Source of the DNA: Noviherbaspirillum denitrificans
Lineage (GTDB): Bacteria; Pseudomonadota; Gammaproteobacteria; Burkholderiales; Burkholderiaceae_D
Length of the DNA: 64,000 nt
Direction of reading: 5' to 3'
Assembly (NCBI RefSeq): GCF_002211445.1
Contig: NZ_LSTO01000001.1
Span: 2,880,829 to 2,944,828 of the forward strand
How positions within the stretch are numbered: the stretch's first letter is position 1; every line of letters begins with the position of its first letter. Below, piece by piece: positions 1-64,000 of the stretch. The notes beneath the pieces are model-generated. The model did no database searches. It had not been told where the DNA came from and saw only the letters and a program-made list of their open reading frames with translations. The translations under genes were made by a program, and so were the position numbers.

Positions 1-3
1 GGG

Positions 4-954
4 ATGTCAGCGAGAAGCTGGAAGAGATTATGTCTGGCCGCATCGATCTGCGTGGTTGCGGCCAGTTGTTGGGTTTTGTTTGACGGCGCAGCGACTGCCG
101 TGGCGAGATTGCTGGCCGCACTGCTTCCCCTGGCCGCGGCCGGTATCCTGTTTTCTTCCGGCCGCAACGCGCACGCGTCCGCTATCAGGTTGCCGGCCAC
201 GGTGGAAATGATCGAGGTTCCCGCTGATCCGGACGAGCAGCAAGGGTTTCTTGTGAGCGAACAGGAAATGCATGCGTTGCATAACCGCGTTCAGAATCTG
301 TTCTCTTTGCTCGAAAGGACCATTGCCGACATGGCGCGCGCGGGCGCGGTGGCCAAGGAATCTGGAGGAAGTGTCGACCGGGCAGTGATGGCGGTGCAGC
401 AGGCTGTGGAATCGGTGACGACGATCGGCATTTACATTGATACCTCCTTGCAGACTTACCGCAAGCTTGTCGAGCAGGCGGCGACGATCGGCAATATCGT
501 CGAAGGCATCCGCGAAATCTCCAGTCAGACAAATCTTCTTGCGCTCAATGCCGCGATCGAGGCTGCCCGGGCGGGTGACAGCGGACGTGGCTTTGCCGTT
601 GTGGCTGCCGAGGTCAAGCGCCTGGCAAGCAGGGTCGACCAGTCCAGCAACGAGATCGGAAAAATTGCCGAGTCGCTCAGCCGTTCGTCCGGAGATGCCT
701 TGCGCGATGCGGAGAAAGCCGCGGCCCAGGCCAGCGTCGGGCGCGTCGGAGCGGAGCAGGCGCACGAGGCGATGGAAGAGGTAATTGACGGCGCGCGCAA
801 GCGCGTTACCATCGTTAGCGCAATCAATGACGCGCTGAATGATCAGAGCAAGCTCACAACGCGCTTGTCGCGGGAAATACAGATGCTGTTGCAACAGGGT
901 GCCGCCGGGCGTAGCGATGGTCCCAGAGATCTAGCGAATTGCGTGGAGAAATGA
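4..954 (+). CDS. Short methyl-accepting chemotaxis-like transducer
   Basis: The protein has 316 residues and probably acts in the inner membrane or cytoplasm as a chemoreceptor-type signal transducer. Two hydrophobic stretches (about residues 9-25 and 31-50) form a membrane anchor without a periplasmic sensor domain between them. A long helical coiled-coil region follows (about 90-295). It contains the conserved receptor hairpin near residues 171-195, with the core [15 protein letters not shown] that contacts CheA and CheW. The whole protein is much shorter than a typical receptor of over 500 residues, and no HAMP domain is evident. The ATG lies four bases from the window edge, so the ribosome binding site cannot be judged and an upstream start is possible. 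No che genes are visible. The family is secure; the ligand is unknown. Confidence 0.85.
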
Positions 955-1277
955 ACACGCCTGGGGCGAAAGAATTTTCCGAGGCACCCAAGGTCTTGGC
1001 GAGATTGAAAATCCCGCAACCCGATAGCGTGCGTCATTTGCAGAAAATCAAGTTACGATTCGGCAGACTAGAACAAGAAAGTCAAAGCCGCAGAATGGAT
1101 TGCTTACGTAAATCCACGAGCTCATCCACAGTCTTTCCCGCAGAATCTGTGGGTACATGGCGACATGACGCTTGAATGTCCTGGTGCTGGATACTGCATC
1201 GAGGAAAGAGCGAACCAGAATGATGCAGGCCGTGCGCCAGAATAGGTCGGCATGATCTGCAATGGGGCGGTCGGCTT
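955..1277. other. Intergenic gap with no gene recognised
   Basis: This 323-base gap lies between two convergent genes. A plus-strand reading frame of about 78 codons covers part of it, but its product has low complexity, has no recognisable domain and overlaps the end of the chemoreceptor gene, so I do not call it. No clear terminator hairpin was found. Confidence 0.5.
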
Positions 1278-1934
1278 TCAGAACTCGGCGTCGAGTTCGT
1301 CGATCTGGTCCGGTTCCGCCAGTGCCGCTTCCACCCATTCCTTCATCTCCGACAGCGACATGATCTGCTCGCAATAGGCGGCACAAACCTTGTCCAGCGG
1401 TACCCCATAAGTGAGGAAGCGCGTCACTACTGGCGCATACATCGCGTCCGCCAGACCCGGTTCCGGACCGAACAGGTAAGGACCGCCATGGGCGTCCAGG
1501 CATTCGTGCCAGATGGTCTTGATGCGGTCGATGTCCGCCTGGGCACGTGCCCATATCTTGAAGTTCTCGAAACGGCCCTTGATGTTCATCGGTAGCGCCG
1601 AACGCAGTGCCGTGAATCCCGAGTGCATCTCGCCGCAGATGGCACGGCAATGCGCGCGGGATGCGCGGTCGGCAGGCAGCAGGCGGGCATTGGGTTTGAC
1701 TTCGTTCAGATACTCGCCGATCGCCAGCGTGTCCCATACCTTGATGCCGTTATGCGTGAGGCAGGGTACCAGGATTGAGGGCGCCAGCAGCAGGATTTCC
1801 GCACGCACCGCGGGATCGTCGGAGGGCACCTCTTGCACATGGAAGGGGAGGCCGGCGAATTTCGCCATCAGCCATCCACGCAAGGACCAGGATGAATAAT
1901 TCCGGCTGCTGATCGTAAGGCTGGCACGTGCCAT
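1278..1934 (-). CDS. Glutathione S-transferase family protein
   Basis: The protein has 218 residues from the ATG at 1934, which begins MARASLTISSRNYSSWSLRG. The N-terminal third is a thioredoxin-like GST domain: the SSRNYSSWSLR segment is the glutathione-site region typical of proteobacterial YfcF/zeta-like GSTs, and PSILVPCL carries the cis-proline. The rest is an all-helical C-terminal domain with GPEPGLADAMYAPVVTRF. It would be cytosolic and conjugate glutathione or act in detoxification or isomerisation; the substrate cannot be inferred. An upstream in-frame ATG at 1979 gives a His/Arg-rich extension that does not look like GST sequence. The gene is divergent from the PHA depolymerase gene, with 128 bases between the start codons. 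Confidence 0.85.
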   Translation of the reverse strand: MARASLTISSRNYSSWSLRGWLMAKFAGLPFHVQEVPSDDPAVRAEILLLAPSILVPCLTHNGIKVWDTLAIGEYLNEVKPNARLLPADRASRAHCRAICGEMHSGFTALRSALPMNIKGRFENFKIWARAQADIDRIKTIWHECLDAHGGPYLFGPEPGLADAMYAPVVTRFLTYGVPLDKVCAAYCEQIMSLSEMKEWVEAALAEPDQIDELDAEF

Positions 1935-2062
1935 CGGCGGGTCTCCATGTCGGTGCATTCGACTGCGGCAACGGTGCAATCATGCAAACCATGTGCCACG
2001 CCAGTGATGGCCTGCAACTTGCTTCGAGAAAGTATTCTCTACGCGAGAAGTCCGGGGATAGC

Positions 2063-3292
2063 ATGCGGTATCAGGCTTATCAGGTTCATGCAGACACAAT
2101 GGCTCTGCTGCACTTCCTGTCGCAGACGACGGGACGGGTACTCTCGCACATCCCGCATGGTTGGACAGGCAGGCAGCCGTTTGCACATTCGCTGGCAGCG
2201 GCGCAGGAAGTGTTCGCCGCCACCCGCATCACACATGCGCGGCCGGACTACGGCATCAACAGTGTGCGCCTCGACGGCAGCGGGCTCGAAGTCACGGTGC
2301 ATGAGGAAGCTGTGCACGTCGAAGCTTTCGGTACGCTGCTGCATTTCAGGAAGGAAGGCATCACCGGCGAGCCGCGCGTGCTGCTGGTGGCGCCGATGTC
2401 AGGCCACTTCTCGACACTGTTGCGCGACACCGTGCGTACCATGCTCGCCGACCATGACGTGTATATCACCGACTGGCACAACGCGCGTGACGTGCCGTTG
2501 TCGGCAGGCCGGTTTGACATGGATGAATATGTGCACTACCTGATCCTCTACCTGCAGATCATGGGACCCGGCGCGCATGTCGTCGCAGTGTGCCAGCCAT
2601 GCGTAGCGGCACTGGCGGCAGCTGCAGTCATGGCCGAAGACCAGGATCCGGCACAGCCGCGCAGCCTGACCTTGATGGCCGGGCCCATCGACACCCGCAT
2701 CAATCCAACCCGGGTCAATGAACTCGCCACCAGCAAGCCCTTCCACTGGTTCGAGAAGAACCTGATCGGCATCGTGCCGAACCGCTATCGCGGCGGACTG
2801 CGCCGGGTCTATCCCGGTTTCGTGCAGCTGGCTGCCTTCATGAGCATGAACCTGGAGCGACACACGCAATCCTTCCGCGATTTGCATCATTGTCTGGTCG
2901 CAGGTGACACCGCCAGGGCAGACGCGATACGTGCGTTCTATAAGGAGTACTTCGCGGTACTGGACCTGACAGCCGAGTTTTATCTGGAGACAATACGCGA
3001 TGTATTCCAGGAACATGCGCTGCCGAAAGGGCAACTGGAATGGCGCGGACGCCTCATCAGGCCGGCGGCCATTCGACATACCGCCTTGCTGACCGTCGAG
3101 GGCGAGCGCGACGACATCTGTGCAATCGGACAAACCATGGCCGCGCAGGAGTTATGCAGCCGAATTCCGTCCTATATGAAGCTGCATCACATGCAGACCG
3201 GCGTAGGGCATTACGGCGTATTCAGCGGCAGGCGGTGGGAACAGCAGATCTATCCGATCGTCAGGGACGTGATTCATTCGAGCAGCCAATGA
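2063..3292 (+). CDS. phaZ: Intracellular polyhydroxyalkanoate depolymerase
   Basis: The 409-residue protein belongs to the intracellular PhaZ family, which breaks down native PHB granules in the cytoplasm. In place of the usual serine lipase box it has a cysteine motif, VVAVCQPC, around residues 173-180; Cys177 corresponds to the nucleophile described for Cupriavidus PhaZ1. Other family signatures are APMSGHFSTLLRDTV (110-124), YITDWHNARDVP (134-145) and the C-terminal GVGHYGVFSGRRW containing the catalytic histidine. No signal peptide is present, as expected for an intracellular enzyme. I chose the ATG at 2063 (MRYQAYQ), where family similarity begins; earlier in-frame ATGs add unlike sequence. 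A PHA synthase lies far away at 47.8-49.3 kb, so the window encodes both making and using the polymer. Confidence 0.92.
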   Translation: MRYQAYQVHADTMALLHFLSQTTGRVLSHIPHGWTGRQPFAHSLAAAQEVFAATRITHARPDYGINSVRLDGSGLEVTVHEEAVHVEAFGTLLHFRKEGITGEPRVLLVAPMSGHFSTLLRDTVRTMLADHDVYITDWHNARDVPLSAGRFDMDEYVHYLILYLQIMGPGAHVVAVCQPCVAALAAAAVMAEDQDPAQPRSLTLMAGPIDTRINPTRVNELATSKPFHWFEKNLIGIVPNRYRGGLRRVYPGFVQLAAFMSMNLERHTQSFRDLHHCLVAGDTARADAIRAFYKEYFAVLDLTAEFYLETIRDVFQEHALPKGQLEWRGRLIRPAAIRHTALLTVEGERDDICAIGQTMAAQELCSRIPSYMKLHHMQTGVGHYGVFSGRRWEQQIYPIVRDVIHSSSQ

Positions 3293-3334
3293 AACCCGGT
3301 TCGGCCTGTTGATGATGATCCGGCTTTGTTCGGT

Positions 3335-3547
3335 GGTTCAGACAAATGGAACTTGCAATTTTTGACGCTGTAAGTGTTTGATTTTATTGTCCCCGCCATT
3401 TTGGACAATTCGTCAAAAGCCCTGTCACAGATGCCAATCGGATGTGACTCGCTAAAAATGCGCAATTGATACTTGAAATCAAGTTGCCATCGTAAAACAG
3501 CTCCCGAAACAAGCGGAGGGGGGAGATGACATTATGAGCATGAGGTC
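3335..3547. repeat. Dispersed repeat copy A, with palindromic site
   Basis: About 175 bases (3335-3509) closely match 50769-50943, including the shared stretch ATTGTCCCCGCC, an ATTGTCC-N10-GGACAAT inverted repeat and the run ACTCGCTAAAAATG. The right-hand 62 bases (3486-3547) instead match 47540-47600, including CGAAACAAGCGGAGGGG. The right edge is a 20-bp imperfect palindrome at 3528-3547 whose left arm is GACATTATG. On the minus strand, copies A and C share an uninterrupted reading frame containing GICDRAFD. No transposase gene is attached. I read this as a remnant of a mobile element end or recombination site lying downstream of phaZ. Confidence 0.7.
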
Positions 3548-3589
3548 AGCAATCTTCCTCTGCCGAGGAAAGCGCAAGATCGAATCAAC

Positions 3590-5200
3590 CTATCGCGTGC
3601 TGCCCTGAACAGACTCGCCGATATACCGCGTCGTGCGCGGCGCATCCTTTCCGATATGGAACGCCAGTCGTCGGTTGCGCAGACCGATGTCGGCTGCAGT
3701 GAACCGTTCCAGTCGTCGCTGGTGCTCAATCCAGTTTTCGTCGAGAAAATATTCGATATAGCGTCCGGCATGGGTCGTGTCGCGAAACAGGCCCCAGGAC
3801 AAGGCACCTTGCCTCAGGCGGGCCAGTCGGGTTTCCTGCATGACTTCCCGAAACTCGCCGGACTTCGCCGGATCGATCAGGTACTCGACCGTCACCATCA
3901 CTGGTCCTTCGTTCGCGTCAATTTCGATCACCGGTGGTGGTGCAATGAATGCTGGCGCCGCCGGCGTGAGGTCATCGTCGCCAATGCCCCCTACACCGTG
4001 ACGTTTCGTGAGCAGAAGCACGATTGGTCCCGCGGCGGCGGCGGCAAGAATGCTTGTGGGCACGGAAGTCATGCTTGCCAGGTAACCCCAGAGGGCAGCT
4101 CCGGATGCACTGCCGCCCATGAGTGCCATCTGGTAAATCGACATGCCTCGCGCACGCACCCAGTTCGGCAGTGCAAGCTGAGCGGCCACGGTCAACGAGT
4201 TTGCGGTGCCGATCCAAGCCATGCCTGCGACAGCCATGGCGGGGACCGCAAGCCATAGGTTGGGAGATAGAACTGCGGCGACGGATGCCGCGGCGTGCAC
4301 GCAAGTCCCCCCGTACACCATGGTGTTCCTGTCGACATGGCGTCGTAGCCGGGTGAGATTGAGTGCCATGAGCAAAGCCCCGAAACCCATTGCCGCAAGC
4401 AGAACGGTGAATGTTCCAGGCCCGCCATTTTCAATTCGCCGCGCGATCACCGGCAATAGCGCGGTCAGCGACGTGGCCTGGAAAAAGAACAGGAAAATGC
4501 GCATGAGCACGACACGCAGGCGGGGCGACTGCACGACGTGTTGCAATCCCACGCGCATCGCTGCAAAGAAGCGTTCCCCGGGCAGGGCGCTGATCTTCGG
4601 TTCCGTTCGCCAGCGCATGATCAGTGCGAACGCGACGATGGACATCACGGCATTCACCAGGAACACGTAGGCGATCCCCGCGCTGGCAATGAGTGCGCCG
4701 GCAATGATTGGTCCGATCACACGCGACATGTTCATTGCAATGCCATTCAGGGCCAGGGCGGGAGGCAGCTCCTGCCGAGGAACCAGGTCAGGGACGATGG
4801 CGGCGAACACCGGCCAGCGCATTGCCATGCCGATTCCGTTGGCGAAGGTCAGCCCCAGCAACACCGGAGCAGTGAGTGCGTCGAGAAAAGACAATGCGGC
4901 GAGCAGGACGGCAATGCAGCCAACCCAGATCTGGGTGGATGCGAAATACCGGCGCCGATCGACGATGTCGGCCATTGCTCCGCTGGGCAGGCCGAGCATG
5001 AATACGGGAAGCGTCGACGCGGCCTGCACCATGGCGACCATGAAGGCACTCTCGGTCAGCGAGGTCATCAGCCACGCAGAGGCGACGTCATTCATCCACA
5101 TCGTCACATTGGCGGCGAGCCAGGCCAGCCATAACATGCGGAACACGGGACGATGCAATGGAGCGAGGGCTGATGGGTCCGTGACTGGATCGTTCGACAA
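3590..5200 (-). CDS. MFS exporter, EntS/MFS_3 type, with C-terminal ABM-like domain
   Basis: The product is a 536-residue inner-membrane transporter. Residues 1-400 form about 12 hydrophobic helices of the MFS_3 (enterobactin exporter-like) family, including MLWLAWLAANVTMWMNDVAS early and the loop motif GAMADIVDRRRYF. The last 110 residues (VMVTVEYLIDP onward) resemble an antibiotic-biosynthesis-monooxygenase-like ferredoxin fold, a combination seen in this subfamily. I prefer a TTG start at 5200, because AAGGAG sits at ideal distance (about 5210-5215); the alternative ATG at 5269 has no such signal. The gene follows the IclR gene on the same strand after 105 bases and may be co-transcribed. 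The substrate is unknown. Confidence 0.85.
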   Translation of the reverse strand: MSNDPVTDPSALAPLHRPVFRMLWLAWLAANVTMWMNDVASAWLMTSLTESAFMVAMVQAASTLPVFMLGLPSGAMADIVDRRRYFASTQIWVGCIAVLLAALSFLDALTAPVLLGLTFANGIGMAMRWPVFAAIVPDLVPRQELPPALALNGIAMNMSRVIGPIIAGALIASAGIAYVFLVNAVMSIVAFALIMRWRTEPKISALPGERFFAAMRVGLQHVVQSPRLRVVLMRIFLFFFQATSLTALLPVIARRIENGGPGTFTVLLAAMGFGALLMALNLTRLRRHVDRNTMVYGGTCVHAAASVAAVLSPNLWLAVPAMAVAGMAWIGTANSLTVAAQLALPNWVRARGMSIYQMALMGGSASGAALWGYLASMTSVPTSILAAAAAGPIVLLLTKRHGVGGIGDDDLTPAAPAFIAPPPVIEIDANEGPVMVTVEYLIDPAKSGEFREVMQETRLARLRQGALSWGLFRDTTHAGRYIEYFLDENWIEHQRRLERFTAADIGLRNRRLAFHIGKDAPRTTRYIGESVQGSTR

Positions 5201-5305
5201 ACTTATATCTCCTTCAATCGGACTCGCGGCACCCGCTGTGCCTCGTTGGCTTCGGAGCGGGAATATCATCGGGAAAAAAGCATTGAAACAAATTCGCGGA
5301 CACGC

Positions 5306-6109
5306 TCATGGTGTCTGCGTCCGCAGCAAGCCGTCGATTATGGATCGCGCAAGTTCGATCAAGGGTGCACCCAATTGCCCGGCAACTTCAGATATGGGGG
5401 CCTGTGTTGCGAGACTGAAGTTCAGGACAAGGACCGGGCGGGCAGGGACCTGGATGGGGGCGGCGAGCGCCACGACTTCCGGCTGCCAGGACGCAGCACA
5501 GTATCCCACGGACATGACACTTTCGCTTGCCTCGAGGATCTCGCGTTCAACGACTTTCCAGTCCCCCGGCCTGCGTGCACGGAAGATGCGAAACAGCTCC
5601 TCCCTGCGCGATTTCGGTGCGACCGCAAGATATGCGCGCCCCAGTGATGTCAGTTCCATGGGGATGCGCTGCCCGGCAACGATATTGCGGAGCGAGACCT
5701 TGCGGTTGTATCGAACCGATTCCAGGTAGACCATTTCGTCCCGATCGGGAGCGGCGAGGCCAACGTTGATGCGGCGTTTCTCGGCCACCGTGCGCATCAT
5801 CGGCGCGGCGACCTGCAGCACAGACGAGCCGCTCAGCATGGCATGCGCAAGGCTCAAGACCGGAGCGGCGAGCCGATAGGCGCGCGCGTGTGGATCATGT
5901 TCGAGGAACCCGCATCGCACAAGTGTCTGGGTAAGCCGGCTCACCGTTGCTGCCGACAGGCCGGTCCGCTCGGCCAGCTCACCGTTGCCAAGCAATTCGG
6001 AGCCGGGGCGGAAGGCTCGCAATATTTCCATGCCCCGTTCAAGGGATCGATTGGATGGCGAGCTGCCAACGCGTTGAATATTCTCTTCTTCGCAATGCAT
6101 GCTGCGCAT
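5306..6109 (-). CDS. IclR-family transcriptional regulator
   Basis: The protein has 267 residues. An N-terminal winged helix-turn-helix (about 20-85, with RSLERGMEILRAF and GLSAATVSRLTQTLVRCGFL) is followed by an IclR effector-binding domain (about 95-260, with YLESVRYNRKVSLRNIVAGQ and LTSLGRAYLA). Such proteins bind operator DNA and respond to small carboxylic or aromatic acids. It is transcribed away from the porin and CoA-catabolic genes, which start at 6430, so control of that locus is the simplest inference. The ATG at 6109 is preceded by GGAGA at good spacing. The ligand cannot be told from sequence. Confidence 0.9.
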   Translation of the reverse strand: MRSMHCEEENIQRVGSSPSNRSLERGMEILRAFRPGSELLGNGELAERTGLSAATVSRLTQTLVRCGFLEHDPHARAYRLAAPVLSLAHAMLSGSSVLQVAAPMMRTVAEKRRINVGLAAPDRDEMVYLESVRYNRKVSLRNIVAGQRIPMELTSLGRAYLAVAPKSRREELFRIFRARRPGDWKVVEREILEASESVMSVGYCAASWQPEVVALAAPIQVPARPVLVLNFSLATQAPISEVAGQLGAPLIELARSIIDGLLRTQTP

Positions 6110-6429
6110 GGCATCTCCGCTGCAGGTGAATATGGATTATTGCATCGTCAGACGCGGTGGTTGTCGAGATCCATAACGCCTATCGATGGCACTGAATAGC
6201 GAAATCGTCCGCTCCCCAGCAATGGTACTTCACCCCCATCGGTAGCGCGCCATGACGCGATTCCACCTGGTGAAAATCACCTGTCGCATCCGGAATTCCC
6301 CGGGACTATCCTCATCGCACCGCGAAGGCGGCAAACACGATTTACACGGGAGACGTCGTATACGGCATGTCGTTTGTTCGCCCAAGGACCTCTGGCCCGG
6401 GGCCATTTTTGACTAGGGAGAGTAATGCA
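6110..6429. promoter_or_regulatory. Divergent control region between iclR and porin genes
   Basis: This 320-base stretch holds the promoters for the divergent regulator and porin. A short dyad, GGTGA-AAA-TCACC, lies at 6269-6281 and could be an operator half of the IclR regulator. A ribosome binding site AGGGAG lies just before the porin ATG. I could not place -35 or -10 boxes confidently. Confidence 0.4.
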
Positions 6430-7458
6430 ATGAAATTGAGAGCAATCGCACTGGCGGCCGGTACGCTGCTTGCCGGTGCCGCCACCGCGCAATCGAATGT
6501 GGTCATCTATGGCATCGCCGACGCCGGCATTGCGCGGTCAGATACCAGCACTACCCCCGCCGTGTGGCGACTGCAGAGCGGTCAGCAGTCCGGCAGCCGC
6601 ATCGGCTTCCGCGGCACCGAAGACCTCGGCGGAGGCCTTTCCGCGATCTTCGTACTGGAGAATGGTTTCAGCATCGATGACGGAAGTTTCGCCCAAAGTG
6701 GCGCGACTGCGACGACACCCGCCGGCACACGTCTGTTCGGCCGCCAGGCCTATGTCGGTCTCAAGAGCGGGAATGGCACACTCAGGGTTGGTCGACTGGA
6801 AACGCCAATGCACGCCGCTTTTCTTGTCGTGGACCCCTTCGCCACCAACCTCGCCGGCAATATCGAGAATGTGTTCAATCCCTACGCAATCCGTATGGAC
6901 AACACCATCAACCTGTCGCACTCGATCGGCGCGTTCAGCGGCGAACTTGCCTATGGTTTCGGCGAACAAGCCGGCAGCATTTCGGCCAACCGCCAAATAG
7001 GAGCGAACTTTGTTTATAGTGCCGGCCCTCTCGCGGCAATGGCGACATACCACCAGGCAAAACCGTCCGCAGGTGCGACTGGCGCGGGCTCGGCGGCGGA
7101 TGATAGCCGGACCTTGCTCCTGGGCGCGGTGTACGATTTCAAGGTGGCGAAGCTGCATCTCGCCTTCGCCGAGAACCGTTCGGACGACGCGCTGGGCGCC
7201 GCTGACGGCAAGAGCCGCGACATGATGATTGGAACCACGGTCAAGGTCGGCGCGTCCGGCACCGTGCTCGCTTCCTGGATTCGCAAGGACGACCGGTTCG
7301 GCGCGGGAACCGGCGACCGCGACCAGCTTGCCATCGGCTATAGCCACAGCCTGTCGGCACGCACCAACCTGTACACCTCCTTCGCCAGGACCGACCGCAA
7401 GCCTGCCACACAGGCTGACTCGACCTTGTTCAACGCTGGCATCCGCCACCGCTTCTGA
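6430..7458 (+). CDS. Outer-membrane general porin (gram-negative porin, OmpC/Omp32-like)
   Basis: The protein has 342 residues. A typical Sec signal peptide (MKLRAIALAAGTLLAGAATA, cleaved near AQS) precedes a first strand reading NVVIYGIADAGIARS, the hallmark of beta-proteobacterial 16-stranded trimeric porins. SGSRIGFRGTEDLGGGLSAI, RLFGRQAYVGLKS and the terminal GIRHRF, with its final phenylalanine for BAM recognition, complete the family pattern. It would allow passive entry of small anionic solutes. Upstream in-frame sequence lacks signal peptide character, so the ATG at 6430 is chosen; AGGGAG precedes it. It lies head-on to the IclR gene and ahead of the CoA-catabolic operon, which suggests substrate entry for that pathway. 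Confidence 0.92.
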   Translation: MKLRAIALAAGTLLAGAATAQSNVVIYGIADAGIARSDTSTTPAVWRLQSGQQSGSRIGFRGTEDLGGGLSAIFVLENGFSIDDGSFAQSGATATTPAGTRLFGRQAYVGLKSGNGTLRVGRLETPMHAAFLVVDPFATNLAGNIENVFNPYAIRMDNTINLSHSIGAFSGELAYGFGEQAGSISANRQIGANFVYSAGPLAAMATYHQAKPSAGATGAGSAADDSRTLLLGAVYDFKVAKLHLAFAENRSDDALGAADGKSRDMMIGTTVKVGASGTVLASWIRKDDRFGAGTGDRDQLAIGYSHSLSARTNLYTSFARTDRKPATQADSTLFNAGIRHRF

Positions 7459-7473
7459 TATCCCTCGGGGTAG

Positions 7474-7495
7474 CCGGGCGGACCTGTCCGCCCGG
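7474..7495 (+). terminator. Terminator-like hairpin after the porin gene
   Basis: A perfect 10-bp stem (CCGGGCGGAC paired with GTCCGCCCGG) with a 2-base loop lies 16 bases after the porin stop codon and is followed by a pyrimidine-rich stretch. This suits a rho-independent terminator that separates the porin from the downstream operon. Confidence 0.7.
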
Positions 7496-7653
7496 TGCCT
7501 TTCTCCTGCCTCTCCATTTCCGGCAGCGCGGTAATTCCGCGGTCACTTCCCCAAAAGCAGGGAAGGCCGCCCGTGCACCTGCCCCGAACGCAATCGGGGG
7601 ATGAAAAACAGGCTGGCGCGGCGGGCATGATGCCCAGTCCCGATCGGCCACAT

Positions 7654-7674
7654 CAATTCCACTGGATGGAATTG
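7654..7674. promoter_or_regulatory. Candidate operator palindrome upstream of the catabolic operon
   Basis: An 8-bp inverted repeat, CAATTCCA and TGGAATTG, is separated by 5 bases and lies 118 bases before the first gene of the operon. Its TTCCA/TGGAA arms resemble those of IclR-type operators, and an IclR gene lies nearby, so it is a plausible regulator site. The rest of the 333-base gap (7459-7791) holds the porin terminator and nothing else I recognise. Confidence 0.4.
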
Positions 7675-7791
7675 GGGCGATGCGTACGGAGGCCGCAAGA
7701 ACTAAGCTGTTTCTCATGGAACGACAGGTAACGGCCTATTCCTGTCACTTGCACGTCCGCCTGAAAACCACACTTCACTTGGAGACACCAT

Positions 7792-8781
7792 ATGCAAACG
7801 CTTCTGGCTTCATCACTCCGCAAGCTCGGCACGCTCGCCGCCCTTGCGGTCTCCTCCGTCCTGACGCTTGTCCCGGCACACGCTGCGTATCCTGAGAAAC
7901 TCGTTCGCATCATCGTTCCGTTCGCGCCCGGCGGTGGCACCGACATCATTGCCCGCAGCCTGGCCGATGGCATGGCGCGGGAACTTGGCCAACCGGTGAT
8001 CGTTGAGAACAAGCCGGGTGGCGGAACCATCATCGGTTCCGACGCTGTAGCCAAGAGCCCGCCCGACGGATACACGCTGCTGATGGCCACGTTCGCGCAC
8101 GCGGTCAATCCCAGTCTGCAACCCAAGCTCCCCTACGCCACCAACAAGGCATTCGCGCCGGTGAGCCTGGTGGGCATATCGCCGAACGTCCTTGTTGTGC
8201 GTCCGGACAGCCCTTACAAAGGTGTTGCTGATGTGATCGCAGCGGCCAAGTCGAATCCCGGAAAGCTTACCTACGCATCGCAAGGCAATGGCACGTCGGC
8301 GCACCTCGCCGGCGAATTGTTCAGCAATCTGGCCAAGGTGGACCTGGTACATGTGCCGTATCGCGGTGCGGGCCCTGCGATCACCGATCTGCTGGGTGGA
8401 CACGTCGACATGATCTTTGGCACGGCGGCCGCAGTCGGACCCTTCATCCACAGCGGAAAACTGCGCCCGCTCGCCGTCACGACCGGAAAGCGCGCAGCCA
8501 CGCTGCCCAATGTGCCTACCGTCGCCGAGAGCGGTCTTCCGGGCTATGCCGCCGAGAGCTGGTACGGCGTGTATGTGCCGGCAGGAACCCCGGCGGACAT
8601 CGTTGTCAAGCTGAATGCCGCCGTCAAGAAAGCCGCCTCGGGACCGGAATTCCAGAAGCGCGCGGTTGACGAGGGACTCGCAGTGAGTGCGACTTCGCCG
8701 ACAGAGCTGGACACCTACGTCCGTGCCGAGGAAGCGCGCTGGAGAAAGATTGTCAAGGAAAACCAGATCAAACCTGATTAA
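7792..8781 (+). CDS. Tripartite tricarboxylate transporter-type substrate-binding protein (Bug/TctC family)
   Basis: The protein has 329 residues. It begins with a signal peptide ending near AHAAYPEKLVRIIVPF. The mature protein has the Bug-family signatures VPFAPGGGTDIIAR (ligand-carboxylate loop), VVENKPGGGTIIGSDAVAKS and PDGYTLLMAT. Such periplasmic two-lobed proteins bind carboxylates, including aromatic and dicarboxylic acids. No TctA or TctB membrane subunit is present here, as is common for orphan Bug proteins in Burkholderiales. It is the first gene of a seven-gene plus-strand operon; GGAGA precedes the ATG. Its ligand is probably the acid degraded by the downstream enzymes, which is an inference. 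Confidence 0.9.
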   Translation: MQTLLASSLRKLGTLAALAVSSVLTLVPAHAAYPEKLVRIIVPFAPGGGTDIIARSLADGMARELGQPVIVENKPGGGTIIGSDAVAKSPPDGYTLLMATFAHAVNPSLQPKLPYATNKAFAPVSLVGISPNVLVVRPDSPYKGVADVIAAAKSNPGKLTYASQGNGTSAHLAGELFSNLAKVDLVHVPYRGAGPAITDLLGGHVDMIFGTAAAVGPFIHSGKLRPLAVTTGKRAATLPNVPTVAESGLPGYAAESWYGVYVPAGTPADIVVKLNAAVKKAASGPEFQKRAVDEGLAVSATSPTELDTYVRAEEARWRKIVKENQIKPD

Positions 8782-8809
8782 ACCAATTCACAAGCAAGGC
8801 TAGACACCT

Positions 8810-9610
8810 ATGAGCACCGACCTGATCGAAGTGCGAATCCATGAAGGGATCGCCACTCTCCACCTGAACCGTCCCGAGAAGCGCAATGCCATGAGCGACG
8901 ACATGCGCACCCAATTCATTGCCGCGCTGGAGCGCATCGCTTCTGACCGGGAAATCCGCGCGCTCGTCCTGACCGGCAATGGAAAAGGCTTCTGCGCCGG
9001 CGGCGACGTGGCCGGCATGGAGCGCCGCATGCAGGCGCCGGCGGGAGAAGTGGGCTTCAACGGCTGGGCGCGCCAGCAGCGCGTCCATTACACGCAGTCC
9101 CTGCTGCACACGATGCCCAAGCCGACGATCGCCGCGGTCAACGGCGCCGCATCCGGACTTGGCGCTGACACCGCGCTGGCGTGCGACTTCATCATCGCCA
9201 GCAGCGAAGCAAGCTTTACCTGGTCCTACATCAACCGTGGCCTGATTCCGGACGGGGGCGGGATGTACTTCCTGCCGCGCCGCGTCGGCCTGGCGAAGGC
9301 GAAGGAACTGATTTTCAGCGGCCGCAAGGTGGAGGCCGAAGAGGCATTGCGCCTGGGGATCGCCGACCGCCTCAGCCAGGCGGAGACGCTACTCTCGGAC
9401 GCACAGGCCTGGGCGTCCGAGCTGAGCAAGGGATCGAGGACGGCGCTGGCGCTGGGCAAGGCCATCCTCAACCAGAGCTTTGAGCTGCCTGCCGAGCAAG
9501 TCTTCGCGCAAGGCAGCCAGGCGCAGGGCATCTGCTACACGAGCACGGAGCACCGGGAGGCCGTCATGGCTTTCCTCGAAAAGAGTGCTGCGCGTGCCAG
9601 CAAGGGGTAA
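8810..9610 (+). CDS. Enoyl-CoA hydratase/isomerase family protein
   Basis: This 266-residue crotonase-fold enzyme acts on CoA thioesters in the cytoplasm. HLNRPEKRNAMSDDM near residue 20 and GFCAGGDVAGM near 60 form the CoA-binding and first oxyanion-hole segments; IAAVNGAASGLGADTALACD (about 107-126) supplies the second oxyanion hole. In the region of the usual catalytic glutamates, the stretch ASFTWSYINRGLIPDGGGMYFLP has Asp in place of the second Glu. This hints at an isomerase, or a hydrolase-like member, as much as a hydratase. It lies 28 bases after the binding-protein gene and 5 bases before the synthetase gene, so it is part of the same operon. Confidence 0.88.
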   Translation: MSTDLIEVRIHEGIATLHLNRPEKRNAMSDDMRTQFIAALERIASDREIRALVLTGNGKGFCAGGDVAGMERRMQAPAGEVGFNGWARQQRVHYTQSLLHTMPKPTIAAVNGAASGLGADTALACDFIIASSEASFTWSYINRGLIPDGGGMYFLPRRVGLAKAKELIFSGRKVEAEEALRLGIADRLSQAETLLSDAQAWASELSKGSRTALALGKAILNQSFELPAEQVFAQGSQAQGICYTSTEHREAVMAFLEKSAARASKG

Positions 9611-9615
9611 TCGAC

Positions 9616-11703
9616 ATGACTGCCATTTCTCGCCTGATCAAGCCCCGAAGCGTTGCTGTCATCGGTGCTTCCGCCGACCTGAGCAAGACCGCGGGACGTC
9701 CTGTGTCCTACCTGCTCAAGCACGGATTTGCCGGCGACATCTATCCTGTCAATCCGCGCGCGGAAAACATTGCCGGCTTGCGCTGCTATCCGGACATTGG
9801 CTCGCTGCCTGGCGTTCCCGACGTGGGGATCGTTCTGCTGGGCGCCGAACGGGCCCACCTGGCCGTGCGTGAGCTTGCCGCACGCGGCACGGCAGCGGCC
9901 ATCGTCCTCGCCAGCGGTTATACCGAAACCGGCGACGAGGGCGCGCGGCGCCAGCAGGAACTGATCGAGGCCGCAGGGTCGATGCGGCTGCTCGGCCCGA
10001 ACACCATTGGACTGGTCAACCTGACCGACAACATCGTCCTGTCTGCGAGTGGCGCACTCGAGATGGATGACCTCCCGGTCGGTTCCATCGGCGTCGTCTC
10101 CCAGAGCGGCGGCATCCTTGGCGCCTTGCTGTCGCGGGCGGCGGCACGCGGCATCGGGCTGTCCAAGCTGATTTCGACCAGCAACGAGGTCGATCTGGAT
10201 CTGGCCGACTTCATCAGCGAACTCGCCGATGATGAAGCGACCAAGGTGATCGCGCTGTACATCGAAAGCGTGCGCAATCCGGCGACATTCCGCGCAGCCG
10301 CACTGAAAGCGGCAGCGGCCGATAAACCTGTTGTTGCCTTCAAGATCGGGCGCTCCGAAGCCGGTGCTCGCGCCGCCGTCTCGCACACCGGCGCCATGGC
10401 CGGCGCGGACAGCATGTACGACGCGTTGTTCAAGCAGGTTGGCATCGTGCGTGCGCAAACCTTCAGCGACCTGCTCGACATTCCGGCGGCGCTGGCATCG
10501 GGCCGTGTCCTGCGCGGCAATCGCGTCGCCATCCTCACCTCGACCGGGGGCGCCGGCACGCTGGTGTCGGACAGTCTTGGTGTCTCCGGCTTCGAAACGC
10601 CTGCACCGGATGCGGCCACTGCGCAGAGTCTGCGCGATCTGCAGACGGGCAGCCATGCCGCGCTCGACCGCAACCCCATCGACGTCACGCTGGCGGGCCT
10701 TCAACCGGACCTGCTGCGCGGCGCAATCAAGGCAATCCTCGCCAGCCCGAGTTACGACGCGCTGACAATCATCGTCGGTTCTTCCAGCCTTGCGATGCCT
10801 GATCTGATGGCTGGGGCAATCCAGGATTGCATGCCGCTGAGCGACAAGCCGATTCTCGCCTATGTCAGCCCGCACGCACCGGAAGTTGCGGCCCTGCTAA
10901 CGCGCCGTGGTGTGCCGGCATTCACGGCGCCGGAAAGCTGTACGGCCGCCCTGGACGGAATGCTCAAATCGGCCCACTGGAAACCGGCATCGGCAGGGAA
11001 GACGGATTCACCAACTGATGTACAAACTGCCGATTTCCTCGCGGGTTCGCTCGACGAGGCGCAGGCGAAAAAATTGTTCGCGCGCTTTGACGTACCGGGC
11101 GTGCGCGAGAAGGTCGTCACGACGCCGGAGCAGGCCGAGCAAGCCGCGCGAGAGCTGGGCGGCCGCGTCGTGTTGAAAATCCTTTCCTCGGAAATCACAC
11201 ACAAGAGCGATGTCGGTGGCGTTGCCGTCAATCTTACGGCGGAGCAGGTCGGAGAGCGCCTCGTCACGATGACCAGGGAGGTGCACGATAAGGCCGGCAC
11301 GACGCCGGAGCGTTTCCTCGTGCAGGAGATGGTGTCAGGCGGCACCGAACTGATCCTCGGCATGCATCGCGACGCGCTGGGAACGGCAATCATGCTTGGC
11401 ATGGGTGGTGTGACGGCGGAGCTGTTCAAGGATACGACACTGCGCCTGATCGGTGAAAACGGACTCAGCCGCGCAGAAGCGCTGGACATGGCGCGCGAAC
11501 TCAAGACCTGGCCCTTGCTTGATGGCTTTCGCGGTCGGCCCAAGGCCGATGTCGAGGCGCTGGTGTCGGCAATCGTGGCATTTTCGCGGATGGCGGCGAA
11601 GATGGGGGAGCGCCTCGTCGAAGCCGAAATCAATCCGGTCTTCGTCCTGCCTGAAGGTCAGGGCGTACGGGCGGCCGATGGCGTTGTAGTGCTCAAGGGC
11701 TGA
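9616..11703 (+). CDS. Acyl-CoA synthetase, NDP-forming (acetate-CoA ligase family)
   Basis: The protein has 695 residues. The N-terminal part is a CoA-binding Rossmann domain (SVAVIGASADLSKTAGRPV, about 13-31). Succinyl-CoA-ligase-like flavodoxin-fold domains follow, with GVVSQSGGILGALLSRAA (about 160-177) and VSHTGAMAGADSMYDALFKQ around the phospho-histidine. The C-terminal part is an ATP-grasp domain from about residue 475, with VVLKILSSEITHKSDVGGVA and the metal-binding end EAEINPVFVL. The enzyme activates a carboxylic acid to its CoA thioester through an acyl phosphate and a phosphohistidine. Its place directly after the hydratase suggests that it primes the acid for beta-oxidation-like steps. 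The acid is not identified. Confidence 0.9.
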   Translation: MTAISRLIKPRSVAVIGASADLSKTAGRPVSYLLKHGFAGDIYPVNPRAENIAGLRCYPDIGSLPGVPDVGIVLLGAERAHLAVRELAARGTAAAIVLASGYTETGDEGARRQQELIEAAGSMRLLGPNTIGLVNLTDNIVLSASGALEMDDLPVGSIGVVSQSGGILGALLSRAAARGIGLSKLISTSNEVDLDLADFISELADDEATKVIALYIESVRNPATFRAAALKAAAADKPVVAFKIGRSEAGARAAVSHTGAMAGADSMYDALFKQVGIVRAQTFSDLLDIPAALASGRVLRGNRVAILTSTGGAGTLVSDSLGVSGFETPAPDAATAQSLRDLQTGSHAALDRNPIDVTLAGLQPDLLRGAIKAILASPSYDALTIIVGSSSLAMPDLMAGAIQDCMPLSDKPILAYVSPHAPEVAALLTRRGVPAFTAPESCTAALDGMLKSAHWKPASAGKTDSPTDVQTADFLAGSLDEAQAKKLFARFDVPGVREKVVTTPEQAEQAARELGGRVVLKILSSEITHKSDVGGVAVNLTAEQVGERLVTMTREVHDKAGTTPERFLVQEMVSGGTELILGMHRDALGTAIMLGMGGVTAELFKDTTLRLIGENGLSRAEALDMARELKTWPLLDGFRGRPKADVEALVSAIVAFSRMAAKMGERLVEAEINPVFVLPEGQGVRAADGVVVLKG

Positions 11704-11725
11704 GGAGCCGGGCGTGGAGGCTGCA

Positions 11726-12601
11726 ATGGAAAGCCGGTGTGAACCTGGCCAGATGGGACAGACGCCGGCAGAACTCATCGGTACGCTGGAGGCCAAGGCG
11801 CGCAAGCACTTCGTGAACACCGGCGGATGCCGGATGGCCTGGCGCTGCTTCGGTGCAGGCAAACCGCTGGTACTTGTGCACGGCGGCCATGGCAGCTGGC
11901 TGCATTGGGTGCGCAACATCGACACGCTGGCACAAGGTTTCGAGGTGTGGGTACCGGACCTGCCCGGCTACGGCGATTCGGATGTGCCGTCTGCGCCGGA
12001 ACTGTCATCGATTGTCGATGCGACGGCCCCGGCCATCAACGAATTGCTTGGCGCGGAAACCATAGTCCGCATGGCGGCGTTTTCGTTCGGCGGGCTGGTA
12101 GCGGCGAATGTCTCGGCCGTGCGCGGCGGTGTCGACAGGCTCGTCCTCCTCGGGGCTGCCGGACACGGCAGCGCCAGGCGGCCGCGCGGTGAACTATTGG
12201 CGTGGCGGGCGGCGCAGGCGGCAAATGATGACCAGGCTGTCCATTCCGCGATGCGGCACAACCTGGCCATGCACATGCTGCACGATCCGACGCGCATCGA
12301 CAACCTCGCCGTGGAAGTCCATACGTCAGCATGCATGCGAACCCGATTCCGCAGCAAGGAAATATCTCGCGGAGCCGTGCTTGCGGCGGCACTCAACCTG
12401 CAAACGGCTGACGTGCTTGCCGCATGGGGCGAGCACGATGTAACGGCCGATCCGCAGCGTGTGATCGGTGCACTGTTCGAGGGGCGCGACGGCCGTGCAG
12501 GGTGCGTGATCCAGGGGGCAGGGCATTGGGTCCAGTACGAACGCGCCGATGAAACCAACCGGCTGATGATGGAATGGCTGGAAAAAGGAGAAACGAAATG
12601 A
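11726..12601 (+). CDS. Alpha/beta hydrolase
   Basis: The 291-residue protein has an alpha/beta-hydrolase fold: VLVHGGHGSWLHWVRNIDTL (oxyanion loop), the nucleophile elbow FSFGGLVAANVS with G-x-S-x-G replaced by F-S-F-G-G, an acid in AWGEHDVTADPQ and the catalytic His in GAGHWVQYERADETN. It resembles meta-cleavage-product and C-C bond hydrolases more than lipases, so it may open a ring or act as a CoA-thioester hydrolase in this operon. The start is uncertain. The ATG at 11726 has GGAGG five bases upstream; an in-frame GTG at 11714 also has a good signal. Its stop overlaps the next start (ATGA), which implies translational coupling. Confidence 0.82.
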   Translation: MESRCEPGQMGQTPAELIGTLEAKARKHFVNTGGCRMAWRCFGAGKPLVLVHGGHGSWLHWVRNIDTLAQGFEVWVPDLPGYGDSDVPSAPELSSIVDATAPAINELLGAETIVRMAAFSFGGLVAANVSAVRGGVDRLVLLGAAGHGSARRPRGELLAWRAAQAANDDQAVHSAMRHNLAMHMLHDPTRIDNLAVEVHTSACMRTRFRSKEISRGAVLAAALNLQTADVLAAWGEHDVTADPQRVIGALFEGRDGRAGCVIQGAGHWVQYERADETNRLMMEWLEKGETK

Positions 12602-14658
12602 CCGCTTGTGTTCGTGTCGAGCGCGACGGAAATATTGCTGTTGTCGTGATCGACAACCCGCCAATCAATGCCGGATCGGTTGAGGTCAGGCGTGGCCTGG
12701 TGGCCGCCATTGACGAGGTGAACGCCCAACCCGAGGTATTCGGCATCGTCATCATGGGTGCCGGGAATACATTCATTGCCGGATCGGATCTGCACGAATT
12801 CGGACAACCGATTGCCGAACCTTCACTGCCTGCGGTGATTTCGGCCATTGAGACTTGTGAAAAGCCGGTCGTAGCTGCGTTGCACGGTGCTGCCCTGGGC
12901 GGAGGATTTGAGCTTGCGCTGGGCTGTGATGCGCGCGTCGCCCTCTCGGGAACGGTTTTAGGATTGCCCGAGGTGACGCTCGGCATCATTCCCGGCGCGG
13001 GCGGCACCCAACGGCTGCCGCGCCTGACCGGCATCCCTGAAGCCATCTCGCTCGTTTGCAGCGGCGAGCGGGTGCGTGCCGACGCAGCACGGATGCTCGG
13101 AATGGTCGACATCGTCGTGACGGACGATCTGCGTGGCGCTGCTGTCGCCTGCGCAAGGAAAATGGAAGGCAGGAAGGCGCGCATCCGCGATCGCGCCGTT
13201 CCTGCCTGCGACGACGGCGCGATCGAGAAGGCATCTGCAGCCGCCCTCCGCGCCGGGAAGAACAGGCCGGCTGTCCGTGCGGCGATCGATGCAATCGTAT
13301 CTTCAGCCACACATTCCTTCGATGATGCCCTGGCGAGCGAACGTGCCGCGTTTCAGGCACTACGCGTGTCGCGCGAGGCGCGCGCACTGCGGCACCAGTT
13401 CTTCGCCGAGCGCGACGCGGCAAAGCATCCCGCAGCCGAAACAGCCACGGCACGCCCGCTGCAACGGGTGGCTGTCATCGGCGCCGGTACGATGGGTGCC
13501 GGCATTGCAATTGCAGCGCTAGAAGCGGGTTTCGACGTTGTACTGCTGGAGCAGGATGAAGCGGCGCTCGTCAGGGGCGTGGATCGCATCCGCAGCCATT
13601 ACCAGGGGCGTGTGGATGCGGGCAAGATGGATACCTCGGTCGCGCGCGAGCGGGAAGGGCGGCTGAAGGCAAGCGTCGACTGGACGCTGGTTGCCGGCGC
13701 CGATCTTGTCATCGAGGCGGTCTTTGAGGACCTGAAGGTCAAGCAGGAGGTTTTTCGGCGCCTGGACAGCATCGCGCGGCCCGGTGCCATCCTGGCGTCA
13801 AATACGTCTTATACGGATCTGGATGCGATCGCCGCTTCGACATCGCGTCCGCAGGATGTCATCGGCCTCCACTTCTTCAGTCCGGCCCATGTGATGCGCT
13901 TGCTCGAGATCGTACGCGGGGCCGCCACCTCACAGGATGTCCTGGCCACCGGCCTGCAGCTGGCAAAACGCCTGCGCAAGCAGCCGGTGGTGTCGGCCAA
14001 CGCCTTCGGCTTTATCGGCAACCGTATCTATGCAGCTTACCGCCGGCAGTGCGAGTTCATGCTGGAGGAGGGCGCCAGTCCGCAGCAGATCGACGCGGCG
14101 CTGGAAGCCTTCGGTTTTGCCATGGGCCCGTTCGCCGTTGCGGACCTGTCCGGTCTCGATATCGCCTGGCGCATGCGCCAGAGCCTTGCCTCCACGCGTG
14201 AGCCGCAAGCACGGTATGTGCACATTCCCGATAGATTGTGTGAAGCCGGCCGTCTAGGACGCAAGACCGGGGCTGGCTATTACCTGTATGACCAGACGGG
14301 AGGTGCGCGACGCCCCGACCCCGAGGTGGACAGGGTGATTGATGCGGCGCGTCTGGAGAAAGGTATTGCTGCCCGTGTGATGAATGACGAAGAGATCGTC
14401 CGGCGTTCCTTGCTGGCCATGGCCAATGAGGCGGCGCTGCTGCTGGCGGAGGGCATCGCGCGCCAGGCAAGCGATATCGATGTGGTGCTGGTCAATGGCT
14501 ACGGTTTCCCGAAGTGGGAGGGTGGTCCGATGTTCTGGGCGCGCGAACGCGGCGTGGAAGCGCTGGAAGAAGATCTTGACTGGCTTGCCGGACTGAGCGG
14601 ACCAGGCTTTGTCCGCGGCGACATACGGCAGCTTTTCAGTGCCGAACAGCGGACATGA
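12598..14658 (+). CDS. Bifunctional enoyl-CoA hydratase / 3-hydroxyacyl-CoA dehydrogenase (FadB/FadJ-like)
   Basis: The protein has 686 residues. Residues 1-190 form a crotonase domain, with AGSDLHEFG as the first oxyanion hole and LHGAALGGGFELALGCDARV as the second. The stretch LPEVTLGIIPGAGGTQRLPR carries the two catalytic acid positions. From about residue 290 a Rossmann NAD-binding domain begins with VAVIGAGTMGAGIAIAALEA. It continues with SNTSYTDLDAIA and GLHFFSPAHVMRLLEIV, where the dehydrogenase His lies, and ends in two 3HCDH C-terminal domains. The order matches FadJ/FadB alpha subunits. It hydrates an enoyl-CoA and oxidises the hydroxyacyl-CoA, passing a 3-ketoacyl-CoA to the next gene's thiolase. 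AAGGAG precedes the ATG. Confidence 0.93.
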   Translation: MTACVRVERDGNIAVVVIDNPPINAGSVEVRRGLVAAIDEVNAQPEVFGIVIMGAGNTFIAGSDLHEFGQPIAEPSLPAVISAIETCEKPVVAALHGAALGGGFELALGCDARVALSGTVLGLPEVTLGIIPGAGGTQRLPRLTGIPEAISLVCSGERVRADAARMLGMVDIVVTDDLRGAAVACARKMEGRKARIRDRAVPACDDGAIEKASAAALRAGKNRPAVRAAIDAIVSSATHSFDDALASERAAFQALRVSREARALRHQFFAERDAAKHPAAETATARPLQRVAVIGAGTMGAGIAIAALEAGFDVVLLEQDEAALVRGVDRIRSHYQGRVDAGKMDTSVAREREGRLKASVDWTLVAGADLVIEAVFEDLKVKQEVFRRLDSIARPGAILASNTSYTDLDAIAASTSRPQDVIGLHFFSPAHVMRLLEIVRGAATSQDVLATGLQLAKRLRKQPVVSANAFGFIGNRIYAAYRRQCEFMLEEGASPQQIDAALEAFGFAMGPFAVADLSGLDIAWRMRQSLASTREPQARYVHIPDRLCEAGRLGRKTGAGYYLYDQTGGARRPDPEVDRVIDAARLEKGIAARVMNDEEIVRRSLLAMANEAALLLAEGIARQASDIDVVLVNGYGFPKWEGGPMFWARERGVEALEEDLDWLAGLSGPGFVRGDIRQLFSAEQRT

Positions 14659-14707
14659 GCCACCTGCCCGGCGCTGACTCCAACGAACATTCACGCAAGG
14701 AACAACG

Positions 14708-15913
14708 ATGACCCAATACGCCTATATTTGCGACGCGATCCGCACCCCATTCGGCCGTTACGGCGGCGCACTCTCGAGCATACGGACAGACGACCTGGGT
14801 GCGCTCCCGCTGCGCGCGCTCATGGCCCGTCACCCGCGGTTGGATTGGGAGGTACTGACCGATGTCATCTTCGGTTGCGCCAACCAGGCAGGCGAGGATA
14901 ACCGCAATGTCGCACGCATGTCTTCCCTGCTGGCCGGGCTTCCGCCGAGTCTGGGAGGATCGACGGTAAACCGCCTGTGCGGTTCCGGCCTGGATGCGGT
15001 CGGCACGGCGGCACGCGCGATCCGCAGCGGAGAGGCCGGGCTGATGATTGCGGGCGGCGTCGAAAGCATGAGCCGGGCGCCGTTCGTGATGCCGAAGGCA
15101 GAGAGCGCCTTCTCGCGCAGTGGCGAGATCCACGATACGACCATCGGCTGGCGATTCGTCAACAAGGTGATGAAAGAGCAATACGGTGTCGACTCGATGC
15201 CCGAAACCGCCGAGAACGTCGCGCGCGAGTTCGGGATCGAGCGCGAAGCGCAGGACAGGATGGCCCTGGCATCCCAGCGCAAGGCTGCCGCCGCGCAGCA
15301 GGCCGGCGTCTTCGATAGCGAGATCACGCCTGTCTTGATCCGACAGAAGAAAGGCAGTCCTGTCCTCGTTTCGCGGGATGAGCCGCCGCGCGAGACCTCG
15401 ATGGAAGCGCTTGCCCGGCTCAAGGGCGTCGTCCATCCTGATGGCACCGTAACGGCTGGCAATGCCTCGCCGGTGAACGACGGCGCCTGCGCGTTGCTGC
15501 TGGCCGATGAGTCAAGCGCGGCAAGATACGGCCTGGAGCCACGCGCGCGCGTCCTTGGCATGGCAACGGCCGGCGTCGCCCCACGCATTATGGGAATGGG
15601 GCCCGCGCCGGCAACGCGCAAGGCCCTGGCGCTGACCGGGCTGTCTCTGGATCAGATGGATGTCATCGAGCTGAACGAGGCATTCGCGGCGCAAGGACTT
15701 GCCGTATTGCGCGACCTCGGTCTTGCCGACGACGACGCGCGGGTCAACCCGAACGGCGGCGCAATCGCCCTCGGACATCCACTCGGTGCCAGCGGCGCCC
15801 GTCTGGTGACCACCGCGGTCAACCAGTTGCACCGCAGCGGCGGGCGCTACGCCTTGTGCACGATGTGCGTGGGTGTGGGTCAGGGCGTGGCGCTCATCAT
15901 CGAGCGCGTCTGA
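14708..15913 (+). CDS. Thiolase, beta-ketoadipyl-CoA/acetyl-CoA acyltransferase type
   Basis: The 401-residue thiolase has all catalytic elements: Cys91 in [19 protein letters not shown], the His motif [15 protein letters not shown] and the second cysteine in [11 protein letters not shown]. The N-terminus ([20 protein letters not shown]) and the ending are those of PcaF/PaaJ-type thiolases, which split 3-oxoadipyl-CoA to succinyl-CoA and acetyl-CoA; FadA is less close. AAGGA precedes the ATG. It is a paralogue of the decayed thiolase at 51.2-52.4 kb. As the last CoA step of the operon it may release a dicarboxylic acyl-CoA, which would fit a cyclic or aromatic starting acid. The exact substrate is inferred only. 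Confidence 0.92.
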
Positions 15914-15936
15914 CTTGGCATAGGGACAGGGAAATC

Positions 15937-17274
15937 ATGAAAGCTGCCGAGAAACTTGCCGAGTTTGGCGCGCAATTCCAGTCTGCTGAACTGAGCGACG
16001 AGGTTCTGCATCACGCAAAGCGCGCCGTCGTCGACTGGTACGGAGCGCTCTTTTCGGGCGCGGTCACATCGCCGGTGGTGTTACTGCAGAAAGCGCTGGA
16101 AGAAGAACTGGGCAGGGGCGATGCGCATCTGCCGCTTGGCGGACATGCACCGTCCAGGCTGGCAGCGCTGATCAACGGCGCGGCGGCGCACGCGGCCGAG
16201 GTTGACGACAGTTTTCGTGACGCGATGTACCACCCGGGAGCGCCTACCATCGCCGGCGCATTGGCTGCAGCCCAGGGAAGCCACGCCAGCGGAGCAGCGT
16301 TCTTGCGTGCCGTCGTCATCGGCTACGAAGTGTCAACGCGGATCGGCGTGGTGTTGGGACGCTCGCACTACCGGTTCTGGCATAGCACCGGCACCGTCGG
16401 AACGTTTGGCGCAGCCGCTGCAGCCAGCGCAATTTACGGGCTCGACAAGGCCGCATTCGCCCATGCGCTGGCAACAGCAGCCACGTTTGCCGCAGGTTTG
16501 CAGCAGGCTTTCCGCATGGATTCGATGTCGAAACCCTTACATGCGGGACGCGCTGCCGAGGCGGGGCTGCTCGCCGCGAAGCTGGCCAGGCAAGGTGTCA
16601 CCGGGGCACTGGATGTGCTGGATGGGGAAGCAGGGCTTGGAAAGGCCATGAGCAATGAAGCGGACTGGGCAAATGTCGCTGATACGTTGGGGCGCGATTT
16701 CCATATTACCCGTCTGACGTTCAAGAATCATATCGGCTGTGGCCACACCTTTTCCGCGATTGACGCTGCCCTCGAACTGCGGCGCAAGTTCGAACTCGAT
16801 TTCCGCAACATCGAAAGAATCCGTGTGTCCACCTATCGTCCGGCCATCGACATTGCTTGTTACGAGGCGCCGCAGACGGAGAATGAAGCGCGCTTCAGCT
16901 TGAAGTACGTCGTCGCCGCCGCGCTCGTTTTTGGCAGTGTTCGCCTTGCCGCCTATGAAGCAAAGCAACTTGCAAACAGTGATGTCAGAAAGCTCATCGA
17001 CCTGATTGAAGTCGAGGTGGATCCGGACCTGGACAGCCGGTTTCCGCGCCAGCGCGCGGCACAAGTCGACATCCGCGTTTCGGATGGCCGAAAGCTCAGC
17101 CACTTGCAAGCCAACCGGAAAGGCGATCCCGAGGAGCCATTGAGCGATACCGAGCTCAATGAAAAAATGCTGGAGCTTGCATCACCCGTCCTGGGTAGCG
17201 AACGCGCCGGGAATCTGCTCGCGCGGCTTTGGTCGCTGCAAGACGTCCCGGACATTTCGTCCATGGACCACTAG
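15937..17274 (+). CDS. MmgE/PrpD family protein
   Basis: The 445-residue protein belongs to the MmgE/PrpD fold, known from 2-methylcitrate dehydratase, cis-aconitate decarboxylase and many unassigned members. Visible signatures are HHAKRAVVDWYGALFSGAV (about 25-43), GAAAHAAEVDDSFRDAMYHPGAPTI near 85-110, and FRMDSMSKPLHAGRAAEAGLLAA (about 195-215). NHIGCGHTFSAIDA carries candidate active-site residues. I chose the ATG at 15937, which has a purine-rich AGGGACAGGG upstream; an earlier in-frame start overlaps the thiolase gene in unlike sequence. It is the last gene of the operon. MmgE/PrpD proteins with Bug-type binding proteins recur in Burkholderiales acid-degradation loci, but the reaction here is not known. 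Confidence 0.88.
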   Translation: MKAAEKLAEFGAQFQSAELSDEVLHHAKRAVVDWYGALFSGAVTSPVVLLQKALEEELGRGDAHLPLGGHAPSRLAALINGAAAHAAEVDDSFRDAMYHPGAPTIAGALAAAQGSHASGAAFLRAVVIGYEVSTRIGVVLGRSHYRFWHSTGTVGTFGAAAAASAIYGLDKAAFAHALATAATFAAGLQQAFRMDSMSKPLHAGRAAEAGLLAAKLARQGVTGALDVLDGEAGLGKAMSNEADWANVADTLGRDFHITRLTFKNHIGCGHTFSAIDAALELRRKFELDFRNIERIRVSTYRPAIDIACYEAPQTENEARFSLKYVVAAALVFGSVRLAAYEAKQLANSDVRKLIDLIEVEVDPDLDSRFPRQRAAQVDIRVSDGRKLSHLQANRKGDPEEPLSDTELNEKMLELASPVLGSERAGNLLARLWSLQDVPDISSMDH

Positions 17275-17591
17275 GTTCCGCCTTGGCAGCGGCCTTGCCG
17301 CACGGTTCTTTAGTCGCCAAAGGATGCCGCCGGTGGTCGATATAAACATGACCTCGAGCCAGCGGTATGCCTCAACCAATGCGCCGATGAGAATTCAACG
17401 CGAGCGGAAAGCGGCTCAAAGCTTGCACTACGCCGCCTACGGCGACTCGCCGCAGCCAAGAAAACTTGTTTGACGAGAGCGTGCACTGCACCGCGTGTCA
17501 TCTGGCGCTGCTATGTACCGGTCGGCAGGAGCAGTGGGATTTCCTCGGTAGATCGGTACTTCACTATGGCCTGGCGCCGACACTGCAGGTA
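17275..17591. other. Intergenic gap between convergent genes
   Basis: These 317 bases lie between two convergent transcription units. A weak hairpin (GCGGC-CTT-GCCGC at 17289-17301) follows the MmgE/PrpD gene and may help termination. No gene, repeat or known regulatory site was recognised in the remainder. Confidence 0.4.
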
Positions 17592-18188
17592 TTAACGCGC
17601 TAGCCACCAGTTAGCAAACGCTCTCAGATCCCGATGTTGCGAATGTGCAAGCACGAGATCGTCGCCTATATTTGGCGAACCGTTTGGCTCACGAAGAACC
17701 AACGCTGCGTGGATCTCAGCGGGAATTCCACGAAGGTATGGAAGGAAATCGTCGACGAAGGCGACTGGCTTGATATTGCGGAGCGCTTCGGCCTTGGGAC
17801 TCACTGCAGCTGTGGAATTGGACGTAGCGAATACGCGGGCGATCGGAAAACCACAATCTCGCAAATTCTGTAGTCGTGCCGACTCAAACTGAGGCTCGAT
17901 GGCACTTACACACACGAGTTCGTATCCCGCTTCGTTGAGTTCGTGGCAGGCCTCGACGGCGCCGGCAACGGCCGGAATCGTGGACCAGTAATGGTGATCG
18001 AAGCATGTACGAAATTGATCGAGCTCGTCGCCTGTGAGGCGGCGCACCTCCCAGCGATCGATCGGCCAGTAGGCAAGAGGGTCGCGTATGGCCGGCATTG
18101 CACCGAACGCCTTTGCCCAGGCGCCCGCATATGCTCGGTGGTAGTCCAGCAAGACGCCGTCGGCATCAAGAGCAATGATTGGTTTCAT
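17592..18188 (-). CDS. HAD-superfamily hydrolase
   Basis: The 198-residue protein starts MKPIIALDADGVLLDY, with the HAD motif I aspartates (D-A-D-G). Motif II is probably in ELVCVSAIEP (Ser), a lysine sits in SPKAEALRNI, and motif IV is VAFVDDFLPYL with the acidic pair. The small cap and size fit phosphatases of the DxDG HAD type acting on small phosphorylated metabolites; the substrate is unknown. It begins 7 bases after the stop of the histidine kinase gene on the same strand, so the two are probably co-transcribed. I see no strong ribosome binding site, which suggests coupling to the kinase gene. Confidence 0.8.
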   Translation of the reverse strand: MKPIIALDADGVLLDYHRAYAGAWAKAFGAMPAIRDPLAYWPIDRWEVRRLTGDELDQFRTCFDHHYWSTIPAVAGAVEACHELNEAGYELVCVSAIEPQFESARLQNLRDCGFPIARVFATSNSTAAVSPKAEALRNIKPVAFVDDFLPYLRGIPAEIHAALVLREPNGSPNIGDDLVLAHSQHRDLRAFANWWLAR

Positions 18189-18195
18189 GAGGGAA

Positions 18196-19968
18196 TCATT
18201 CTAGAGTGGACGCAGGTAACGTGAACTGGAGCACAGTGCCCTTTCCCTCGGTCGTCACAATCGACATTTCCCCTCCCATGGCAGTTATTCGTTCGCGGAT
18301 TCCGATTAGGCCAAATGATCTCGGCTTGCGCCTGTCGATAGGGAAATGACCATGGCCGTCGTCGGAAACCTCGATGCGCAATTTGGATTCCCCATGCTGA
18401 ATACGCACGACGCACGTCGTTGCCTCGGCGTGGCGGATAACGTTCGTCATCGCCTCCTGGATCGCGCGAAACAGGGAGATCGCGTCATCTTCCTTCAGTC
18501 CAAGAAAGGCGTTTTCGTCCTGGCATTCAAGGGTGAAGTGCACCTTTCCGAGTTTGTTCATGTGGCGAGTTAGCCAGTGCAGTGCGTCGAAGACACCCAG
18601 GTCGAGCACGCTGGGACGAAGGTGATTGATGATCTCACGTACCGACTTGATGGTTGCGTCGATATGCTTGAGGGCGAGATCCATTCTTGCTTCGCCATCC
18701 GGGAATTTCTCGCCGATGTCATGGGCTAACGCGCCGACATCCATGCGCAAGACCAGGAGGTTCTGACCCAGGTCGTCGTGTATTTCCCGTGCAATATGCT
18801 TGCGTTCGTCTTCCCGGACGCGCAGCTGATGGGTCGCGAGTTGGCGAAGCTCCGATTCTGAGTTGCGAAGTGCAGTTTCCGCGCGTTGACGCAGGGCGCC
18901 ATCACGCTTGAGTGCTTCAACGGCTAATCTCAGGGCAGTCGCACGGTGCAGCATGTGATGGATAAATGCCACAAGCATGCCCGTCAGGATAAACCCGAAC
19001 ACATAAGTGAGCCGGGATACGGGGGCCGCATCCATCCACTCCTTCGGCGCCGACACCACAACAGTCCAAGGTACCCCGCCGACGTCAATGTGGTGCCTGA
19101 TGTCGCGACTGCCGTCATGATCGTCGCCCGGGCGCGTTTCCTCGGCCGGGCGAGGGAAAATCCGGTTACCCTGATCGGGCCTGTCTCCAGAGTAAATCTG
19201 CACCAAGAATGTTTCGTCGCCCAGAAATCCGCCTTGCTCCATGATGCGGTGCGCGAGGTCCGATGCGTTGAACGCTGCGACAGTGAAGCCGCGAACGTCC
19301 GGTTCGGCATGGCCGTATCGCTGCGCATCCGGCGGAGGGCGTCGAACAACAGGTTTCAACAACATGAAGCCCAGGTGGCGGCCATTTTCCTTGACCAGGG
19401 GTATGAGTCGGGTTGACGCGATAGTGCCGGTCGCGCGCGAACGCAATGCCGCTTCTTCCATTTCCGGGATAGACGAGGCATCGATTCCAAGCACCTGCTC
19501 ATTACCATGCTGCGGCGATATGTAATGGACGACGCGGTACCGGCTCTTTTCAATGGCGGGTACGCGCTTGCCATCGCGCGCATCGGTAATGATGAAATCG
19601 CCGAAGGTCCGTCTCATGGAGGTCTCGTAGGACTTTCTCGACGACCCGGAGAGGTAGCGCTGATAGGCAAACGATAGGACGTATGGATATTTGTCGAGGA
19701 TTGGCTGCGTGAAGACCGAAAACTGTTCCCTGCTCACGTCAGCGAGGGTGGCAAAGAGTTGATTGACGGTATCGAGGGCGTGCATGGCGTTCTCGATGCC
19801 GTGTACAAAAGCGTCGACTCGCTCTCTAGCCTCTTGTTTGAGGATGATTTCACGTTCGCGTTGCTCGGCGTTTGAAATCCATTCGCCGAGCACGAGCGTC
19901 ACACAGATGCCAGCGAACAGCGCGCCCAATGAGTACGCACGAATCAGCCTCAGCCGGTTTGGCTCCAT
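18196..19968 (-). CDS. Sensor histidine kinase, CHASE domain, NarL-type (HisKA_3)
   Basis: The 590-residue inner-membrane kinase has one N-terminal membrane helix (about 9-29) and an extracytoplasmic region of about 290 residues. That region has CHASE-domain features, such as YPYVLSFAYQRYL, GIDASSIPEMEEAALRSRATG and LLKPV. A second helix lies near 325-345 (LTYVFGFILTGMLVAFIHHM), then a coiled coil. The HisKA_3 dimerisation domain has EDERKHIAREIHDDLGQNL near 385-403 with the phospho-accepting His. The HATPase domain has EAMTNVIRHAEATTC (N box) and VSDDGHGHFP (G box). NarL-type kinases signal to LuxR-type response regulators, but none is adjacent, so this is an orphan kinase. It is divergent from a c-di-GMP gene. 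Confidence 0.92.
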   Translation of the reverse strand: MEPNRLRLIRAYSLGALFAGICVTLVLGEWISNAEQREREIILKQEARERVDAFVHGIENAMHALDTVNQLFATLADVSREQFSVFTQPILDKYPYVLSFAYQRYLSGSSRKSYETSMRRTFGDFIITDARDGKRVPAIEKSRYRVVHYISPQHGNEQVLGIDASSIPEMEEAALRSRATGTIASTRLIPLVKENGRHLGFMLLKPVVRRPPPDAQRYGHAEPDVRGFTVAAFNASDLAHRIMEQGGFLGDETFLVQIYSGDRPDQGNRIFPRPAEETRPGDDHDGSRDIRHHIDVGGVPWTVVVSAPKEWMDAAPVSRLTYVFGFILTGMLVAFIHHMLHRATALRLAVEALKRDGALRQRAETALRNSESELRQLATHQLRVREDERKHIAREIHDDLGQNLLVLRMDVGALAHDIGEKFPDGEARMDLALKHIDATIKSVREIINHLRPSVLDLGVFDALHWLTRHMNKLGKVHFTLECQDENAFLGLKEDDAISLFRAIQEAMTNVIRHAEATTCVVRIQHGESKLRIEVSDDGHGHFPIDRRKPRSFGLIGIRERITAMGGEMSIVTTEGKGTVLQFTLPASTLE

Positions 19969-20425
19969 TACAACGCCCCCATCTTGATCAATCCGCCTTT
20001 ATCGCGATTATGCTGGGTTGCCTAAATGGAAATGGCAATGATCTAGCTCAATTTTTGACGGATGTAACGCCGCCCCTGGATGTTGAAAAATATCCAACAG
20101 ATGGGGCCCGCTGAGCCGACGTGTGCGGGGAGCAGCGCCAGTTGTAGGGTCACATTCTGGGGATTGGATGAAGCAGCAGCGGTGAATCTGGATCCTTTCG
20201 CTAGCTCGATCATCGGACGGTTGTGACAGACGGCTTCACCGATGGCGCGAACCTTCCCGAAGCTTGTCCAGGTGCCTGGACCCGTGGCGCTGGAGCGGCG
20301 TGCGTTGGTCCGACGAGATCGACTCGATAATCTTCCGAGAACCGCCGCCTCTTGACGGAATCGAATATTGGCCCCCTCCTGAATGGCGTCAGTCTTGCGC
20401 CATCGTCAAGCAATAACCAACCTAC
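19969..20425. other. Divergent intergenic region, no gene recognised
   Basis: This 457-base gap lies between the histidine kinase start and the GGDEF-EAL start and must carry both promoters. Short reading frames in it do not resemble known proteins. I see no clear operator or repeat. Confidence 0.5.
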
Positions 20426-22531
20426 ATGCAAAAGAGCACGTCTTCTCAGGCAAAGCGCGAAAGTCACAGCTACACACGCCTGCACGCCATTCTCGACAGC
20501 CTGAATGAAGGCGTGCTGATGATCGACAAGGACGGCCGGGTGGTCGAAGCAAACCAGGCAGCACTGGATTTTCTCAGTGTAACTGGAAAGGAAGAAATCG
20601 ATCTCTCGAAAGGCGGACTAGAAGCCACCTTCGACGTTTCCACGCTGGAAGGAAAACCGGTACCGGTTGAAGCGTGGCCGGTATGGCGGGTCATGCAGGG
20701 GGAGAATGTGTTCGAAACCGTACTTCGCGTCAGAAACAGACGGACGGGACGGCAATGGATTTCCAGCCACAGCGGACGGAAACTCCTATTTCCAGAAACT
20801 GATGAGATGTTTGCCGTGTTGTCGATTCGGGACATCACACGCAGCAAGACCGCCGAGATTCAGGTGCAGTCGATGGAAACACGGCTTAAATCCGCGTTCG
20901 ACAGTTTCACCGATGAGGTCGTAATTATGGATCGCCACCTCAAGCCCACTTATGTCAACGCCGCAGGCCGGCGCTGCGCAGCCTCACTAGTGGGAGACAG
21001 GGAGCACACCTTTTGGCATTCGGCCGCCCGGGAAGCAGTGGAGAGCGCCACGTCTGTCATTACGGACGTCCGGCATGCCACTGACGCGGGAGTCCGTGAC
21101 TATGTCATCAGCGCGATGCCGCTATTCGACGCCGCTGGCGCCGTTGACGAAGTTGTTGTCCTGCTTCACGATGCGACGGAGCGGAACCAGGCTGCGGAGA
21201 GCGTGAGACAGGCAGCGCTGCACGATACATTAACGGGACTTCCGAATCGCGTCTTGCTGTCCGAAATTGCCAAGCGCATGCTTGCCGAGGCAAAACGTTC
21301 ACACCAGCGCATCGCGGTGCTGCTTATTGATCTGGACCGCTTCAAGACGGTCAACGATGTCTACGGGAACGAGGCGGGGGACAAGCTCTTGCGCGAGTTG
21401 GCCAAGCGCATTCGCTTTCGCATGCGCAGCCAAGATCTGATCACGCGCTTCGGCGGCGACGAATTCGTCATTCTGTTGCCGCTGGTGAATGAGCATCACC
21501 TCCCGCATACGGTGGCTGCCGACCTGATCCATCTCATCGGACAACCCGTCCAGGTGGATGGAGGGCAGCTGACGGTGGAAGCCTGCGTCGGCATTAGCCT
21601 GTTTCCCAACGACGGAGAAACGCTCAACGAACTGCTGCGCCAGGCAGACGCGGCGATGGATGCCGCCAAGGAATCGGGGAGAAACAGCTATCGGTTCTAT
21701 ACAGAAGAACTGGCGCATCAATCGATCACGCAATCGCGCGTGGAAAACGAGCTGAGACGGGCGCTTGGGCAGGGCGAGCTCAGCCTCGCGTATCAGCCGA
21801 TCATCGAGATCCATTCGGGAAAGGTGTTATGCGCAGAAGCCCTTATCCGCTGGGAAAACGGCCGCGTCAGTCCGGACGTTTTCGTGCCGATTGCGGAAAT
21901 ATCCGGGCTGGTCGGCAGAATGACCGACTGGGTGTTGGATGAAATTTGCCGCGAGCAGCGTCGTTGGCGACAGCTGGGGATTCCGCTGATTCCGATTTCC
22001 ATCAATGTCTCACCGGTGCAATTCAAGCTGCGGGGCTTTGTCGATGACATAGAGAGGCGGCTGCGTGAAAAGCAGTTTACCGCCGAGGCATTGCAAATCG
22101 AGCTGACGGAAACGGCGGTGATGGATAACGTCGACCATTCGATACACATTATCAAGCGGCTGCGCGGGCTGGGCATCAAGATTGCACTCGACGATTTTGG
22201 AAAAGGCTACTCCAGCCTCAGCTATCTCAGCCGTCTTCCGATCGACAAGATCAAGATCGACAAAGAGTTCATTCTCGGATTCGATCAGAGTGCGACGAAT
22301 CGCGCGATTACCGACGCCGTGATTGCGCTGGGCACCGCGTTGCAGCTCGAGGTCGTTGCCGAAGGCATCGAGTCGCGCGAAGCCTTGGACTATGTGCGGG
22401 AACAGGGATGCAGACAGGCACAGGGTTTCTACCTGTGCAAACCGGTTCCCGGTAAGACCTTTGCTGCGCTCTTCGGCGACGGGACCGCTTCCAGCGTGGT
22501 TCTTTATCCGGAGGACAGAATGAAACGATGA
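20426..22531 (+). CDS. PAS-GGDEF-EAL cyclic-di-GMP signalling protein
   Basis: The 701-residue cytoplasmic protein has two PAS sensor domains (about 15-125 and 150-255), then a GGDEF domain and an EAL domain. The diguanylate cyclase motif is intact (RFGGDEFVILLP, about 341-352). The phosphodiesterase keeps its main catalytic segments: AEALIRWE (about 469), ELTETAVMDN, LDDFGKGYSSLSYLSRLP, KIDKEFI and VVAEGIES. Both activities are therefore possible in principle. No membrane segment is seen, so the signal is probably cytosolic or redox-linked through the PAS domains. The ATG at 20426 lacks a good ribosome binding site. It converges on another PAS-GGDEF-EAL gene, with a fucosyltransferase remnant between them. 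Confidence 0.93.
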   Translation: MQKSTSSQAKRESHSYTRLHAILDSLNEGVLMIDKDGRVVEANQAALDFLSVTGKEEIDLSKGGLEATFDVSTLEGKPVPVEAWPVWRVMQGENVFETVLRVRNRRTGRQWISSHSGRKLLFPETDEMFAVLSIRDITRSKTAEIQVQSMETRLKSAFDSFTDEVVIMDRHLKPTYVNAAGRRCAASLVGDREHTFWHSAAREAVESATSVITDVRHATDAGVRDYVISAMPLFDAAGAVDEVVVLLHDATERNQAAESVRQAALHDTLTGLPNRVLLSEIAKRMLAEAKRSHQRIAVLLIDLDRFKTVNDVYGNEAGDKLLRELAKRIRFRMRSQDLITRFGGDEFVILLPLVNEHHLPHTVAADLIHLIGQPVQVDGGQLTVEACVGISLFPNDGETLNELLRQADAAMDAAKESGRNSYRFYTEELAHQSITQSRVENELRRALGQGELSLAYQPIIEIHSGKVLCAEALIRWENGRVSPDVFVPIAEISGLVGRMTDWVLDEICREQRRWRQLGIPLIPISINVSPVQFKLRGFVDDIERRLREKQFTAEALQIELTETAVMDNVDHSIHIIKRLRGLGIKIALDDFGKGYSSLSYLSRLPIDKIKIDKEFILGFDQSATNRAITDAVIALGTALQLEVVAEGIESREALDYVREQGCRQAQGFYLCKPVPGKTFAALFGDGTASSVVLYPEDRMKR

Positions 22532-22559
22532 CCTGCGTGCGCTTCTGTTACCCGTAGGT

Positions 22560-23025
22560 GACGAATCGACGACAACCCATCCCGGCGGAAAGAAATCCTG
22601 TGGATGATCGCGCTGGGGCAGGGCATTCATGCAACCGGTGCGCACCGTGATCTTATCCGGATTTCTGTTCGGGTAGACGGCCCACCAGCTGAATGAGCTG
22701 AAGCCGGCGGTATGTTGTGCAGGCAGTGACGCATCAGGTGCAAGTCTTCGTATCCCTGCTCAGGGCCATTGCGATCCACATAGATGGCGGTGCCGTCGGT
22801 CACCACGTCCTGTTTTATCCAGGGGATGTCATCTGATAAAACGTAGAGGTGTGAGTGGGCGGCGCGGGCGCGAATGCAGTCAATGGCATTGCGGTAGTAG
22901 CGGTTCGTCACGACGCCTGCGTTCCAGCCTCGATACTCCGGATTCATAACCGCATCGCCGCCCCGGAATTGGATGCTGATGGCGTTCGTTGCGTCAAGCT
23001 GTTTGCGCATCTGCAAAATAATCAC
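22560..23025 (-). pseudogene. Fucosyltransferase (GT11) remnant, truncated and frameshifted
   Basis: Reading the minus strand, 23025 to about 22715 encodes DATNAISIQFRGGDAV, then NPEYRGW, YYRNAIDCI, HLYVLSDDIPWIKQDV and YEDLHLMRHCLHNI. These line up in order with the conserved C-terminal half of family 11 alpha-1,2-fucosyltransferases (H-x-RRGDY, SDD-x-W, YVDxN, D-x-x-LMSxCKHNI). After a frameshift near 22710-22715 the other frame continues with SSFSWWAVYPNRNPDKI, the next family motif. The first 140 or so codons are absent, and the RRGD motif is changed to RGGD. The gene is therefore 5'-truncated, frameshifted and without its natural stop, between two c-di-GMP genes. The family call rests on motif order recognised by eye. 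Confidence 0.8.
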
Positions 23026-23044
23026 GCGTTGGTTCTACCTTCTG

Positions 23045-26000
23045 CTATTGACGCCATTGATGCTCATGACTCTTGCCGAGCACCTGCAAGAGCATGGGTT
23101 CCACGGAGCCCTTCATGAGGAATTGCTCGCATTCCTGGGCAGACAGTGGAGAGAAGAACAGAAAGCCCTGGGCTTCGTCGCAGCCTTGGTCGACAACGAA
23201 TTTCAACTGCTCCTGCGTTTCGACACCTTCGGCCACGACCGTGAGGCCGAGGCTGTGACCCATCGCGATGATCGCCGAGGCAATGGCGGTACTGTCGGGG
23301 CCGTCAGGGATCTCTTCGATGAATGAACGATCGATTTTCAGCGTGTCCACCGGGAGCTGCTTGAGCGAGCTGAGGGAAGAATATCCAGTGCCGAAGTCAT
23401 CGATGGCAATCGTGAAACCGATCGCCTTCAGTTGCCGAAGCGCCTCCGCAATGCTCGGCTCGGACTGTAGCGTCGTTTCAGTGACTTCAACATCCACACC
23501 GAATCCGTCGAAGGGCGAGCACGCCGCCAATTTCTTCCGGATGTTCTCGACATAGTGCGGATTCCTAAACTGGCGCGCGGAGACATTGACGGCAATCCGC
23601 ACCGGCGGTACCTGGCGGTCTTTCCATTCACGGATCTGGTTGCATACCGCATCGAAAATCCAGTCGCCGATCCGGTCGATCAACGACGTTTCTTCCGCCA
23701 CATGGATAAAACTGTCGGGCGACCGCATGCCTTGCGAAGGAGGATGCCATCGAACCAGGGCTTCGACGCCGGCGATGCGGCCGGTCGAAAGTTCGATCTT
23801 CGGCTGGTAGAGAACGACGAGCTGATTCGACTGGATGGCATTGCGCAGGCCGCGGTCGATGGCAAGCAGCTCCGAGGCCGCGGTCGTCATCTCCGGTCTG
23901 TAGAATTCGTACGCGTTTCTTCCCTTGTTCTTGGCGCCATACATGGCCGTGTCGGCCACCTTGGCCAGGGTCTCTGCGTCTTCTGCATCATCCGGGAATA
24001 TGGCGATGCCGACGCTCGCCGAGATGGTAATCTCCTGGCCGGCTATCTTCATCGGCTGCGATACGAGGTGCACCACCTTCTCAGCCATCAGCGCCGCGTC
24101 CGCCGGTTCCGCTACCTGGGGTAGTATGATCGCGAACTCGTCCCCTCCCAGTCGGGCAATCGTGTTTTCCGCGCGCCCGCTTGTATTTAACCGGGCGGCA
24201 ATGGCTTGCAGCAGTTCGTCGCCGGCGGAATGGCCGAGCGTGTCGTTCACTAGTTTGAACCGGTCGAGATCAAGCATCAGAAGAGCACCTCGCAGGGCGT
24301 GCCGCCGCGCGTACGCGAGCGCCTGCGAGAGGCGGTCGTTGTACAACAAACGATTGGGCAGCCCGGTCAGCGCATCCTGGTATGCAAGACGCGTCAGCTT
24401 TTCTTCGGTTTCCTTGATGGTTGTGATGTCCGAGAAGACCGATATGTGTTCCGTGACTTTCCCGCTTTCATCCTTGACGGCGGTAATTGATTCCCATGCC
24501 GGAAACATCTCGCCAGATTTTTTCGTGTCCCATATTTCTCCTTGCCAGAAGCCGTGTTCTTCGATGGCATTCCAGAGATGGCGATAGAAGGCTTCATCCT
24601 GGCGACCCGATTTGAGGAGGCGCGGGTTCTTGCCAATGACGTCCTCAGGTGTATAGCCGGTGATCCGAGTGAATGCTTTGTTTACCGCGACGATCGTGTT
24701 GTCCGCATCGGTGATCAGGATGGCTTCATTCGTATGCTCGAACACCGCCGCAGCCTGCCTCAGCTTGGCGCGCGCTTCCCGCATCTCGGTGATGTCGAAG
24801 AGCGTCGTACGGCTGGATAGCACATTTCCCTGGGCGTCGAAGATGCCGGCGGCGCTGACTAGCACTGGCAGGATCGTGCCATCCTTGCGCAAGAACTCGA
24901 ATTCGACGTCGTGCACGCGCCCGCGGCGAAGGAATTCTGGATAGCCTTCCCGGAACTTCGCCTGGCTCTGCTCCGTCAGCAGGTCTGTCACGTTTTTCCT
25001 GCCCACCAGTTCTTCGCGGGTATAGCCGAGCCAGTCCAGTTCGGTCTGGTTGATTTGAACGATCACCCCGTCCCGGTCCAGTGAATGATAACCGCACGGT
25101 GCATTGTCGTAGAGATCCCTGACCTCTTCGGCATAGCGGGCAATCGCCTGGTGGGCGCGCCGGCGTTCGCTGATGTCGCGGACGCTGGCCATCCACCTCC
25201 CGTCGGGCAGCATGCGCGTGCTAAGTTCGACGGGAAGAAATGTGCCGTCCTTGCGTTTTAGCTCCCACTCTGTGACCTCGGAATGTGATAAGTCCTGTTG
25301 CAGGTACGACATTGACTTCGCAAAACGGTCCGCTTCGCTCGATGAAATCAAGTCGACGATCCGTCGTCCTTTCAGCTCTTCGTGCGTGTAGCCGAGCATC
25401 GTGCAGGCGCTCCGGTTGGCATCGGTATAGACGCCATCCCTGTTAGCAATGATGATACCGTCGCTCGCATGCTCGAACAGTGTCCGGAAGCGCTGCTCGC
25501 TATCCTCCAGGGCGCGTTCTGCCTTTCTGCGCAGGCCGATATCCTGCACCACGCCGATGATGACGTGCGGCTGTCCGTGTTCGCCCCGACTCAATACCTC
25601 TCCGCTCGCATGAATGAGTTTTTGTTTTCCATCGGGAAGAACAATCCGATACTCAACCTGATAGCCCCTGTTACCAGAGAAGAGCGACTCGATAGCCCTT
25701 TCGACAGGCGGCCTGTCCTCCGCAAGAATGCGGTCGAGGAAGTACTCGATCGGCACCGGCTGCTGAGTCGGCTTCAATCCGAACAGGCGAAAGGTATCTT
25801 CGGATGCCGTGGTCTCGCCGGTCCGGTTGTCCCATCGCCAAGTGCCGGAAAGCGCCATCCTTTCGGCCTCCGCGAGGTTGCTCGCAATGCGGCTCAGCGA
25901 TTCCTGGGTTGTCTTGCGTTCTGTAATGTCCTCTATCGTCGCCAGCAGGCACGTTTGGTGTCCGCCCTCGCGCGGCGCCACGGCAAGGTCCAGGTCGACC

Positions 26001-26398
26001 CAGATGATCTTTCCGTCATTGCGTACATAGCGCTTTTCGCCATGGAAGGAAGGCAATTTTCCGTCGAGGAGCTGCATCATGATGTTCCGGTCGGCTTCAC
26101 GATCTTCCGGATCGAGAATGTCGAGGTAAGCTAGCGCCAGCAATTCCTCATGTCGGTAGCCGAGAAGCCTGCAAAAGACACTATTCGCTTCGGAGAATGT
26201 TCCATCGGCTGTGATCTCCGCCAGTCCAATCGACACGCCATTGAACACCGAACGCAGGCGCTGCTCGTTCCGCAGCAGGGCAGATTCATTCTGGCGGCTG
26301 CGTTCAAGCTGTTGGCGCATACGTTCCATTGCGCGCGTCAAGCGATTCACGCGCGCCTGGAGCCGCTTCGCTTGGTAGTGGTCGTGCTTCGTGGCCAT
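23045..26398 (-). CDS. Multi-PAS GGDEF-EAL cyclic-di-GMP signalling protein
   Basis: The 1117-residue protein has an N-terminal coiled coil (about 8-45) and then five PAS/PAC modules (about 50-680), recognisable from repeats such as GYRHEELLALAYLDILDPED, GYTHEELKGRRIVDLI, GYTREELVGRKNVTDLL and GYTPEDVIGKNPRLLKSG. A GGDEF domain (RLGGDEFAIILPQ near 750) and an EAL domain (GVEALVRWHPPSQG near 875, EVTETTLQSE, IDDFGTGYSSLSSLKQLP) follow, all with intact catalytic motifs. No membrane segment is present. The ATG at 26398 is chosen because GGGAG lies at proper distance; an upstream in-frame start at 26431 lacks such a signal. Many PAS domains suggest that it integrates redox, light or ligand cues. 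Confidence 0.93.
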   Translation of the reverse strand: MATKHDHYQAKRLQARVNRLTRAMERMRQQLERSRQNESALLRNEQRLRSVFNGVSIGLAEITADGTFSEANSVFCRLLGYRHEELLALAYLDILDPEDREADRNIMMQLLDGKLPSFHGEKRYVRNDGKIIWVDLDLAVAPREGGHQTCLLATIEDITERKTTQESLSRIASNLAEAERMALSGTWRWDNRTGETTASEDTFRLFGLKPTQQPVPIEYFLDRILAEDRPPVERAIESLFSGNRGYQVEYRIVLPDGKQKLIHASGEVLSRGEHGQPHVIIGVVQDIGLRRKAERALEDSEQRFRTLFEHASDGIIIANRDGVYTDANRSACTMLGYTHEELKGRRIVDLISSSEADRFAKSMSYLQQDLSHSEVTEWELKRKDGTFLPVELSTRMLPDGRWMASVRDISERRRAHQAIARYAEEVRDLYDNAPCGYHSLDRDGVIVQINQTELDWLGYTREELVGRKNVTDLLTEQSQAKFREGYPEFLRRGRVHDVEFEFLRKDGTILPVLVSAAGIFDAQGNVLSSRTTLFDITEMREARAKLRQAAAVFEHTNEAILITDADNTIVAVNKAFTRITGYTPEDVIGKNPRLLKSGRQDEAFYRHLWNAIEEHGFWQGEIWDTKKSGEMFPAWESITAVKDESGKVTEHISVFSDITTIKETEEKLTRLAYQDALTGLPNRLLYNDRLSQALAYARRHALRGALLMLDLDRFKLVNDTLGHSAGDELLQAIAARLNTSGRAENTIARLGGDEFAIILPQVAEPADAALMAEKVVHLVSQPMKIAGQEITISASVGIAIFPDDAEDAETLAKVADTAMYGAKNKGRNAYEFYRPEMTTAASELLAIDRGLRNAIQSNQLVVLYQPKIELSTGRIAGVEALVRWHPPSQGMRSPDSFIHVAEETSLIDRIGDWIFDAVCNQIREWKDRQVPPVRIAVNVSARQFRNPHYVENIRKKLAACSPFDGFGVDVEVTETTLQSEPSIAEALRQLKAIGFTIAIDDFGTGYSSLSSLKQLPVDTLKIDRSFIEEIPDGPDSTAIASAIIAMGHSLGLTVVAEGVETQEQLKFVVDQGCDEAQGFLFFSPLSAQECEQFLMKGSVEPMLLQVLGKSHEHQWRQ

Positions 26399-26538
26399 CG
26401 TCAATTTCTCCCTTCGCAGGATTGCCGCCACTCATCCACGGTGCATCCAGCGCCATCGTCGCAAGCGTGGCGAAAGCCGGATTGACGAAGGTCAGGACAA
26501 TCGTGCTTCCTTGGCATTCACGATGGCTTGCATCCGCT

Positions 26539-29094
26539 TTACATGCTTGCGCCGGGTTTGCTGCGTGCAAACACCTGCTTGATGCATTCGAACCATACGA
26601 TCATTCCGACTACCACGACGGGAATGGCAAACCAGACAACAGGTTTCACCGGGGAGAAATGAAAGACGGCGCGCAAGACGGGAATGCTGACGACCGCGGC
26701 CATTGCAAGGCCGCCCATGCCCAGGATCCACCACTGGGCACTGTTGGGAATGCGGATCAGGGACAGGAAGCTGCTGTGCAGGGCTCGGCTGGAAACGATC
26801 AGCGCGAGGTTGCCGAGGACAACGGTCGCGAAACCAAGCGCACGCGCTGCCCCCGGTTCCGTACGGGGGAGGGCGGTCAGGAACACGGCCGCCGCAGCGG
26901 CAAGGATGCCGATGCCGAGCAGCAACGCCATGGCAATATCCGGCGCGCCGAACAAGGATTCGGCGCTGTCCCGCGGCGGCATTTTCATCAGGTCCCGATG
27001 TTCCGGCTCCGGCTCGAATACCAGCGCACAGGCCGGATTGATGATCAGTTCCAGGAACACGATGTGCACCGGGCCAAGCGCGGGGGGCGTGCTAAGCAAG
27101 ACCGCCAGCAATACCATGCCGGCGATCGGGACGTGCACGGCGACGACATAGGTCAGGGCCTTGCGCAGGTTGTCGTAGATGTGGCGGCCCAGCCGGATGG
27201 CACGCACGATCGAGGCGAAATCGTCGTCCAGCAGCACCAGCGACGATGCCTCGCGCGCGACATCGGTGCCACGCCCGCCCATGCCGATTCCGATATGGGC
27301 AGCCTTGAGTGCCGGCGCATCATTGATGCCGTCACCGGTCATGGCCACGACGTGGCCTTCCGACTTGAAGGCTTCCACCAGGTGAAGTTTCTGTTCGGGG
27401 CGCACGCGCGCAAAGACATGCGTCGTGCGAACGATGTCTTTCCACTCGCGGTCGTTTGCGGCGCGCAAGACATCGCCGGTGACGATCGGCTGCGCAGGCA
27501 GGCCCGCGTCCTTCGCAATCGCCTGCGCGGTCGCCGGGTAATCGCCGGTGATCATGACCACGCGTATGCCCGCTTTCCGGCATTGCGCGATTGCCGCCGG
27601 TACTTCGGGGCGCAAGGGGTCCGCCAGGGCGACCAGGCCGAGCCAGATGAAGCGGAAGCCGTCGGGACGGAGCGGCCAGGCCTCGCCCTCGTGGCCCGCC
27701 TTGGCCACCGCCATCACCCGCATGCCTTCGCCGGCGAGGCGTTCCGCATGCTGCAGCACGGCGGCATAGCGCGGGGGATCGAGGCGGCAAAGGCGCCCGA
27801 CCGCCTCCGGCGCACCCTTGGCGGCCACGACGTGCATCGCCTGCCCCGGCATGCGCCAGACGTGGGTCATGGCCAGGAGTTCGGTTGTGATCGGGTAGTC
27901 GTGGACGAGCACCCCCTCGCCGAGACAGCGCACGGCCCCGGGGTCGACGTCAGCCAGGGCCTGGTGCAGGGCCTTTTCCATCGGGTCGAAGGGAAGCACT
28001 TCGCTGGCCAGTACCGCATGCGCCAGCACCTCGCGCACGCCGTCGGGCGCCCGACCGGCGTTTGCGTCCCAAAGCGTTTGCACGGTGTCGCCGAACGCCA
28101 CCGCCGCCACCGACATCCGGTTTTGCGTCAGCGTGCCGGTCTTGTCCACGCATAGCACGGTCGCACGTCCCAGTGCTTCAATCACCGGTGTGTGCCGCGT
28201 CAGTACGTGGCTCTTGGCGATGCGCCACGCGCCGAGGGCCATGAAGGCGGTGAAGACGACGGTGAATTCTTCCGGAAGCGTGGACATGGCCAGCGCAATG
28301 GCGGTCAGCAGCCCGCCGAACCAATCATCGCGCAAGGCCACATACAGGAGAAAGGTAAGGCTGGACACGCCGGCGCCAAACCAGGCGAAGCGCTTGATCA
28401 GCCCCCGGATTTCCCGCTGCAGGGGGCTGTCTTCCGCCTGCACCGATTGCAGGGTGGTGCCGATCTTGCCGAACTCGGTGCGCGGCCCGGTCCCAAGGAT
28501 GCGTGCCATGCCGCCGCCGCGCACGACCATCGTGCCGGCATAGACCGGTGCGGAAGCAGCGGTGCGTACCTCCTTGCCGACCGGGAGTGATTCTCCCGTC
28601 AGCAGCGACTCGTCCACCAGCAGGTCGTGGCTTTCGATCAGGACGCCGTCGGCCGCTATCCGGTCACCTTCTTCCAGCAGCAGGATATCGCCGGCAACCA
28701 CCTCCCGCCCCGGAAGGCGGACGGGAGCGCCGTCGCGCAGCACAAGCGCGCGCGGGCTCGACAAGTCCTTCAGCTTTTCCAGCGTGCGGTCCGTCTTGCG
28801 CTCCTGAAGGATGCTGATGGTCATCGAAACGATGACAAACCCGAGCAGCAGCAAGGCGTCGGCGGTATCGCCCAATAACAGGTAAATGCTGCCGGCTGCC
28901 AGCAGGAGCAGAAACATCGGCTCCCGGGCAACATCGATGGCTGTGTCGAATATCGACCGAGTCCGGCGGCGCGGAAGTTCGTTGTAGCCATGCTCCTGCA
29001 GCAGACGCGCCGCCTCGTCCGCCGTCAGTCCCGTCACTCCGGATGCCGGCCGGGTGGAGGAGGGTTGCAGCCGTTCCGCGCCTTGCCCGGCCAT
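26539..29094 (-). CDS. Cation-transporting P-type ATPase (P2-like)
   Basis: The 851-residue inner-membrane pump carries the actuator motif LLTGESLPVGK, the phosphorylation site DKTGTLTQNRM, the nucleotide-domain segments KGAPEAVGRLC and MITGDYPATAQAIA, and the hinge TGDGINDAPALKAAHIGIGM. The C-terminal membrane part ends HIVFLELIINPACALVFEPEP, typical of P2-type (Ca2+/cation) ATPases rather than heavy-metal P1B pumps; no N-terminal metal-binding domain is present. The ion cannot be fixed by eye. The ATG at 29094 lies 4 bases after the stop of the preceding gene, so it closes a four-gene minus-strand operon that begins with a CBS-BON protein. Confidence 0.9.
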   Translation of the reverse strand: MAGQGAERLQPSSTRPASGVTGLTADEAARLLQEHGYNELPRRRTRSIFDTAIDVAREPMFLLLLAAGSIYLLLGDTADALLLLGFVIVSMTISILQERKTDRTLEKLKDLSSPRALVLRDGAPVRLPGREVVAGDILLLEEGDRIAADGVLIESHDLLVDESLLTGESLPVGKEVRTAASAPVYAGTMVVRGGGMARILGTGPRTEFGKIGTTLQSVQAEDSPLQREIRGLIKRFAWFGAGVSSLTFLLYVALRDDWFGGLLTAIALAMSTLPEEFTVVFTAFMALGAWRIAKSHVLTRHTPVIEALGRATVLCVDKTGTLTQNRMSVAAVAFGDTVQTLWDANAGRAPDGVREVLAHAVLASEVLPFDPMEKALHQALADVDPGAVRCLGEGVLVHDYPITTELLAMTHVWRMPGQAMHVVAAKGAPEAVGRLCRLDPPRYAAVLQHAERLAGEGMRVMAVAKAGHEGEAWPLRPDGFRFIWLGLVALADPLRPEVPAAIAQCRKAGIRVVMITGDYPATAQAIAKDAGLPAQPIVTGDVLRAANDREWKDIVRTTHVFARVRPEQKLHLVEAFKSEGHVVAMTGDGINDAPALKAAHIGIGMGGRGTDVAREASSLVLLDDDFASIVRAIRLGRHIYDNLRKALTYVVAVHVPIAGMVLLAVLLSTPPALGPVHIVFLELIINPACALVFEPEPEHRDLMKMPPRDSAESLFGAPDIAMALLLGIGILAAAAAVFLTALPRTEPGAARALGFATVVLGNLALIVSSRALHSSFLSLIRIPNSAQWWILGMGGLAMAAVVSIPVLRAVFHFSPVKPVVWFAIPVVVVGMIVWFECIKQVFARSKPGASM

Positions 29095-29098
29095 CCCA

Positions 29099-30202
29099 TT
29101 AACCCGTCCTGAGGCGCGTGCGCCACCATACCGCCCAGCCACCCAGTCCGGCCACAATTGCCAGCAGCAGGATGAAGGCGCCGACGAAGGGAACGGCCAG
29201 CGCCACGCTCAGGATCAGGAGGGATAGGGCGAAGTAAAGCACTTGCCTGGTCCTGGATAGCGGCTCCGCTTGCCGGGTCGTCGCAGCCAGGCGTCCGCCG
29301 AGGAAAAAGGCTGACGCGAGGTAGCCCAGCATCAAGGCGAGCGGATAGAGCAGGAGCAGCGTAAAGCCGATTGGCAATCCGATCACCGTCACCATGAACA
29401 GCACCGCCATCGGCGGAACCGAAAACAGGAGAGCCACGCCGACTAGCAGGATGCGTCCAGGTTCCTGCCGCATTGCGTCCTGTACGCCGGCGATGGCGTT
29501 CGGGAAGAGCGCGTGGAGAAGAATGCCGGAGGCCAGCATGCTGGCCACGAAGAGGGGATGAAACCAGGACAGCGCACCGTCGCCCTTGCGCTCGCCTTGC
29601 CATTCGCGCGGCGTGCCAAGGCGCGTGACCTTGCCGTTGACCTGGCTGAACTGGCTTTCCGGCAATTCGGCAGCGCTTGCATAAGAAAGGTTGCCGTCGA
29701 TGCGGGCGGACCGGGCCAGGACAATCCGTTCGGCGCGGAGCTCGGTGTCGCCGCCGATTTCGCCGGCCAGCGTAATCGTATTGCCATAGATTCTCGCGCC
29801 GCGACCGATGCGGCCGTCCACGATCACGTCCCTACCGGCGATCCATCCCGACCCATGCACCGACGCCCCGGGTGCCACATGGACAGTGCCGCCAGCCGCG
29901 ACCAGGTCTGCGCCCACGTCCTTCTCGATGCGCACCGTGCCTCCGGCGGCACGCAAGTCCTGCCCGACCGGCGCGCGAATGTCGATCGTTCCTCCGGACA
30001 CCGCTGCGTCGGCGCCCACATTCTGCTCCACGCTGACGCGCGCTCCAGCCGCAATCAGATCTCCTCGGACGGGCTGCATGATCCGTACTTCTCGCCCGGC
30101 CAGATAGGTATTGCCCGCCTCGCTGGTTTCGGCATGGGTGGGCGCCGCCGGCAAGATAACGGCACACAAGAAAAGAATGGACGAGGGGAATACCGCATGC
30201 AT
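29099..30202 (-). CDS. Bactofilin-like polymer-forming domain protein with C-terminal membrane segments
   Basis: The 367-residue protein has a signal peptide (MHAVFPSSILFLCAVILPAA) and a right-handed beta-helix-like repeat region (about 28-170). In that region G-x-x-x-A-x-G-x-x-x-V turns recur (GDLIAAGARVSVEQNVGADA, GQDLRAAGGTVRIEKDVGAD), the pattern of the bactofilin/polymer-forming family. Four hydrophobic segments follow (about 215-360), including VLFMVTVIGLPIGFTLLLLY. It would be membrane-bound with the repeat domain outside. AAGGAG precedes the ATG. Sandwiched between two P-type ATPase genes, it may support or scaffold the pumps, but that is speculation. Confidence 0.78.
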   Translation of the reverse strand: MHAVFPSSILFLCAVILPAAPTHAETSEAGNTYLAGREVRIMQPVRGDLIAAGARVSVEQNVGADAAVSGGTIDIRAPVGQDLRAAGGTVRIEKDVGADLVAAGGTVHVAPGASVHGSGWIAGRDVIVDGRIGRGARIYGNTITLAGEIGGDTELRAERIVLARSARIDGNLSYASAAELPESQFSQVNGKVTRLGTPREWQGERKGDGALSWFHPLFVASMLASGILLHALFPNAIAGVQDAMRQEPGRILLVGVALLFSVPPMAVLFMVTVIGLPIGFTLLLLYPLALMLGYLASAFFLGGRLAATTRQAEPLSRTRQVLYFALSLLILSVALAVPFVGAFILLLAIVAGLGGWAVWWRTRLRTG

Positions 30203-30283
30203 GATGGACTCCTTCCCGGTTGATTCCGCACTGCTCTCACTGTGCGACGTGCCACCAGGGTCGATTTGACGGCGCACAAAAGA

Positions 30284-32917
30284 TCATGATCGGCGGCCGT
30301 GCCCTCGTTCGGAGGGTACTGAAGCGATCGGACGGAAAGCGTAGAAGAGCTGCTTCATGACCTGCGCCAGCAAGAGATACAGGATGGCAAGACCCGCGAT
30401 AGCCGCGTAGAAAAACGGCGGCAACGGCGCAAAGTTGAACCAGTCGGCCAGCGGTGTGAGCGGCAGGGCGATGGCGACGGCAAGGATGCCCGCGGCAGCG
30501 GCGACCAGTGCCGGGTGAGGGCGGCTTTTCAATGGATTCTTGCGCGTTCGGATGACAAAGATCACCAGGATTTGCGTGGCGAGTGATTCCACGAACCAGC
30601 CGGTCTGGAATTGTGTTTCCCCGAGCCGGAACACGCCGAGCATCAGGTAAAAGGTAGCGATATCGAACAGCGAACTGACCGGCCCCATGACGAGCATGAA
30701 GTCACGCAGGAAGTGCATGTCCCATTTCTGTGGCTCCAGCGTTTCGGACCTGTCCACCGTATCCAGCGGAACGGTCGCCTCCGAGAGGTCGTAAAGGACG
30801 TTGTTTAACAGGATCTGCAGCGGTTGCATCGGCAGGAAAGGCAGGTACAGCGCGGCGATCGCCATGCTGGTCATGTTGCCGAAGTTCGAACTGCTGCCCA
30901 TCATGATGTATTTGCGCACGTTGCCGAAGGTGCGCCGCCCCTCGACCACACCGGCGGCAATGACGTCGAGATCGTGATGCAGCAGGATCAGGTCGGCCGC
31001 TTCGCGCGCGACGTCGACCGCCTTGTCGACGGAAATGCCGACGTCGGCACTATAGAGCGCGGGCGCGTCATTGACGCCGTCGCCGAGATAACCGACTGTA
31101 CGACCATTGTCGCGCATGGCCTGGATGACCCGATTCTTTTCCATGGGACTGACACGGCAGAAGAGATTGGCGTTGCGCACGCGTTCGCGCAGCGCCGCGT
31201 CATCCAGCTGCGCGACCTCGTTCCCCATCAGCACGCCGCGCACCGGTACGTCCAGCATGCCGCAGATGTATTGAGTTACCCGTTCACTGTCGCCAGTCAG
31301 GATGTTGACGTCGATGCCGAGGTCCTTGAGCTTCCGGATCGCCTTGGCCGCGCCTTCCTTGGGCGGGTCGAAGAAGGCAGTGAATCCGGCCAGCGTCAGC
31401 CCTGCTTCGTCATCTAGCCGCGCGTGGTCCCTGTCGGGCGGCATGCACTTGACCGCGACGGCAAGCGTACGGAAGCCCGCGTCTTCAAGCTCCGCCAACC
31501 GGGCCTGCGCCATGGCCCTGATGTTTCCCTCCAGGGGGATGACGGCGGAGGCGGGATCGTCCGGATCGTCCAGCGCGTCCCGGCAGTGCGACAGGACCGC
31601 GTCGGGGGCGCCCTTGAGAATCAGCCAACGCCGCTCATCTTTTCCGGCGCCGTGAGCCAGCAGGACTGAGAGGCGTTTTCGCTCGAAGTCGAACGGCACC
31701 TCGTCGAGTTTCGTCCACCCGGTCGCCTCCACCGCACCATGTGCAAGAATCGCTTCTTCGAGCGCCGTGCGGATCCCGGACTCGAACGAGCTGTTGAGCC
31801 AGGCGTAGCGCTGTACGGCTTCGCATTCCCGGCCGCGGATGTCAACGTGCCTGATCAGTTTGATCGCGCCCTCGGTCAGGGTGCCGGTCTTGTCGGTGCA
31901 CAGGACGTCAATCGCGCCGAGATCCTGGATCGCCGACAGACGCTTGACGATCACACGCTGCCGGGACAGGCGCAGTGCACCGCGCGCCAGGGTGACGGTC
32001 ACGATCATCGGCAACAGTTCCGGGGTGAGACCGACCGCCAGGGCCAGCGCGAACAGAAACGATTCCATCAACGGCTTTTGTCCGACCAGATTGGTCACGG
32101 TAACGAACAGAACAAGCAGCGACACAACGACCAGGATCATCTTCCCGAAGTCTCGTACGCCCTGTTCAAAGGCCGTGGCCTTGCGGAACGTCGCCAGTAC
32201 GTTGGCAACGGCGCCGATCCGGGTAGCATGTCCGGTCTCGCAGACCAGCATTACGGCTTCGCCCGAAATGACGCTGGTGCCCATGAACAAAGCACCGCCT
32301 TCCCCGTTTAGCGCGGCGCCCTTCTCGACAGGATAGGGCTCACCGGTCAAGGCCGCCTCGTTGACGAACAGGTCGGTCGACGTCACGATTCGTCCGTCAG
32401 CGGGGACCAGCCGCCCGGCATGGAGGAGGACGATGTCGCCAGGGACCAGGTTCTCAGCCAGAATGTCGTCTGGCCGGTTGTTACGGAGAGCGGTGGCTCG
32501 CAGGGCTACGGCGCGCTTCAAATGTTCGGCGGCCCGGCCCGCGCGGTGCTCCTGGAAGGTATCTAGCAACACGCTGCAGAGGATGATGGCAGCGATAATG
32601 AGGGTGCTGGCCGGATCGTCGGTTGCGGCGGACACGGATGCGGCGAAAAGCAGGAGCAGGACGAGCGGACTGGCGAGCTTGCGGATGATACGCTTCCAGG
32701 CGGTGAGCACGGACGTATCCGCGAGCAGGTTCTTGCCGTGCAGCGCAAGCCGCCGCTCCGCCTCTTGCGTGGTAAGGCCGGCGGCGCTGCTGCCGAGCGT
32801 CGCCATTTCCAGGGGAAGAGGACGGCGCCACCAGATGCGGTCGACGCCGCCATCCTCCCCAGTTCCCCGGCGGGCAGAAAGCTGAGGCGACGAACCGGAG
32901 GTACTGGCGTTGCGCAT
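30284..32917 (-). CDS. mgtA: Magnesium-importing P-type ATPase (MgtA/MgtB type, P3B)
   Basis: The 877-residue protein has the P3B architecture: an N-terminal cytoplasmic helix region, the actuator LVPGDIVLLHAGRLVPADGR and ALTGEPYPVEKGA, the phosphorylation motif CTDKTGTLTEGAIKL, and GYLGDGVNDAPALYSADVGI in the hinge. SSNFGNMTSMAIAALYLPFLPMQ in the membrane region is nearly diagnostic for MgtA/MgtB. Such pumps move Mg2+ into the cytoplasm, usually under Mg2+ limitation. The ATG at 32917 lies 14 bases after the CBS-BON stop, which suggests co-transcription; no strong ribosome binding site is seen. No long leader typical of enterobacterial mgtA riboswitches is present, because the gene lies inside an operon. 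Confidence 0.93.
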   Translation of the reverse strand: MRNASTSGSSPQLSARRGTGEDGGVDRIWWRRPLPLEMATLGSSAAGLTTQEAERRLALHGKNLLADTSVLTAWKRIIRKLASPLVLLLLFAASVSAATDDPASTLIIAAIILCSVLLDTFQEHRAGRAAEHLKRAVALRATALRNNRPDDILAENLVPGDIVLLHAGRLVPADGRIVTSTDLFVNEAALTGEPYPVEKGAALNGEGGALFMGTSVISGEAVMLVCETGHATRIGAVANVLATFRKATAFEQGVRDFGKMILVVVSLLVLFVTVTNLVGQKPLMESFLFALALAVGLTPELLPMIVTVTLARGALRLSRQRVIVKRLSAIQDLGAIDVLCTDKTGTLTEGAIKLIRHVDIRGRECEAVQRYAWLNSSFESGIRTALEEAILAHGAVEATGWTKLDEVPFDFERKRLSVLLAHGAGKDERRWLILKGAPDAVLSHCRDALDDPDDPASAVIPLEGNIRAMAQARLAELEDAGFRTLAVAVKCMPPDRDHARLDDEAGLTLAGFTAFFDPPKEGAAKAIRKLKDLGIDVNILTGDSERVTQYICGMLDVPVRGVLMGNEVAQLDDAALRERVRNANLFCRVSPMEKNRVIQAMRDNGRTVGYLGDGVNDAPALYSADVGISVDKAVDVAREAADLILLHHDLDVIAAGVVEGRRTFGNVRKYIMMGSSSNFGNMTSMAIAALYLPFLPMQPLQILLNNVLYDLSEATVPLDTVDRSETLEPQKWDMHFLRDFMLVMGPVSSLFDIATFYLMLGVFRLGETQFQTGWFVESLATQILVIFVIRTRKNPLKSRPHPALVAAAAGILAVAIALPLTPLADWFNFAPLPPFFYAAIAGLAILYLLLAQVMKQLFYAFRPIASVPSERGHGRRS

Positions 32918-32931
32918 GAGCGAAGGCGGCT

Positions 32932-33663
32932 TCAGGATGGCGGCACCTCCAGCCGCTCTTCCGCAAACGGCACCACCGTCCCCGATGCCATGTCGCACCA
33001 TTCGACGCGGTTCATCACTGCCTTTACGCCTGGCACGTTTTCCGCGGCCACGCGCAAGGCATCTCGTTCCCTGGCATCGGTAACGATCCCGTGCAGGTGC
33101 ACCACCCCATCCTTCACGATCACCGTGATATAGCCTTTGTCGCCCCAGGATGTTCCCTGCAGTTCATCGAGCACGCGCTGCCGGATGCCAGTGTCGGAAG
33201 GACTCGGGCCTGAAAATCCAGGCGAAAAGTACATCAGCGCCTGCATCAGGTTCGCCCGCGTGATCATACCCGCGAGGCGGTCGTTTTCCACGACCGGGAC
33301 ATGCTTGATGCGATGCTTTTCCATTGTCGATACAGCCACTTCGAGCGGCGTTTCCGGCGTAACGGAAATCATCTTCGGGGACATCAGATCGCGTACCCGC
33401 CGGCTATGGCTGTGGACATACTCTTCCGCCAATTTTCCTTGTCCGGCAAGGAATGCAATCCAGCGCGGACGCGAGCGTTCGGTACCGGTTTCGGAACGGC
33501 GCAGCAGATCGCCTTCGGTCAGCATGCCGATCGGCCTGCCATCATGGTCGACGACGGGCAGTCCGCTGATCCGGTTCTTCAACATGAGCTGGATGGCCTC
33601 GCGCAGCGATGCGTCGTGACAGACCGCGATCACGGGTTGTGTCATGACATCAGATGCCTTCAT
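32932..33663 (-). CDS. CBS-pair and BON domain protein
   Basis: The 243-residue cytoplasmic protein has two CBS motifs. The first starts at MKASDVMTQPVIAVCHDASL (1-20) and continues to GLPVVDHDGRPIGMLTEGDL. The second spans RVRDLMSPKMISVTPETPLE to HVPVVENDRLAGMITRANLM. A BON domain follows (about 160-220, VLDELQGTSWGDKGYITVIVKDGVVHLHG). CBS pairs bind adenine nucleotides; BON domains often bind membranes or phospholipids. Directly upstream of mgtA, it may sense ATP or ADP for cation transport. A strong AGGAGG precedes the ATG. It is the first gene of the minus-strand operon and is divergent from a small lipoprotein gene. Confidence 0.9.
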   Translation of the reverse strand: MKASDVMTQPVIAVCHDASLREAIQLMLKNRISGLPVVDHDGRPIGMLTEGDLLRRSETGTERSRPRWIAFLAGQGKLAEEYVHSHSRRVRDLMSPKMISVTPETPLEVAVSTMEKHRIKHVPVVENDRLAGMITRANLMQALMYFSPGFSGPSPSDTGIRQRVLDELQGTSWGDKGYITVIVKDGVVHLHGIVTDARERDALRVAAENVPGVKAVMNRVEWCDMASGTVVPFAEERLEVPPS

Positions 33664-33710
33664 GCATTCACCTCCTCGCCTGATCAGGTGGAAACAGCGC
33701 ACAGTAGAAC

Positions 33711-33729
33711 ATTGCGCGTCATGCGCAAT
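33711..33729. promoter_or_regulatory. Palindrome in the divergent promoter region
   Basis: A perfect 7-bp inverted repeat, ATTGCGC and GCGCAAT, with a 5-base spacer lies 48 bases upstream of the CBS-BON gene and 118 bases upstream of the lipoprotein gene. It is a good operator candidate; the regulator is unknown. Confidence 0.45.
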
Positions 33730-33767
33730 TCCTGATGGCAGACTAGGCTGCCGCCACTCTTTCTTCC

Positions 33768-33781
33768 ATGATCCACCTCAA
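33768..33781. promoter_or_regulatory. Weak FNR/Anr-like box upstream of CBS-BON and lipoprotein genes
   Basis: The sequence ATGATCCACCTCAA matches the FNR/Anr core TTGA-N6-TCAA with one mismatch. It shares the 12-mer TGATCCACCTCA with the site upstream of hsp20. The shared 12-mer makes it worth noting, although alone it would be weak. Confidence 0.35.
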
Positions 33782-33846
33782 ATGCGGACAAGGCGAATCG
33801 GGGTATCTGTGGCATTGTTCGGCGTCGCAAGCAAAGGAGTGGGAAC

Positions 33847-34314
33847 ATGAAGAAGGAATTGATAGCGGTCATACTGGGGACAAGTCTGGTTGCATGTGCA
33901 CAGACGCAGGGCGAACCGCGGGCCGCACTCACAACGGGCGAATTTGACGCGCAGGCGGCACAGGTGCAGGAAAGCATCGGCAAGATGCAGGCGCAGATGG
34001 ACCGAATCGCGAAGACGCAGGACCCGGCGGAGCGGGAGCGCTTGCTGCAGGAGCACTGGGTTGCCATGCAGTCCACCATGCGCATGCTCCATGGCATGAA
34101 TGGACCGGGCATGGGCGGGGGGCCGGGTATGGGCGGCGGCATGATGGGTTGGCGCCACATGGGCGGCTATTACGCAGGGCTAACACCGGAGCAGCTCAAG
34201 CAGCGCCAGTACATGACCGACCAACGACTGCAGATGCAGCAGATGATGATGAATCAGATGATGGAGCACCATTACTGGGCAGGGCAGGCGCGTCCGCCCA
34301 CTTCCGGACGCTGA
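33847..34314 (+). CDS. Small Met/Gly-rich lipoprotein
   Basis: The 155-residue product starts with a lipoprotein signal (MKKELIAVILGTSLVAC; Cys17 is the lipidated residue). The mature part has a charged helix (about 35-75, ESIGKMQAQMDRIAKTQDPA) and then a segment rich in Met and Gly (MNGPGMGGGPGMGGGMMGW). A second Met/Gln-rich helix follows (LQMQQMMMNQMMEHHYW). Such methionine- and histidine-rich stretches can bind copper or silver, and the helical parts resemble Spy/CpxP-like or DUF-type periplasmic proteins. No exact family is recognised. GGAG precedes the ATG. It is divergent from the CBS-BON/MgtA operon and precedes a universal stress protein gene. Confidence 0.72.
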   Translation: MKKELIAVILGTSLVACAQTQGEPRAALTTGEFDAQAAQVQESIGKMQAQMDRIAKTQDPAERERLLQEHWVAMQSTMRMLHGMNGPGMGGGPGMGGGMMGWRHMGGYYAGLTPEQLKQRQYMTDQRLQMQQMMMNQMMEHHYWAGQARPPTSGR

Positions 34315-34416
34315 TCGGTTGACGCGCGGCATGCGCCGCCCGGGTCGGCCGCATGCCGAACCGGCGCAACCATGACCAGGTGCAGGCCCCCTTATCCACG
34401 CCAGGAGGGAAACGTC

Positions 34417-34869
34417 ATGTATAACCGTATTCTCCTGCCGACAGACGGATCCGAACAGTCCAGGCAGGCCGTGGAAAGCGGCATCATCTTCGCTCGGAAC
34501 ATGGGTGCAGCGGTCGTCGGTCTTCACGTCCTGCCGAGGCCGCACAAGGACCTTCTCGACGCCTGGATGCATCACGACCCCGGCTATGCTACGCAACGGC
34601 TTGCGCTATTCGATCGCATGGCGGATGAAGCCCTGAGCTTTGTGTCCAACGCGGCGCTCGGGCTGGAGGTGCCGTGCATCTGCCGCAAAGTGGAATCGGA
34701 TGAGCCCCATGCTGCGATCGTCGCCGTCTCGGACGAAGAGCGGTGCAATCTGATCTACCTCGCTTCGCATGGGTGGAAGGGACAGCAGCTGTATCTCGGA
34801 ACCGTGACGCTCAGGGTCCTGCGCGACAGCAGGGTACCCGTCCTGGTATACAAGCCGCATTTCCGGTAG
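34417..34869 (+). CDS. Universal stress protein (single UspA domain)
   Basis: The 150-residue cytoplasmic protein begins MYNRILLPTDGSEQSRQAVE, the first strand and nucleotide loop of the UspA fold. It has the later motif LIYLASHGWKGQQLYLGTV in place of the usual G-x2-G-x9-G(S/T) loop. The change to SHGWKGQQ..LGTVT keeps part of the ATP-binding pattern. AGGAGGGA precedes the ATG at 34417. Universal stress proteins accumulate on starvation, oxygen limitation or uncoupling. It is one of three in the 34-47 kb island. Confidence 0.88.
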   Translation: MYNRILLPTDGSEQSRQAVESGIIFARNMGAAVVGLHVLPRPHKDLLDAWMHHDPGYATQRLALFDRMADEALSFVSNAALGLEVPCICRKVESDEPHAAIVAVSDEERCNLIYLASHGWKGQQLYLGTVTLRVLRDSRVPVLVYKPHFR

Positions 34870-34889
34870 GCATAAAGAACGAACCGACC

Positions 34890-35105
34890 ATGGACGCTAT
34901 CGAAGCCCGCATGCAGCAGCGCGTGCCCCAACCTGATCACGAAATACCCACGCCAGAGCCTGGAACGCCGCCCGGCGAACGGGTAGTGCCGCCGTCCGAA
35001 CCGGTGACGCCACCGCGTGAACCGATCGCGCCAGCGCCGGAACCGCTATCCATGCGGCACCACGTGCCAGTCGACAAGACAGAAATTCTACCTCGCTTGC
35101 GCTGA
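34890..35105 (+). CDS. Small proline/glutamate-rich protein, function unknown
   Basis: A 71-codon frame starts 20 bases after the universal stress protein stop. Its middle is a run of degenerate repeats of the type P-x-x-E-P (IPTPEPGTPP, PPSEPVTPP, REPIAPAPEP), which would form an extended, unstructured chain. The ribosome binding site is weak, no domain is recognised, and the codon pattern could arise by chance in GC-rich DNA. The position in a compact plus-strand run favours a real but uncharacterised gene; confidence is modest. Confidence 0.4.
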   Translation: MDAIEARMQQRVPQPDHEIPTPEPGTPPGERVVPPSEPVTPPREPIAPAPEPLSMRHHVPVDKTEILPRLR

Positions 35106-35122
35106 GTCAAACGCACATATTG

Positions 35123-35136
35123 GACGCAGCTGCGTC
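35123..35136. promoter_or_regulatory. 14-bp perfect palindrome upstream of the groEL-like gene
   Basis: The sequence GACGCAGCTGCGTC is self-complementary and lies about 110 bases before the GroEL-like start, in the only gap in front of that gene. It may be an operator. It does not match the CIRCE element, which has a 9-bp spacer. Confidence 0.3.
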
Positions 35137-35247
35137 TGCGCATACGCTAAAGGTGGTCGTGGCCGAGATGCCGCTGACGGCGGCCGGATTCTGCGCTGGG
35201 CCGCACGCCTCTCCGTCCGTTAGACAACATCCTGCGAAGGAGAAGTG

Positions 35248-36870
35248 ATGGCAGCGAGGGAATTGCACTTTTACCGTGAAGCCCGCGCGGGGATTTGCGC
35301 CGGCATGGAAAAGCTCGCGAACGCAGTGCGCGTGACCCTCGGACCGAAGGGACGCACGGTCATGCTCGAAAACCAAGCAGGTCCGCCACTCATCATTAAC
35401 TCCGGCGTAGTCGTTGCGCGGCATATCGAGCTCGCCGACAAACTCGAAAATCTCGGGGCGAGCCTGCTGCGGGAAGTGTCGGCTAAGACCTCCGAGTCCG
35501 CCGGGGACGGCACGACCACGGCGACCGTTCTGGCGCAGGCGCTCGTCGGCCAGGGCATGAAGTACGTGGCTGCCGGCTTCGATCCAATGGACTTGAAACG
35601 CGGCATCGACGCCGCAGTCAGCGCCGTGGTCGGGCGTCTGCGTGACACCTCACGGCGCGTGTCGACCGACGACGAGATCGCCCATGTCGGCGCCATTTCA
35701 GCAAATGGCGACAAAGCCATCGGCGACATGATCGCGGAAGCGATGCGCCGTGTGGGACGCGAAGGCGTGATCCGTGCCGAGGACGGCCGCGGCATGGAAA
35801 ACGAGCTCGACGTCGTTGACGGCATGCAGTTCGAACGCGGCGCGGTCTCGCCTTATTTCTCCAATCAGGCGGACGGCGTGCGTACCGTGCTGGAAGATGC
35901 CTGGGTACTGGTCACCGACGGAAAACTGACGGCAATAGCCGAGCTGCTGCCAGTGCTGGGAAAGGTGATGGACACCAAGCGTCCCCTGCTGCTGATTGCC
36001 GACGAGGTGTCCGGCGATGCGCTCGCCACGCTGGTCGTTAACGCCCTGCGCGGCGTGCTGCCCGCCTGCGCGGTCAGGGCGCCCGGTTTCGGCGACAGCC
36101 GACGGGCGGAACTGGAAGACATCGCGATCCTGACCGGAGCCTGCCTTGTCAGCAACGAGACCGGCGCGCCGATTGCCGATGTCACGCTGCAGCAGCTTGG
36201 ACGCGTCCAGCGCGTCGAAGTCGACCGCGACAGGACAGTACTGATCGGCGCGCACGGCAACCCGGAAAAGATCCGGTCGCGCATCGAGCAGCTCCGTAGG
36301 CGGGCGTCGGAGGTGGCTGCGCCGGAGCGGATTGCGCTGGAGGAAAGGACTGCGCGATTGCGTGGCGGAGTTGCGCTTATCCGCGTCGGTGCGACGACCG
36401 AAACGGAACTGAAGGAAAAGCGGTCGCGTGTCGAGGATGCCTTGCATGCGACGCGGGCAGCTGTCGACGAAGGTGTCGGACCGGGTGGAGGCATTGCGCT
36501 GCTGCGTGCACGCGAGGTGCTCGCCACGCTGAAGACGGGATCGCAGACCCGCGATCTCGGCATGTCGCTCGTCTTCCACGCGCTTGAATCGCCGCTGCGC
36601 CAGATTGTCGAAAACGCCGGGGGCGAGGCCGACGTGGTGATCGAAGCAGTGGCGGCAGGCAACGAAAATTTCGGATTCAACGCTGCCACGGGCGCGTACG
36701 GCGACGTCATGGAAATGGGCATCATTGATCCGACGAAGGTTACCCGGCTGGCACTGCAGAATGCGGCGTCGATTGCAGGCCTGATACTGACCACCGACTG
36801 CGCGGTCACGTCCGTGGCGTCGGTGGCCTCGGAGTTTGTGCCGGGGGCACTGGAAGGAATGGGTCTGTGA
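35248..36870 (+). CDS. groEL: GroEL-family 60-kDa chaperonin paralogue
   Basis: The 540-residue protein is clearly GroEL-like: VTLGPKGRTVMLE near residue 30, the ATPase loop GDGTTTATVLAQALV (about 86-100), VVDGMQFERGAVSPYF and VGPGGGIALLRA near 410. It differs from housekeeping GroEL in lacking the GGM-repeat tail; the end is EFVPGALEGMGL. Many surface positions are also changed (for example FYREARAGICAGMEKLANAV at the start). No groES precedes it, unlike the usual groESL operon. AAGGAG lies before the ATG. It sits in a stress island with Hsp20 and universal stress proteins, so it is probably a secondary, condition-specific chaperonin that borrows GroES from elsewhere, an inference. Confidence 0.9.
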   Translation: MAARELHFYREARAGICAGMEKLANAVRVTLGPKGRTVMLENQAGPPLIINSGVVVARHIELADKLENLGASLLREVSAKTSESAGDGTTTATVLAQALVGQGMKYVAAGFDPMDLKRGIDAAVSAVVGRLRDTSRRVSTDDEIAHVGAISANGDKAIGDMIAEAMRRVGREGVIRAEDGRGMENELDVVDGMQFERGAVSPYFSNQADGVRTVLEDAWVLVTDGKLTAIAELLPVLGKVMDTKRPLLLIADEVSGDALATLVVNALRGVLPACAVRAPGFGDSRRAELEDIAILTGACLVSNETGAPIADVTLQQLGRVQRVEVDRDRTVLIGAHGNPEKIRSRIEQLRRRASEVAAPERIALEERTARLRGGVALIRVGATTETELKEKRSRVEDALHATRAAVDEGVGPGGGIALLRAREVLATLKTGSQTRDLGMSLVFHALESPLRQIVENAGGEADVVIEAVAAGNENFGFNAATGAYGDVMEMGIIDPTKVTRLALQNAASIAGLILTTDCAVTSVASVASEFVPGALEGMGL

Positions 36871-36920
36871 GCATCGCATTCATGCCGCGCAAAGCCACAC
36901 CTGTCGCAATCCGGCATCGG

Positions 36921-36934
36921 TTGATCCACCTCAT
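36921..36934. promoter_or_regulatory. Weak FNR/Anr-like box upstream of hsp20
   Basis: The sequence TTGATCCACCTCAT matches TTGA-N6-TCAA with one mismatch at the last base. It lies 141 bases before the Hsp20 start and shares the 12-mer TGATCCACCTCA with the site at 33768-33781. Confidence 0.35.
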
Positions 36935-37074
36935 GGTGCGATGGCAGGACGCTTCCTATGCTGGTGTTCGCCCGGCCTGTGCAATCGCGGGACGGACACC
37001 GTGGTGGAAGGTTCTTGTTGTGCTTCATCTTCCGGGACGCGATTTCCCTTGTTCACATTCCACAGGAGGCTTTT

Positions 37075-37524
37075 ATGGCTGGCAATCTCATGCGTTTTGA
37101 TCCCATCAATGAACTGATGCGTCTCGATCCATTCAGGAACATGGATGATCTCTTCCGCGAGTTTTCCGTCGCGCCCTCGCTGCGCGGCCTGGAACCGGAA
37201 CCGCGGATCCGGCTGGACGTGGAGGAGGCCGACGACGCCTATATGGTGAAGGCGGACCTGCCCGGCGTGAAGAAGGAAGACATCAAGATCGCCGTCGAAG
37301 GAAACCGCGTCAGCATTTCAGCAGAATGCAAGCGGGAAAAGGAAGAAAAAAGCAACGGCAACATCGTGCGCAGCGAACGCTATTACGGTCAGCAGCACCG
37401 CAGCTTCACGCTGCCGCAGGATGTGGATGATTCGAAGGCTCAGGCGCGCTACAGCGACGGCGTGCTCAGTCTGTCGTTGCCGAAGAAGGCAGGCGCCGCC
37501 AGCAAGCAGATTTCGGTGCAGTAG
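37075..37524 (+). CDS. Small heat-shock protein, Hsp20 (alpha-crystallin family)
   Basis: The 149-residue protein has the Hsp20 layout: an N-terminal arm with DPINELMRLDPFRNMDDLF, an alpha-crystallin domain (about 43-140) with DAYMVKADLPGVKKEDIKIA and the closing YSDGVLSLSLPKK, and a short C-terminal tail. It holds unfolding proteins in an ATP-independent way. AGGAGG precedes the ATG at 37075; the longer in-frame sequence upstream is not Hsp20-like. It lies 204 bases after the GroEL-like gene and ends at a strong bidirectional hairpin. Confidence 0.93.
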   Translation: MAGNLMRFDPINELMRLDPFRNMDDLFREFSVAPSLRGLEPEPRIRLDVEEADDAYMVKADLPGVKKEDIKIAVEGNRVSISAECKREKEEKSNGNIVRSERYYGQQHRSFTLPQDVDDSKAQARYSDGVLSLSLPKKAGAASKQISVQ

Positions 37525-37539
37525 TGCCGCGATAACTGA

Positions 37540-37574
37540 TGCTGCAACCGCGCCTGCCCTGGGCGGTTGCAGCA
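37540..37574. terminator. Bidirectional terminator between hsp20 and a universal stress gene
   Basis: A perfect 12-bp stem (TGCTGCAACCGC paired with GCGGTTGCAGCA) encloses an 11-base loop, exactly between two convergent genes. No long T tract follows, but position and stem strength favour termination for both strands. Confidence 0.75.
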
Positions 37575-37579
37575 GAGGT

Positions 37580-38017
37580 TTAGTGGAAGACGGTGACGGG
37601 AATCGCCGAATGCGCAAGCACCTTTTGCGTCTGGCTTCCGAGGAATACCTTCGACAGCCCCTTGCGCCCGTGCGAGGCCATGAAGATGGCGTCGCAGTGG
37701 CATTTTCCTGCGGCATCGACGATTTCCTTGTAGGGGTCGAACGACTGCGCCACGACGGTTTCCACTTTGACGTGCCGCTGATCGGCCATCTGTTGCAATC
37801 GATCCACGTGGGAGCGCGCCTCTGTCATCGCCTTTTCCTCGAACTCCTTCGCGCCAATGGCCGAAGTGCCTTCATACAGCGGCGAGTAGGGATAGGGTTC
37901 CGCCACCGAGAGGGCAACGACGGTGCCGTCCAGCCTTTCGGCCAAATCGAAAGCGGCCTGAGCCGCTTTTTCCGAAAGAGCGGAACCGTCGGTAGGAACC
38001 AGGATTTTCTTGAACAT
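37580..38017 (-). CDS. Universal stress protein (single UspA domain)
   Basis: The 145-residue protein has MFKKILVPTDGSALSEKAAQ at the start and the ATP-binding loop FMASHGRKGLSKVFLGSQTQKVL (G-x2-G-x9-G-S), so it is probably a nucleotide-binding Usp. AAGGAGG precedes the ATG. It is divergent from the PEP synthase gene, and the 107-base gap between them holds an exact TTGA-N6-TCAA site well placed for activating this gene. It ends at the hairpin shared with hsp20. Confidence 0.92.
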   Translation of the reverse strand: MFKKILVPTDGSALSEKAAQAAFDLAERLDGTVVALSVAEPYPYSPLYEGTSAIGAKEFEEKAMTEARSHVDRLQQMADQRHVKVETVVAQSFDPYKEIVDAAGKCHCDAIFMASHGRKGLSKVFLGSQTQKVLAHSAIPVTVFH

Positions 38018-38089
38018 GATGAAACCTCCTTTCGTGCGGTGTCGTTGCCGGCTGGCCGATACATCGTCCCATGCCTGTACCAGCCGCGT

Positions 38090-38103
38090 TTGAGAGGCGT
38101 CAA
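38090..38103. promoter_or_regulatory. FNR/Anr-type box between usp and ppsA
   Basis: TTGAGAGGCGTCAA is an exact TTGA-N6-TCAA core. It is centred 79 bases upstream of the universal stress protein start (minus strand), which suits a class II activator site, and 28 bases upstream of the ppsA start, where it could repress or act through a closer promoter. Confidence 0.5.
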
Positions 38104-38124
38104 TCCTGAACGGACAGGTGTCCT

Positions 38125-40563
38125 ATGAACACGACCGCGTCACCCTATATCCGCTGGTTTTCCGATCTCGGTATCGCCGATGTCGCCTCCGTCGGCGGCA
38201 AGAATGCCTCGCTCGGCGAAATGTATCGCGAGCTGTCAGCACAGGGGGTGCGAGTGCCGAACGGATTCGCGGTCACCGCCGACGCATACCGGCACGTGCT
38301 GGACGAGGGCGACGGATGGCTGGCACTGCACAAGGTGCTGCAGGGAATGGATGTCGCCGACGTTGCCGACCTGGCGCGGCGTGCCCATCTTGCCCGTGAA
38401 ATCGTGTACGGCCTGCCGCTGCCGGACGATCTGTCCGGCGCCATTCTCGATGCCTACCGGCAGTTGCAGGCGCAGTACGGCGAACAGATGACCGTGGCCG
38501 TGCGCAGTTCCGCCACGGCGGAAGATTTGCCGACTGCCAGCTTCGCCGGCCAGCACGAGACCTATCTGAACCTGTCGGGGAGCGCCCGGCTGCTGGACGC
38601 TGTCAAGCGCTGCTACGCCAGCCTGTTCACTGACCGCGCGATCCGTTACCGCGCCGACCGCGGATTCGATCATCTCAAAGTCTATTTGTCGGCGGGTGTG
38701 ATGAAGATGGTGCGTTCCGACCTTGCCTCGAGCGGCGTGATGTTCACCCTGGATACGGAGACCGGCTTTCGCGACGTCGTCTTCATCACGGGCGCTTACG
38801 GCCTCGGAGAAAACGTAGTGCAGGGGACGGTGGACCCGGATGAATTCCACGTATTCAAGCCGACCTTCCTGCGCGGTCACAGGACCGTATTGCGACGTTC
38901 GCTCGGCGCAAAGGAGGTGCGGATGGTGTATGCGAGCGCGGCCGGAAGAGAAACGACGCGCAATGTTCCGACGCCCGACGCCGATCGGGCACGCTACTGC
39001 CTCGACGATGGCGAGATCCTGCAGCTAGCCGATTACGCCCTGGCGGTTGAACGGCATTACAGCAACAGGGCCGGAATGGACATGCCCATGGACCTGGAGT
39101 GGGCCAAGGATGGCGTGGATGGACAGCTCTACATCGTACAGGCGCGTCCGGAAACGGTAGCTGCGCGGAAAGCAGTCAACGTCATTGAGGAGTACGTGCT
39201 GGAGCAGCGCGGCGAGATTCGCGCCAGGGGGCGGGCTGTCGGAAGCAAGCTGGCGACGGGTGTCGCCCGCGTGGTGCGGGATGTGTCGGAATTGCCGCAG
39301 TTCCGGCCGGGCGAGGTGTTGGTCGCGGATACCACCACGCCGGACTGGGGAACGGTGATGAAGACCGCAGCCGCCGTGGTCACCAATCGCGGCGGCCGGA
39401 CCTGCCATTCGGCGATCGTCGCGCGCGAGACGGGCATTCCGGCCGTCGTCGGTTGCGGCAATGCGACCGAGCGGATCCGTACCGGCGAAGCGGTCACCGT
39501 CTCCTGTGCGGAAGGCGACGTCGGCCTTGCCTACGCTGGAACGCTGCCATACCGGGTGACGCACACGGACCTGGCAACCTTCGATCGTCCCAGCACGCGC
39601 CTGATGCTGAACCTTGGCAACCCGGACCTGGCATTCCGCTCCCGCTTCCTGCCCGCCGATGGCGTGGGGCTGGCACGTATCGAATTCATCGTTGCCGAAC
39701 ATATCCGGGTCCATCCCATGGCGCTTGTCCATCCCGAACGCATCCCGGACAAGTCCGTGGTCGAGGAGATCCTGCGCCTCGCGCAGCACCATGCACGCCC
39801 GGAAGATTATTTTGTCCGGACGCTGTCGGAGGGCGTGGGCACCATCGCCGCCGCGTTCTATCCGCGCCCGGTGATCGTGCGCATGTCGGATTTCAAGACC
39901 AACGAATATGCGAGCCTGCTCGGCGGACGCTGGTTCGAGCCGGAGGAGGCAAATCCGATGATCGGCTTCCGCGGCGCGTCCCGCTACACCCACCCCGCGT
40001 ACCGCGAAGGGTTTGCTCTGGAATGTCGCGCCATGAAACGCGTGCGCGAGGACATGGGACTGGACAACGTCAGGCTCATGATTCCATTCTGCCGCCGCAT
40101 TCCCGAAGCCGAGGCGGTTCTGGCCGGCATGGCCGAGGAGGGCCTCGTGCGTGGAAAAAACGGGCTGGAAGTGTATGTGATGTGCGAAATTCCCAACAAC
40201 GTGCTGCAGGTGGACGCGTTCTCCCGCCTGTTCGACGGATTTTCCATTGGTTCCAACGACCTGACCCAGCTCGTTCTGGGTGTCGACCGGGACTCGGAGA
40301 CCGTGGCCTTCGACTTTGATGAGCGTGACGAAGGGGTGAAGACCATGATCCGCATGGCAATCAAGGGCGCGCGCAATAACAGGAGACATTGCGGCATTTG
40401 CGGTCAGGCACCCTCGGACTACCCTGACTTTGCGGAATTTCTCGTGGAGCAGGGCATCGATTCGATCAGCCTGAATCCCGACACCCTGGTTGCCACCACG
40501 CGCCGCGTGCTGGAGGCCGAGCGGCGGTTGACTAGCCCCGGCACTCGTCCAGGTACAGCTTGA
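38125..40563 (+). CDS. ppsA: Phosphoenolpyruvate synthase
   Basis: The 812-residue cytoplasmic enzyme makes PEP from pyruvate and ATP. The N-terminal ATP-binding domain has VASVGGKNASLGEMYREL (about 20-37) and VAVRSSATAEDLPTASFAGQ near 127-146. The phosphohistidine domain carries GGRTCHSAIVARETGIPAVVG near 424-444 with the catalytic His. The PEP/pyruvate domain ends with FSIGSNDLTQLVLGVDRDSE and HCGICGQAPSDYPDFAEFLV, the active-site Cys segment. Length and order match PpsA rather than pyruvate phosphate dikinase. The 3' end overlaps the convergent CBS gene by 32 bases. It is well placed for gluconeogenic growth on the acids used elsewhere in the window. Confidence 0.95.
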   Translation: MNTTASPYIRWFSDLGIADVASVGGKNASLGEMYRELSAQGVRVPNGFAVTADAYRHVLDEGDGWLALHKVLQGMDVADVADLARRAHLAREIVYGLPLPDDLSGAILDAYRQLQAQYGEQMTVAVRSSATAEDLPTASFAGQHETYLNLSGSARLLDAVKRCYASLFTDRAIRYRADRGFDHLKVYLSAGVMKMVRSDLASSGVMFTLDTETGFRDVVFITGAYGLGENVVQGTVDPDEFHVFKPTFLRGHRTVLRRSLGAKEVRMVYASAAGRETTRNVPTPDADRARYCLDDGEILQLADYALAVERHYSNRAGMDMPMDLEWAKDGVDGQLYIVQARPETVAARKAVNVIEEYVLEQRGEIRARGRAVGSKLATGVARVVRDVSELPQFRPGEVLVADTTTPDWGTVMKTAAAVVTNRGGRTCHSAIVARETGIPAVVGCGNATERIRTGEAVTVSCAEGDVGLAYAGTLPYRVTHTDLATFDRPSTRLMLNLGNPDLAFRSRFLPADGVGLARIEFIVAEHIRVHPMALVHPERIPDKSVVEEILRLAQHHARPEDYFVRTLSEGVGTIAAAFYPRPVIVRMSDFKTNEYASLLGGRWFEPEEANPMIGFRGASRYTHPAYREGFALECRAMKRVREDMGLDNVRLMIPFCRRIPEAEAVLAGMAEEGLVRGKNGLEVYVMCEIPNNVLQVDAFSRLFDGFSIGSNDLTQLVLGVDRDSETVAFDFDERDEGVKTMIRMAIKGARNNRRHCGICGQAPSDYPDFAEFLVEQGIDSISLNPDTLVATTRRVLEAERRLTSPGTRPGTA

Positions 40564-40921
40564 CGAAATCCAGCGCCGAGACAATGCCTTCCACTGACCG
40601 CCCTTCCATTACGAGTACGTGATGCACCCGATGCTCCACCATGAGTTCCGCGACCTTGGGAGCGGGAGTGTCGGCCGATACCTGCAGCGGTTTGTAGGTG
40701 CACAATTCCCAGGCCTTCGTCGCCCGGCCTTCCTTTCCGGACGCATGGTGCCTGACGACATCGGTGGTCGTGATGATGCCGATCACCGCGCCGCCGTCAT
40801 CGTAGACGGGAGCCGAGGAAATGCGATGCGCGTTCATCACGCTTTCCACGATGTCGATCGTGTCGTCCATGTGAACCGGACTGACGGTCCTATGCATGAT
40901 CGAGGAGATCGGTTTGCCCAT
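40532..40921 (-). CDS. CBS-pair protein
   Basis: The 129-residue protein consists of two CBS motifs only: MGKPISSIMHRTVSPVHMDD to SAPVYDDGGAVIGIITTTDV, and LCTYKPLQVSADTPAPKVAE to HVLVMEGRSVEGIVSALDFV. Such stand-alone pairs bind AMP, ADP or ATP and regulate partners by energy state. AGGAGGG precedes the ATG at 40921; longer in-frame sequence upstream would overlap the FNR-like box and lacks CBS character. The gene is convergent with ppsA and overlaps its end by 32 bases. Confidence 0.9.
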   Translation of the reverse strand: MGKPISSIMHRTVSPVHMDDTIDIVESVMNAHRISSAPVYDDGGAVIGIITTTDVVRHHASGKEGRATKAWELCTYKPLQVSADTPAPKVAELMVEHRVHHVLVMEGRSVEGIVSALDFVKLYLDECRG

Positions 40922-40997
40922 GATGTCCCTCCTGCACGTGCGTGTCTCGGCCAGGGTGACCGATGCGCAAACCTTACGCGGATGGACGGCACCGGCC

Positions 40998-41011
40998 TTG
41001 ATCTCGTTCAA
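40998..41011. promoter_or_regulatory. FNR/Anr-type box upstream of a CBS-pair gene
   Basis: TTGATCTCGTTCAA is an exact TTGA-N6-TCAA core and, with TTGAT on the left arm, close to the full consensus. It is centred 83 bases upstream of the CBS gene start at 40921, a typical distance for an FNR/Anr activator site. Confidence 0.55.
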
Positions 41012-41093
41012 ACAGCGCCCCGGGTCGAAGTCCTGGACCGCCAGATATCGTCGAGGGCATGACACCATCCTCCTGTGCTGCTCCGACGGGCAG

Positions 41094-41555
41094 TTATACC
41101 CTGGTTCGCGTCTCGTGCGAACGTTCCGTGGTCATTGCCTGCACGGCCATCTGAAGTTCGTCGGCGACGATTTCGAGAATGTCATCCATGCTGACAATGC
41201 CCTCCAGGATACTGCCGCTCCTGACGACCGGCACCCTGCGTACACCTTTCTGACGCATCATCGCGAGCGTGTCGTAGATGGAATCTTCCGGGGCGACGGT
41301 GACGACCTCGTTGCTCATGACATCGGCGACGCGCAGGGTCTGGGGATCGAAGTCCCGTGCCACGGCAATGATGGCAATGTCACGATCCGTCATTATGCCG
41401 GCGACAACATGTCTTCCCTCGACCTCGCTCACCACGACCAGGCTGCCTACGTGCTCGGAGCGCATGAGGTTGGCCGCCTGCTTGAGGCTCATGTCCTCGG
41501 TGACACATATCACGTTGCGGGTGCAGATTTCGCCGACATTCAATGGCTGTTTCAT
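41094..41555 (-). CDS. CBS-pair protein
   Basis: The 153-residue protein has two CBS motifs (NVGEICTRNVICVTEDMSLK to HVVAGIMTDRDIAIIAV, and RVADVMSNEVVTVAPEDSIY to GSILEGIVSMDDILEIVADE). A short basic tail, TTERSHETRTRV, follows. It resembles the Hrp1-type energy-sensing CBS proteins. AAGGAGG precedes the ATG at 41555. It lies 172 bases upstream of the other CBS gene on the same strand and may share or neighbour its regulation. Confidence 0.9.
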   Translation of the reverse strand: MKQPLNVGEICTRNVICVTEDMSLKQAANLMRSEHVGSLVVVSEVEGRHVVAGIMTDRDIAIIAVARDFDPQTLRVADVMSNEVVTVAPEDSIYDTLAMMRQKGVRRVPVVRSGSILEGIVSMDDILEIVADELQMAVQAMTTERSHETRTRV

Positions 41556-41665
41556 GATGCCTCCTTTTGCATGGCTGTGTGGAAAGAGAATACGCGGAAC
41601 GTCTCTGAGGAAGGAATGCCGCATTGACTATAGCCCCGCCAAATTCGGCGCAGGCAGGAACTGGA

Positions 41666-42451
41666 TCAAGGTTCGCTACAGGTAGACGGAACGATATCCT
41701 CGCCGGCAAGCGGGGCCATGGCTTCCCTTGCGGCCTGCGCCATATCTTCCGGGCTACCGTCGTGATCGTCGCCGGGCTGCCATACCGCATGGACGACGAC
41801 CATCAACGGGGTGCGGACCGGCTGCCATGTTTTGAGCGGCAGTGCCTGCCGGGCGCCGCGCATGCCCGCGAGCACGATGGGCACGCCATGGCGCGCAGCG
41901 ATCACAAAGGCGCCGGAATGGAACGGCCTGAGGCCCGGTGCGCGCGCAATGGCGCCTTCCGGAAAGATGACCAGGTTATCGCCTTCCTCCAGCCGCTCCC
42001 GGAGGCGTTCGATATTGGCGTGTGCGGCATGGTCGGTGTGCGGACGGAGAATGATGGTTCCGACTGCGCGCAATATCGGCCAAAGTAACGCCTGGCTGCG
42101 GAATTCCTGCCGGGCGACAAAGGCATAACCGGGTGAAGCGGGCAGGGCAGCGGTGAGGATCAGTGCATCGAGGAAGCTGGCGTGGTTGGCGATGAGGATA
42201 TGGGGATGTTTCGGCAGGCGGTCGAGCCCGTCGACACGCAGGGGAATGCAGGCGGAACGGAACAACAGGCGCGCGCCGCATCGTGCGACGCGCCGGCGCT
42301 GTGCGCGCGGCCCGGGCCAGAGAACGATTAACGCACCGAAAACCAGAAGAATGACGCAAAACAGCGTCCAGCAATACATGCTGTACACAAAGTGTCTGCG
42401 GGAGGTACTGCCCATCGGGCCAATCAGCGGTTTTGGCTGCGGCGAGGTCAT
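41666..42451 (-). CDS. 1-acyl-sn-glycerol-3-phosphate acyltransferase (PlsC family)
   Basis: The 261-residue inner-membrane protein has one N-terminal hydrophobic segment (about 18-45, YSMYCWTLFCVILLVFGALI). The acyltransferase motif NHASFLDALI has the catalytic His and Asp four residues apart. Block III is VIFPEGAIARAPGLRPFHSG, and VPIVLAGMRGARQALPL follows. It would acylate lysophosphatidate in phospholipid synthesis, or a related lysolipid. The start is uncertain: the ATG at 42451 has a fair purine-rich site, while another at 42415 would shorten the protein by 12 residues. The function within the stress island could be membrane remodelling. Confidence 0.85.
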   Translation of the reverse strand: MTSPQPKPLIGPMGSTSRRHFVYSMYCWTLFCVILLVFGALIVLWPGPRAQRRRVARCGARLLFRSACIPLRVDGLDRLPKHPHILIANHASFLDALILTAALPASPGYAFVARQEFRSQALLWPILRAVGTIILRPHTDHAAHANIERLRERLEEGDNLVIFPEGAIARAPGLRPFHSGAFVIAARHGVPIVLAGMRGARQALPLKTWQPVRTPLMVVVHAVWQPGDDHDGSPEDMAQAAREAMAPLAGEDIVPSTCSEP

Positions 42452-42622
42452 GGTCAAGGTCCTGGTTGTGGTGCCTGTCAACTTACAGCCACCGGCAGTC
42501 ATTGCCATGCGCCGCATCAAGGACGTATTGCAGACTTGTTGGTGATGAAGACAGGCTGCTCACCGACTTGATAATGCGCCCAACAGCGCCCATGTGTTCA
42601 TCAGCCCATATTGGAGGTATTC

Positions 42623-43390
42623 ATGGACCTGCATTCTTTCGGCCACGAAATGAAGCGCTTGCGGCGCGGTCTGGCTGCCAGGCTTGCATTGATGTCGCCC
42701 CGCTTTCATCACCTGCTTCCCACCGGAACATCCTTCAAGCGGATCGACTTTCGCTGGGATGAACACGGCGAACACCTGATGGTGTTCCTGCCCGGCATTG
42801 GCGATGTGGCGGAGGATTTTATCCGGCGCGGTTTCATCGAAAGAGTACGCCATCATGGCGTAGCGTCCGGCTCCGTCGTGCTCGATGCGCATTACGGTTA
42901 CTATGCGTCTCGCTCCCTGCATGCGCTGCTTCGGCGCGACGTGCTGGATGCCGCAGACAAGGAGGGATACCAGAAAGTGTGGATGACAGGTATTTCGCTG
43001 GGCGGATTCGGGGCCGCGAGCTTCGCCGCCATGCACCCCGACCGGGTGGCCGGCTTGCTGCTGCTCGCCCCTTATCTGGGCAATGAAAGCCTGATCCGGG
43101 AAATCCGCCAGGCAGGCGGTGCAAGACACTGGGAGCCGGGGCGCATTACCGAGGACGACTACCCTCGGAGATTATGGGCCTGGCTGAAACACGCGTACGC
43201 CGCAGGCGGTACGGACATGCCGATCTATCTTGGTTACGGCACGCACGACCGTTTTGCGCCAGCCCACCGCCTCCTTGAGGAACTGCTTCCGCCGGCCAAC
43301 GTATGTGCACTTCCGGGCGGACACGACTGGAGGACATGGGAGCGCTTGTGGCGTCATTTCATGCAACGCAAGGATGTGATGGGCCGCTAG
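42623..43390 (+). CDS. Alpha/beta hydrolase
   Basis: The 255-residue protein has an alpha/beta-hydrolase fold: LMVFLPGIGDVAEDF (oxyanion region), the nucleophile elbow TGISLGGFGAASFAAMHPD with G-x-S-x-G, and a C-terminal HTHD-like acid in GYGTHDRFAPAHRL and His in LPGGHDWRTWERLW. The latter pattern resembles esterase D or S-formylglutathione-hydrolase-like and dienelactone-hydrolase-like families. It is cytoplasmic and of unknown substrate. GGAGGT precedes the ATG. The start region is divergent from the PlsC gene. Confidence 0.8.
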   Translation: MDLHSFGHEMKRLRRGLAARLALMSPRFHHLLPTGTSFKRIDFRWDEHGEHLMVFLPGIGDVAEDFIRRGFIERVRHHGVASGSVVLDAHYGYYASRSLHALLRRDVLDAADKEGYQKVWMTGISLGGFGAASFAAMHPDRVAGLLLLAPYLGNESLIREIRQAGGARHWEPGRITEDDYPRRLWAWLKHAYAAGGTDMPIYLGYGTHDRFAPAHRLLEELLPPANVCALPGGHDWRTWERLWRHFMQRKDVMGR

Positions 43391-43717
43391 CCATCGCTTT
43401 GAAATAACCCATACGACCTTACGGACCGTAGACGGCGCACTTCGGCGTTGCCCGACGCTTGCGAAAAGTCCACCGCGGCGCGTCCCCGAGAGGAAAAAAT
43501 GGACAAGATGGACCGATTTTATGACGGCGAGAAGGCGCCGTCCGCGTTGTCGTAAAGGGAACATCGGCACGGCCTGGCTTTCCGCTTTGAGAGAGATCAA
43601 CGGCTCCGCTCCACCGGTTCGTAATCTGAGGATATCGAGAAACGGACGGTGTCGCAGGACGTCGGCGGCCGCCGCCCGGGAAGGAGCAGTGGCAGAAATG
43701 GTTCTAGAGATCGGGGC
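43391..43717 (+). promoter_or_regulatory. Control region of the sugar phosphorylase gene with FNR/Anr-type box
   Basis: These 327 bases contain no convincing gene. TTGAGAGAGATCAA at 43587-43600 is an exact TTGA-N6-TCAA core about 124 bases upstream of the phosphorylase start, and is the third such site in this island. An Arg-rich reading frame across the area looks spurious. Confidence 0.5.
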
Positions 43718-46558
43718 ATGGCAGTGAGAGGCGGCTGGCTGCAGGCGGCCATCTTCGACATGGACGGCGTGATCACGCGCACCGACCGCCTGCACGCAGC
43801 GGCCTGGAAGAGCACATTCGACGATATGCTGCGCCAACGCGCGGAGCACGGCGGAACGTGGCAGCCATTCGACGAGCATGCCGAGTACCGTGCCTACGTG
43901 GACGGCAAGCCGCGCCAGGAAGGGGTCCGGACCTTCCTCCGCGCGCGCGAAATCACGCTCCCCGAGCAAGAGATTGCCTCGCTCGCCGAACGCAAGGATG
44001 CCATGTTTGAACAGCTCTTGCGGGAAAAGGGCGTCCAGACCTATCCATCGACGCTGGCCCTGATCGAAGCACTGCGCGCCAAAGGGATCAAGACGGCGGT
44101 CGTCACATCGAGCCGCCATGGACGGGAGGTCTTGCGGTCGGCCAAGCTCATCGCTCTTTTCGACGTCTGCCTGGACGGCAACGATCTTGCGGCATCAGGA
44201 TTGAAGGGCAAGCCGAACCCGGACATCTTCCTCCGCGCGGCGGAACTGCTGGAGATGCCGCCGCGCCGCATGATGGTGGTGGAAGATGCCGTCGCCGGCG
44301 TGCAGGCGGCACGCCTCGGGAACTTCAATCTCGTCGTCGGGATCGATCGCGGCGGAAACGCCGAGGCGCTGGCGCGTGCTGGCGCGGACATCGTTGTGAC
44401 CGATGCCGCTGCGCTTTCGATTGACCGACTGGACTCCGCCTTTCGTGACCGGCAAGAGAAGGCGGCATGGCGGATCGAGCAGGAAGGTTTCGATGCCGCC
44501 CGCGAGCGGCAGATGGAAAGCCTCTTCCTCGTGGGTAACGGGTATCTCGGCGTGCGCGGCGCGCTCGACACGCCGCTGCCCGGCTCCCAGGCCGACCTCT
44601 TCATTGCCGGCCTGTACGATCGCAAGCGTGCCGCCCTGCCGTACTCGGAAATCGAGTTCCTCGCGCCCGAACGCGACGATCCCTACGCCGAACTGGTGCC
44701 GTTGCCGTTCCCGTTCCGCCTAGCGATATCTGTCGAAGATGTCGCGCTCGACTTCTCCGCTAACGCAGGGCGCGAACTGCGCCGGTCTCTGGACATGCGC
44801 CAGGGAACCCTGCACACCGAGGCCGTCTACGAAACGGAGGGTGGACGCCGGACCACGGTGCGCACCAGTCGTTGCGCATCGCTCGCCAACGCGCACGTGC
44901 TGCTGCAGGAAGTCGTCATTACGCCGGAGAACCACTGGGCGACAGTCTCGCTGGACGTGGCGCTCATTGATCCGGACATGGCCGCACGGCATCCCCACAT
45001 CGAATGCATCGCACACATCGCAAACGGCGACATGGAGCTGGTTCATTACGCTACACGCGCATCCGGATTCCATATCTGCCTCGTTTCCCGCGTCTGGCGC
45101 GAGACAAACTCGCTGCGTCGGATCATTTCGGTATTCACGAGCCGTGATGGCGTCGATCCGGTCGCCGCCGCGACCGCTCAGGCAGAGGCGCTGAGGCCGG
45201 ATGATTTCGTGCGCTTGCTCGGGGAGAACGGCGAGACATGGGCCGATTTCTGGTTCAGGGCCGACGTGCGCGTAACGGGACGTGCTTCAGTGGAGCAAGC
45301 CCTGCGCTTTGGAAGCTATCATCTTCGACTGGCAGCAAGCGATGACGCGCGGGTGTCGATCGGGGCGCGCACTTTGTCAGGCCGCGCTTACGAAGGGCAT
45401 GTGTTCTGGGATGCTGAAATCTTCATGCTCCCCTTCTATCTGCATACCGATCCGAGACGGGCGCGCAACCTGCTCCTGTATCGCCACCATACGCTGGACG
45501 GCGCGCGCCGCCGCGCACGCGGATTTGGGTGCAACGGTGCCTGCTTCGCCTGGGAATCCACCGTGACGGGAGACGACGTCACCCCCAGCCATATCACGCT
45601 CAAGAGCACGGGCAAGGAAATTCCGATTTACACCGGCCGTCAGCAGATCCACATTACGGCCGACGTCGCGTATGCCGCATGGCGATACTGGGAAATGTCG
45701 GGAGACGATGACTTTCTCGCCGGGCCCGGCGCGGATCTGCTCTGTGAAACAGCACGGTTCTGGGCCAGCCGCGTCGTGCGGGGTGATCGGCACTATCACA
45801 TTCGCGGCGTCGTCGGTCCCGACGAATACCACCATTCGGTCAACGACAACGCCTACACCAACTGGATGGCACGCTTTAACCTCGATCGTGCCGCCGTGCT
45901 GGCGAAACAACTGGGGATGAACCAGTCGGAAGCCGAGGAATGGACCGCCATTGCGCAAGCGTTGTACGTGCCGCCCCCGAACGAACATGGCGTCATCGAG
46001 CAGTTCGAAGGGTTCTTCGCGCTGGAGGACATGGCGGTCCCGGGGGAGGCACGGTTCAAGGTGCCGGCCGGCCGCCTGTTCGAATGGGAGCGGATCAATC
46101 ACGCCAAGCTCCTCAAGCAAGCCGATGTCCTCATGCTCCCGCTGTTATTTCCGGACGCATTCACGGATGCGGTGGTGGCAGCGAACTATCGGTATTACGA
46201 ACCCATTACCGACCATGGCAGCAGCCTGTCACCGCCTGTTCACGCTGCCATCGCGGCCCGCATCGGTGCCAAGGCAGATGCCGAGCGCTATCTGAAGCAA
46301 AGCCTGTGGCTCGATCTGTCCGACACCATGGGCAACAGTACCCTGGGCGTCCACCCGGCGACGATGGGCGGCATCTGGCAGGCACTCGTGTTCGGATTCC
46401 TGGGCGTGCGCTTCGACGACAGCGGTCCCCGTGCCGATGCCGCGGCGACAGAACGGCTTCCCGAGGGATGGGAAGGTGTCACGCTCAGGCTTGCACACCT
46501 TGGCCGCACACACACCCTGGAGGTCAGGCGGCCAGCGAAAGGCGAGGTGCCACCATGA
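43718..46558 (+). CDS. Fused beta-phosphoglucomutase / GH65 glycosyl phosphorylase
   Basis: The 946-residue protein joins two enzymes of disaccharide use. Residues 1-245 form a HAD beta-phosphoglucomutase-like domain (AAIFDMDGVITRTDRLHAAA, SSRHGREVL, GKPNPDIFLRAAELL, VVEDAVAGVQAARLG). From about 255 a glycoside hydrolase family 65 protein follows, with QMESLFLVGNGYLGVRG at its start and catalytic Glu in VVGPDEYHHSVNDNAYTN. GH65 phosphorylases split trehalose, maltose or kojibiose to glucose plus beta-glucose 1-phosphate, which the first domain converts to glucose 6-phosphate. The fusion thus channels one pathway. The sugar specificity is unknown. The stop overlaps the next start by 4 bases (ATGA). 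Confidence 0.92.
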   Translation: MAVRGGWLQAAIFDMDGVITRTDRLHAAAWKSTFDDMLRQRAEHGGTWQPFDEHAEYRAYVDGKPRQEGVRTFLRAREITLPEQEIASLAERKDAMFEQLLREKGVQTYPSTLALIEALRAKGIKTAVVTSSRHGREVLRSAKLIALFDVCLDGNDLAASGLKGKPNPDIFLRAAELLEMPPRRMMVVEDAVAGVQAARLGNFNLVVGIDRGGNAEALARAGADIVVTDAAALSIDRLDSAFRDRQEKAAWRIEQEGFDAARERQMESLFLVGNGYLGVRGALDTPLPGSQADLFIAGLYDRKRAALPYSEIEFLAPERDDPYAELVPLPFPFRLAISVEDVALDFSANAGRELRRSLDMRQGTLHTEAVYETEGGRRTTVRTSRCASLANAHVLLQEVVITPENHWATVSLDVALIDPDMAARHPHIECIAHIANGDMELVHYATRASGFHICLVSRVWRETNSLRRIISVFTSRDGVDPVAAATAQAEALRPDDFVRLLGENGETWADFWFRADVRVTGRASVEQALRFGSYHLRLAASDDARVSIGARTLSGRAYEGHVFWDAEIFMLPFYLHTDPRRARNLLLYRHHTLDGARRRARGFGCNGACFAWESTVTGDDVTPSHITLKSTGKEIPIYTGRQQIHITADVAYAAWRYWEMSGDDDFLAGPGADLLCETARFWASRVVRGDRHYHIRGVVGPDEYHHSVNDNAYTNWMARFNLDRAAVLAKQLGMNQSEAEEWTAIAQALYVPPPNEHGVIEQFEGFFALEDMAVPGEARFKVPAGRLFEWERINHAKLLKQADVLMLPLLFPDAFTDAVVAANYRYYEPITDHGSSLSPPVHAAIAARIGAKADAERYLKQSLWLDLSDTMGNSTLGVHPATMGGIWQALVFGFLGVRFDDSGPRADAAATERLPEGWEGVTLRLAHLGRTHTLEVRRPAKGEVPP

Positions 46559-47439
46559 CTCCATTTCATTCTCTCCTGTTGTCGCTCGACGGATCACCGG
46601 AAGCAGCGCGCGCGGCTGGGACCGCAATATGGCTGGCCGAGGCGCTCGGCGCCACGCTGCATATCCTGCATGCGGTAGCGCAGCCGCTGCCGAAGCAGGA
46701 CGCGCTGGCGCAACTGCACGTTCCCGAAATGCGGCGAGCCAGGCTAGTGTTGCACCAGCAGCCGGACAATGCGGAAGCGGCCGTGCTGAAGGCTATCGCC
46801 AAGTTCGACATCGACCTCGTTGTCATGAGCGCGCGCGGCCAGTCCGCGTCGGCCGGTCTCCGGTTGTCGCAGCGTCTGGGGAGCGTCGCGCAAGCCGTGA
46901 TTGAACACACCCCGGTGCCGATCTTGCTGCTCCCCGTACGCTACCGCGAATCGCTGCCATGGAAATCGATTCTCGCCGCCGTCAGCGGCGAGACGGCGGC
47001 CGATAGGGCGCTGCAAGTCGCAACCCGGCTTGCGGCATCGCTGGGAATCAAGGTGACCGCAGTGCATGTGGGCGACGGTCTGGCCGAAGACCGGACCCAG
47101 CCGTTCGGCCGTTATACGGATGCGGCACACCATGAGTATCCCTACAGGATCGAGGAAATGGTCGAGCGCGGACTGGCTTCTCGCACAACCGAGGAATGCG
47201 AATGCGTGGGACAAGTCGTTTTTCGCCAGGGAGACCCGGCGGCGGAACTGCAGGACCAGGTCGACAGTCACGCAGCCAGTGTGCTGGCCCTCGGCTGTCA
47301 TGGCGCGCTCATCGCCGGACGGGCACTCGTCTTCAAGCGCCTGGTAGAAAGTGCCGATTGCGCATTGCTACTCGTGAAGCAGACCGAACAACCGACCGCC
47401 CGGCTGAGAGTCGGTAAGGCCCTCGACGATTCGACGTGA
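46555..47439 (+). CDS. Universal stress protein with tandem UspA domains
   Basis: The 294-residue protein starts MTPFHSLLLSLDGSPEAARA and has two Usp domains (about 1-135 and 140-290). The first ends LVVMSARGQSASAGLRLSQR with a changed loop; the second has WKSILAAVSGETAADRALQV and VLALGCHGALIAGRALVFKR. Neither shows the full ATP-binding G-x2-G-x9-G(S/T) pattern. The ATG overlaps the stop of the phosphorylase gene, so the two are translationally coupled, tying storage-sugar breakdown to the stress response. Confidence 0.9.
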   Translation: MTPFHSLLLSLDGSPEAARAAGTAIWLAEALGATLHILHAVAQPLPKQDALAQLHVPEMRRARLVLHQQPDNAEAAVLKAIAKFDIDLVVMSARGQSASAGLRLSQRLGSVAQAVIEHTPVPILLLPVRYRESLPWKSILAAVSGETAADRALQVATRLAASLGIKVTAVHVGDGLAEDRTQPFGRYTDAAHHEYPYRIEEMVERGLASRTTEECECVGQVVFRQGDPAAELQDQVDSHAASVLALGCHGALIAGRALVFKRLVESADCALLLVKQTEQPTARLRVGKALDDST

Positions 47440-47539
47440 CGTAAGGCGAAAAGACAACGCTGATTGATTGTCAGCTCGCCTTGACTTGCGATGATGCAAC
47501 GACCACGCTGAACGCATGGAGGATGGATGCGCCGCAGTT

Positions 47540-47600
47540 TCCCATGGAAAAACAGACCGCGAAACAAGCGGAGGGGAGATGGCATTATGAGCATAACGTC
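47540..47600. repeat. Dispersed repeat copy B, with palindromic site
   Basis: About 60 bases match 3486-3547, including CGAAACAAGCGGAGGGG, and end at the same 20-bp imperfect palindrome (47581-47600; right arm CATAACGTC). The match stops at the palindrome, which suggests a recombination or transposition boundary. It lies in a 336-base gap (47440-47775) between convergent genes in which no gene is seen. Confidence 0.65.
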
Positions 47601-47775
47601 ATCTACGCAAAGTTGCGCTGCACGGACTTCTTGTGCGCGCTTTGGAGACCTTCGAGGCCGGATTGTTAAAGCGCCGTCATTGCCGAACAGAGAGCTCGGG
47701 TGCGGCAGAGCGTTGTAAGCGATATCGGTGCTCTTTTGTCCCAAACTCGGCGCTTGGGTGCCAGAAACCGAATGA

Positions 47776-49311
47776 TCAGGCCTTCTGCTTCACATAGCGG
47801 CCGGGTGCCGGTTCGATGGGCTTGTACTTGCGGCTGCCTGGTTTCTTCGGGGCCGGTATCTGCTTGCCGGCGTGCTGCTGCAACCAGTTTCCCCAGTCCG
47901 TCCACCAGCTGCCCGGCTGCTCCACTGCCTGCTCGAACCATTGCTGCGAATCTTCCGGCTGCGCGTTGCCTAGCCAGTAGCTGCGCTTTTTCGCGCTGGG
48001 CGGATTGATGACCCCGGCGATATGGCCGGACGCGCCAAGGACGAAGCGCCTCTCGCCCGTGAGCAAGGACACCGAGCGATAGGCCGAAGTCCACGGCACC
48101 AGGTGATCAGCCTGCGAGGCGTAGATATAGGCTGGTGCGCCGATCGTGCGCAGGTCGATTTTTTCGCCACACGCAGCCAGCGCGTCAGGCAGCTTGAGCT
48201 TGTTCTCGAGATAGGCGTTGCGCATGCACCAGCAGGCCAGCGGCCCGGGCAAATTGGTGCTGTCGCCGTTCCAGTACAACAGGTCGAAGGGCGGCGGGGT
48301 TTCACCTTTCAGGTAATTGCCGACGACATAGTTCCATACCAGGCTTTCCGGCCGCAGGAAACTGAAGACATTGGCGAGCTCGCTGCCCTTGAGCAGCCCG
48401 GGGCCGTTGGGTGCGTGCAGGCCAATCGTCCTCTCGCGCGGCTGCACGGACGCTTCATCGACGTGAAGGGCCAGTACCCCCGCATCGGCAAAATCGAGGA
48501 GTGTTGTCAGCAGCGTGAAGCTTGCCGCGGGATGGAATCCCTTGCGCGCCTGCACGGCGAGCGCGATGGAGAGCAGCATGCCTCCGATGCAGAAACCAAG
48601 CGCGTTAAGTTTGTCGCTTCCGGTGATGTCGAGGACCACGCGCATTGCTTCGACGGGCTCGTGCTCGACAGCCCAGCGGATCAGGGAGTTATCCGGCTGC
48701 AGGTCGAGGATATAGTACTTGTTGATGCAAGGCGATACGAACAGCAATGGCCGCGCGTGAACCTTGGCCGTCAACGGCTTGTACTCGATCAGTTGGAAAA
48801 GCTCGTTTTCGTACACCACTGATCCTTCAGTGGTCGCCACGTTGCGCCCCACCTCGAATGCGTCGTGGTCGGTCTGGGAGATGTGTCCGCGCTCGAGGTC
48901 TTTGAGCAGGTTCAGAAAGCCCTGTGTGATGCTGCCGCCGCCAGTTTCCATCGCCTTGCGCTGCGCTTCGGGGTTGAACCAGAGGAAGTTGCTGGGGCTG
49001 CCTGCGGCGATGAGCTGCTGTACGGCAAAACGTATGCGCTCGCGCGTCTTCTCGTCGCCCTCGATGCTCTCGGCCATTTGCTGCAGTGTGCGGGCATTGA
49101 GCAGGTACAACTGTGCCGTGAACGCAGCGGCCGGGTTCTCCGCCCAGTCGCTGGCGGCGAAGCGCTGATCCGGCAGCGCGGGTTTTGCAGGTCCGTTCGC
49201 TGCAATCCTGTTGGCGAAGTCGATCCAGATCTGTCCGGCCTGCTTGAGATAGTCGGCCTGCAGTTGTGCGAGCGCTTGCGCCGGCACCTTGATGTCCTGT
49301 GGCGACTTCAC
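47776..49311 (-). CDS. phaC: Class I poly(3-hydroxyalkanoate) synthase with an internal deletion
   Basis: The 511-residue product is clearly class I PhaC. Cys241 lies in the lipase-box-like GFCIGGM, Asp402 in ASQADHLVPWT and His430 in LGASGHIAGVI, so the catalytic triad is present, and the C-terminus IEPAPGRYVKQKA is typical. Compared with remembered Cupriavidus PhaC (589 residues), about 75-85 N-terminal residues are missing. A further 27 residues are absent between AVE (214-216) and HEPVEAM, where family members have the conserved strand with S-W-R-N-P-D. The loss is in frame. The GTG start at 49311 overlaps the TGA of a 16-codon frame (start 49358) with a strong AAGGAG. Function may be lost or altered. 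Confidence 0.88.
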   Translation of the reverse strand: MKSPQDIKVPAQALAQLQADYLKQAGQIWIDFANRIAANGPAKPALPDQRFAASDWAENPAAAFTAQLYLLNARTLQQMAESIEGDEKTRERIRFAVQQLIAAGSPSNFLWFNPEAQRKAMETGGGSITQGFLNLLKDLERGHISQTDHDAFEVGRNVATTEGSVVYENELFQLIEYKPLTAKVHARPLLFVSPCINKYYILDLQPDNSLIRWAVEHEPVEAMRVVLDITGSDKLNALGFCIGGMLLSIALAVQARKGFHPAASFTLLTTLLDFADAGVLALHVDEASVQPRERTIGLHAPNGPGLLKGSELANVFSFLRPESLVWNYVVGNYLKGETPPPFDLLYWNGDSTNLPGPLACWCMRNAYLENKLKLPDALAACGEKIDLRTIGAPAYIYASQADHLVPWTSAYRSVSLLTGERRFVLGASGHIAGVINPPSAKKRSYWLGNAQPEDSQQWFEQAVEQPGSWWTDWGNWLQQHAGKQIPAPKKPGSRKYKPIEPAPGRYVKQKA

Positions 49312-49411
49312 GCCATCACCCGCGTGAAAATGCCATCCGCTTCAAGAGAAACGCTCATCCAACGCTCCTTGCCTAAGTCAATACGAGATTGCCGCTCGCT
49401 TGAATCAGAGG

Positions 49412-49519
49412 CTACGCGAAGTCCTTGCGCGAAGCCCCTCCCAAATCGGAAGAGGGCGGTGGCGCAGATTTCATTGGTGAGCGTGCACGGCGATCAATTC
49501 TTGATCGCGTCTCTTTCAT
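49412..49519 (-). CDS. Possible 35-residue small protein upstream of phaC
   Basis: An ATG at 49519 has an excellent GAGGAGG at ideal distance and opens a 35-codon frame (MKETRSRIDRRARSPMKSAP at its start, basic, no membrane segment). It ends 53 bases before the 16-codon leader of phaC. No family is recognised. The strong ribosome binding site is the only real support, so it may be a leader peptide or a remnant of a lost gene. Confidence 0.3.
   Translation of the reverse strand: MKETRSRIDRRARSPMKSAPPPSSDLGGASRKDFA
49490..49508. promoter_or_regulatory. 19-bp palindrome upstream of phaC
   Basis: A perfect 8-bp inverted repeat, GCGATCAA and TTGATCGC, with a 3-base centre lies about 130 bases before the phaC leader, inside the possible small frame. 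It is an operator candidate; the spacing rules out an ordinary FNR box. Confidence 0.4.
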
Positions 49520-49869
49520 ACATGCCTCCTCGTGAAGTGGACGTGGTCTGATCTGGAGCGGCTTTTGCCTCTGGAAAAATGAGGAAGCCGCCCTGTCTGG
49601 AACGATGAGCGTTTGCAACATCGTTTCCAAGCCGTCTGCCATCAAGTTAATGCTCGTCGGGCCGGTTCGGCCCCCCTCTCATTGGGGGCACGTGGCATGT
49701 TGCCGCTTTCATGGGCGGATTTTGATCCACGGAAAGAGATTTGCCGGATAACTGATCGTCGATCGATCAGGCGGTCACCAGCCTGGGGGCAGGGCAATGA
49801 ATGATCACATGGCGCCAATTCCACCTGAGCAGTGGTCGGACGTGCTGCGCCTGCGTTGATGATTGCCGT

Positions 49870-50619
49870 TCAGCCCTGGGGACTCTCGGTCATCTGGCGA
49901 CAGTAGTTCTCGAGGTTTTCCGGCAAGTTGGGCGGACAGACGCCGCATTTCCTGTTGCCTGGGACCGCATAGTCGATAAATTTGGGGTAGGGCAGGTTCA
50001 AGCCCGCCATGATTTCCCGGAATTCTTCCAGCGTCTTGTCGCCCCCCAGACGGGGATTGCGCTTCTTTTCCTGCGCGATTGAGGACACATGGCGGTCCTT
50101 GTAGTCGTGGCCCGGATAGACGAGCGTGTCACCGGGCAGTGAAAACAGCTTTTCGCGCACGCTCGAATACAAGGCATCTGCGTCACCGTTCTGGAAATCG
50201 GTGCGGCCGCATCCTTCGATCAGCAGCGCATCGCCCGTGAAGACCCGATCATTCCAGAGATAGGAAAAATGACCGTCGGTATGCCCCGGCGTGTGCAACG
50301 GGTTCAGGACGATGCTCCCTGCCTGGAAAGGCTTTCCTTCCTCGAGCCCCACGTCGGTACAGGGCAGGCGATCCATGGCAGGGCCGGCAATCCTGCTGCC
50401 GACGGCCTGCTTCAGGTGCAAAGCGGCGGTGATATGGTCGGCGTGGATATGGGTATCGATGGAACAGGCCAAGGTAAGGCCTAGACGCCTGATTTCGGCC
50501 AGGTCACGATCCATCGCCGATACGACCGGATCGATGAGGATCGCCTGGCCTGTTTCCTCACAACCGAGCAGGTACGTGAAGGTGCTCGACAACGGCTCGA
50601 AAAGTTGGCGAAAAATCAT
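49870..50619 (-). CDS. Metallo-beta-lactamase-fold hydrolase, ETHE1/persulfide dioxygenase-like
   Basis: The 249-residue protein has the MBL metal motif THIHADHITAALHLK (about 55-69), then LHTPGHTDGHFSYLW, FTGDALLIEGCGRTDFQNGD and LVYPGHDYKDRHVSSIAQEK. The single-iron ETHE1-like group (glutathione persulfide dioxygenase) shares TPGHT-x2-H and GCGRTDFQ exactly, more closely than glyoxalase II. It would oxidise glutathione persulfide to sulfite in the cytoplasm. AAGGAG precedes the ATG at 50619. It stands alone beside repeat copy C. Confidence 0.87.
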   Translation of the reverse strand: MIFRQLFEPLSSTFTYLLGCEETGQAILIDPVVSAMDRDLAEIRRLGLTLACSIDTHIHADHITAALHLKQAVGSRIAGPAMDRLPCTDVGLEEGKPFQAGSIVLNPLHTPGHTDGHFSYLWNDRVFTGDALLIEGCGRTDFQNGDADALYSSVREKLFSLPGDTLVYPGHDYKDRHVSSIAQEKKRNPRLGGDKTLEEFREIMAGLNLPYPKFIDYAVPGNRKCGVCPPNLPENLENYCRQMTESPQG

Positions 50620-50768
50620 GTCGATCTCCTTGAGCGTTTCCTCAGGCATGCCGAAAAGCAGGTTCGGTGAATACATATTATGCTCGAATGGAAAAAGGGC
50701 GAGGGCGCCGCACGTCGCCAGGGTAATCATCCAGCCTTGAAACCGCCCATCGCTGGAGGACCGGGGGA

Positions 50769-51155
50769 GGTTCCGAAAATTGGAACTTGGAATTCTTGAC
50801 GCTGTGCGTCTTTGCTTTTATTGTCCCCGCCGTTTTGGACAATTTGTCAAACGCCCTGTCACAGATGCCACTTAGACGTGACTCGCTAAAAATGAGCAAT
50901 CAAGACTTGAACTTAAGTGTCCCATCGAATGCTGGTTCCCGACAATTAAGATGGAAAATTTTGAAGCGCTAACTCGTTGATTTTTCTACGAGGAGGATTT
51001 CTGACAATTCGCCTAAAAGATGGAAAATTTTCGTCTCTAGGTGGAGTGCCGTTTCCCAATGGCACTCTCAAGATGGAAGAATGGCTGCCGCTCGGTTTGT
51101 CCCCATTTGTAAAGAGTCTGCTGGCTAAAAAAGTTGACATTATGAGCAAAATGTC
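50769..51155. repeat. Dispersed repeat copy C, with internal repeats and palindromic site
   Basis: The left 175 bases match copy A (3335-3509). To the right lie two direct copies of AGATGGAAAATTTT (50949-50962 and 51018-51031), each preceded by GACAATT at slightly different distance. A hairpin GAGTGCC-N10-GGCACTC follows, and then the 20-bp palindrome at 51136-51155 (GACATTATGAGCAAAATGTC). Iterated short repeats next to a terminal palindrome are what one expects of a transposon end with several transposase-binding sites. No transposase gene remains. It sits between the persulfide dioxygenase-like gene and the decayed thiolase gene. Confidence 0.68.
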
Positions 51156-51220
51156 AAAAGCGGAGTTAAGGTGCAGGCCTACTCTTACAAGAGTTTCCAT
51201 TTTGCACATGATTATCGCGC

Positions 51221-52424
51221 TCAAACCCGCTCGATCATTACCGCAATTCCCTGGCCGACGCCGATACACATCGTTCATAAGGCAAATCTGCCGCCTTTTC
51301 GCTGCATTTCAAAAGCAGCAGTCGTGACCAGGCGCGCTCCACTCATTCCTAAAGGGTGGTTAAGGGCAATTGCTCCACCATTCGGGTTGACGCGTGGATC
51401 GTCGTCCTGAAACCCGATTGAACGCAATACAGCCAGTGCTTGTGCAGCAAACGCTTCGTTTAGCTCGATTACATCGACCTGGTCGAAAACCATATCCAAC
51501 TTTGACAGCAGTTTGCGAGTGGGCGGCACAGGACCGATTCCCATTACACTAGGTGCAACACTGGTGGTGGCCATTCCGATCATTCGTGCCAAGGGCCTCA
51601 GGCTGTAGCGGATTGCGGAGTGCTCATTCGCCAGTAATAGCGCGCACGCACCATCATTCACGCCCGATGCATTGCCAGCAGTGACAGTGCCGTCCCGCGT
51701 GCACGACTCCCTTTAGCTTCGCGAGCGATTCCAACGAAGTCAGGCGAGGGTGCTCGTCCTGCATAAACACTAACGGGTCTCACTTTCGTTGCGGAACGGA
51801 CACAGCCGTAATCTTCTCTTCCAGCGCGCAGCCCGCTTGTGCAGAGGCAGCCTTCACCTGGCTGCGCATAGCAAGCCTGTCCTGATCCTCGCGGCTGATG
51901 GCGAACTTCCGGGCGACATTTTCCGCAGTTTCCAGCATGGAGTCTGTTCCATACATGGCCTGCATTACCGGGTTGATGAAGCGCCATCCGATTGTGGTGT
52001 CCTGAAGAAATGCGCTGCGAGAGAATGCGCTGTCGGCCTTGCCCATGACGAATGGGGAGCGCGTCATCGATTCCACTCCGCCCGCAATCATTAGATTTGC
52101 CTCTCCGGATTTGATTGCACGCGCCGGTGTGCTGACGGTATCGAGTCCTGAACCACACAGTCGATTGATGGTCGAGCCGCTAGTCTTTTCTGGAAGATCG
52201 GCGAGGAGTAGTGACATGCGTGCGACGTTGCGGTTGTCGTCGCCCGCTCGGTTCGCACATCCGAAGACGACATCGTCGACAGCATTCCAGTCGACGTCTG
52301 CGTTGCGTTGCATGAGTGCGTGCAGCGGTACGGCGCCGGGATCGTCGGCACGCACATCTTTAAGCGCGCCGCCATAACGTCCGACCGGCGTACGGATTGC
52401 ATCGCAAATGTAGGCACTGTTCAT
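51221..52424 (-). pseudogene. pcaF: Decayed beta-ketoadipyl-CoA thiolase
   Basis: The 5' part (from the ATG at 52424) reads [20 protein letters not shown] and keeps Cys90 in [11 protein letters not shown]; the 3' part keeps [24 protein letters not shown] and [14 protein letters not shown]. At least three lesions break it. A TGA at 51780-51782 stands where a Gly codon (GGA) is expected, after VPQRK. A one-base insertion lies near 51694-51700. A TGA at 51275-51277 replaces the Cys codon of the L-C-T-M-C motif, 19 codons before the natural end (ERV, stop at 51221). Aligned with the intact thiolase at 14.7 kb, the frames join without gaps. It follows the pcaJ remnant and was probably the end of a pcaIJF operon. 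Confidence 0.9.
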
Positions 52425-52486
52425 TGCAGATTCCTGCCGGCTCCGGTGTAATTTGCATACGCAAGAAATTTGAACGCTTGCTTCAC

Positions 52487-52815
52487 TCATCTAGGTCGCA
52501 GCGGCGCGGCGGTCATGCGTTGCAATTCTTGAAATGAAAACACGGACACGATCTCGCGCACTGCGAGATCATCTCCAATGACATCGATGACGGCAAGGTC
52601 AGTGTAGATGCGGCCGACGTATCGAACGCCGGTGAGAAGGTCACAGCAATTCTCGACAATCTTGCTTTCGCCGGTCCGGGTCCGGTGTTCGATCATCACA
52701 AATATTTGTTTGGTGCGGCCGCCAGATCCATTCCCCAGCCTAAAGCAGGAATCGTGTCCTGCGCTCCTGCATGCCAAATGGCGGTGTCACAGTGTCCCGA
52801 AATCGCAGCGATTCC
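52487..52815 (-). pseudogene. pcaJ: Remnant of 3-oxoadipate CoA-transferase subunit B
   Basis: The 3' third of a PcaJ-type CoA-transferase is recognisable. One frame reads GHCDTAIWHAGAQDTIPALG and WGMDLAAAPNK; after a frameshift near 52705-52715 the next frame reads QIFVMIEHRTRTGESKIVE, then GRIYTDLAVIDVIGDDL and the ending FQELQRMTAAPLRP. These follow PcaJ order (WHTGAPDAIPAVGGAMDLA, FVMMEH, RIYTDLAV), with about 15 residues missing between the first two blocks. The first 100 or so codons, including the catalytic-glutamate region, are gone. It lies 62 bases upstream of the decayed pcaF. Confidence 0.82.
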
Positions 52816-52861
52816 CGCCTCATTCCGGGAGCGGCACGAAGATAGACAGGCAATGCCAGAT

Positions 52862-54220
52862 TCAAGCCTGGACTTCTTCTCCCGGATTGACGACTGCCCG
52901 GGAAGATTCGCGGCGCTCGCCGGCACTGAGGCAGGCTGCCGCCAAGGCAGCAATAAAAATTGGAATTGCCCCGATCAGGAAGATCTGGAATGCGTTCATG
53001 TTCAGCGAGATCAGCACACCACTGATCAGGGAACTGACCAGCGAGCCTACGCGGCCTACGCCCAATGCCCAGCCAACGCCGGTGGAGCGGATCATGGTCG
53101 GATATGCCATTGCGGCAAGTGCATTGGTGCCGACTTGCGCCCCGACAGAGCAAAATCCGGCGGCGAACGAACAGGCCGCCAGCAAGGGCAGGGACGACTG
53201 GCTAATGAGGCCAAGTGCGCCGACGAAAACGGCGGCGGCAACGTAGACAGCGGCGATGATGACATAGGGGCGCCGCGTATCGATGAAGCGTCCAAGCACA
53301 AGTGTGCCAATGGTACCGCCGACCGGAAACAACGAGGTGATCAGCACCGATTTTTCAAGCGGGATGCCCAGCCCGTTGAAGACGGTGGGCATCCAGTTGG
53401 AAATAAAGAAGATTTCGAAAAGGCTCATGAAGAACATCACCCACAGCAGCAGCGTCATGACCGCGCGGCCGTTCTTGAACAACTGGGCGACGGGGAAGCC
53501 GCTCGGGTTTTCTTCATGAACGGCGAAGCGAGTGTCCATGTCATAACGGACGCTTGAATCGATCCGCGCCAGGAGCGCACGGACGTCGCCGTCGCGCTTT
53601 CCGCGGACGACCAGGTAGCGGAGCGACTCGGGCAGCGAAACCGTCAGCCAGAGTACCAGCAGGAGCGGCAGCGTGCCGCCGACAATGAATACCGAATGCC
53701 AGCCGTATTCCCTGATCAGGTGGGCCGCCAGTACGCCGCCGATTGCGCCGCCAAGGGAAAAGCCGCAGAACATCGTCATGACGACCGTGGCACGGATGCG
53801 GGATGGAGCGTATTCCGAGGTCAGGGAAATTGCGTTCGGCATGGCCCCCCCAAGTCCGAGACCGGTCATGAATCGAAACAGGATGAGCATCGACAGATTT
53901 GAGCTCATGATCGTCAATAGCGAAAAGACGCCGAACATCGCAGTGGATGCGACAAGTACCGGCTTTCGCCCGAAGCGATCCGCCGCCGGGCCGAAGATCA
54001 AGGCGCCGATCATCAAACCCAGCAGCCCGGATGCGAAAACCGGTCCGAGCGCGGCCTTGGTCACCCCCCATTCCTTCATGATGAACGGGGCGACGTAGCC
54101 GATGGCAAGCGTATCGAATCCATCGAGCAGAACGATGAGTCCGCAAAGGACAAAGGTCTGGATTTGGAACCTGCCCAGCTTCCTGTTTTCAATAAAGTGC
54201 TGAATATTTTCGGTGTTCAT
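52862..54220 (-). CDS. MFS transporter, aromatic acid:H+ symporter (AAHS) family
   Basis: The 452-residue protein has 12 hydrophobic segments and the AAHS signatures FVLCGLIVLLDGFDTLAIGY in the first helix (with the conserved D-G-F-D), GPAADRFGRKPVLVAS in the loop between helices 2 and 3, and a second-half repeat GRFIDTRRPYVIIAA. It would import an aromatic acid such as 4-hydroxybenzoate, protocatechuate or a relative with protons. GGAGACC precedes the ATG at 54220, which overlaps the stop of the upstream lactonase-like gene by 4 bases. It is the last intact gene of the long minus-strand catabolic operon. Confidence 0.92.
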   Translation of the reverse strand: MNTENIQHFIENRKLGRFQIQTFVLCGLIVLLDGFDTLAIGYVAPFIMKEWGVTKAALGPVFASGLLGLMIGALIFGPAADRFGRKPVLVASTAMFGVFSLLTIMSSNLSMLILFRFMTGLGLGGAMPNAISLTSEYAPSRIRATVVMTMFCGFSLGGAIGGVLAAHLIREYGWHSVFIVGGTLPLLLVLWLTVSLPESLRYLVVRGKRDGDVRALLARIDSSVRYDMDTRFAVHEENPSGFPVAQLFKNGRAVMTLLLWVMFFMSLFEIFFISNWMPTVFNGLGIPLEKSVLITSLFPVGGTIGTLVLGRFIDTRRPYVIIAAVYVAAAVFVGALGLISQSSLPLLAACSFAAGFCSVGAQVGTNALAAMAYPTMIRSTGVGWALGVGRVGSLVSSLISGVLISLNMNAFQIFLIGAIPIFIAALAAACLSAGERRESSRAVVNPGEEVQA

Positions 54221-55125
54221 TGTTGGTCTCCATTTTGTTTTGTTTCCGCTGCGGCTTGCAGCCGGAATAGCGGTTCCGCGATACCTTTTGCGTCGACCTT
54301 GATGGCCAGGACGCTCCCGGATAATTCCTGCGTGCGCAGCTGCTCCTCGCTCAATCGCCGTCTCGCCGTCGTGACAAAGAGGACGTCGAGATCGGGCCCG
54401 CCGAGGGTGCAGGAAGTAGGCCGGGTAACCGGCAAGGAAATCTGTGCGTCGCACGAACCGTCCGGCAGGAAGCGCAGGATGCGGCCACCGTCGATATTGG
54501 CGCACCACACCCGCCCTTGGCTGTCGACTGTCGCGCCATCCGGAAATCCCCGCCCATCCGGTATGCGCGCAAACGGCCGTCGACCCCCGACCCTGCCGGT
54601 ATGCGCATCGAAATCGAAAACTTCGATCAGGCCGGTTGGCGAATCGGCGAAATACATCCGGGCGCCATCCGGGCTCCAGCACAGGGCATTTGGAATGGTC
54701 AATCCGCCAAGAACATGTTCAGTCGCTCCCGATCCGTCCAGCCGCCAGAGGTTGCCAACCGGCGCATACCCGGTCTCCCGCAACGATCCTGACCAGAATC
54801 GGCCATGCCGGTCGACCTTGCCATCGTTCAGGCGGTTGTCCGGGAAGTCGCGCTCGGGCGCCGCCAGTTGCGTGCGCGCGGCGCTGGCCGGGTCGAAGAA
54901 GTGAAAGCCCGAACGCGCGGCGACGACAAGACCGCCACTGCAAAGGCCAACGGCACCCACTTCTTCGCCGAATTGCCACGTTGACGTTTCCTTGTCTGTC
55001 CAGCCACGCCGGTGGATCGTGCCAGCAATGCTGTCAACCCAATACAGTGCCTGTTCCGATACCGACCAGAGCGGAGATTCGCCCAGGATGGCCGCGCCGC
55101 CGGCAAATTGCATGACTTTGCTCAT
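54217..55125 (-). CDS. SMP-30/gluconolactonase-like lactonase
   Basis: The 302-residue protein has the six-bladed beta-propeller pattern of SMP-30/luciferin-regenerating enzymes. The metal ligands are visible as Glu in GESPLWSVSEQALYWVD, Asn in IPNALCWSPDGARMYFAD and Asp in FPDGATVDSQGRVWCAN. RLNDGKVDRHGRFWSGSL is another family segment. Such enzymes hydrolyse lactones of sugar or organic acids; in an aromatic pathway a muconolactone-like or enol-lactone intermediate is possible, which is inference. It is translationally coupled to the AAHS transporter gene and lies 18 bases after the OYE-type gene. Confidence 0.88.
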   Translation of the reverse strand: MSKVMQFAGGAAILGESPLWSVSEQALYWVDSIAGTIHRRGWTDKETSTWQFGEEVGAVGLCSGGLVVAARSGFHFFDPASAARTQLAAPERDFPDNRLNDGKVDRHGRFWSGSLRETGYAPVGNLWRLDGSGATEHVLGGLTIPNALCWSPDGARMYFADSPTGLIEVFDFDAHTGRVGGRRPFARIPDGRGFPDGATVDSQGRVWCANIDGGRILRFLPDGSCDAQISLPVTRPTSCTLGGPDLDVLFVTTARRRLSEEQLRTQELSGSVLAIKVDAKGIAEPLFRLQAAAETKQNGDQQ

Positions 55126-55143
55126 CGCTTCAGGTCCGTTGGC

Positions 55144-56331
55144 CTAATCCGAGGTCGAGTTGGCTGCGGAGCCGACCAATTTGCTCCTCTCTGAAATACG
55201 CCACAGACCTTGCAAGGCTTCCGCCTTTTCCCGTGTTTCGGCAAACTTCAGGTCCGGTCCCAGCGCCGGATGGCAATTCACATAGCGCTTCGGATAGTCG
55301 AGATGCACGCCAAGCTTGGCTGCCGCATGCCATGCCCATCTCGGGTTGTACAGCATGCCGCGTGCAAGCGCGATCAGGTCTGCCTTGCCGTCCTGGAGGA
55401 TCGCTTCGGCCTGCTCGGCTTCGGTGATTTGTCCCACTGCCATCGTCGGGATGCCGCCTTCGTGCCGGATACGCTCGGCGAACGGAACCTGGTAGCCGGG
55501 GCCGTGGACGATTTTCTGCTTCATTGACGAACCGCCGCTGGTCGCACACACGTAGTCACAGCCGCGGGCCTGCAATTCCTTTGCGATGGCTACCGAATCA
55601 TCCAGGTCCCATCCGCCATCGACCCAATCGACGGCCGATATGCGGACGCCCATGGGCTTGTGCTTCGGCCAAAGCGCGCGGCACTCGTCAAAAATTTCCA
55701 GCGCGAGACGGAAGCGCTTCATGCGGTCGCCGCCATACGCGTCCTGCCGCAAGTTGGTCAGCGGCGAAAGGAATTGGTTGACCAGGTAGCCGTGCGCGAA
55801 ATGGAATTCGATCAGATCAAAGCCAACTCGATCCGCACGAATGGTGGCATCCCGCCAGGCCGCTTTGATTCGGTCAATACCTGCCTGGTCCAGCTCCCTT
55901 GGCAGCGAATGGACGCCGTCCTCTATCACTGAGGGCGCGTCCGGTTGCCACCATCCCTCTTCCTCGGTCAGCGGGCGGCGTACCATCCACGACGGGGTCA
56001 CCGCACCTTTTCGGCCCGCATGCGCGAGCTGGATACCCAGCTTTGCCTTGCCGTAGCGGCGGCCGAATTCGACTACGCGCGCCAGCGCGCGCTCATTGTC
56101 ATCCGAATACAGTCCCAGGCAACGGTTGGAAATGCGTCCCTGCGGTTCGACCGCAGTCGCTTCGGCAATGACGAGCCCCGCGCCGGAAACGGCGAGATTC
56201 CCCAGGTGCATGATGTGCCAGTCCGAGGCGTTGCCATTTTCTGCAGCGTACTGGCACATTGGCGCCACAACAATACGGTTTTCAAGCGTTAGCTCACGCA
56301 TTGTGTAGGGCGTAAATAGATGTGATTTCAC
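55144..56331 (-). CDS. NADH:flavin oxidoreductase, Old Yellow Enzyme family (YqjM/XenA type)
   Basis: The 395-residue cytoplasmic FMN enzyme reduces activated C=C bonds. It has RIVVAPMCQYAAENGNASDW with the redox-modulating Cys26 of the YqjM/XenA class, QLAHAGRKGA, and the substrate-binding His pair in FHFAHGYLVNQFLSPLTN. VGQITEAEQAEAIL and DLIALARGMLYNPRW near the end also fit. A GTG start at 56331 is chosen because AAGGAGA lies at ideal distance; upstream in-frame sequence is not family-like. The gene sits 13 bases after the thioesterase gene in the operon and could saturate an enoate formed in the pathway. Confidence 0.9.
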   Translation of the reverse strand: MKSHLFTPYTMRELTLENRIVVAPMCQYAAENGNASDWHIMHLGNLAVSGAGLVIAEATAVEPQGRISNRCLGLYSDDNERALARVVEFGRRYGKAKLGIQLAHAGRKGAVTPSWMVRRPLTEEEGWWQPDAPSVIEDGVHSLPRELDQAGIDRIKAAWRDATIRADRVGFDLIEFHFAHGYLVNQFLSPLTNLRQDAYGGDRMKRFRLALEIFDECRALWPKHKPMGVRISAVDWVDGGWDLDDSVAIAKELQARGCDYVCATSGGSSMKQKIVHGPGYQVPFAERIRHEGGIPTMAVGQITEAEQAEAILQDGKADLIALARGMLYNPRWAWHAAAKLGVHLDYPKRYVNCHPALGPDLKFAETREKAEALQGLWRISERSKLVGSAANSTSD

Positions 56332-56344
56332 AAAAGTCTCCTTG

Positions 56345-56830
56345 CTATTTATTAAATTCGGGCGTCGAACAAGACGCTCGGTGTTCTTCAATCCTTCTTC
56401 GCAACCAGTCGGGAACGGGAATGGCCCGGCGCGCTTCGGCTGCGATGCAGACAGACGTGATTCCGGCATCGAACACCGGTGTCCCGTCGACGAGGCTCCC
56501 ATGCATCGAAAAGCTTACGGTCGAATCTCCCACGGCGCTAACGCTTGCCCTGATATCAAACAATTCGCCAGGCCACAGGGCCCGGTGGAGGGCCAGCGAC
56601 AACGCCTTGGTCGGCATTGCGCAATGCAGATCTCCCTCTGCCGGTGCATGCCACGGACGCCCGAAGAGTTCGCTCCTGAACGCGTCCAACGCATGATGTA
56701 CATAGAGCGAAAAGTTGCCGGCGAAGACGACGCCCGCGGGATCGCACTCGGCCCAGCGAGCGCGACGCCGAATCACGAATGGCGTGCGGGACAGGACGAT
56801 ATCGCCGCTTACGGCGGCATCGCAGTCCAT
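56345..56830 (-). CDS. Acyl-CoA thioesterase, 4-hydroxybenzoyl-CoA thioesterase family
   Basis: The 161-residue hot-dog protein has RRRARWAECDPAGVVFAGNF, the nearly exact signature of 4HBT class I enzymes with the catalytic Asp30, followed by the helix YVHHALDAFRSELFG. It would release a free acid from an aryl- or acyl-CoA, pairing with the EntE-like ligase upstream. The start is not certain: the ATG at 56830 has GAGG nearby, and a GTG at 56845 overlaps the stop of the 84-residue gene (GTGA). Either choice leaves the domain intact. Confidence 0.85.
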   Translation of the reverse strand: MDCDAAVSGDIVLSRTPFVIRRRARWAECDPAGVVFAGNFSLYVHHALDAFRSELFGRPWHAPAEGDLHCAMPTKALSLALHRALWPGELFDIRASVSAVGDSTVSFSMHGSLVDGTPVFDAGITSVCIAAEARRAIPVPDWLRRRIEEHRASCSTPEFNK

Positions 56831-56841
56831 TGCGGCCTCGT

Positions 56842-57096
56842 TCACAAATCGTCTCGCTCGATGCGCAATTGCTCGCGATCGAAGCGAGTGATCTTGCCGG
56901 CCAGGCCTCCCGTGAGACTGCCGTACCAAATGGCCGGTTTGAAGCCGAGCTCCTTGCGCGAAAACTCCAGGACATCGTCACTGGAAATCTTAAAATAATT
57001 CCGGCCATGTTCGGTAACGACGCATGCAGGTTTTTTGCGCGCCACCTCGACCAGCGCAATAAATTCAGGAACATTCAGGACATAAATATGCGGCAT
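56842..57096 (-). CDS. 84-residue protein of unknown function
   Basis: The product starts MPHIYVLNVPEFIALVEVAR, and its second half reads GFKPAIWYGSLTGGLAGKIT, then RFDREQLRI. A good AGGGGAGCG site precedes the ATG. It lies 10 bases after the ligase-VOC gene and is followed directly by the thioesterase gene, so it is a true operon member. I do not recognise the family. Alternating hydrophobic strands and its size suggest a small alpha/beta subunit or accessory protein; no cysteine motif or metal site is evident. Confidence 0.7.
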   Translation of the reverse strand: MPHIYVLNVPEFIALVEVARKKPACVVTEHGRNYFKISSDDVLEFSRKELGFKPAIWYGSLTGGLAGKITRFDREQLRIERDDL

Positions 57097-57106
57097 ATCG
57101 CTCCCC

Positions 57107-59455
57107 TTATTGCGGCTTCGCAAGAAGGTCGCTCTTCATGCGCCAGACAGTATCGATATCCGCGAGCGCGCGGCGTTCCCTGGCGGCTTCTCCATCGGCA
57201 GCCATCGCGGCTTCGACAGTCAGACGTGCATCTTCCTTGTCGCGCGCATCGAACTCCCGCAGCTGCACAGTGATCTCGATGGGATAGCCGTTCGGATCTG
57301 CAAAATAGATGGATTCAATGACTTCATGCCGCGTGAGCGGGGAGACTTCCACACCCCTGGCTTCGAGCATCGCTTTCCACCGCTCCAGTTCTTCCCGCGT
57401 ATTCACTCGCCACGCTGTATGCGTTCCCCGATAGAAGAATTCGTCGGTGCGAGGTGTCAGGTAGTCGGGGCGCTCGGTCCCGATGTAATAGAAAAAGGCG
57501 ATCGTGCTGCCGTTTCCGCTGTCGAAGAAGAAGTGCACAAAATCGGGATGGCCTTCGCGCCCCCAACCTTTAGCAGAAATGGCGTGAATGAGCGGCAATC
57601 CAAGTACGTCACGGTAAAAGCGTACCGTTTCCTGCAGCTTCCAGGTTGGGCGCGCAGTATGGTGCACGCCATCCAGGAATGGCATTGGAGGAGTGTGTGA
57701 TGGTGCGATATTCATGGTCATCTCCGATGTAGGGTTTTCCGGGTTCATCCCGCGTGCCAGGAGCAATCGTTCGGCATGGACCAGTTCCTTGATCCTTTCG
57801 CGGAGCAAGGGCTTGCTGACCTTTCCCGACTTCGTCGTCGGCAGCGAGGGCAGGAGCTCGATTCGCTCCGGCCATTTGTACTTGGCGAGGCCATGCCTTT
57901 CCAGGTGTTTGCCGAAGGACGCAAGCGTCGGCGCGGATTGGCCGCTTTCCATGCACACAAAAGCGCAACCGCGTTCGATGTAGACGTCGTCGGGCATGGC
58001 GACGATTGCTACGTCGACCAGGCCTGGATAATCGCGCAGCGCGCGTTCAACTTCGTCACAATTGATTTTTTCTCCACCGCGATTGATGACGTCCTTGATT
58101 CGCCCCTCGAACACGAAGTACTGGCGGTCCCCGAAGCTGCGGAGCGATAGCAGGTCTCCCGTCCGGTAGAAGCCGTCTCTGGTGAAGGCTTCGCGGTTGC
58201 GCTCCGACGCGTTGTAATAACCGGACAAGGTATATGGTCCCTTGCACACCAGTTCGCCGACTTCGCCGGGAGCAACCTGTTCTTCTGTTCCCGGTCTATA
58301 TAGCCTGACCTCGTCAAATGGCGAAACCGGCGTTCCCACGCTTTGGAAGATCGCCTCTTCGCCGTCGCTCTTCCGGGTTGACATGATCAATCCCTCGGCC
58401 ATGCCGAAGAAGTGAAAGCCGGGCATGCCCAGTTCCTGGCTGACGAACTGCGCGTGGGAAGAACTGATTACGGCGCGGACATAGGAAAGATCCATTGGCG
58501 CCTGCTTCAACGCCTCCTTCAGTCTTACCAGCACTGGCCGCATCAGGAACAGCCATGTCGGCCGGAACTTCTTGAACGTGTTCCTCAGACCTTCCGGCGA
58601 AAGGTCACGGTCTGTTACCAGGGAGCCGCCATGCAGAAGCGCCGGTCCCCAATGACATACCATCCCGGCGTTGTGCACCAGCGGACCCGCGCAGAATACG
58701 GTCTCGTCGCGCGAGCGTCCGCTCCACGCGAAGACTGCGCGCATGTTGTACAAGTACTCGTTCTGCATGCGCGGAATGATTTTCGGCACCCCGGTTGTGC
58801 CTCCCGAGAGCTGGAAAACGGCGACCTGGAAGGGATCAAGCCGAGCCACGGTATTTGCAACCTGCGCTTTTGCTTCGTCCGGGTCACTCGTGGCGATCAA
58901 TTCATCAAGATTGGGGACGCCGTCGCGGGCCGGTCCGCGTCCGACGACAATGTGCTTGAGCGAGGGATGCTGTTGGCGGAGTCCCTGCGCAAAAGCGACG
59001 AAGTCGAACCTGGGATGATCACCATCGACGAAGATGGCGCGCGCCCTGGCATGCCCGGCCAGGTAACCCATTTCGGCCTCCCGGTGACTGACCAGCGTAC
59101 ATACGGGAATCAGGCCTGCCTTTAGGCATGCAAGCATGCATATGATCAGCTCTGAACTGTTCGCCATCTGGAACAGTACCCGGTCCAATGGTTCCAATCC
59201 CAACTTCATCAGCGTTGCCGCGGCACGATCACTCAAACTGTCGAGCTCCCGGTAGCTCAAGTCGCCGGCACTGCTGCGCAGGGCAACGCGGCCGGCATTG
59301 TTCTTGAAGGATTGCATCAGCGCGCCGATCAAGGTTTCGCTCGTCAGGATTCCGGCTTCAATGTAGCGCTTCAAATCCTCCTTATCCGGATAGACAACGC
59401 CATCGAGCGGTTGCGTGACGCCGATTGCATTAACTGGGACGATGTCGTGATTCAC
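57107..59455 (-). CDS. EntE-like aryl acid-AMP/CoA ligase fused to a VOC (glyoxalase/dioxygenase) domain
   Basis: The 782-residue protein has an adenylating domain (about 1-560). FQLSGGTTGVPKIIPRMQNE is the P-loop-like core, close to 2,3-dihydroxybenzoate-AMP ligase; FFGMAEGLIMSTRKS, YRTGDLLSLRSFGDRQYFV, GRIKDVINRGGEKINCDEVE and PTTKSGKVSKPLLRERI (catalytic Lys) follow. A linker of about 30 residues leads to a VOC domain (about 595-725). There, DGVHHTARPTWKLQETVRFY, FVHFFFDSGNG, GTHTAWRV and YPIEITVQLRE supply a His-His-Glu metal set. The join is in frame, with no stop. A GTG start at 59455 has AGGAGA upstream; the ATG at 59476 has none. The substrate is probably an aromatic acid. Confidence 0.85.
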   Translation of the reverse strand: MNHDIVPVNAIGVTQPLDGVVYPDKEDLKRYIEAGILTSETLIGALMQSFKNNAGRVALRSSAGDLSYRELDSLSDRAAATLMKLGLEPLDRVLFQMANSSELIICMLACLKAGLIPVCTLVSHREAEMGYLAGHARARAIFVDGDHPRFDFVAFAQGLRQQHPSLKHIVVGRGPARDGVPNLDELIATSDPDEAKAQVANTVARLDPFQVAVFQLSGGTTGVPKIIPRMQNEYLYNMRAVFAWSGRSRDETVFCAGPLVHNAGMVCHWGPALLHGGSLVTDRDLSPEGLRNTFKKFRPTWLFLMRPVLVRLKEALKQAPMDLSYVRAVISSSHAQFVSQELGMPGFHFFGMAEGLIMSTRKSDGEEAIFQSVGTPVSPFDEVRLYRPGTEEQVAPGEVGELVCKGPYTLSGYYNASERNREAFTRDGFYRTGDLLSLRSFGDRQYFVFEGRIKDVINRGGEKINCDEVERALRDYPGLVDVAIVAMPDDVYIERGCAFVCMESGQSAPTLASFGKHLERHGLAKYKWPERIELLPSLPTTKSGKVSKPLLRERIKELVHAERLLLARGMNPENPTSEMTMNIAPSHTPPMPFLDGVHHTARPTWKLQETVRFYRDVLGLPLIHAISAKGWGREGHPDFVHFFFDSGNGSTIAFFYYIGTERPDYLTPRTDEFFYRGTHTAWRVNTREELERWKAMLEARGVEVSPLTRHEVIESIYFADPNGYPIEITVQLREFDARDKEDARLTVEAAMAADGEAARERRALADIDTVWRMKSDLLAKPQ

Positions 59456-59476
59456 TTTTGCTTGTCTCCTGGTCAT

Positions 59477-60727
59477 TCAAAAATTCTTCTCTGCGAGCCA
59501 GTCTCGTATGCACGCGCCGGCTTGCTCCTGGCCATTCGGCCCACCGGGGGAGATCGGTCCGCCCTGGTGATTGCCCGGGATGCGATGGCGCGTCTTGTCC
59601 GGCGTACCGATCAAGTCGAACAGTCGTTGTGCCTCGGAAGGGAACACGCTGTTGTCTCCTGTGTATTCGATCATCAACGTAGGGACATTGACGGATGGCG
59701 CGCACTTTTCCATGGTCGCGTTTGACGAAAACGCAGACCAGTTCGACAGCCAGCTTTCGGGGGTGCAAAGCCTTGCAAAGCCGACTGCGCCAAAATTGGA
59801 AACCATCGGATTGGCGCCCCAGAGGCTGCCGTAGACACGGTCCGAGGGCTCGAGGGACAAGTCGAAGCAGCGGGGATCGGCATCCGTGCGCCATACCTCC
59901 AGTACAGGGGTATGTGCCGCTAGCGCAGCGTCCGCGGTACTGAAGTCGCGTGAGAGGCGCTTTTTTGCTGCCGCTTTGCGTGCGATGAATTCCAGGGCCA
60001 TGCTGTCAATCCGCAATACGCGGGCGCGCTGCGCGCTGCGGTAGCGCTCCAGGAAAGTCGAATCGTATTGCGCGCTGTGCGGCGGCGGCGCAAATCCGTT
60101 TCGCGGATTGAAAATCGAAAGGCTTTCATCGGTTTTCAGCGGATCGCATTCATCAATAACGGATGGATCGATGCAGTTCAGCAGCAATGGACCTTGGCCA
60201 AGATGCGATGAAACGAGCATCAGTCCATCGGGCAGGGGCAGGTTCGCCTCGTCCAGGCCGGTCCGGCGGCCCGCAGGGCTGGTCGCGATTCGCTTCGATC
60301 CCGGCAATTGAGCCTGCTGGATGTAATAGGCCGCCAGCGGCCCGCCACCCGAGGTTCCGAGCAACACACTGCAACGGTATCCCTTTTCCCGCAGAAAGCG
60401 CTGGCCCGCCGCCAGGTCGAGGACAGCCTTTTCATGCTCGAGACGCAGGTCGTTGCCGGCCGTGCGCGAACCCATGACCCACATTGCGCGTCCGCCTTGA
60501 AGAATTTCAGGCACCAGATATTGCGTCACCAGCATTTCTCGCGGATGCATCGCGCAAACCACGGTCTGCTCTCCGCCGCGATAAAACAGGAAGCCCGTAA
60601 CCATTGCACCGTCGTCAGTCTTTAGGGATGTGGGCAAGACCTTTACTCCGTCGGGCAGGCGGCCTTCCTTCCAGTGTGCGCCGCGCAGGCCTGCGGTAGT
60701 CGTGGCGATTGCTGAAGTTGTGCGCAC
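59477..60727 (-). CDS. Alpha/beta hydrolase family protein
   Basis: The 416-residue protein is long for the fold. It has TVVCAMHPREMLVTQYLVPE as the oxyanion-loop region, the nucleophile elbow VLLGTSGGGPLAAYYIQQ with Ser in GTSGG, an acid in LMIEYTGDNSVFPSEAQRLF and the catalytic His in HRIPGNHQGGPISPGG. A large insert (about 190-290) forms a lid. It resembles hydrolases of aromatic or C-C bond pathways, but no subgroup is certain. A GTG start at 60727 is preceded by GGGAGG, which lies in the end of the maleate isomerase gene. It stands 21 bases before the ligase-VOC gene. Confidence 0.8.
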   Translation of the reverse strand: MRTTSAIATTTAGLRGAHWKEGRLPDGVKVLPTSLKTDDGAMVTGFLFYRGGEQTVVCAMHPREMLVTQYLVPEILQGGRAMWVMGSRTAGNDLRLEHEKAVLDLAAGQRFLREKGYRCSVLLGTSGGGPLAAYYIQQAQLPGSKRIATSPAGRRTGLDEANLPLPDGLMLVSSHLGQGPLLLNCIDPSVIDECDPLKTDESLSIFNPRNGFAPPPHSAQYDSTFLERYRSAQRARVLRIDSMALEFIARKAAAKKRLSRDFSTADAALAAHTPVLEVWRTDADPRCFDLSLEPSDRVYGSLWGANPMVSNFGAVGFARLCTPESWLSNWSAFSSNATMEKCAPSVNVPTLMIEYTGDNSVFPSEAQRLFDLIGTPDKTRHRIPGNHQGGPISPGGPNGQEQAGACIRDWLAEKNF

Positions 60728-60730
60728 GGC

Positions 60731-61516
60731 CTACCTCCCGGCCTGCGGTGCACGGGCACTGGCGAAGCGTTCGCTCAGGAGGGCGCCGGCGCCGGGCACA
60801 ACCGGTTCCAATCCAAGGTTTTCGAGGAGACGGCGGGTGGTGCAAACGGCCGACGATGTCACCGGTAGTCCCAGTTTGTCCTCGACCGCCTGGATTGCCG
60901 GCAGCGACGGCATCTGCACGCAGGCGGAGAGCACGACTGCGTCCGCGTTTTCGATGTTCAGTCGTGCCACATCGTCGACCAGGCGCATCGGATCGCGCCG
61001 GCCGACTTCGAGGTTGTCGGGAATTTCGAATGCGATTGCATCAATCACGTCGATACCCTCGCTCTCGATGTACTTGACCACAAGATCTGTTAGTGGCCGC
61101 ATATACGGTGTGACAATCGATACGCGTTTGGCGCCCAGGATTCGCAGGCCGTCAATCAATGCGCCGGCCGAGGTGACGACAGGGGCGGCACACAGGTTGT
61201 CCCGCGCCACCTGGGTCAGGCGGCGCTCGCTTTCCCTGTGGTAGCCTGTTCCCATCGACATGATGGCAACAAGGCAGGCATAGCCCATTACGTCCACGCG
61301 CGCGTCTGCAAGTTCAGCAGCGCAACGCAAGCTGTCGGCGTCCATGCGTGCGAGCTCCTCCTTCGTTACCCGATGCATGCGCATTCGGCTGGAGTGGAAG
61401 GTGAACTTCTCCGGCCGCACTGCCATGCGCGATTGCAACATTGCAGGGATCTCCGTTTCCATTGTGGTGTTCGAACTGGGTACGATCTGGCCGATTCGAA
61501 AAGTGGTTTTAGTCAT
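60731..61516 (-). CDS. maiA: Maleate cis-trans isomerase
   Basis: The 261-residue cytoplasmic enzyme converts maleate to fumarate without cofactor. It matches nicotinate-pathway NicE and related isomerases: QIVPSSNTTMETEIPAML at the start, FHSSRMRMHRVTKEELARMD, Cys81 in VMGYACLVAIMSMGTGYH and Cys199 in VVLSACVQMPSLPAI. These are the two catalytic cysteines of the Asp/Glu racemase fold. VTSAGALIDGLRILGAKR is also typical. I choose the ATG at 61516, just before family similarity; two earlier in-frame ATGs arise from a 21-bp tandem duplication that also copies the ribosome binding site. It is the first gene of the catabolic operon and feeds fumarate to the TCA cycle. Confidence 0.9.
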   Translation of the reverse strand: MTKTTFRIGQIVPSSNTTMETEIPAMLQSRMAVRPEKFTFHSSRMRMHRVTKEELARMDADSLRCAAELADARVDVMGYACLVAIMSMGTGYHRESERRLTQVARDNLCAAPVVTSAGALIDGLRILGAKRVSIVTPYMRPLTDLVVKYIESEGIDVIDAIAFEIPDNLEVGRRDPMRLVDDVARLNIENADAVVLSACVQMPSLPAIQAVEDKLGLPVTSSAVCTTRRLLENLGLEPVVPGAGALLSERFASARAPQAGR

Positions 61517-61558
61517 GCTCTTTCCTCTTGCTGTCATGCTCTTTCCTCTTGCTGTCAT
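61517..61558 (-). repeat. Tandem 21-bp duplication of the maiA ribosome binding site and start
   Basis: Two identical 21-bp units (ATGACAGCAAGAGGA followed by AAGAGC) abut the true start of the maleate isomerase gene. Each contains an AGAGGA ribosome binding site followed by an in-frame ATG, so up to three starts are possible at 61558, 61537 and 61516. The encoded extension would be MTARGKS repeated twice. Confidence 0.85.
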
Positions 61559-61735
61559 GCTGTTGAGACGGTGCCTGCATCCGTTAGTCGACAATGTAGG
61601 CCTTGCGGGAAGGGAGGCGTTAATACCGTTTTTTTATCGCGCCAGAGAAAAGTCTGATTCGAGTCCCGGGTTCAGCAGCGCTATACTCGGGCGACCGCCC
61701 GTTGGCGGCGAAGATTGGCAGTAGGGAGAGAGGGA

Positions 61736-62659
61736 ATGGACCTGCGACAGATGCGGTATTTCGAGGCAATCGTGCGGCACAAGAGCTTTACCCAGGCCGC
61801 ATTGAAACTGTATGTCGCCCAGCCGGCGCTGGGCTTCCAAATCCGCAAGCTGGAAGAAGAGCTGGGAATCCAGCTGCTCATCCGGAACACGCGCGGCGTG
61901 GAACCGACGGAGGCCGGCCTCCTGTTCCTGGAACGCGCGCGGAAGATCCTGGACGAAGTCGACCAGACCAGGAAGGTCCTGCTCGACCATGCGGGGCCGG
62001 TGCGCGGGCACATTTCTATCGGCATTACGCCGACGATTGCGAGTGTTCTGGCGCTGCCGCTGCTCCAGCGTTGCCGCCAAGAATTGCCGGAAGTCTCGAT
62101 CAACCTTGTGGAAGACCTGGGCAGCGTGCTGACCGAATGGCTGCAGCTGGACCGCCTGGACATGGCACTAGCCTTTTCCGTCCCGCCGACGCTCGGGCTC
62201 ACGGCAAAGACCCTGGTGGAGGACCGGGCCTTCTTTATCTACAAACCGGAACAGGGGCTGCGCACAAGCCGAAGCATTGCATTCGAGGAGATTGTTTGCC
62301 AGCCGCTGATCCTGCCAAGCGCACCCAACCGCCTCAGGCAATTCCTTGAGGAGACGGCCAAGGCAAGGAAGCTCGATCTGAACGTGGCACTGGAAGTGCA
62401 ATCGCCTTCCACCATTTTGAAGCTGGTCGAAGAGGGATTCGGGGCGACGGTCATGTCAATCGTCGCGGTAAGGCCGCTCATCGAAAAGCGGCGCTTGTCT
62501 GCGCGCCCAATCGTGGAACCGGAAGTGTCGTATCCGCTATCCCTCGTCCGATCCGATTCCAATCCGCTATCGAAGGCAGAGGCGGCCCTGCAGCAGATCA
62601 TTGAGGAATTGGTGCAAAAGACGATTGTGGAGGCAGGGGCGGACGCCCCTGCCGGTTGA
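61736..62659 (+). CDS. LysR-family transcriptional regulator
   Basis: The 307-residue protein has the LysR helix-turn-helix at its start (MDLRQMRYFEAIVRHKSFTQ, AALKLYVAQPALGFQIRKLE) and a co-inducer-binding domain (about 90-295). It resembles the NAC/CynR-like group with GHISIGITPTIASVLALPLL. It is divergent from maiA with a 219-base gap, the classic arrangement for a pathway regulator that senses a substrate or intermediate. GGGAGAGAGGGA precedes the ATG at 61736. The 3' end includes a strong hairpin shared with the convergent porin gene. Confidence 0.92.
   Translation: MDLRQMRYFEAIVRHKSFTQAALKLYVAQPALGFQIRKLEEELGIQLLIRNTRGVEPTEAGLLFLERARKILDEVDQTRKVLLDHAGPVRGHISIGITPTIASVLALPLLQRCRQELPEVSINLVEDLGSVLTEWLQLDRLDMALAFSVPPTLGLTAKTLVEDRAFFIYKPEQGLRTSRSIAFEEIVCQPLILPSAPNRLRQFLEETAKARKLDLNVALEVQSPSTILKLVEEGFGATVMSIVAVRPLIEKRRLSARPIVEPEVSYPLSLVRSDSNPLSKAEAALQQIIEELVQKTIVEAGADAPAG
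62632..62653. terminator. Hairpin between the LysR and porin genes
   Basis: A perfect 10-bp stem (GGCAGGGGCG paired with CGCCCCTGCC) with a 2-base loop covers the last codons of the LysR gene and ends 8 bases before the end of the convergent porin gene. It is a likely bidirectional terminator although no long T run follows. Confidence 0.6.
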
Positions 62660-62661
62660 CG

Positions 62662-63744
62662 TCAAAACGTGTGACGGATCCCAGTCATCACACCCAATTG
62701 GCTCATGCCGGCGCCGACCGGTGCGCCCGCGCTGGCGGCCTGGGTAGCCGCGCCGTCATTGTCGATGTGCCCCAGTGAGGCGTACACGGCTGTGCGCTTC
62801 GACAGCGCATAGGTCGTGCGCGCTACCAGGAGTGTGGAATCATTCGGTGAATTGCGGACGTCGCGCCGTGCGGCGAGGATGTCGACGGTCAGCTGGCTGG
62901 ACCACGGATAACTGGCGTCGATGAAGAAGAGGTTGACCTTGGAATTGGTGGCTGCCTTGGTCTCCCGCCCTAGCCATCCTGCGCCCAGTTTCACCGGACC
63001 GATCATCGCGTATCCGTTGAGCTGGGTCCGCGTGTCGGTGTACGAGCTGTTTGACAGGCCGGCAGCAGCACCCGGTCCGCCATGCATGCGATCCATCGTG
63101 CCTGCAATTCCAAAACCCGTTGCATCGTACTTTGCCATGGCGGTCCATTGCCGGCACGCGCGAGCATTGCCGGAGAATCCATCCGGGCAGTTTGTTCCCG
63201 CAGGTCCGCCGGCTGCGGAGCTGTCACGGCCGAGGCTGTAGGTGGCGCCGAGCGTCAGGCCCGAAAACGATCCCAGGTAGCCGATGGAGTTGTCGCTGCG
63301 CGCATTGGGAATGTAAGCGTCGAGCACGCCGAGTCCATGAATGCTCGGGCCGATTACGTCCGCGCCTCCAAGCCCGTGCGCGGTCATGGTCAATTGCCGT
63401 CCGAGCATGAGCGTTCCCCAAGGGCCGCCGAGGCCGACGTAGGCGAGTCTGCCGAAGAGCCTGTTGCCGTAGCCAACTGCGCCGGTTGTCATTGCGAACC
63501 CGCTTTCCAGTACGAACAGCGTTCGAAAGCCGCCACCAAGATCTTCGACTCCCTTGAATCCCAGCCGGGACGGCAGCGTTCCGGTAAGGCTTGGCATGCG
63601 TACCAGCGAATCGCCAGCAGGATTGGCGTTGGTCAGGTACTCGACACCCTGGTCGACAATACCGTACACGGAAAGATTGGATTGGGCGGAAGCCGCATTC
63701 GAAAACGCGATTGTCACGGCGGCCGCAAGAAGAGCCTTTTTCAT
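62662..63744 (-). CDS. Outer-membrane general porin (gram-negative porin family)
   Basis: The 360-residue protein has a signal peptide (MKKALLAAAVTIAFSNAASA, cleaved near AQS) and a mature start NLSVYGIVDQGVEYLTNANP. The porin segments LPSRLGFKGVEDLGGGFRTL, RLFGRLAYVGLGGPWGTLML and the terminal GVMTGIRHTF with its final phenylalanine follow. It is a relative of the porin at 6.4 kb, but with longer loops containing GTNCPDGFSGNARACRQW, where two cysteines could form a disulfide. GGAG precedes the ATG. It is convergent with the LysR gene and may bring the acid used by the nearby operon into the periplasm. Confidence 0.92.
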   Translation of the reverse strand: MKKALLAAAVTIAFSNAASAQSNLSVYGIVDQGVEYLTNANPAGDSLVRMPSLTGTLPSRLGFKGVEDLGGGFRTLFVLESGFAMTTGAVGYGNRLFGRLAYVGLGGPWGTLMLGRQLTMTAHGLGGADVIGPSIHGLGVLDAYIPNARSDNSIGYLGSFSGLTLGATYSLGRDSSAAGGPAGTNCPDGFSGNARACRQWTAMAKYDATGFGIAGTMDRMHGGPGAAAGLSNSSYTDTRTQLNGYAMIGPVKLGAGWLGRETKAATNSKVNLFFIDASYPWSSQLTVDILAARRDVRNSPNDSTLLVARTTYALSKRTAVYASLGHIDNDGAATQAASAGAPVGAGMSQLGVMTGIRHTF

Positions 63745-64000
63745 TGAGTCTCCAGGAATGGATATTGTTTTGGGAATGCCTCAGTGCGGATGCACTCGGC
63801 TTGCAATGAGGCCTGCCTAGGCTTCATTCGCTCCTGATGCTAGAAGCTGGTGCGGAGCGTGAAAAATACCGATTTCTTGCTGCGCCAAAGCAAATTCTTA
63901 TGGGTAGCGCGTATGGCATCCGGCGGATGTGGAATAGCGGAGAGGCAAACCTGCACGAACCTCCGGACGACTGGACTTTTATGGCGATACGGTCGTGTAG
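63745..64000. other. Upstream region of the porin gene to the window edge
   Basis: These 256 bases hold the porin promoter and unassigned sequence; reading frames here are short and do not look like genes. No repeat or operator stands out. Confidence 0.4.

Follow-up and report, generated by a model that had tools for sequence, protein, structure and literature searches.

A putative gentisate-type aromatic-acid operon with a ligase-VOC fusion and a maleate isomerase gene in Noviherbaspirillum denitrificans

An operon of eight genes at positions 52862-61516 of the window (the entire 64,000-nucleotide stretch of N. denitrificans DNA that was analyzed) appears, on balance, to serve the catabolism of an aromatic acid by a gentisate-type route with non-standard enzymes, in which a VOC domain and an 84-residue protein (P84) would open the ring and an alpha/beta hydrolase would cut the product to maleate and a C3 unit. 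From the observed gene content, co-conservation, fusions, conserved residues and family and fold relationships, we infer each reaction and substrate, the order of the steps, and whether or not the ring is opened as a CoA ester. The AAHS transporter would bring in an ortho-hydroxy aryl acid, which the ligase domain would convert to an acyl-AMP or acyl-CoA. In relatives, a flavin monooxygenase resembling salicylyl-CoA 5-hydroxylase would supply the para-hydroxyl group; its gene is missing from the window, so the acid is probably a para-diphenol already or is made so otherwise, perhaps by the OYE-type oxidoreductase. The VOC domain and its partner P84 are predicted to cleave the ring beside the activated carboxyl, much as homogentisate and gentisate dioxygenases do, and the resulting maleyl 1,3-diketone would be split by the hydrolase into maleate and a pyruvate-like C3 unit. 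Release of CoA by the 4HBT thioesterase might precede or follow cleavage, and maleate would go on to fumarate through the isomerase.

Operon organization

All eight ORFs lie on the minus strand, intact and without interruptions. Starting from the ATG at 61516, they encode a maleate cis-trans isomerase of the MaiA/NicE type (60731..61516), an alpha/beta hydrolase of 416 aa (59477..60727), a fusion of an aryl-acid ligase (residues ~34-567) with a VOC dioxygenase-like domain (residues ~601-742; 57107..59476), P84 (56842..57096), a 4HBT_2 acyl-CoA thioesterase (56345..56830; PF13279, 31.8 bits with a cut-off of 25.5), an OYE-type flavin oxidoreductase (55144..56331), an SMP-30/gluconolactonase-like lactonase (SGL; 54217..55125; PF08450, E 1.1e-79) and an aromatic acid:H+ symporter of the AAHS/PcaK type (52862..54220). 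The symporter matched TIGR00895 at E 1.3e-119 with 399.7 bits, slightly short of the cut-off of 418.55. Intergenic gaps, calculated from the assigned starts, were 3, 0, 10, 11, 13 and 18 nt, followed by a 4-nt overlap of the SGL and AAHS genes. A LysR-type regulator is encoded divergently on the plus strand (61715..62659), its likelier start being the ATG at 61736. The tightly packed arrangement opposite a LysR gene that the first-pass annotation described was thus borne out. Broken thiolase-like frames were also seen close to the operon.

Conservation of the gene set

Gene content was compared across 44 other VOC loci, namely L009, L011-L046 without L040 (where no VOC was found), L055, L056, L065, L077-L080 and L082, the window itself being excluded. 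L010 was omitted because it overlaps L009 on the same contig. Also omitted were L047-L049 (weak matches), L081, L085, five VOC matches at 41-43% (three of which, L066-L068, were inspected and have no P84) and L057, whose hydrolase homolog (36%, E 6e-41) has neighbors foreign to the gene set. Most loci came from a ligase-VOC query, which inflates the counts of these two genes; the hydrolase led to L055, L056, L077-L080 and L082, and six of the 50 plasmid records in which it had a match were examined. Since locus length varies and several loci end at contig ends, absences are to be read as lower bounds. Our gene caller overlooked P84 and the alpha/beta hydrolase of L017, P84 of L046, the isomerase of L077 and the hydrolase of L082, which were seen by ORF scan or in the record annotation.

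Seven other proteobacterial loci (L055, L056, L065, L077, L078, L079, L080) carry all six core enzymes together with P84, that is, ligase, VOC, P84, alpha/beta hydrolase, 4HBT thioesterase, maleate isomerase and a salicylyl-CoA 5-hydroxylase-type flavin monooxygenase; for L077 the isomerase was assigned from a weak family match, like that of the window's own enzyme, together with the record label "Asp/Glu racemase." Named carriers are Cupriavidus metallidurans CH34, Caballeronia sp. NK8, Variovorax paradoxus VAI-C and Tistrella mobilis. Clusters of the genes for ligase, VOC, P84 and hydrolase occur in actinobacteria too. Counting against our reading, 12 loci from Streptomyces and its allies combine VOC and P84 with a different flavin hydroxylase and no alpha/beta hydrolase, and a 4HBT homolog, which occurred in 8 of the 44 loci, all proteobacterial, was not detected in the rest of the table.

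The remaining genes of the window operon are outside the conserved core. Neither the OYE nor the lactonase has a homolog in any of the 44 loci, and an AAHS transporter scored above 200 bits in one, with two weaker matches at 108 and 120 bits; at the Caballeronia NK8 locus, a gene similar to the window AAHS scored 336 bits. A flavin monooxygenase homolog is encoded at 25 of the 44 loci. Conserved co-occurrence of the eight genes, which the first-pass annotation named as a check, was seen for the core and did not extend to the OYE, lactonase and transporter; nor does "eight-gene pathway" describe the unit well, given that these three are not core and that a frequent member, the monooxygenase, is missing in the window.

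The ligase-VOC fusion and P84

The ligase domain resembles DHB/salicylate-AMP ligases (5wm2, "Salicylate-AMP ligase," E 1.8e-95) and is, at the family level only, an aryl-acid AMP/CoA ligase as found in the CoA-dependent salicylate branch. It shares its sequence family (5wm2, 1md9) and a His-Asn motif with the aryl-acid adenylating enzymes EntE, DhbE and CahJ, but differs from them in being fused to a VOC domain within an apparent catabolic operon. The His-Asn of hydroxy-aryl ligases was kept in all 29 ligase rows. At two pocket positions that presumably set specificity, the window ligase has Cys and Ile, as does PchD and nearly as does 5wm2, whereas 1md9 and 6e8o have Ser and Val. Judged by these residues, the pocket is of the salicylate type; on the other side, 5kei, a chain labeled DHB ligase that we take to be a salicylate enzyme, likewise has Cys and Leu at these positions. 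Salicylate was rejected as a settled substrate because the pocket Cys varies among relatives, being found in just 12 of the 29 ligases.

The VOC domain retains the 2-His-1-Glu metal site of type I extradiol dioxygenases together with the second-sphere His and Tyr (window residues H606, H686, H717, Y724 and E734, whose roles we assume to be those in extradiol enzymes). Among 40 aligned rows, the first metal His was present in 39, the exception being an incomplete row, and the second His, the Glu and the second-sphere His and Tyr in all 40. The best solved sequence match of the family was 9u42, titled "Homogentisate 1,2-Dioxygenase from Acinetobacter" (profile E 3.2e-22); it was the best match for the L014 protein and the A4 profile, rather than for the window domain alone. 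This chain also ranked first by Foldseek E-value (1.3e-9), with a weak superposition (26% identity, TM 0.24/0.40, rmsd 17.8), and was not among the best 50 matches of the structural aligner. Like the window domain it is a single VOC domain; it differs as a 182-residue chain with neither a P84 part nor a ligase fusion, and its homogentisate activity is taken here from the entry title and molecule name. A VOC paralog in the N. denitrificans genome (41% identity) matched 9u42 at 2e-40 and adjoins an FAA hydrolase gene.

The VOC domain might instead work on an acyl-CoA or some other intermediate as an isomerase, an epimerase or a transferase, the ring being cleaved elsewhere. Among the best 50 matches of the structural aligner, methylmalonyl-CoA epimerases (Z 11.4-11.9) were level with BphC-type dioxygenases, and the profile search placed 1zsw and the FosB transferases ahead of the extradiol enzymes HsaC and MhqO. 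That search, however, was topped by 9u42 and contained no epimerase at E<=0.01, the extradiol His, His and Glu and second-sphere His and Tyr are conserved, and no other ring-cleaving gene was recognized in the operon. We regard a non-oxygenase function as quite improbable. The suggestion of the first-pass annotation that the VOC domain opens an activated aryl acid is still the best reading of the conserved extradiol-type residues and the 9u42 match.

P84 had no Pfam or NCBIfam match at E 1e-3. A homolog lies beside or is fused with VOC in 41 of the 44 other loci, and an ORF scan found it adjoining VOC in two of the remaining three (L017 and L046). VOC::P84 fusions occur in 8 of the 44 loci, and ligase::VOC is the fusion in the window. 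We therefore propose, from this association, that P84 is a partner subunit of the VOC enzyme. When the fold of the modeled protein was compared with solved structures, the best 50 matches were occupied by VOC domains; alignment A4 was used for the model, and A1, A3 and A5 were set aside as their P84 rows were misplaced. It is conceivable, though we hold this only tentatively, that the ligase::VOC fusion passes the acyl-AMP or acyl-CoA directly to a dioxygenase with P84 as its small subunit, so that a gentisate-like ring is opened as the CoA thioester. Such CoA-dependent para-diphenol cleavage to maleate would extend from Burkholderiales to actinobacteria, and VOC plus P84 would form a new two-part class of dioxygenase.

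Maleate isomerase and alpha/beta hydrolase

The isomerase matched the solved chains 4fq7 (E 7.9e-96) and 2xec (E 3.1e-62), and both Cys motifs (GYACLV and SACVQMPS) are in place, giving the two catalytic cysteines of maleate cis-trans isomerases; chains 4fq5_B and 2xed have Ala instead of the Cys of the second motif. It was the sole match of its kind in the genome at E<=1e-3. Identification as an arylmalonate decarboxylase or EutA was rejected, since the NCBIfam scores (91.1 of 318 and 73.5 of 225 bits) are far below cut-off and the match to 4fq7 is much the better one.

For the hydrolase, the single Pfam match was under its cut-off. In alignment A2 (21 rows, numbered by its first row), S126 within GxSGG, D358 and H387 are invariant, and the AF2 model (pLDDT 89.4) has an alpha/beta-hydrolase fold. 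Attempts to name the enzyme were abandoned: by sequence, the best PDB profile match reached E 0.05, and by fold, the best 50 of 1733 matches, with TM to target of 0.41-0.67, comprised only generic alpha/beta hydrolases. Its conserved residues and fold make it a candidate C-C (maleyl-ketone) hydrolase, that is, a candidate for the maleylpyruvate-hydrolase step. The first-pass annotation had set the operon apart from the gentisate route on the ground that this step was missing; with such a candidate present, and with 9u42 titled as a homogentisate dioxygenase of gentisate-like chemistry, that distinction is unsupported. Counting against our reading, one of the four strong non-own hydrolase matches (G427) has none of the other operon genes nearby.

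The hydrolase might alternatively act on an amide or lactam. The substrate would then be an aryl acid that is N-heterocyclic or amino-substituted (hydroxypicolinate or anthranilate type), and maleate would arise as in the nicotinate route, where NicD acts on N-formylmaleamate. The monooxygenase family seen in relatives includes anthraniloyl-CoA monooxygenase, which fits this idea, as do amidase and nitrilase genes nearby in Variovorax VAI-C and a distant homolog of the hydrolase that, in Rhodococcus opacus, adjoins a cupin gene and has two cysteine hydrolases nearby. HyuA-like lactamase genes occur at 12 of the 44 loci, although these are 11 actinobacterial loci and the Labilithrix MAG L045, with no match in the table's 10 proteobacterial loci; the sole pair tested, from L016, was most like caprolactamase and below cut-off. 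The hydroxy-aryl His-Asn in all 29 ligase rows and the lack of any amidase label within the operons of two annotated proteobacterial records also argue against a nitrogenous substrate, which we consider unlikely.

Comparison with known pathways

The sdgABCD genes of Streptomyces sp. WA46 specify a CoA-dependent gentisate route of salicylate, and gentisate routes of this type use an FAH-type hydrolase. The operon resembles that system in its EntE-like ligase, in the salicylyl-CoA 5-hydroxylase-like monooxygenase of its relatives and in the proposed para-diphenol opening to maleyl products. It differs in that cleavage would be due to VOC and P84 rather than the usual cupin gentisate dioxygenase, and in having an alpha/beta hydrolase and an in-operon maleate isomerase and no monooxygenase. 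With the nicotinate (nic) pathway the operon shares an isomerase of the same family and cysteine motifs as NicE, which we take to be the maleate isomerase of that pathway. The remaining nic set comprises a dihydroxypyridine dioxygenase, a deformylase and a maleamate amidase, none of which was recognized within the window operon.

In the three annotated VOC loci examined, the operon is not labeled as a known pathway, in keeping with its treatment as unassigned by the first-pass annotation. Their records carry generic labels only (in Tistrella, "hypothetical protein," "VOC family protein" and "Asp/Glu racemase"), and a literature search, judged by titles and abstract openings at the top of longer lists, yielded no account of this operon. 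The gene name sdgC occurs in PMC13215587. If correct, our reading would add to aerobic aromatic catabolism a maleate-forming branch that is unnamed in the records examined, assign a role to a small protein family (P84) and provide a naturally fused ligase and dioxygenase in which substrate hand-over could be studied.

Hydroxylation and integrity of the pathway

The flavin monooxygenase (salicylyl-CoA 5-hydroxylase) is not encoded in the window operon, and two genome searches found none. Against NF006101, the bifunctional salicylyl-CoA 5-hydroxylase/oxidoreductase, the genome gave eight matches, every one beginning at position 388 or later and hence with no monooxygenase half; the L065 monooxygenase as query, in a search without a positive control, had no match in the genome. 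Monooxygenases of relatives matched the N-terminal part of NF006101 in all five cases tested (256-388 bits; cut-off 1078), one extending to position 458. The window OYE resembles the C-terminal half (403.8 bits, below the same cut-off) and covers only positions 394-751, so that it does not combine both halves in one protein. With no hydroxylation partner in the genome, the window version cannot be a complete salicylate route as drawn. In the genome, which is 97.9% complete, nothing matched the cupin gentisate 1,2-dioxygenase (TIGR02272) at E<=1e-3, and control genomes all scored below cut-off. The genome carries hmgA as two pieces, far apart.

The missing monooxygenase half is also what would be expected had the window operon lost its original pathway, with ligase, OYE, lactonase and transporter now serving another substrate and maleate formation being a side branch or relic. 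The confinement of the OYE and SGL genes to the window among the loci compared, the broken thiolase-like frames and the split hmgA point the same way. We give this explanation little credence, since all eight frames are intact and tightly spaced, and key residues are retained in the isomerase, hydrolase, VOC domain and ligase.

Organization of the operon

Eight unbroken genes were found on the minus strand from position 61516 down to 52862 using the ORF list and refined starts. In order, they encode a maleate isomerase, an alpha/beta hydrolase, a ligase-VOC fusion, an 84-residue protein (P84), a 4HBT thioesterase, an OYE-type protein, an SMP-30/SGL lactonase and an AAHS transporter. Intergenic gaps measured 3, 0, 10, 11, 13 and 18 nt, followed by a 4-nt overlap, and a LysR gene (61715-62659, plus strand) diverges from the operon. 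The tight eight-gene arrangement opposite LysR described in the first-pass annotation was therefore recovered intact, and its domain assignments fell into the same families here.

The identity of the maleate isomerase is secure (E 7.9e-96 to 4fq7, with both cysteine motifs retained), and it was the sole match of its kind found in the window's genome. Chains 4fq5_B and 2xed have Ala in the second motif, presumably a catalytic residue mutated for study. Directly upstream of the isomerase start, a short tandem repeat (61516-61594; 21-nt unit) iterates a Shine-Dalgarno-like stretch and ATG, and reads MTARGKSMTARGKS in a longer frame. On the minus strand at 51275-52490, adjoining frames that are jointly thiolase-like, and that we take to be a thiolase, lie in different reading frames, so that the gene appears broken.

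Conservation of the gene set

Scanning genomes for matches to the ligase-VOC protein yielded 41 loci. Among the 44 other loci with this VOC subfamily, P84 adjoined or was fused to VOC in 41, the alpha/beta hydrolase was present in 28, a ligase (>200 bits) in 26, a salicylyl-CoA-5-hydroxylase-type monooxygenase in 25, the isomerase in 17 and 4HBT in 8; an ORF scan and record annotation show a few more genes beyond these counts. Most of the loci were retrieved by searching with the ligase-VOC protein itself, so independent support comes from the P84, hydrolase, isomerase and monooxygenase genes that accompany it. The full set of P84 and six enzymes (ligase, monooxygenase, thioesterase, VOC, hydrolase, isomerase) occurred in seven proteobacterial loci, namely two congeners (L055, L056), another Burkholderiales genome (L065), Tistrella mobilis pTM1 (L077), Cupriavidus metallidurans CH34 (L078), Caballeronia sp. 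NK8 (L079) and Variovorax paradoxus VAI-C (L080). Co-occurrence in other genomes, which the first-pass annotation had proposed checking, thus holds for the core made up of P84 and these six enzymes.

This conserved gene unit is rare. Counting the window's genome each time, 3 out of 399 genomes from the order had a hydrolase match at E<=1e-60, as did 1 out of 369 from the class; within the family, a match at E<=1e-3 occurred in 5 out of 294, three of them strong. Three of the four strong matches outside the window's genome lay within the operon (genomes G006, G009 and G495) and one did not (G427); a weaker match (G052, 36%) was also outside it.

In the window, the core is complete except for the monooxygenase. 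Monooxygenases of five relatives matched the N-terminal part of NF006101, the bifunctional salicylyl-CoA 5-hydroxylase/oxidoreductase family, at 256-388 bits, below cut-off, with the L011 match extending to position 458. The window's OYE matched the C-terminal half, also below cut-off. The eight NF006101 matches in the window's genome all fell in this OYE half and left the monooxygenase half unmatched; a search there for the L065 monooxygenase, which had no positive control, also gave no match. OYE and lactonase homologs were found in none of the 44 other loci, and AAHS (>200 bits) in one. With no such monooxygenase found in this genome, and no OYE or lactonase homolog found in the other loci compared, the window's operon reads as a variant form that may act on an acid already at the para-diphenol stage, e.g., gentisate or a derivative. 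Cupin gentisate dioxygenase gave no match in the window's genome, in a search where control genomes matched only below cut-off.

Predicted chemistry of the VOC domain

Of 40 aligned VOC rows, 39-40 retain the two metal-binding histidines and the glutamate (H606, H686, E734 in the window) as well as His717 and Tyr724 of the second sphere, and a stretch of the domain fits what we take to be the extradiol signature PROSITE PS00082. The best solved sequence match was 9u42, entitled 'Homogentisate 1,2-Dioxygenase from Acinetobacter' (E 5.9e-12 with the L014 protein; 3.2e-22 with the profile). A VOC paralog in the window's genome (L086), 41% identical to the window's domain, matches 9u42 at 2e-40 and adjoins an FAA hydrolase gene, the expected neighbor of a homogentisate dioxygenase. 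Taken together, the residues, the 9u42 matches and the paralog's setting favor cleavage of a para-diphenol to a maleyl ketone as the likeliest predicted chemistry, which fits a maleate end product.

A Foldseek search with the predicted L014 VOC::P84 model (pLDDT 88.2, pTM 0.85) also ranked 9u42 at the top by E-value (1.3e-9), but the two structures superposed poorly (TM 0.24/0.40, rmsd 17.8). A slower structural aligner scored methylmalonyl-CoA epimerases and BphC-type dioxygenases alike (Z 11-12) and 2,6-dichloro-p-hydroquinone dioxygenase (4huz) at 9.8; 9u42 was absent from the best 50 matches listed. Fold alone is therefore undecisive. In the profile search, 9u42 was followed by 1zsw and two FosB chains, then by HsaC (2zi8) and MhqO (3oaj). 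The poor superposition and the FosB chains preceding the extradiol enzymes strengthen the alternative that the domain is an isomerase, epimerase or transferase rather than an oxygenase, and weaken the gentisate-type reading; we nevertheless consider a non-oxygenase unlikely. On balance, we lean toward the operon being a variant of a gentisate-type pathway with replaced enzymes of predicted function, in preference to the wholly separate route to maleate suggested initially.

In the window's genome (G000), hmgA (TIGR01015, the cupin homogentisate dioxygenase) is in pieces, while the VOC-type homolog and FAA hydrolase sit elsewhere. Its two partial matches, to model positions 2-241 and 290-429 (L088, G000:C1:2463661-2464374, plus strand; L089, G000:C1:2175973-2176389, minus strand), are ~288 kb apart on opposite strands, as if split by rearrangement or an assembly join.

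Ligase, hydrolase and P84

Alignment with solved relatives gave the window ligase an aryl pocket of HNAGMVC and GLI. Chains labeled as salicylate ligases have HNFALAC/GLL (5wm2) and HNFTLCC/GLI (7tyb, PchD); those labeled as 2,3-dihydroxybenzoate ligases have HNYPLSS/GLV (1md9), HNFPMSS/GLV (6e8o) and HNFPLAC/GLL (5kei, presumably a mycobacterial salicylate enzyme). Since His-Asn is constant (29/29 ligases) and the pocket Cys occurs in 12 of 29, the relatives' ligases probably take related but different acids.

The hydrolase has an alpha/beta-hydrolase fold, and in its family alignment (21 rows) a Ser, an Asp and a His are invariant and so placed that they could form a catalytic triad. P84 has a conserved YVLDVPE-like start, with Arg and Trp further on, and gave no match in family searches; because it accompanies VOC so regularly, it may be a structural or substrate-binding subunit. 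On Rhodococcus opacus pRop44186_a (L081), a distant hydrolase homolog (31.5%) is flanked by a cupin protein and a cysteine hydrolase, and a flavin monooxygenase follows; the locus may represent a related route of ring opening.

Gene fusions and the wider VOC-P84 family

The window's fusion joins ligase and VOC; VOC::P84 is a single protein in 8 of the 44 loci (L014, L045, L055, L056, L065, L078, L079, L080). In Variovorax sp. JS1663 (L009), separate ligase (8983-10686) and VOC (10683-11303) genes overlap by four bases, making origin of the window's fusion through stop loss plausible. The window's linker contains GGAG six bases ahead of an in-frame ATG, from which VOC might also be produced alone. 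L009 holds two half-clusters 6.5 kb apart, hydrolase-ligase-VOC-monooxygenase and monooxygenase-hydrolase-ligase-P84, the first containing VOC and the second P84.

The VOC-P84 pair reaches past the proposed maleate-forming pathway, since 12 loci of Streptomyces and allies combine it with a different flavin hydroxylase and lack the alpha/beta hydrolase. These loci (L026-L037; Streptomyces, Kitasatospora, Frankia, Winogradskya) carry VOC, P84 and flavin hydroxylase as a conserved set beside a ligase, and most also hold what we take from sequence to be a DAHP synthase and an O-methyltransferase; the pair possibly has a biosynthetic use there. HyuA-like genes occurred at 12 of the 44 loci (11 actinobacterial, plus the Labilithrix MAG L045), with HyuA/HyuB-type pairs (caprolactamase/acetophenone-carboxylase-like) at L011, L012, L016, L018, L045 and seven more; the L016 pair, the only one tested, was most similar to caprolactamase, below cut-off.
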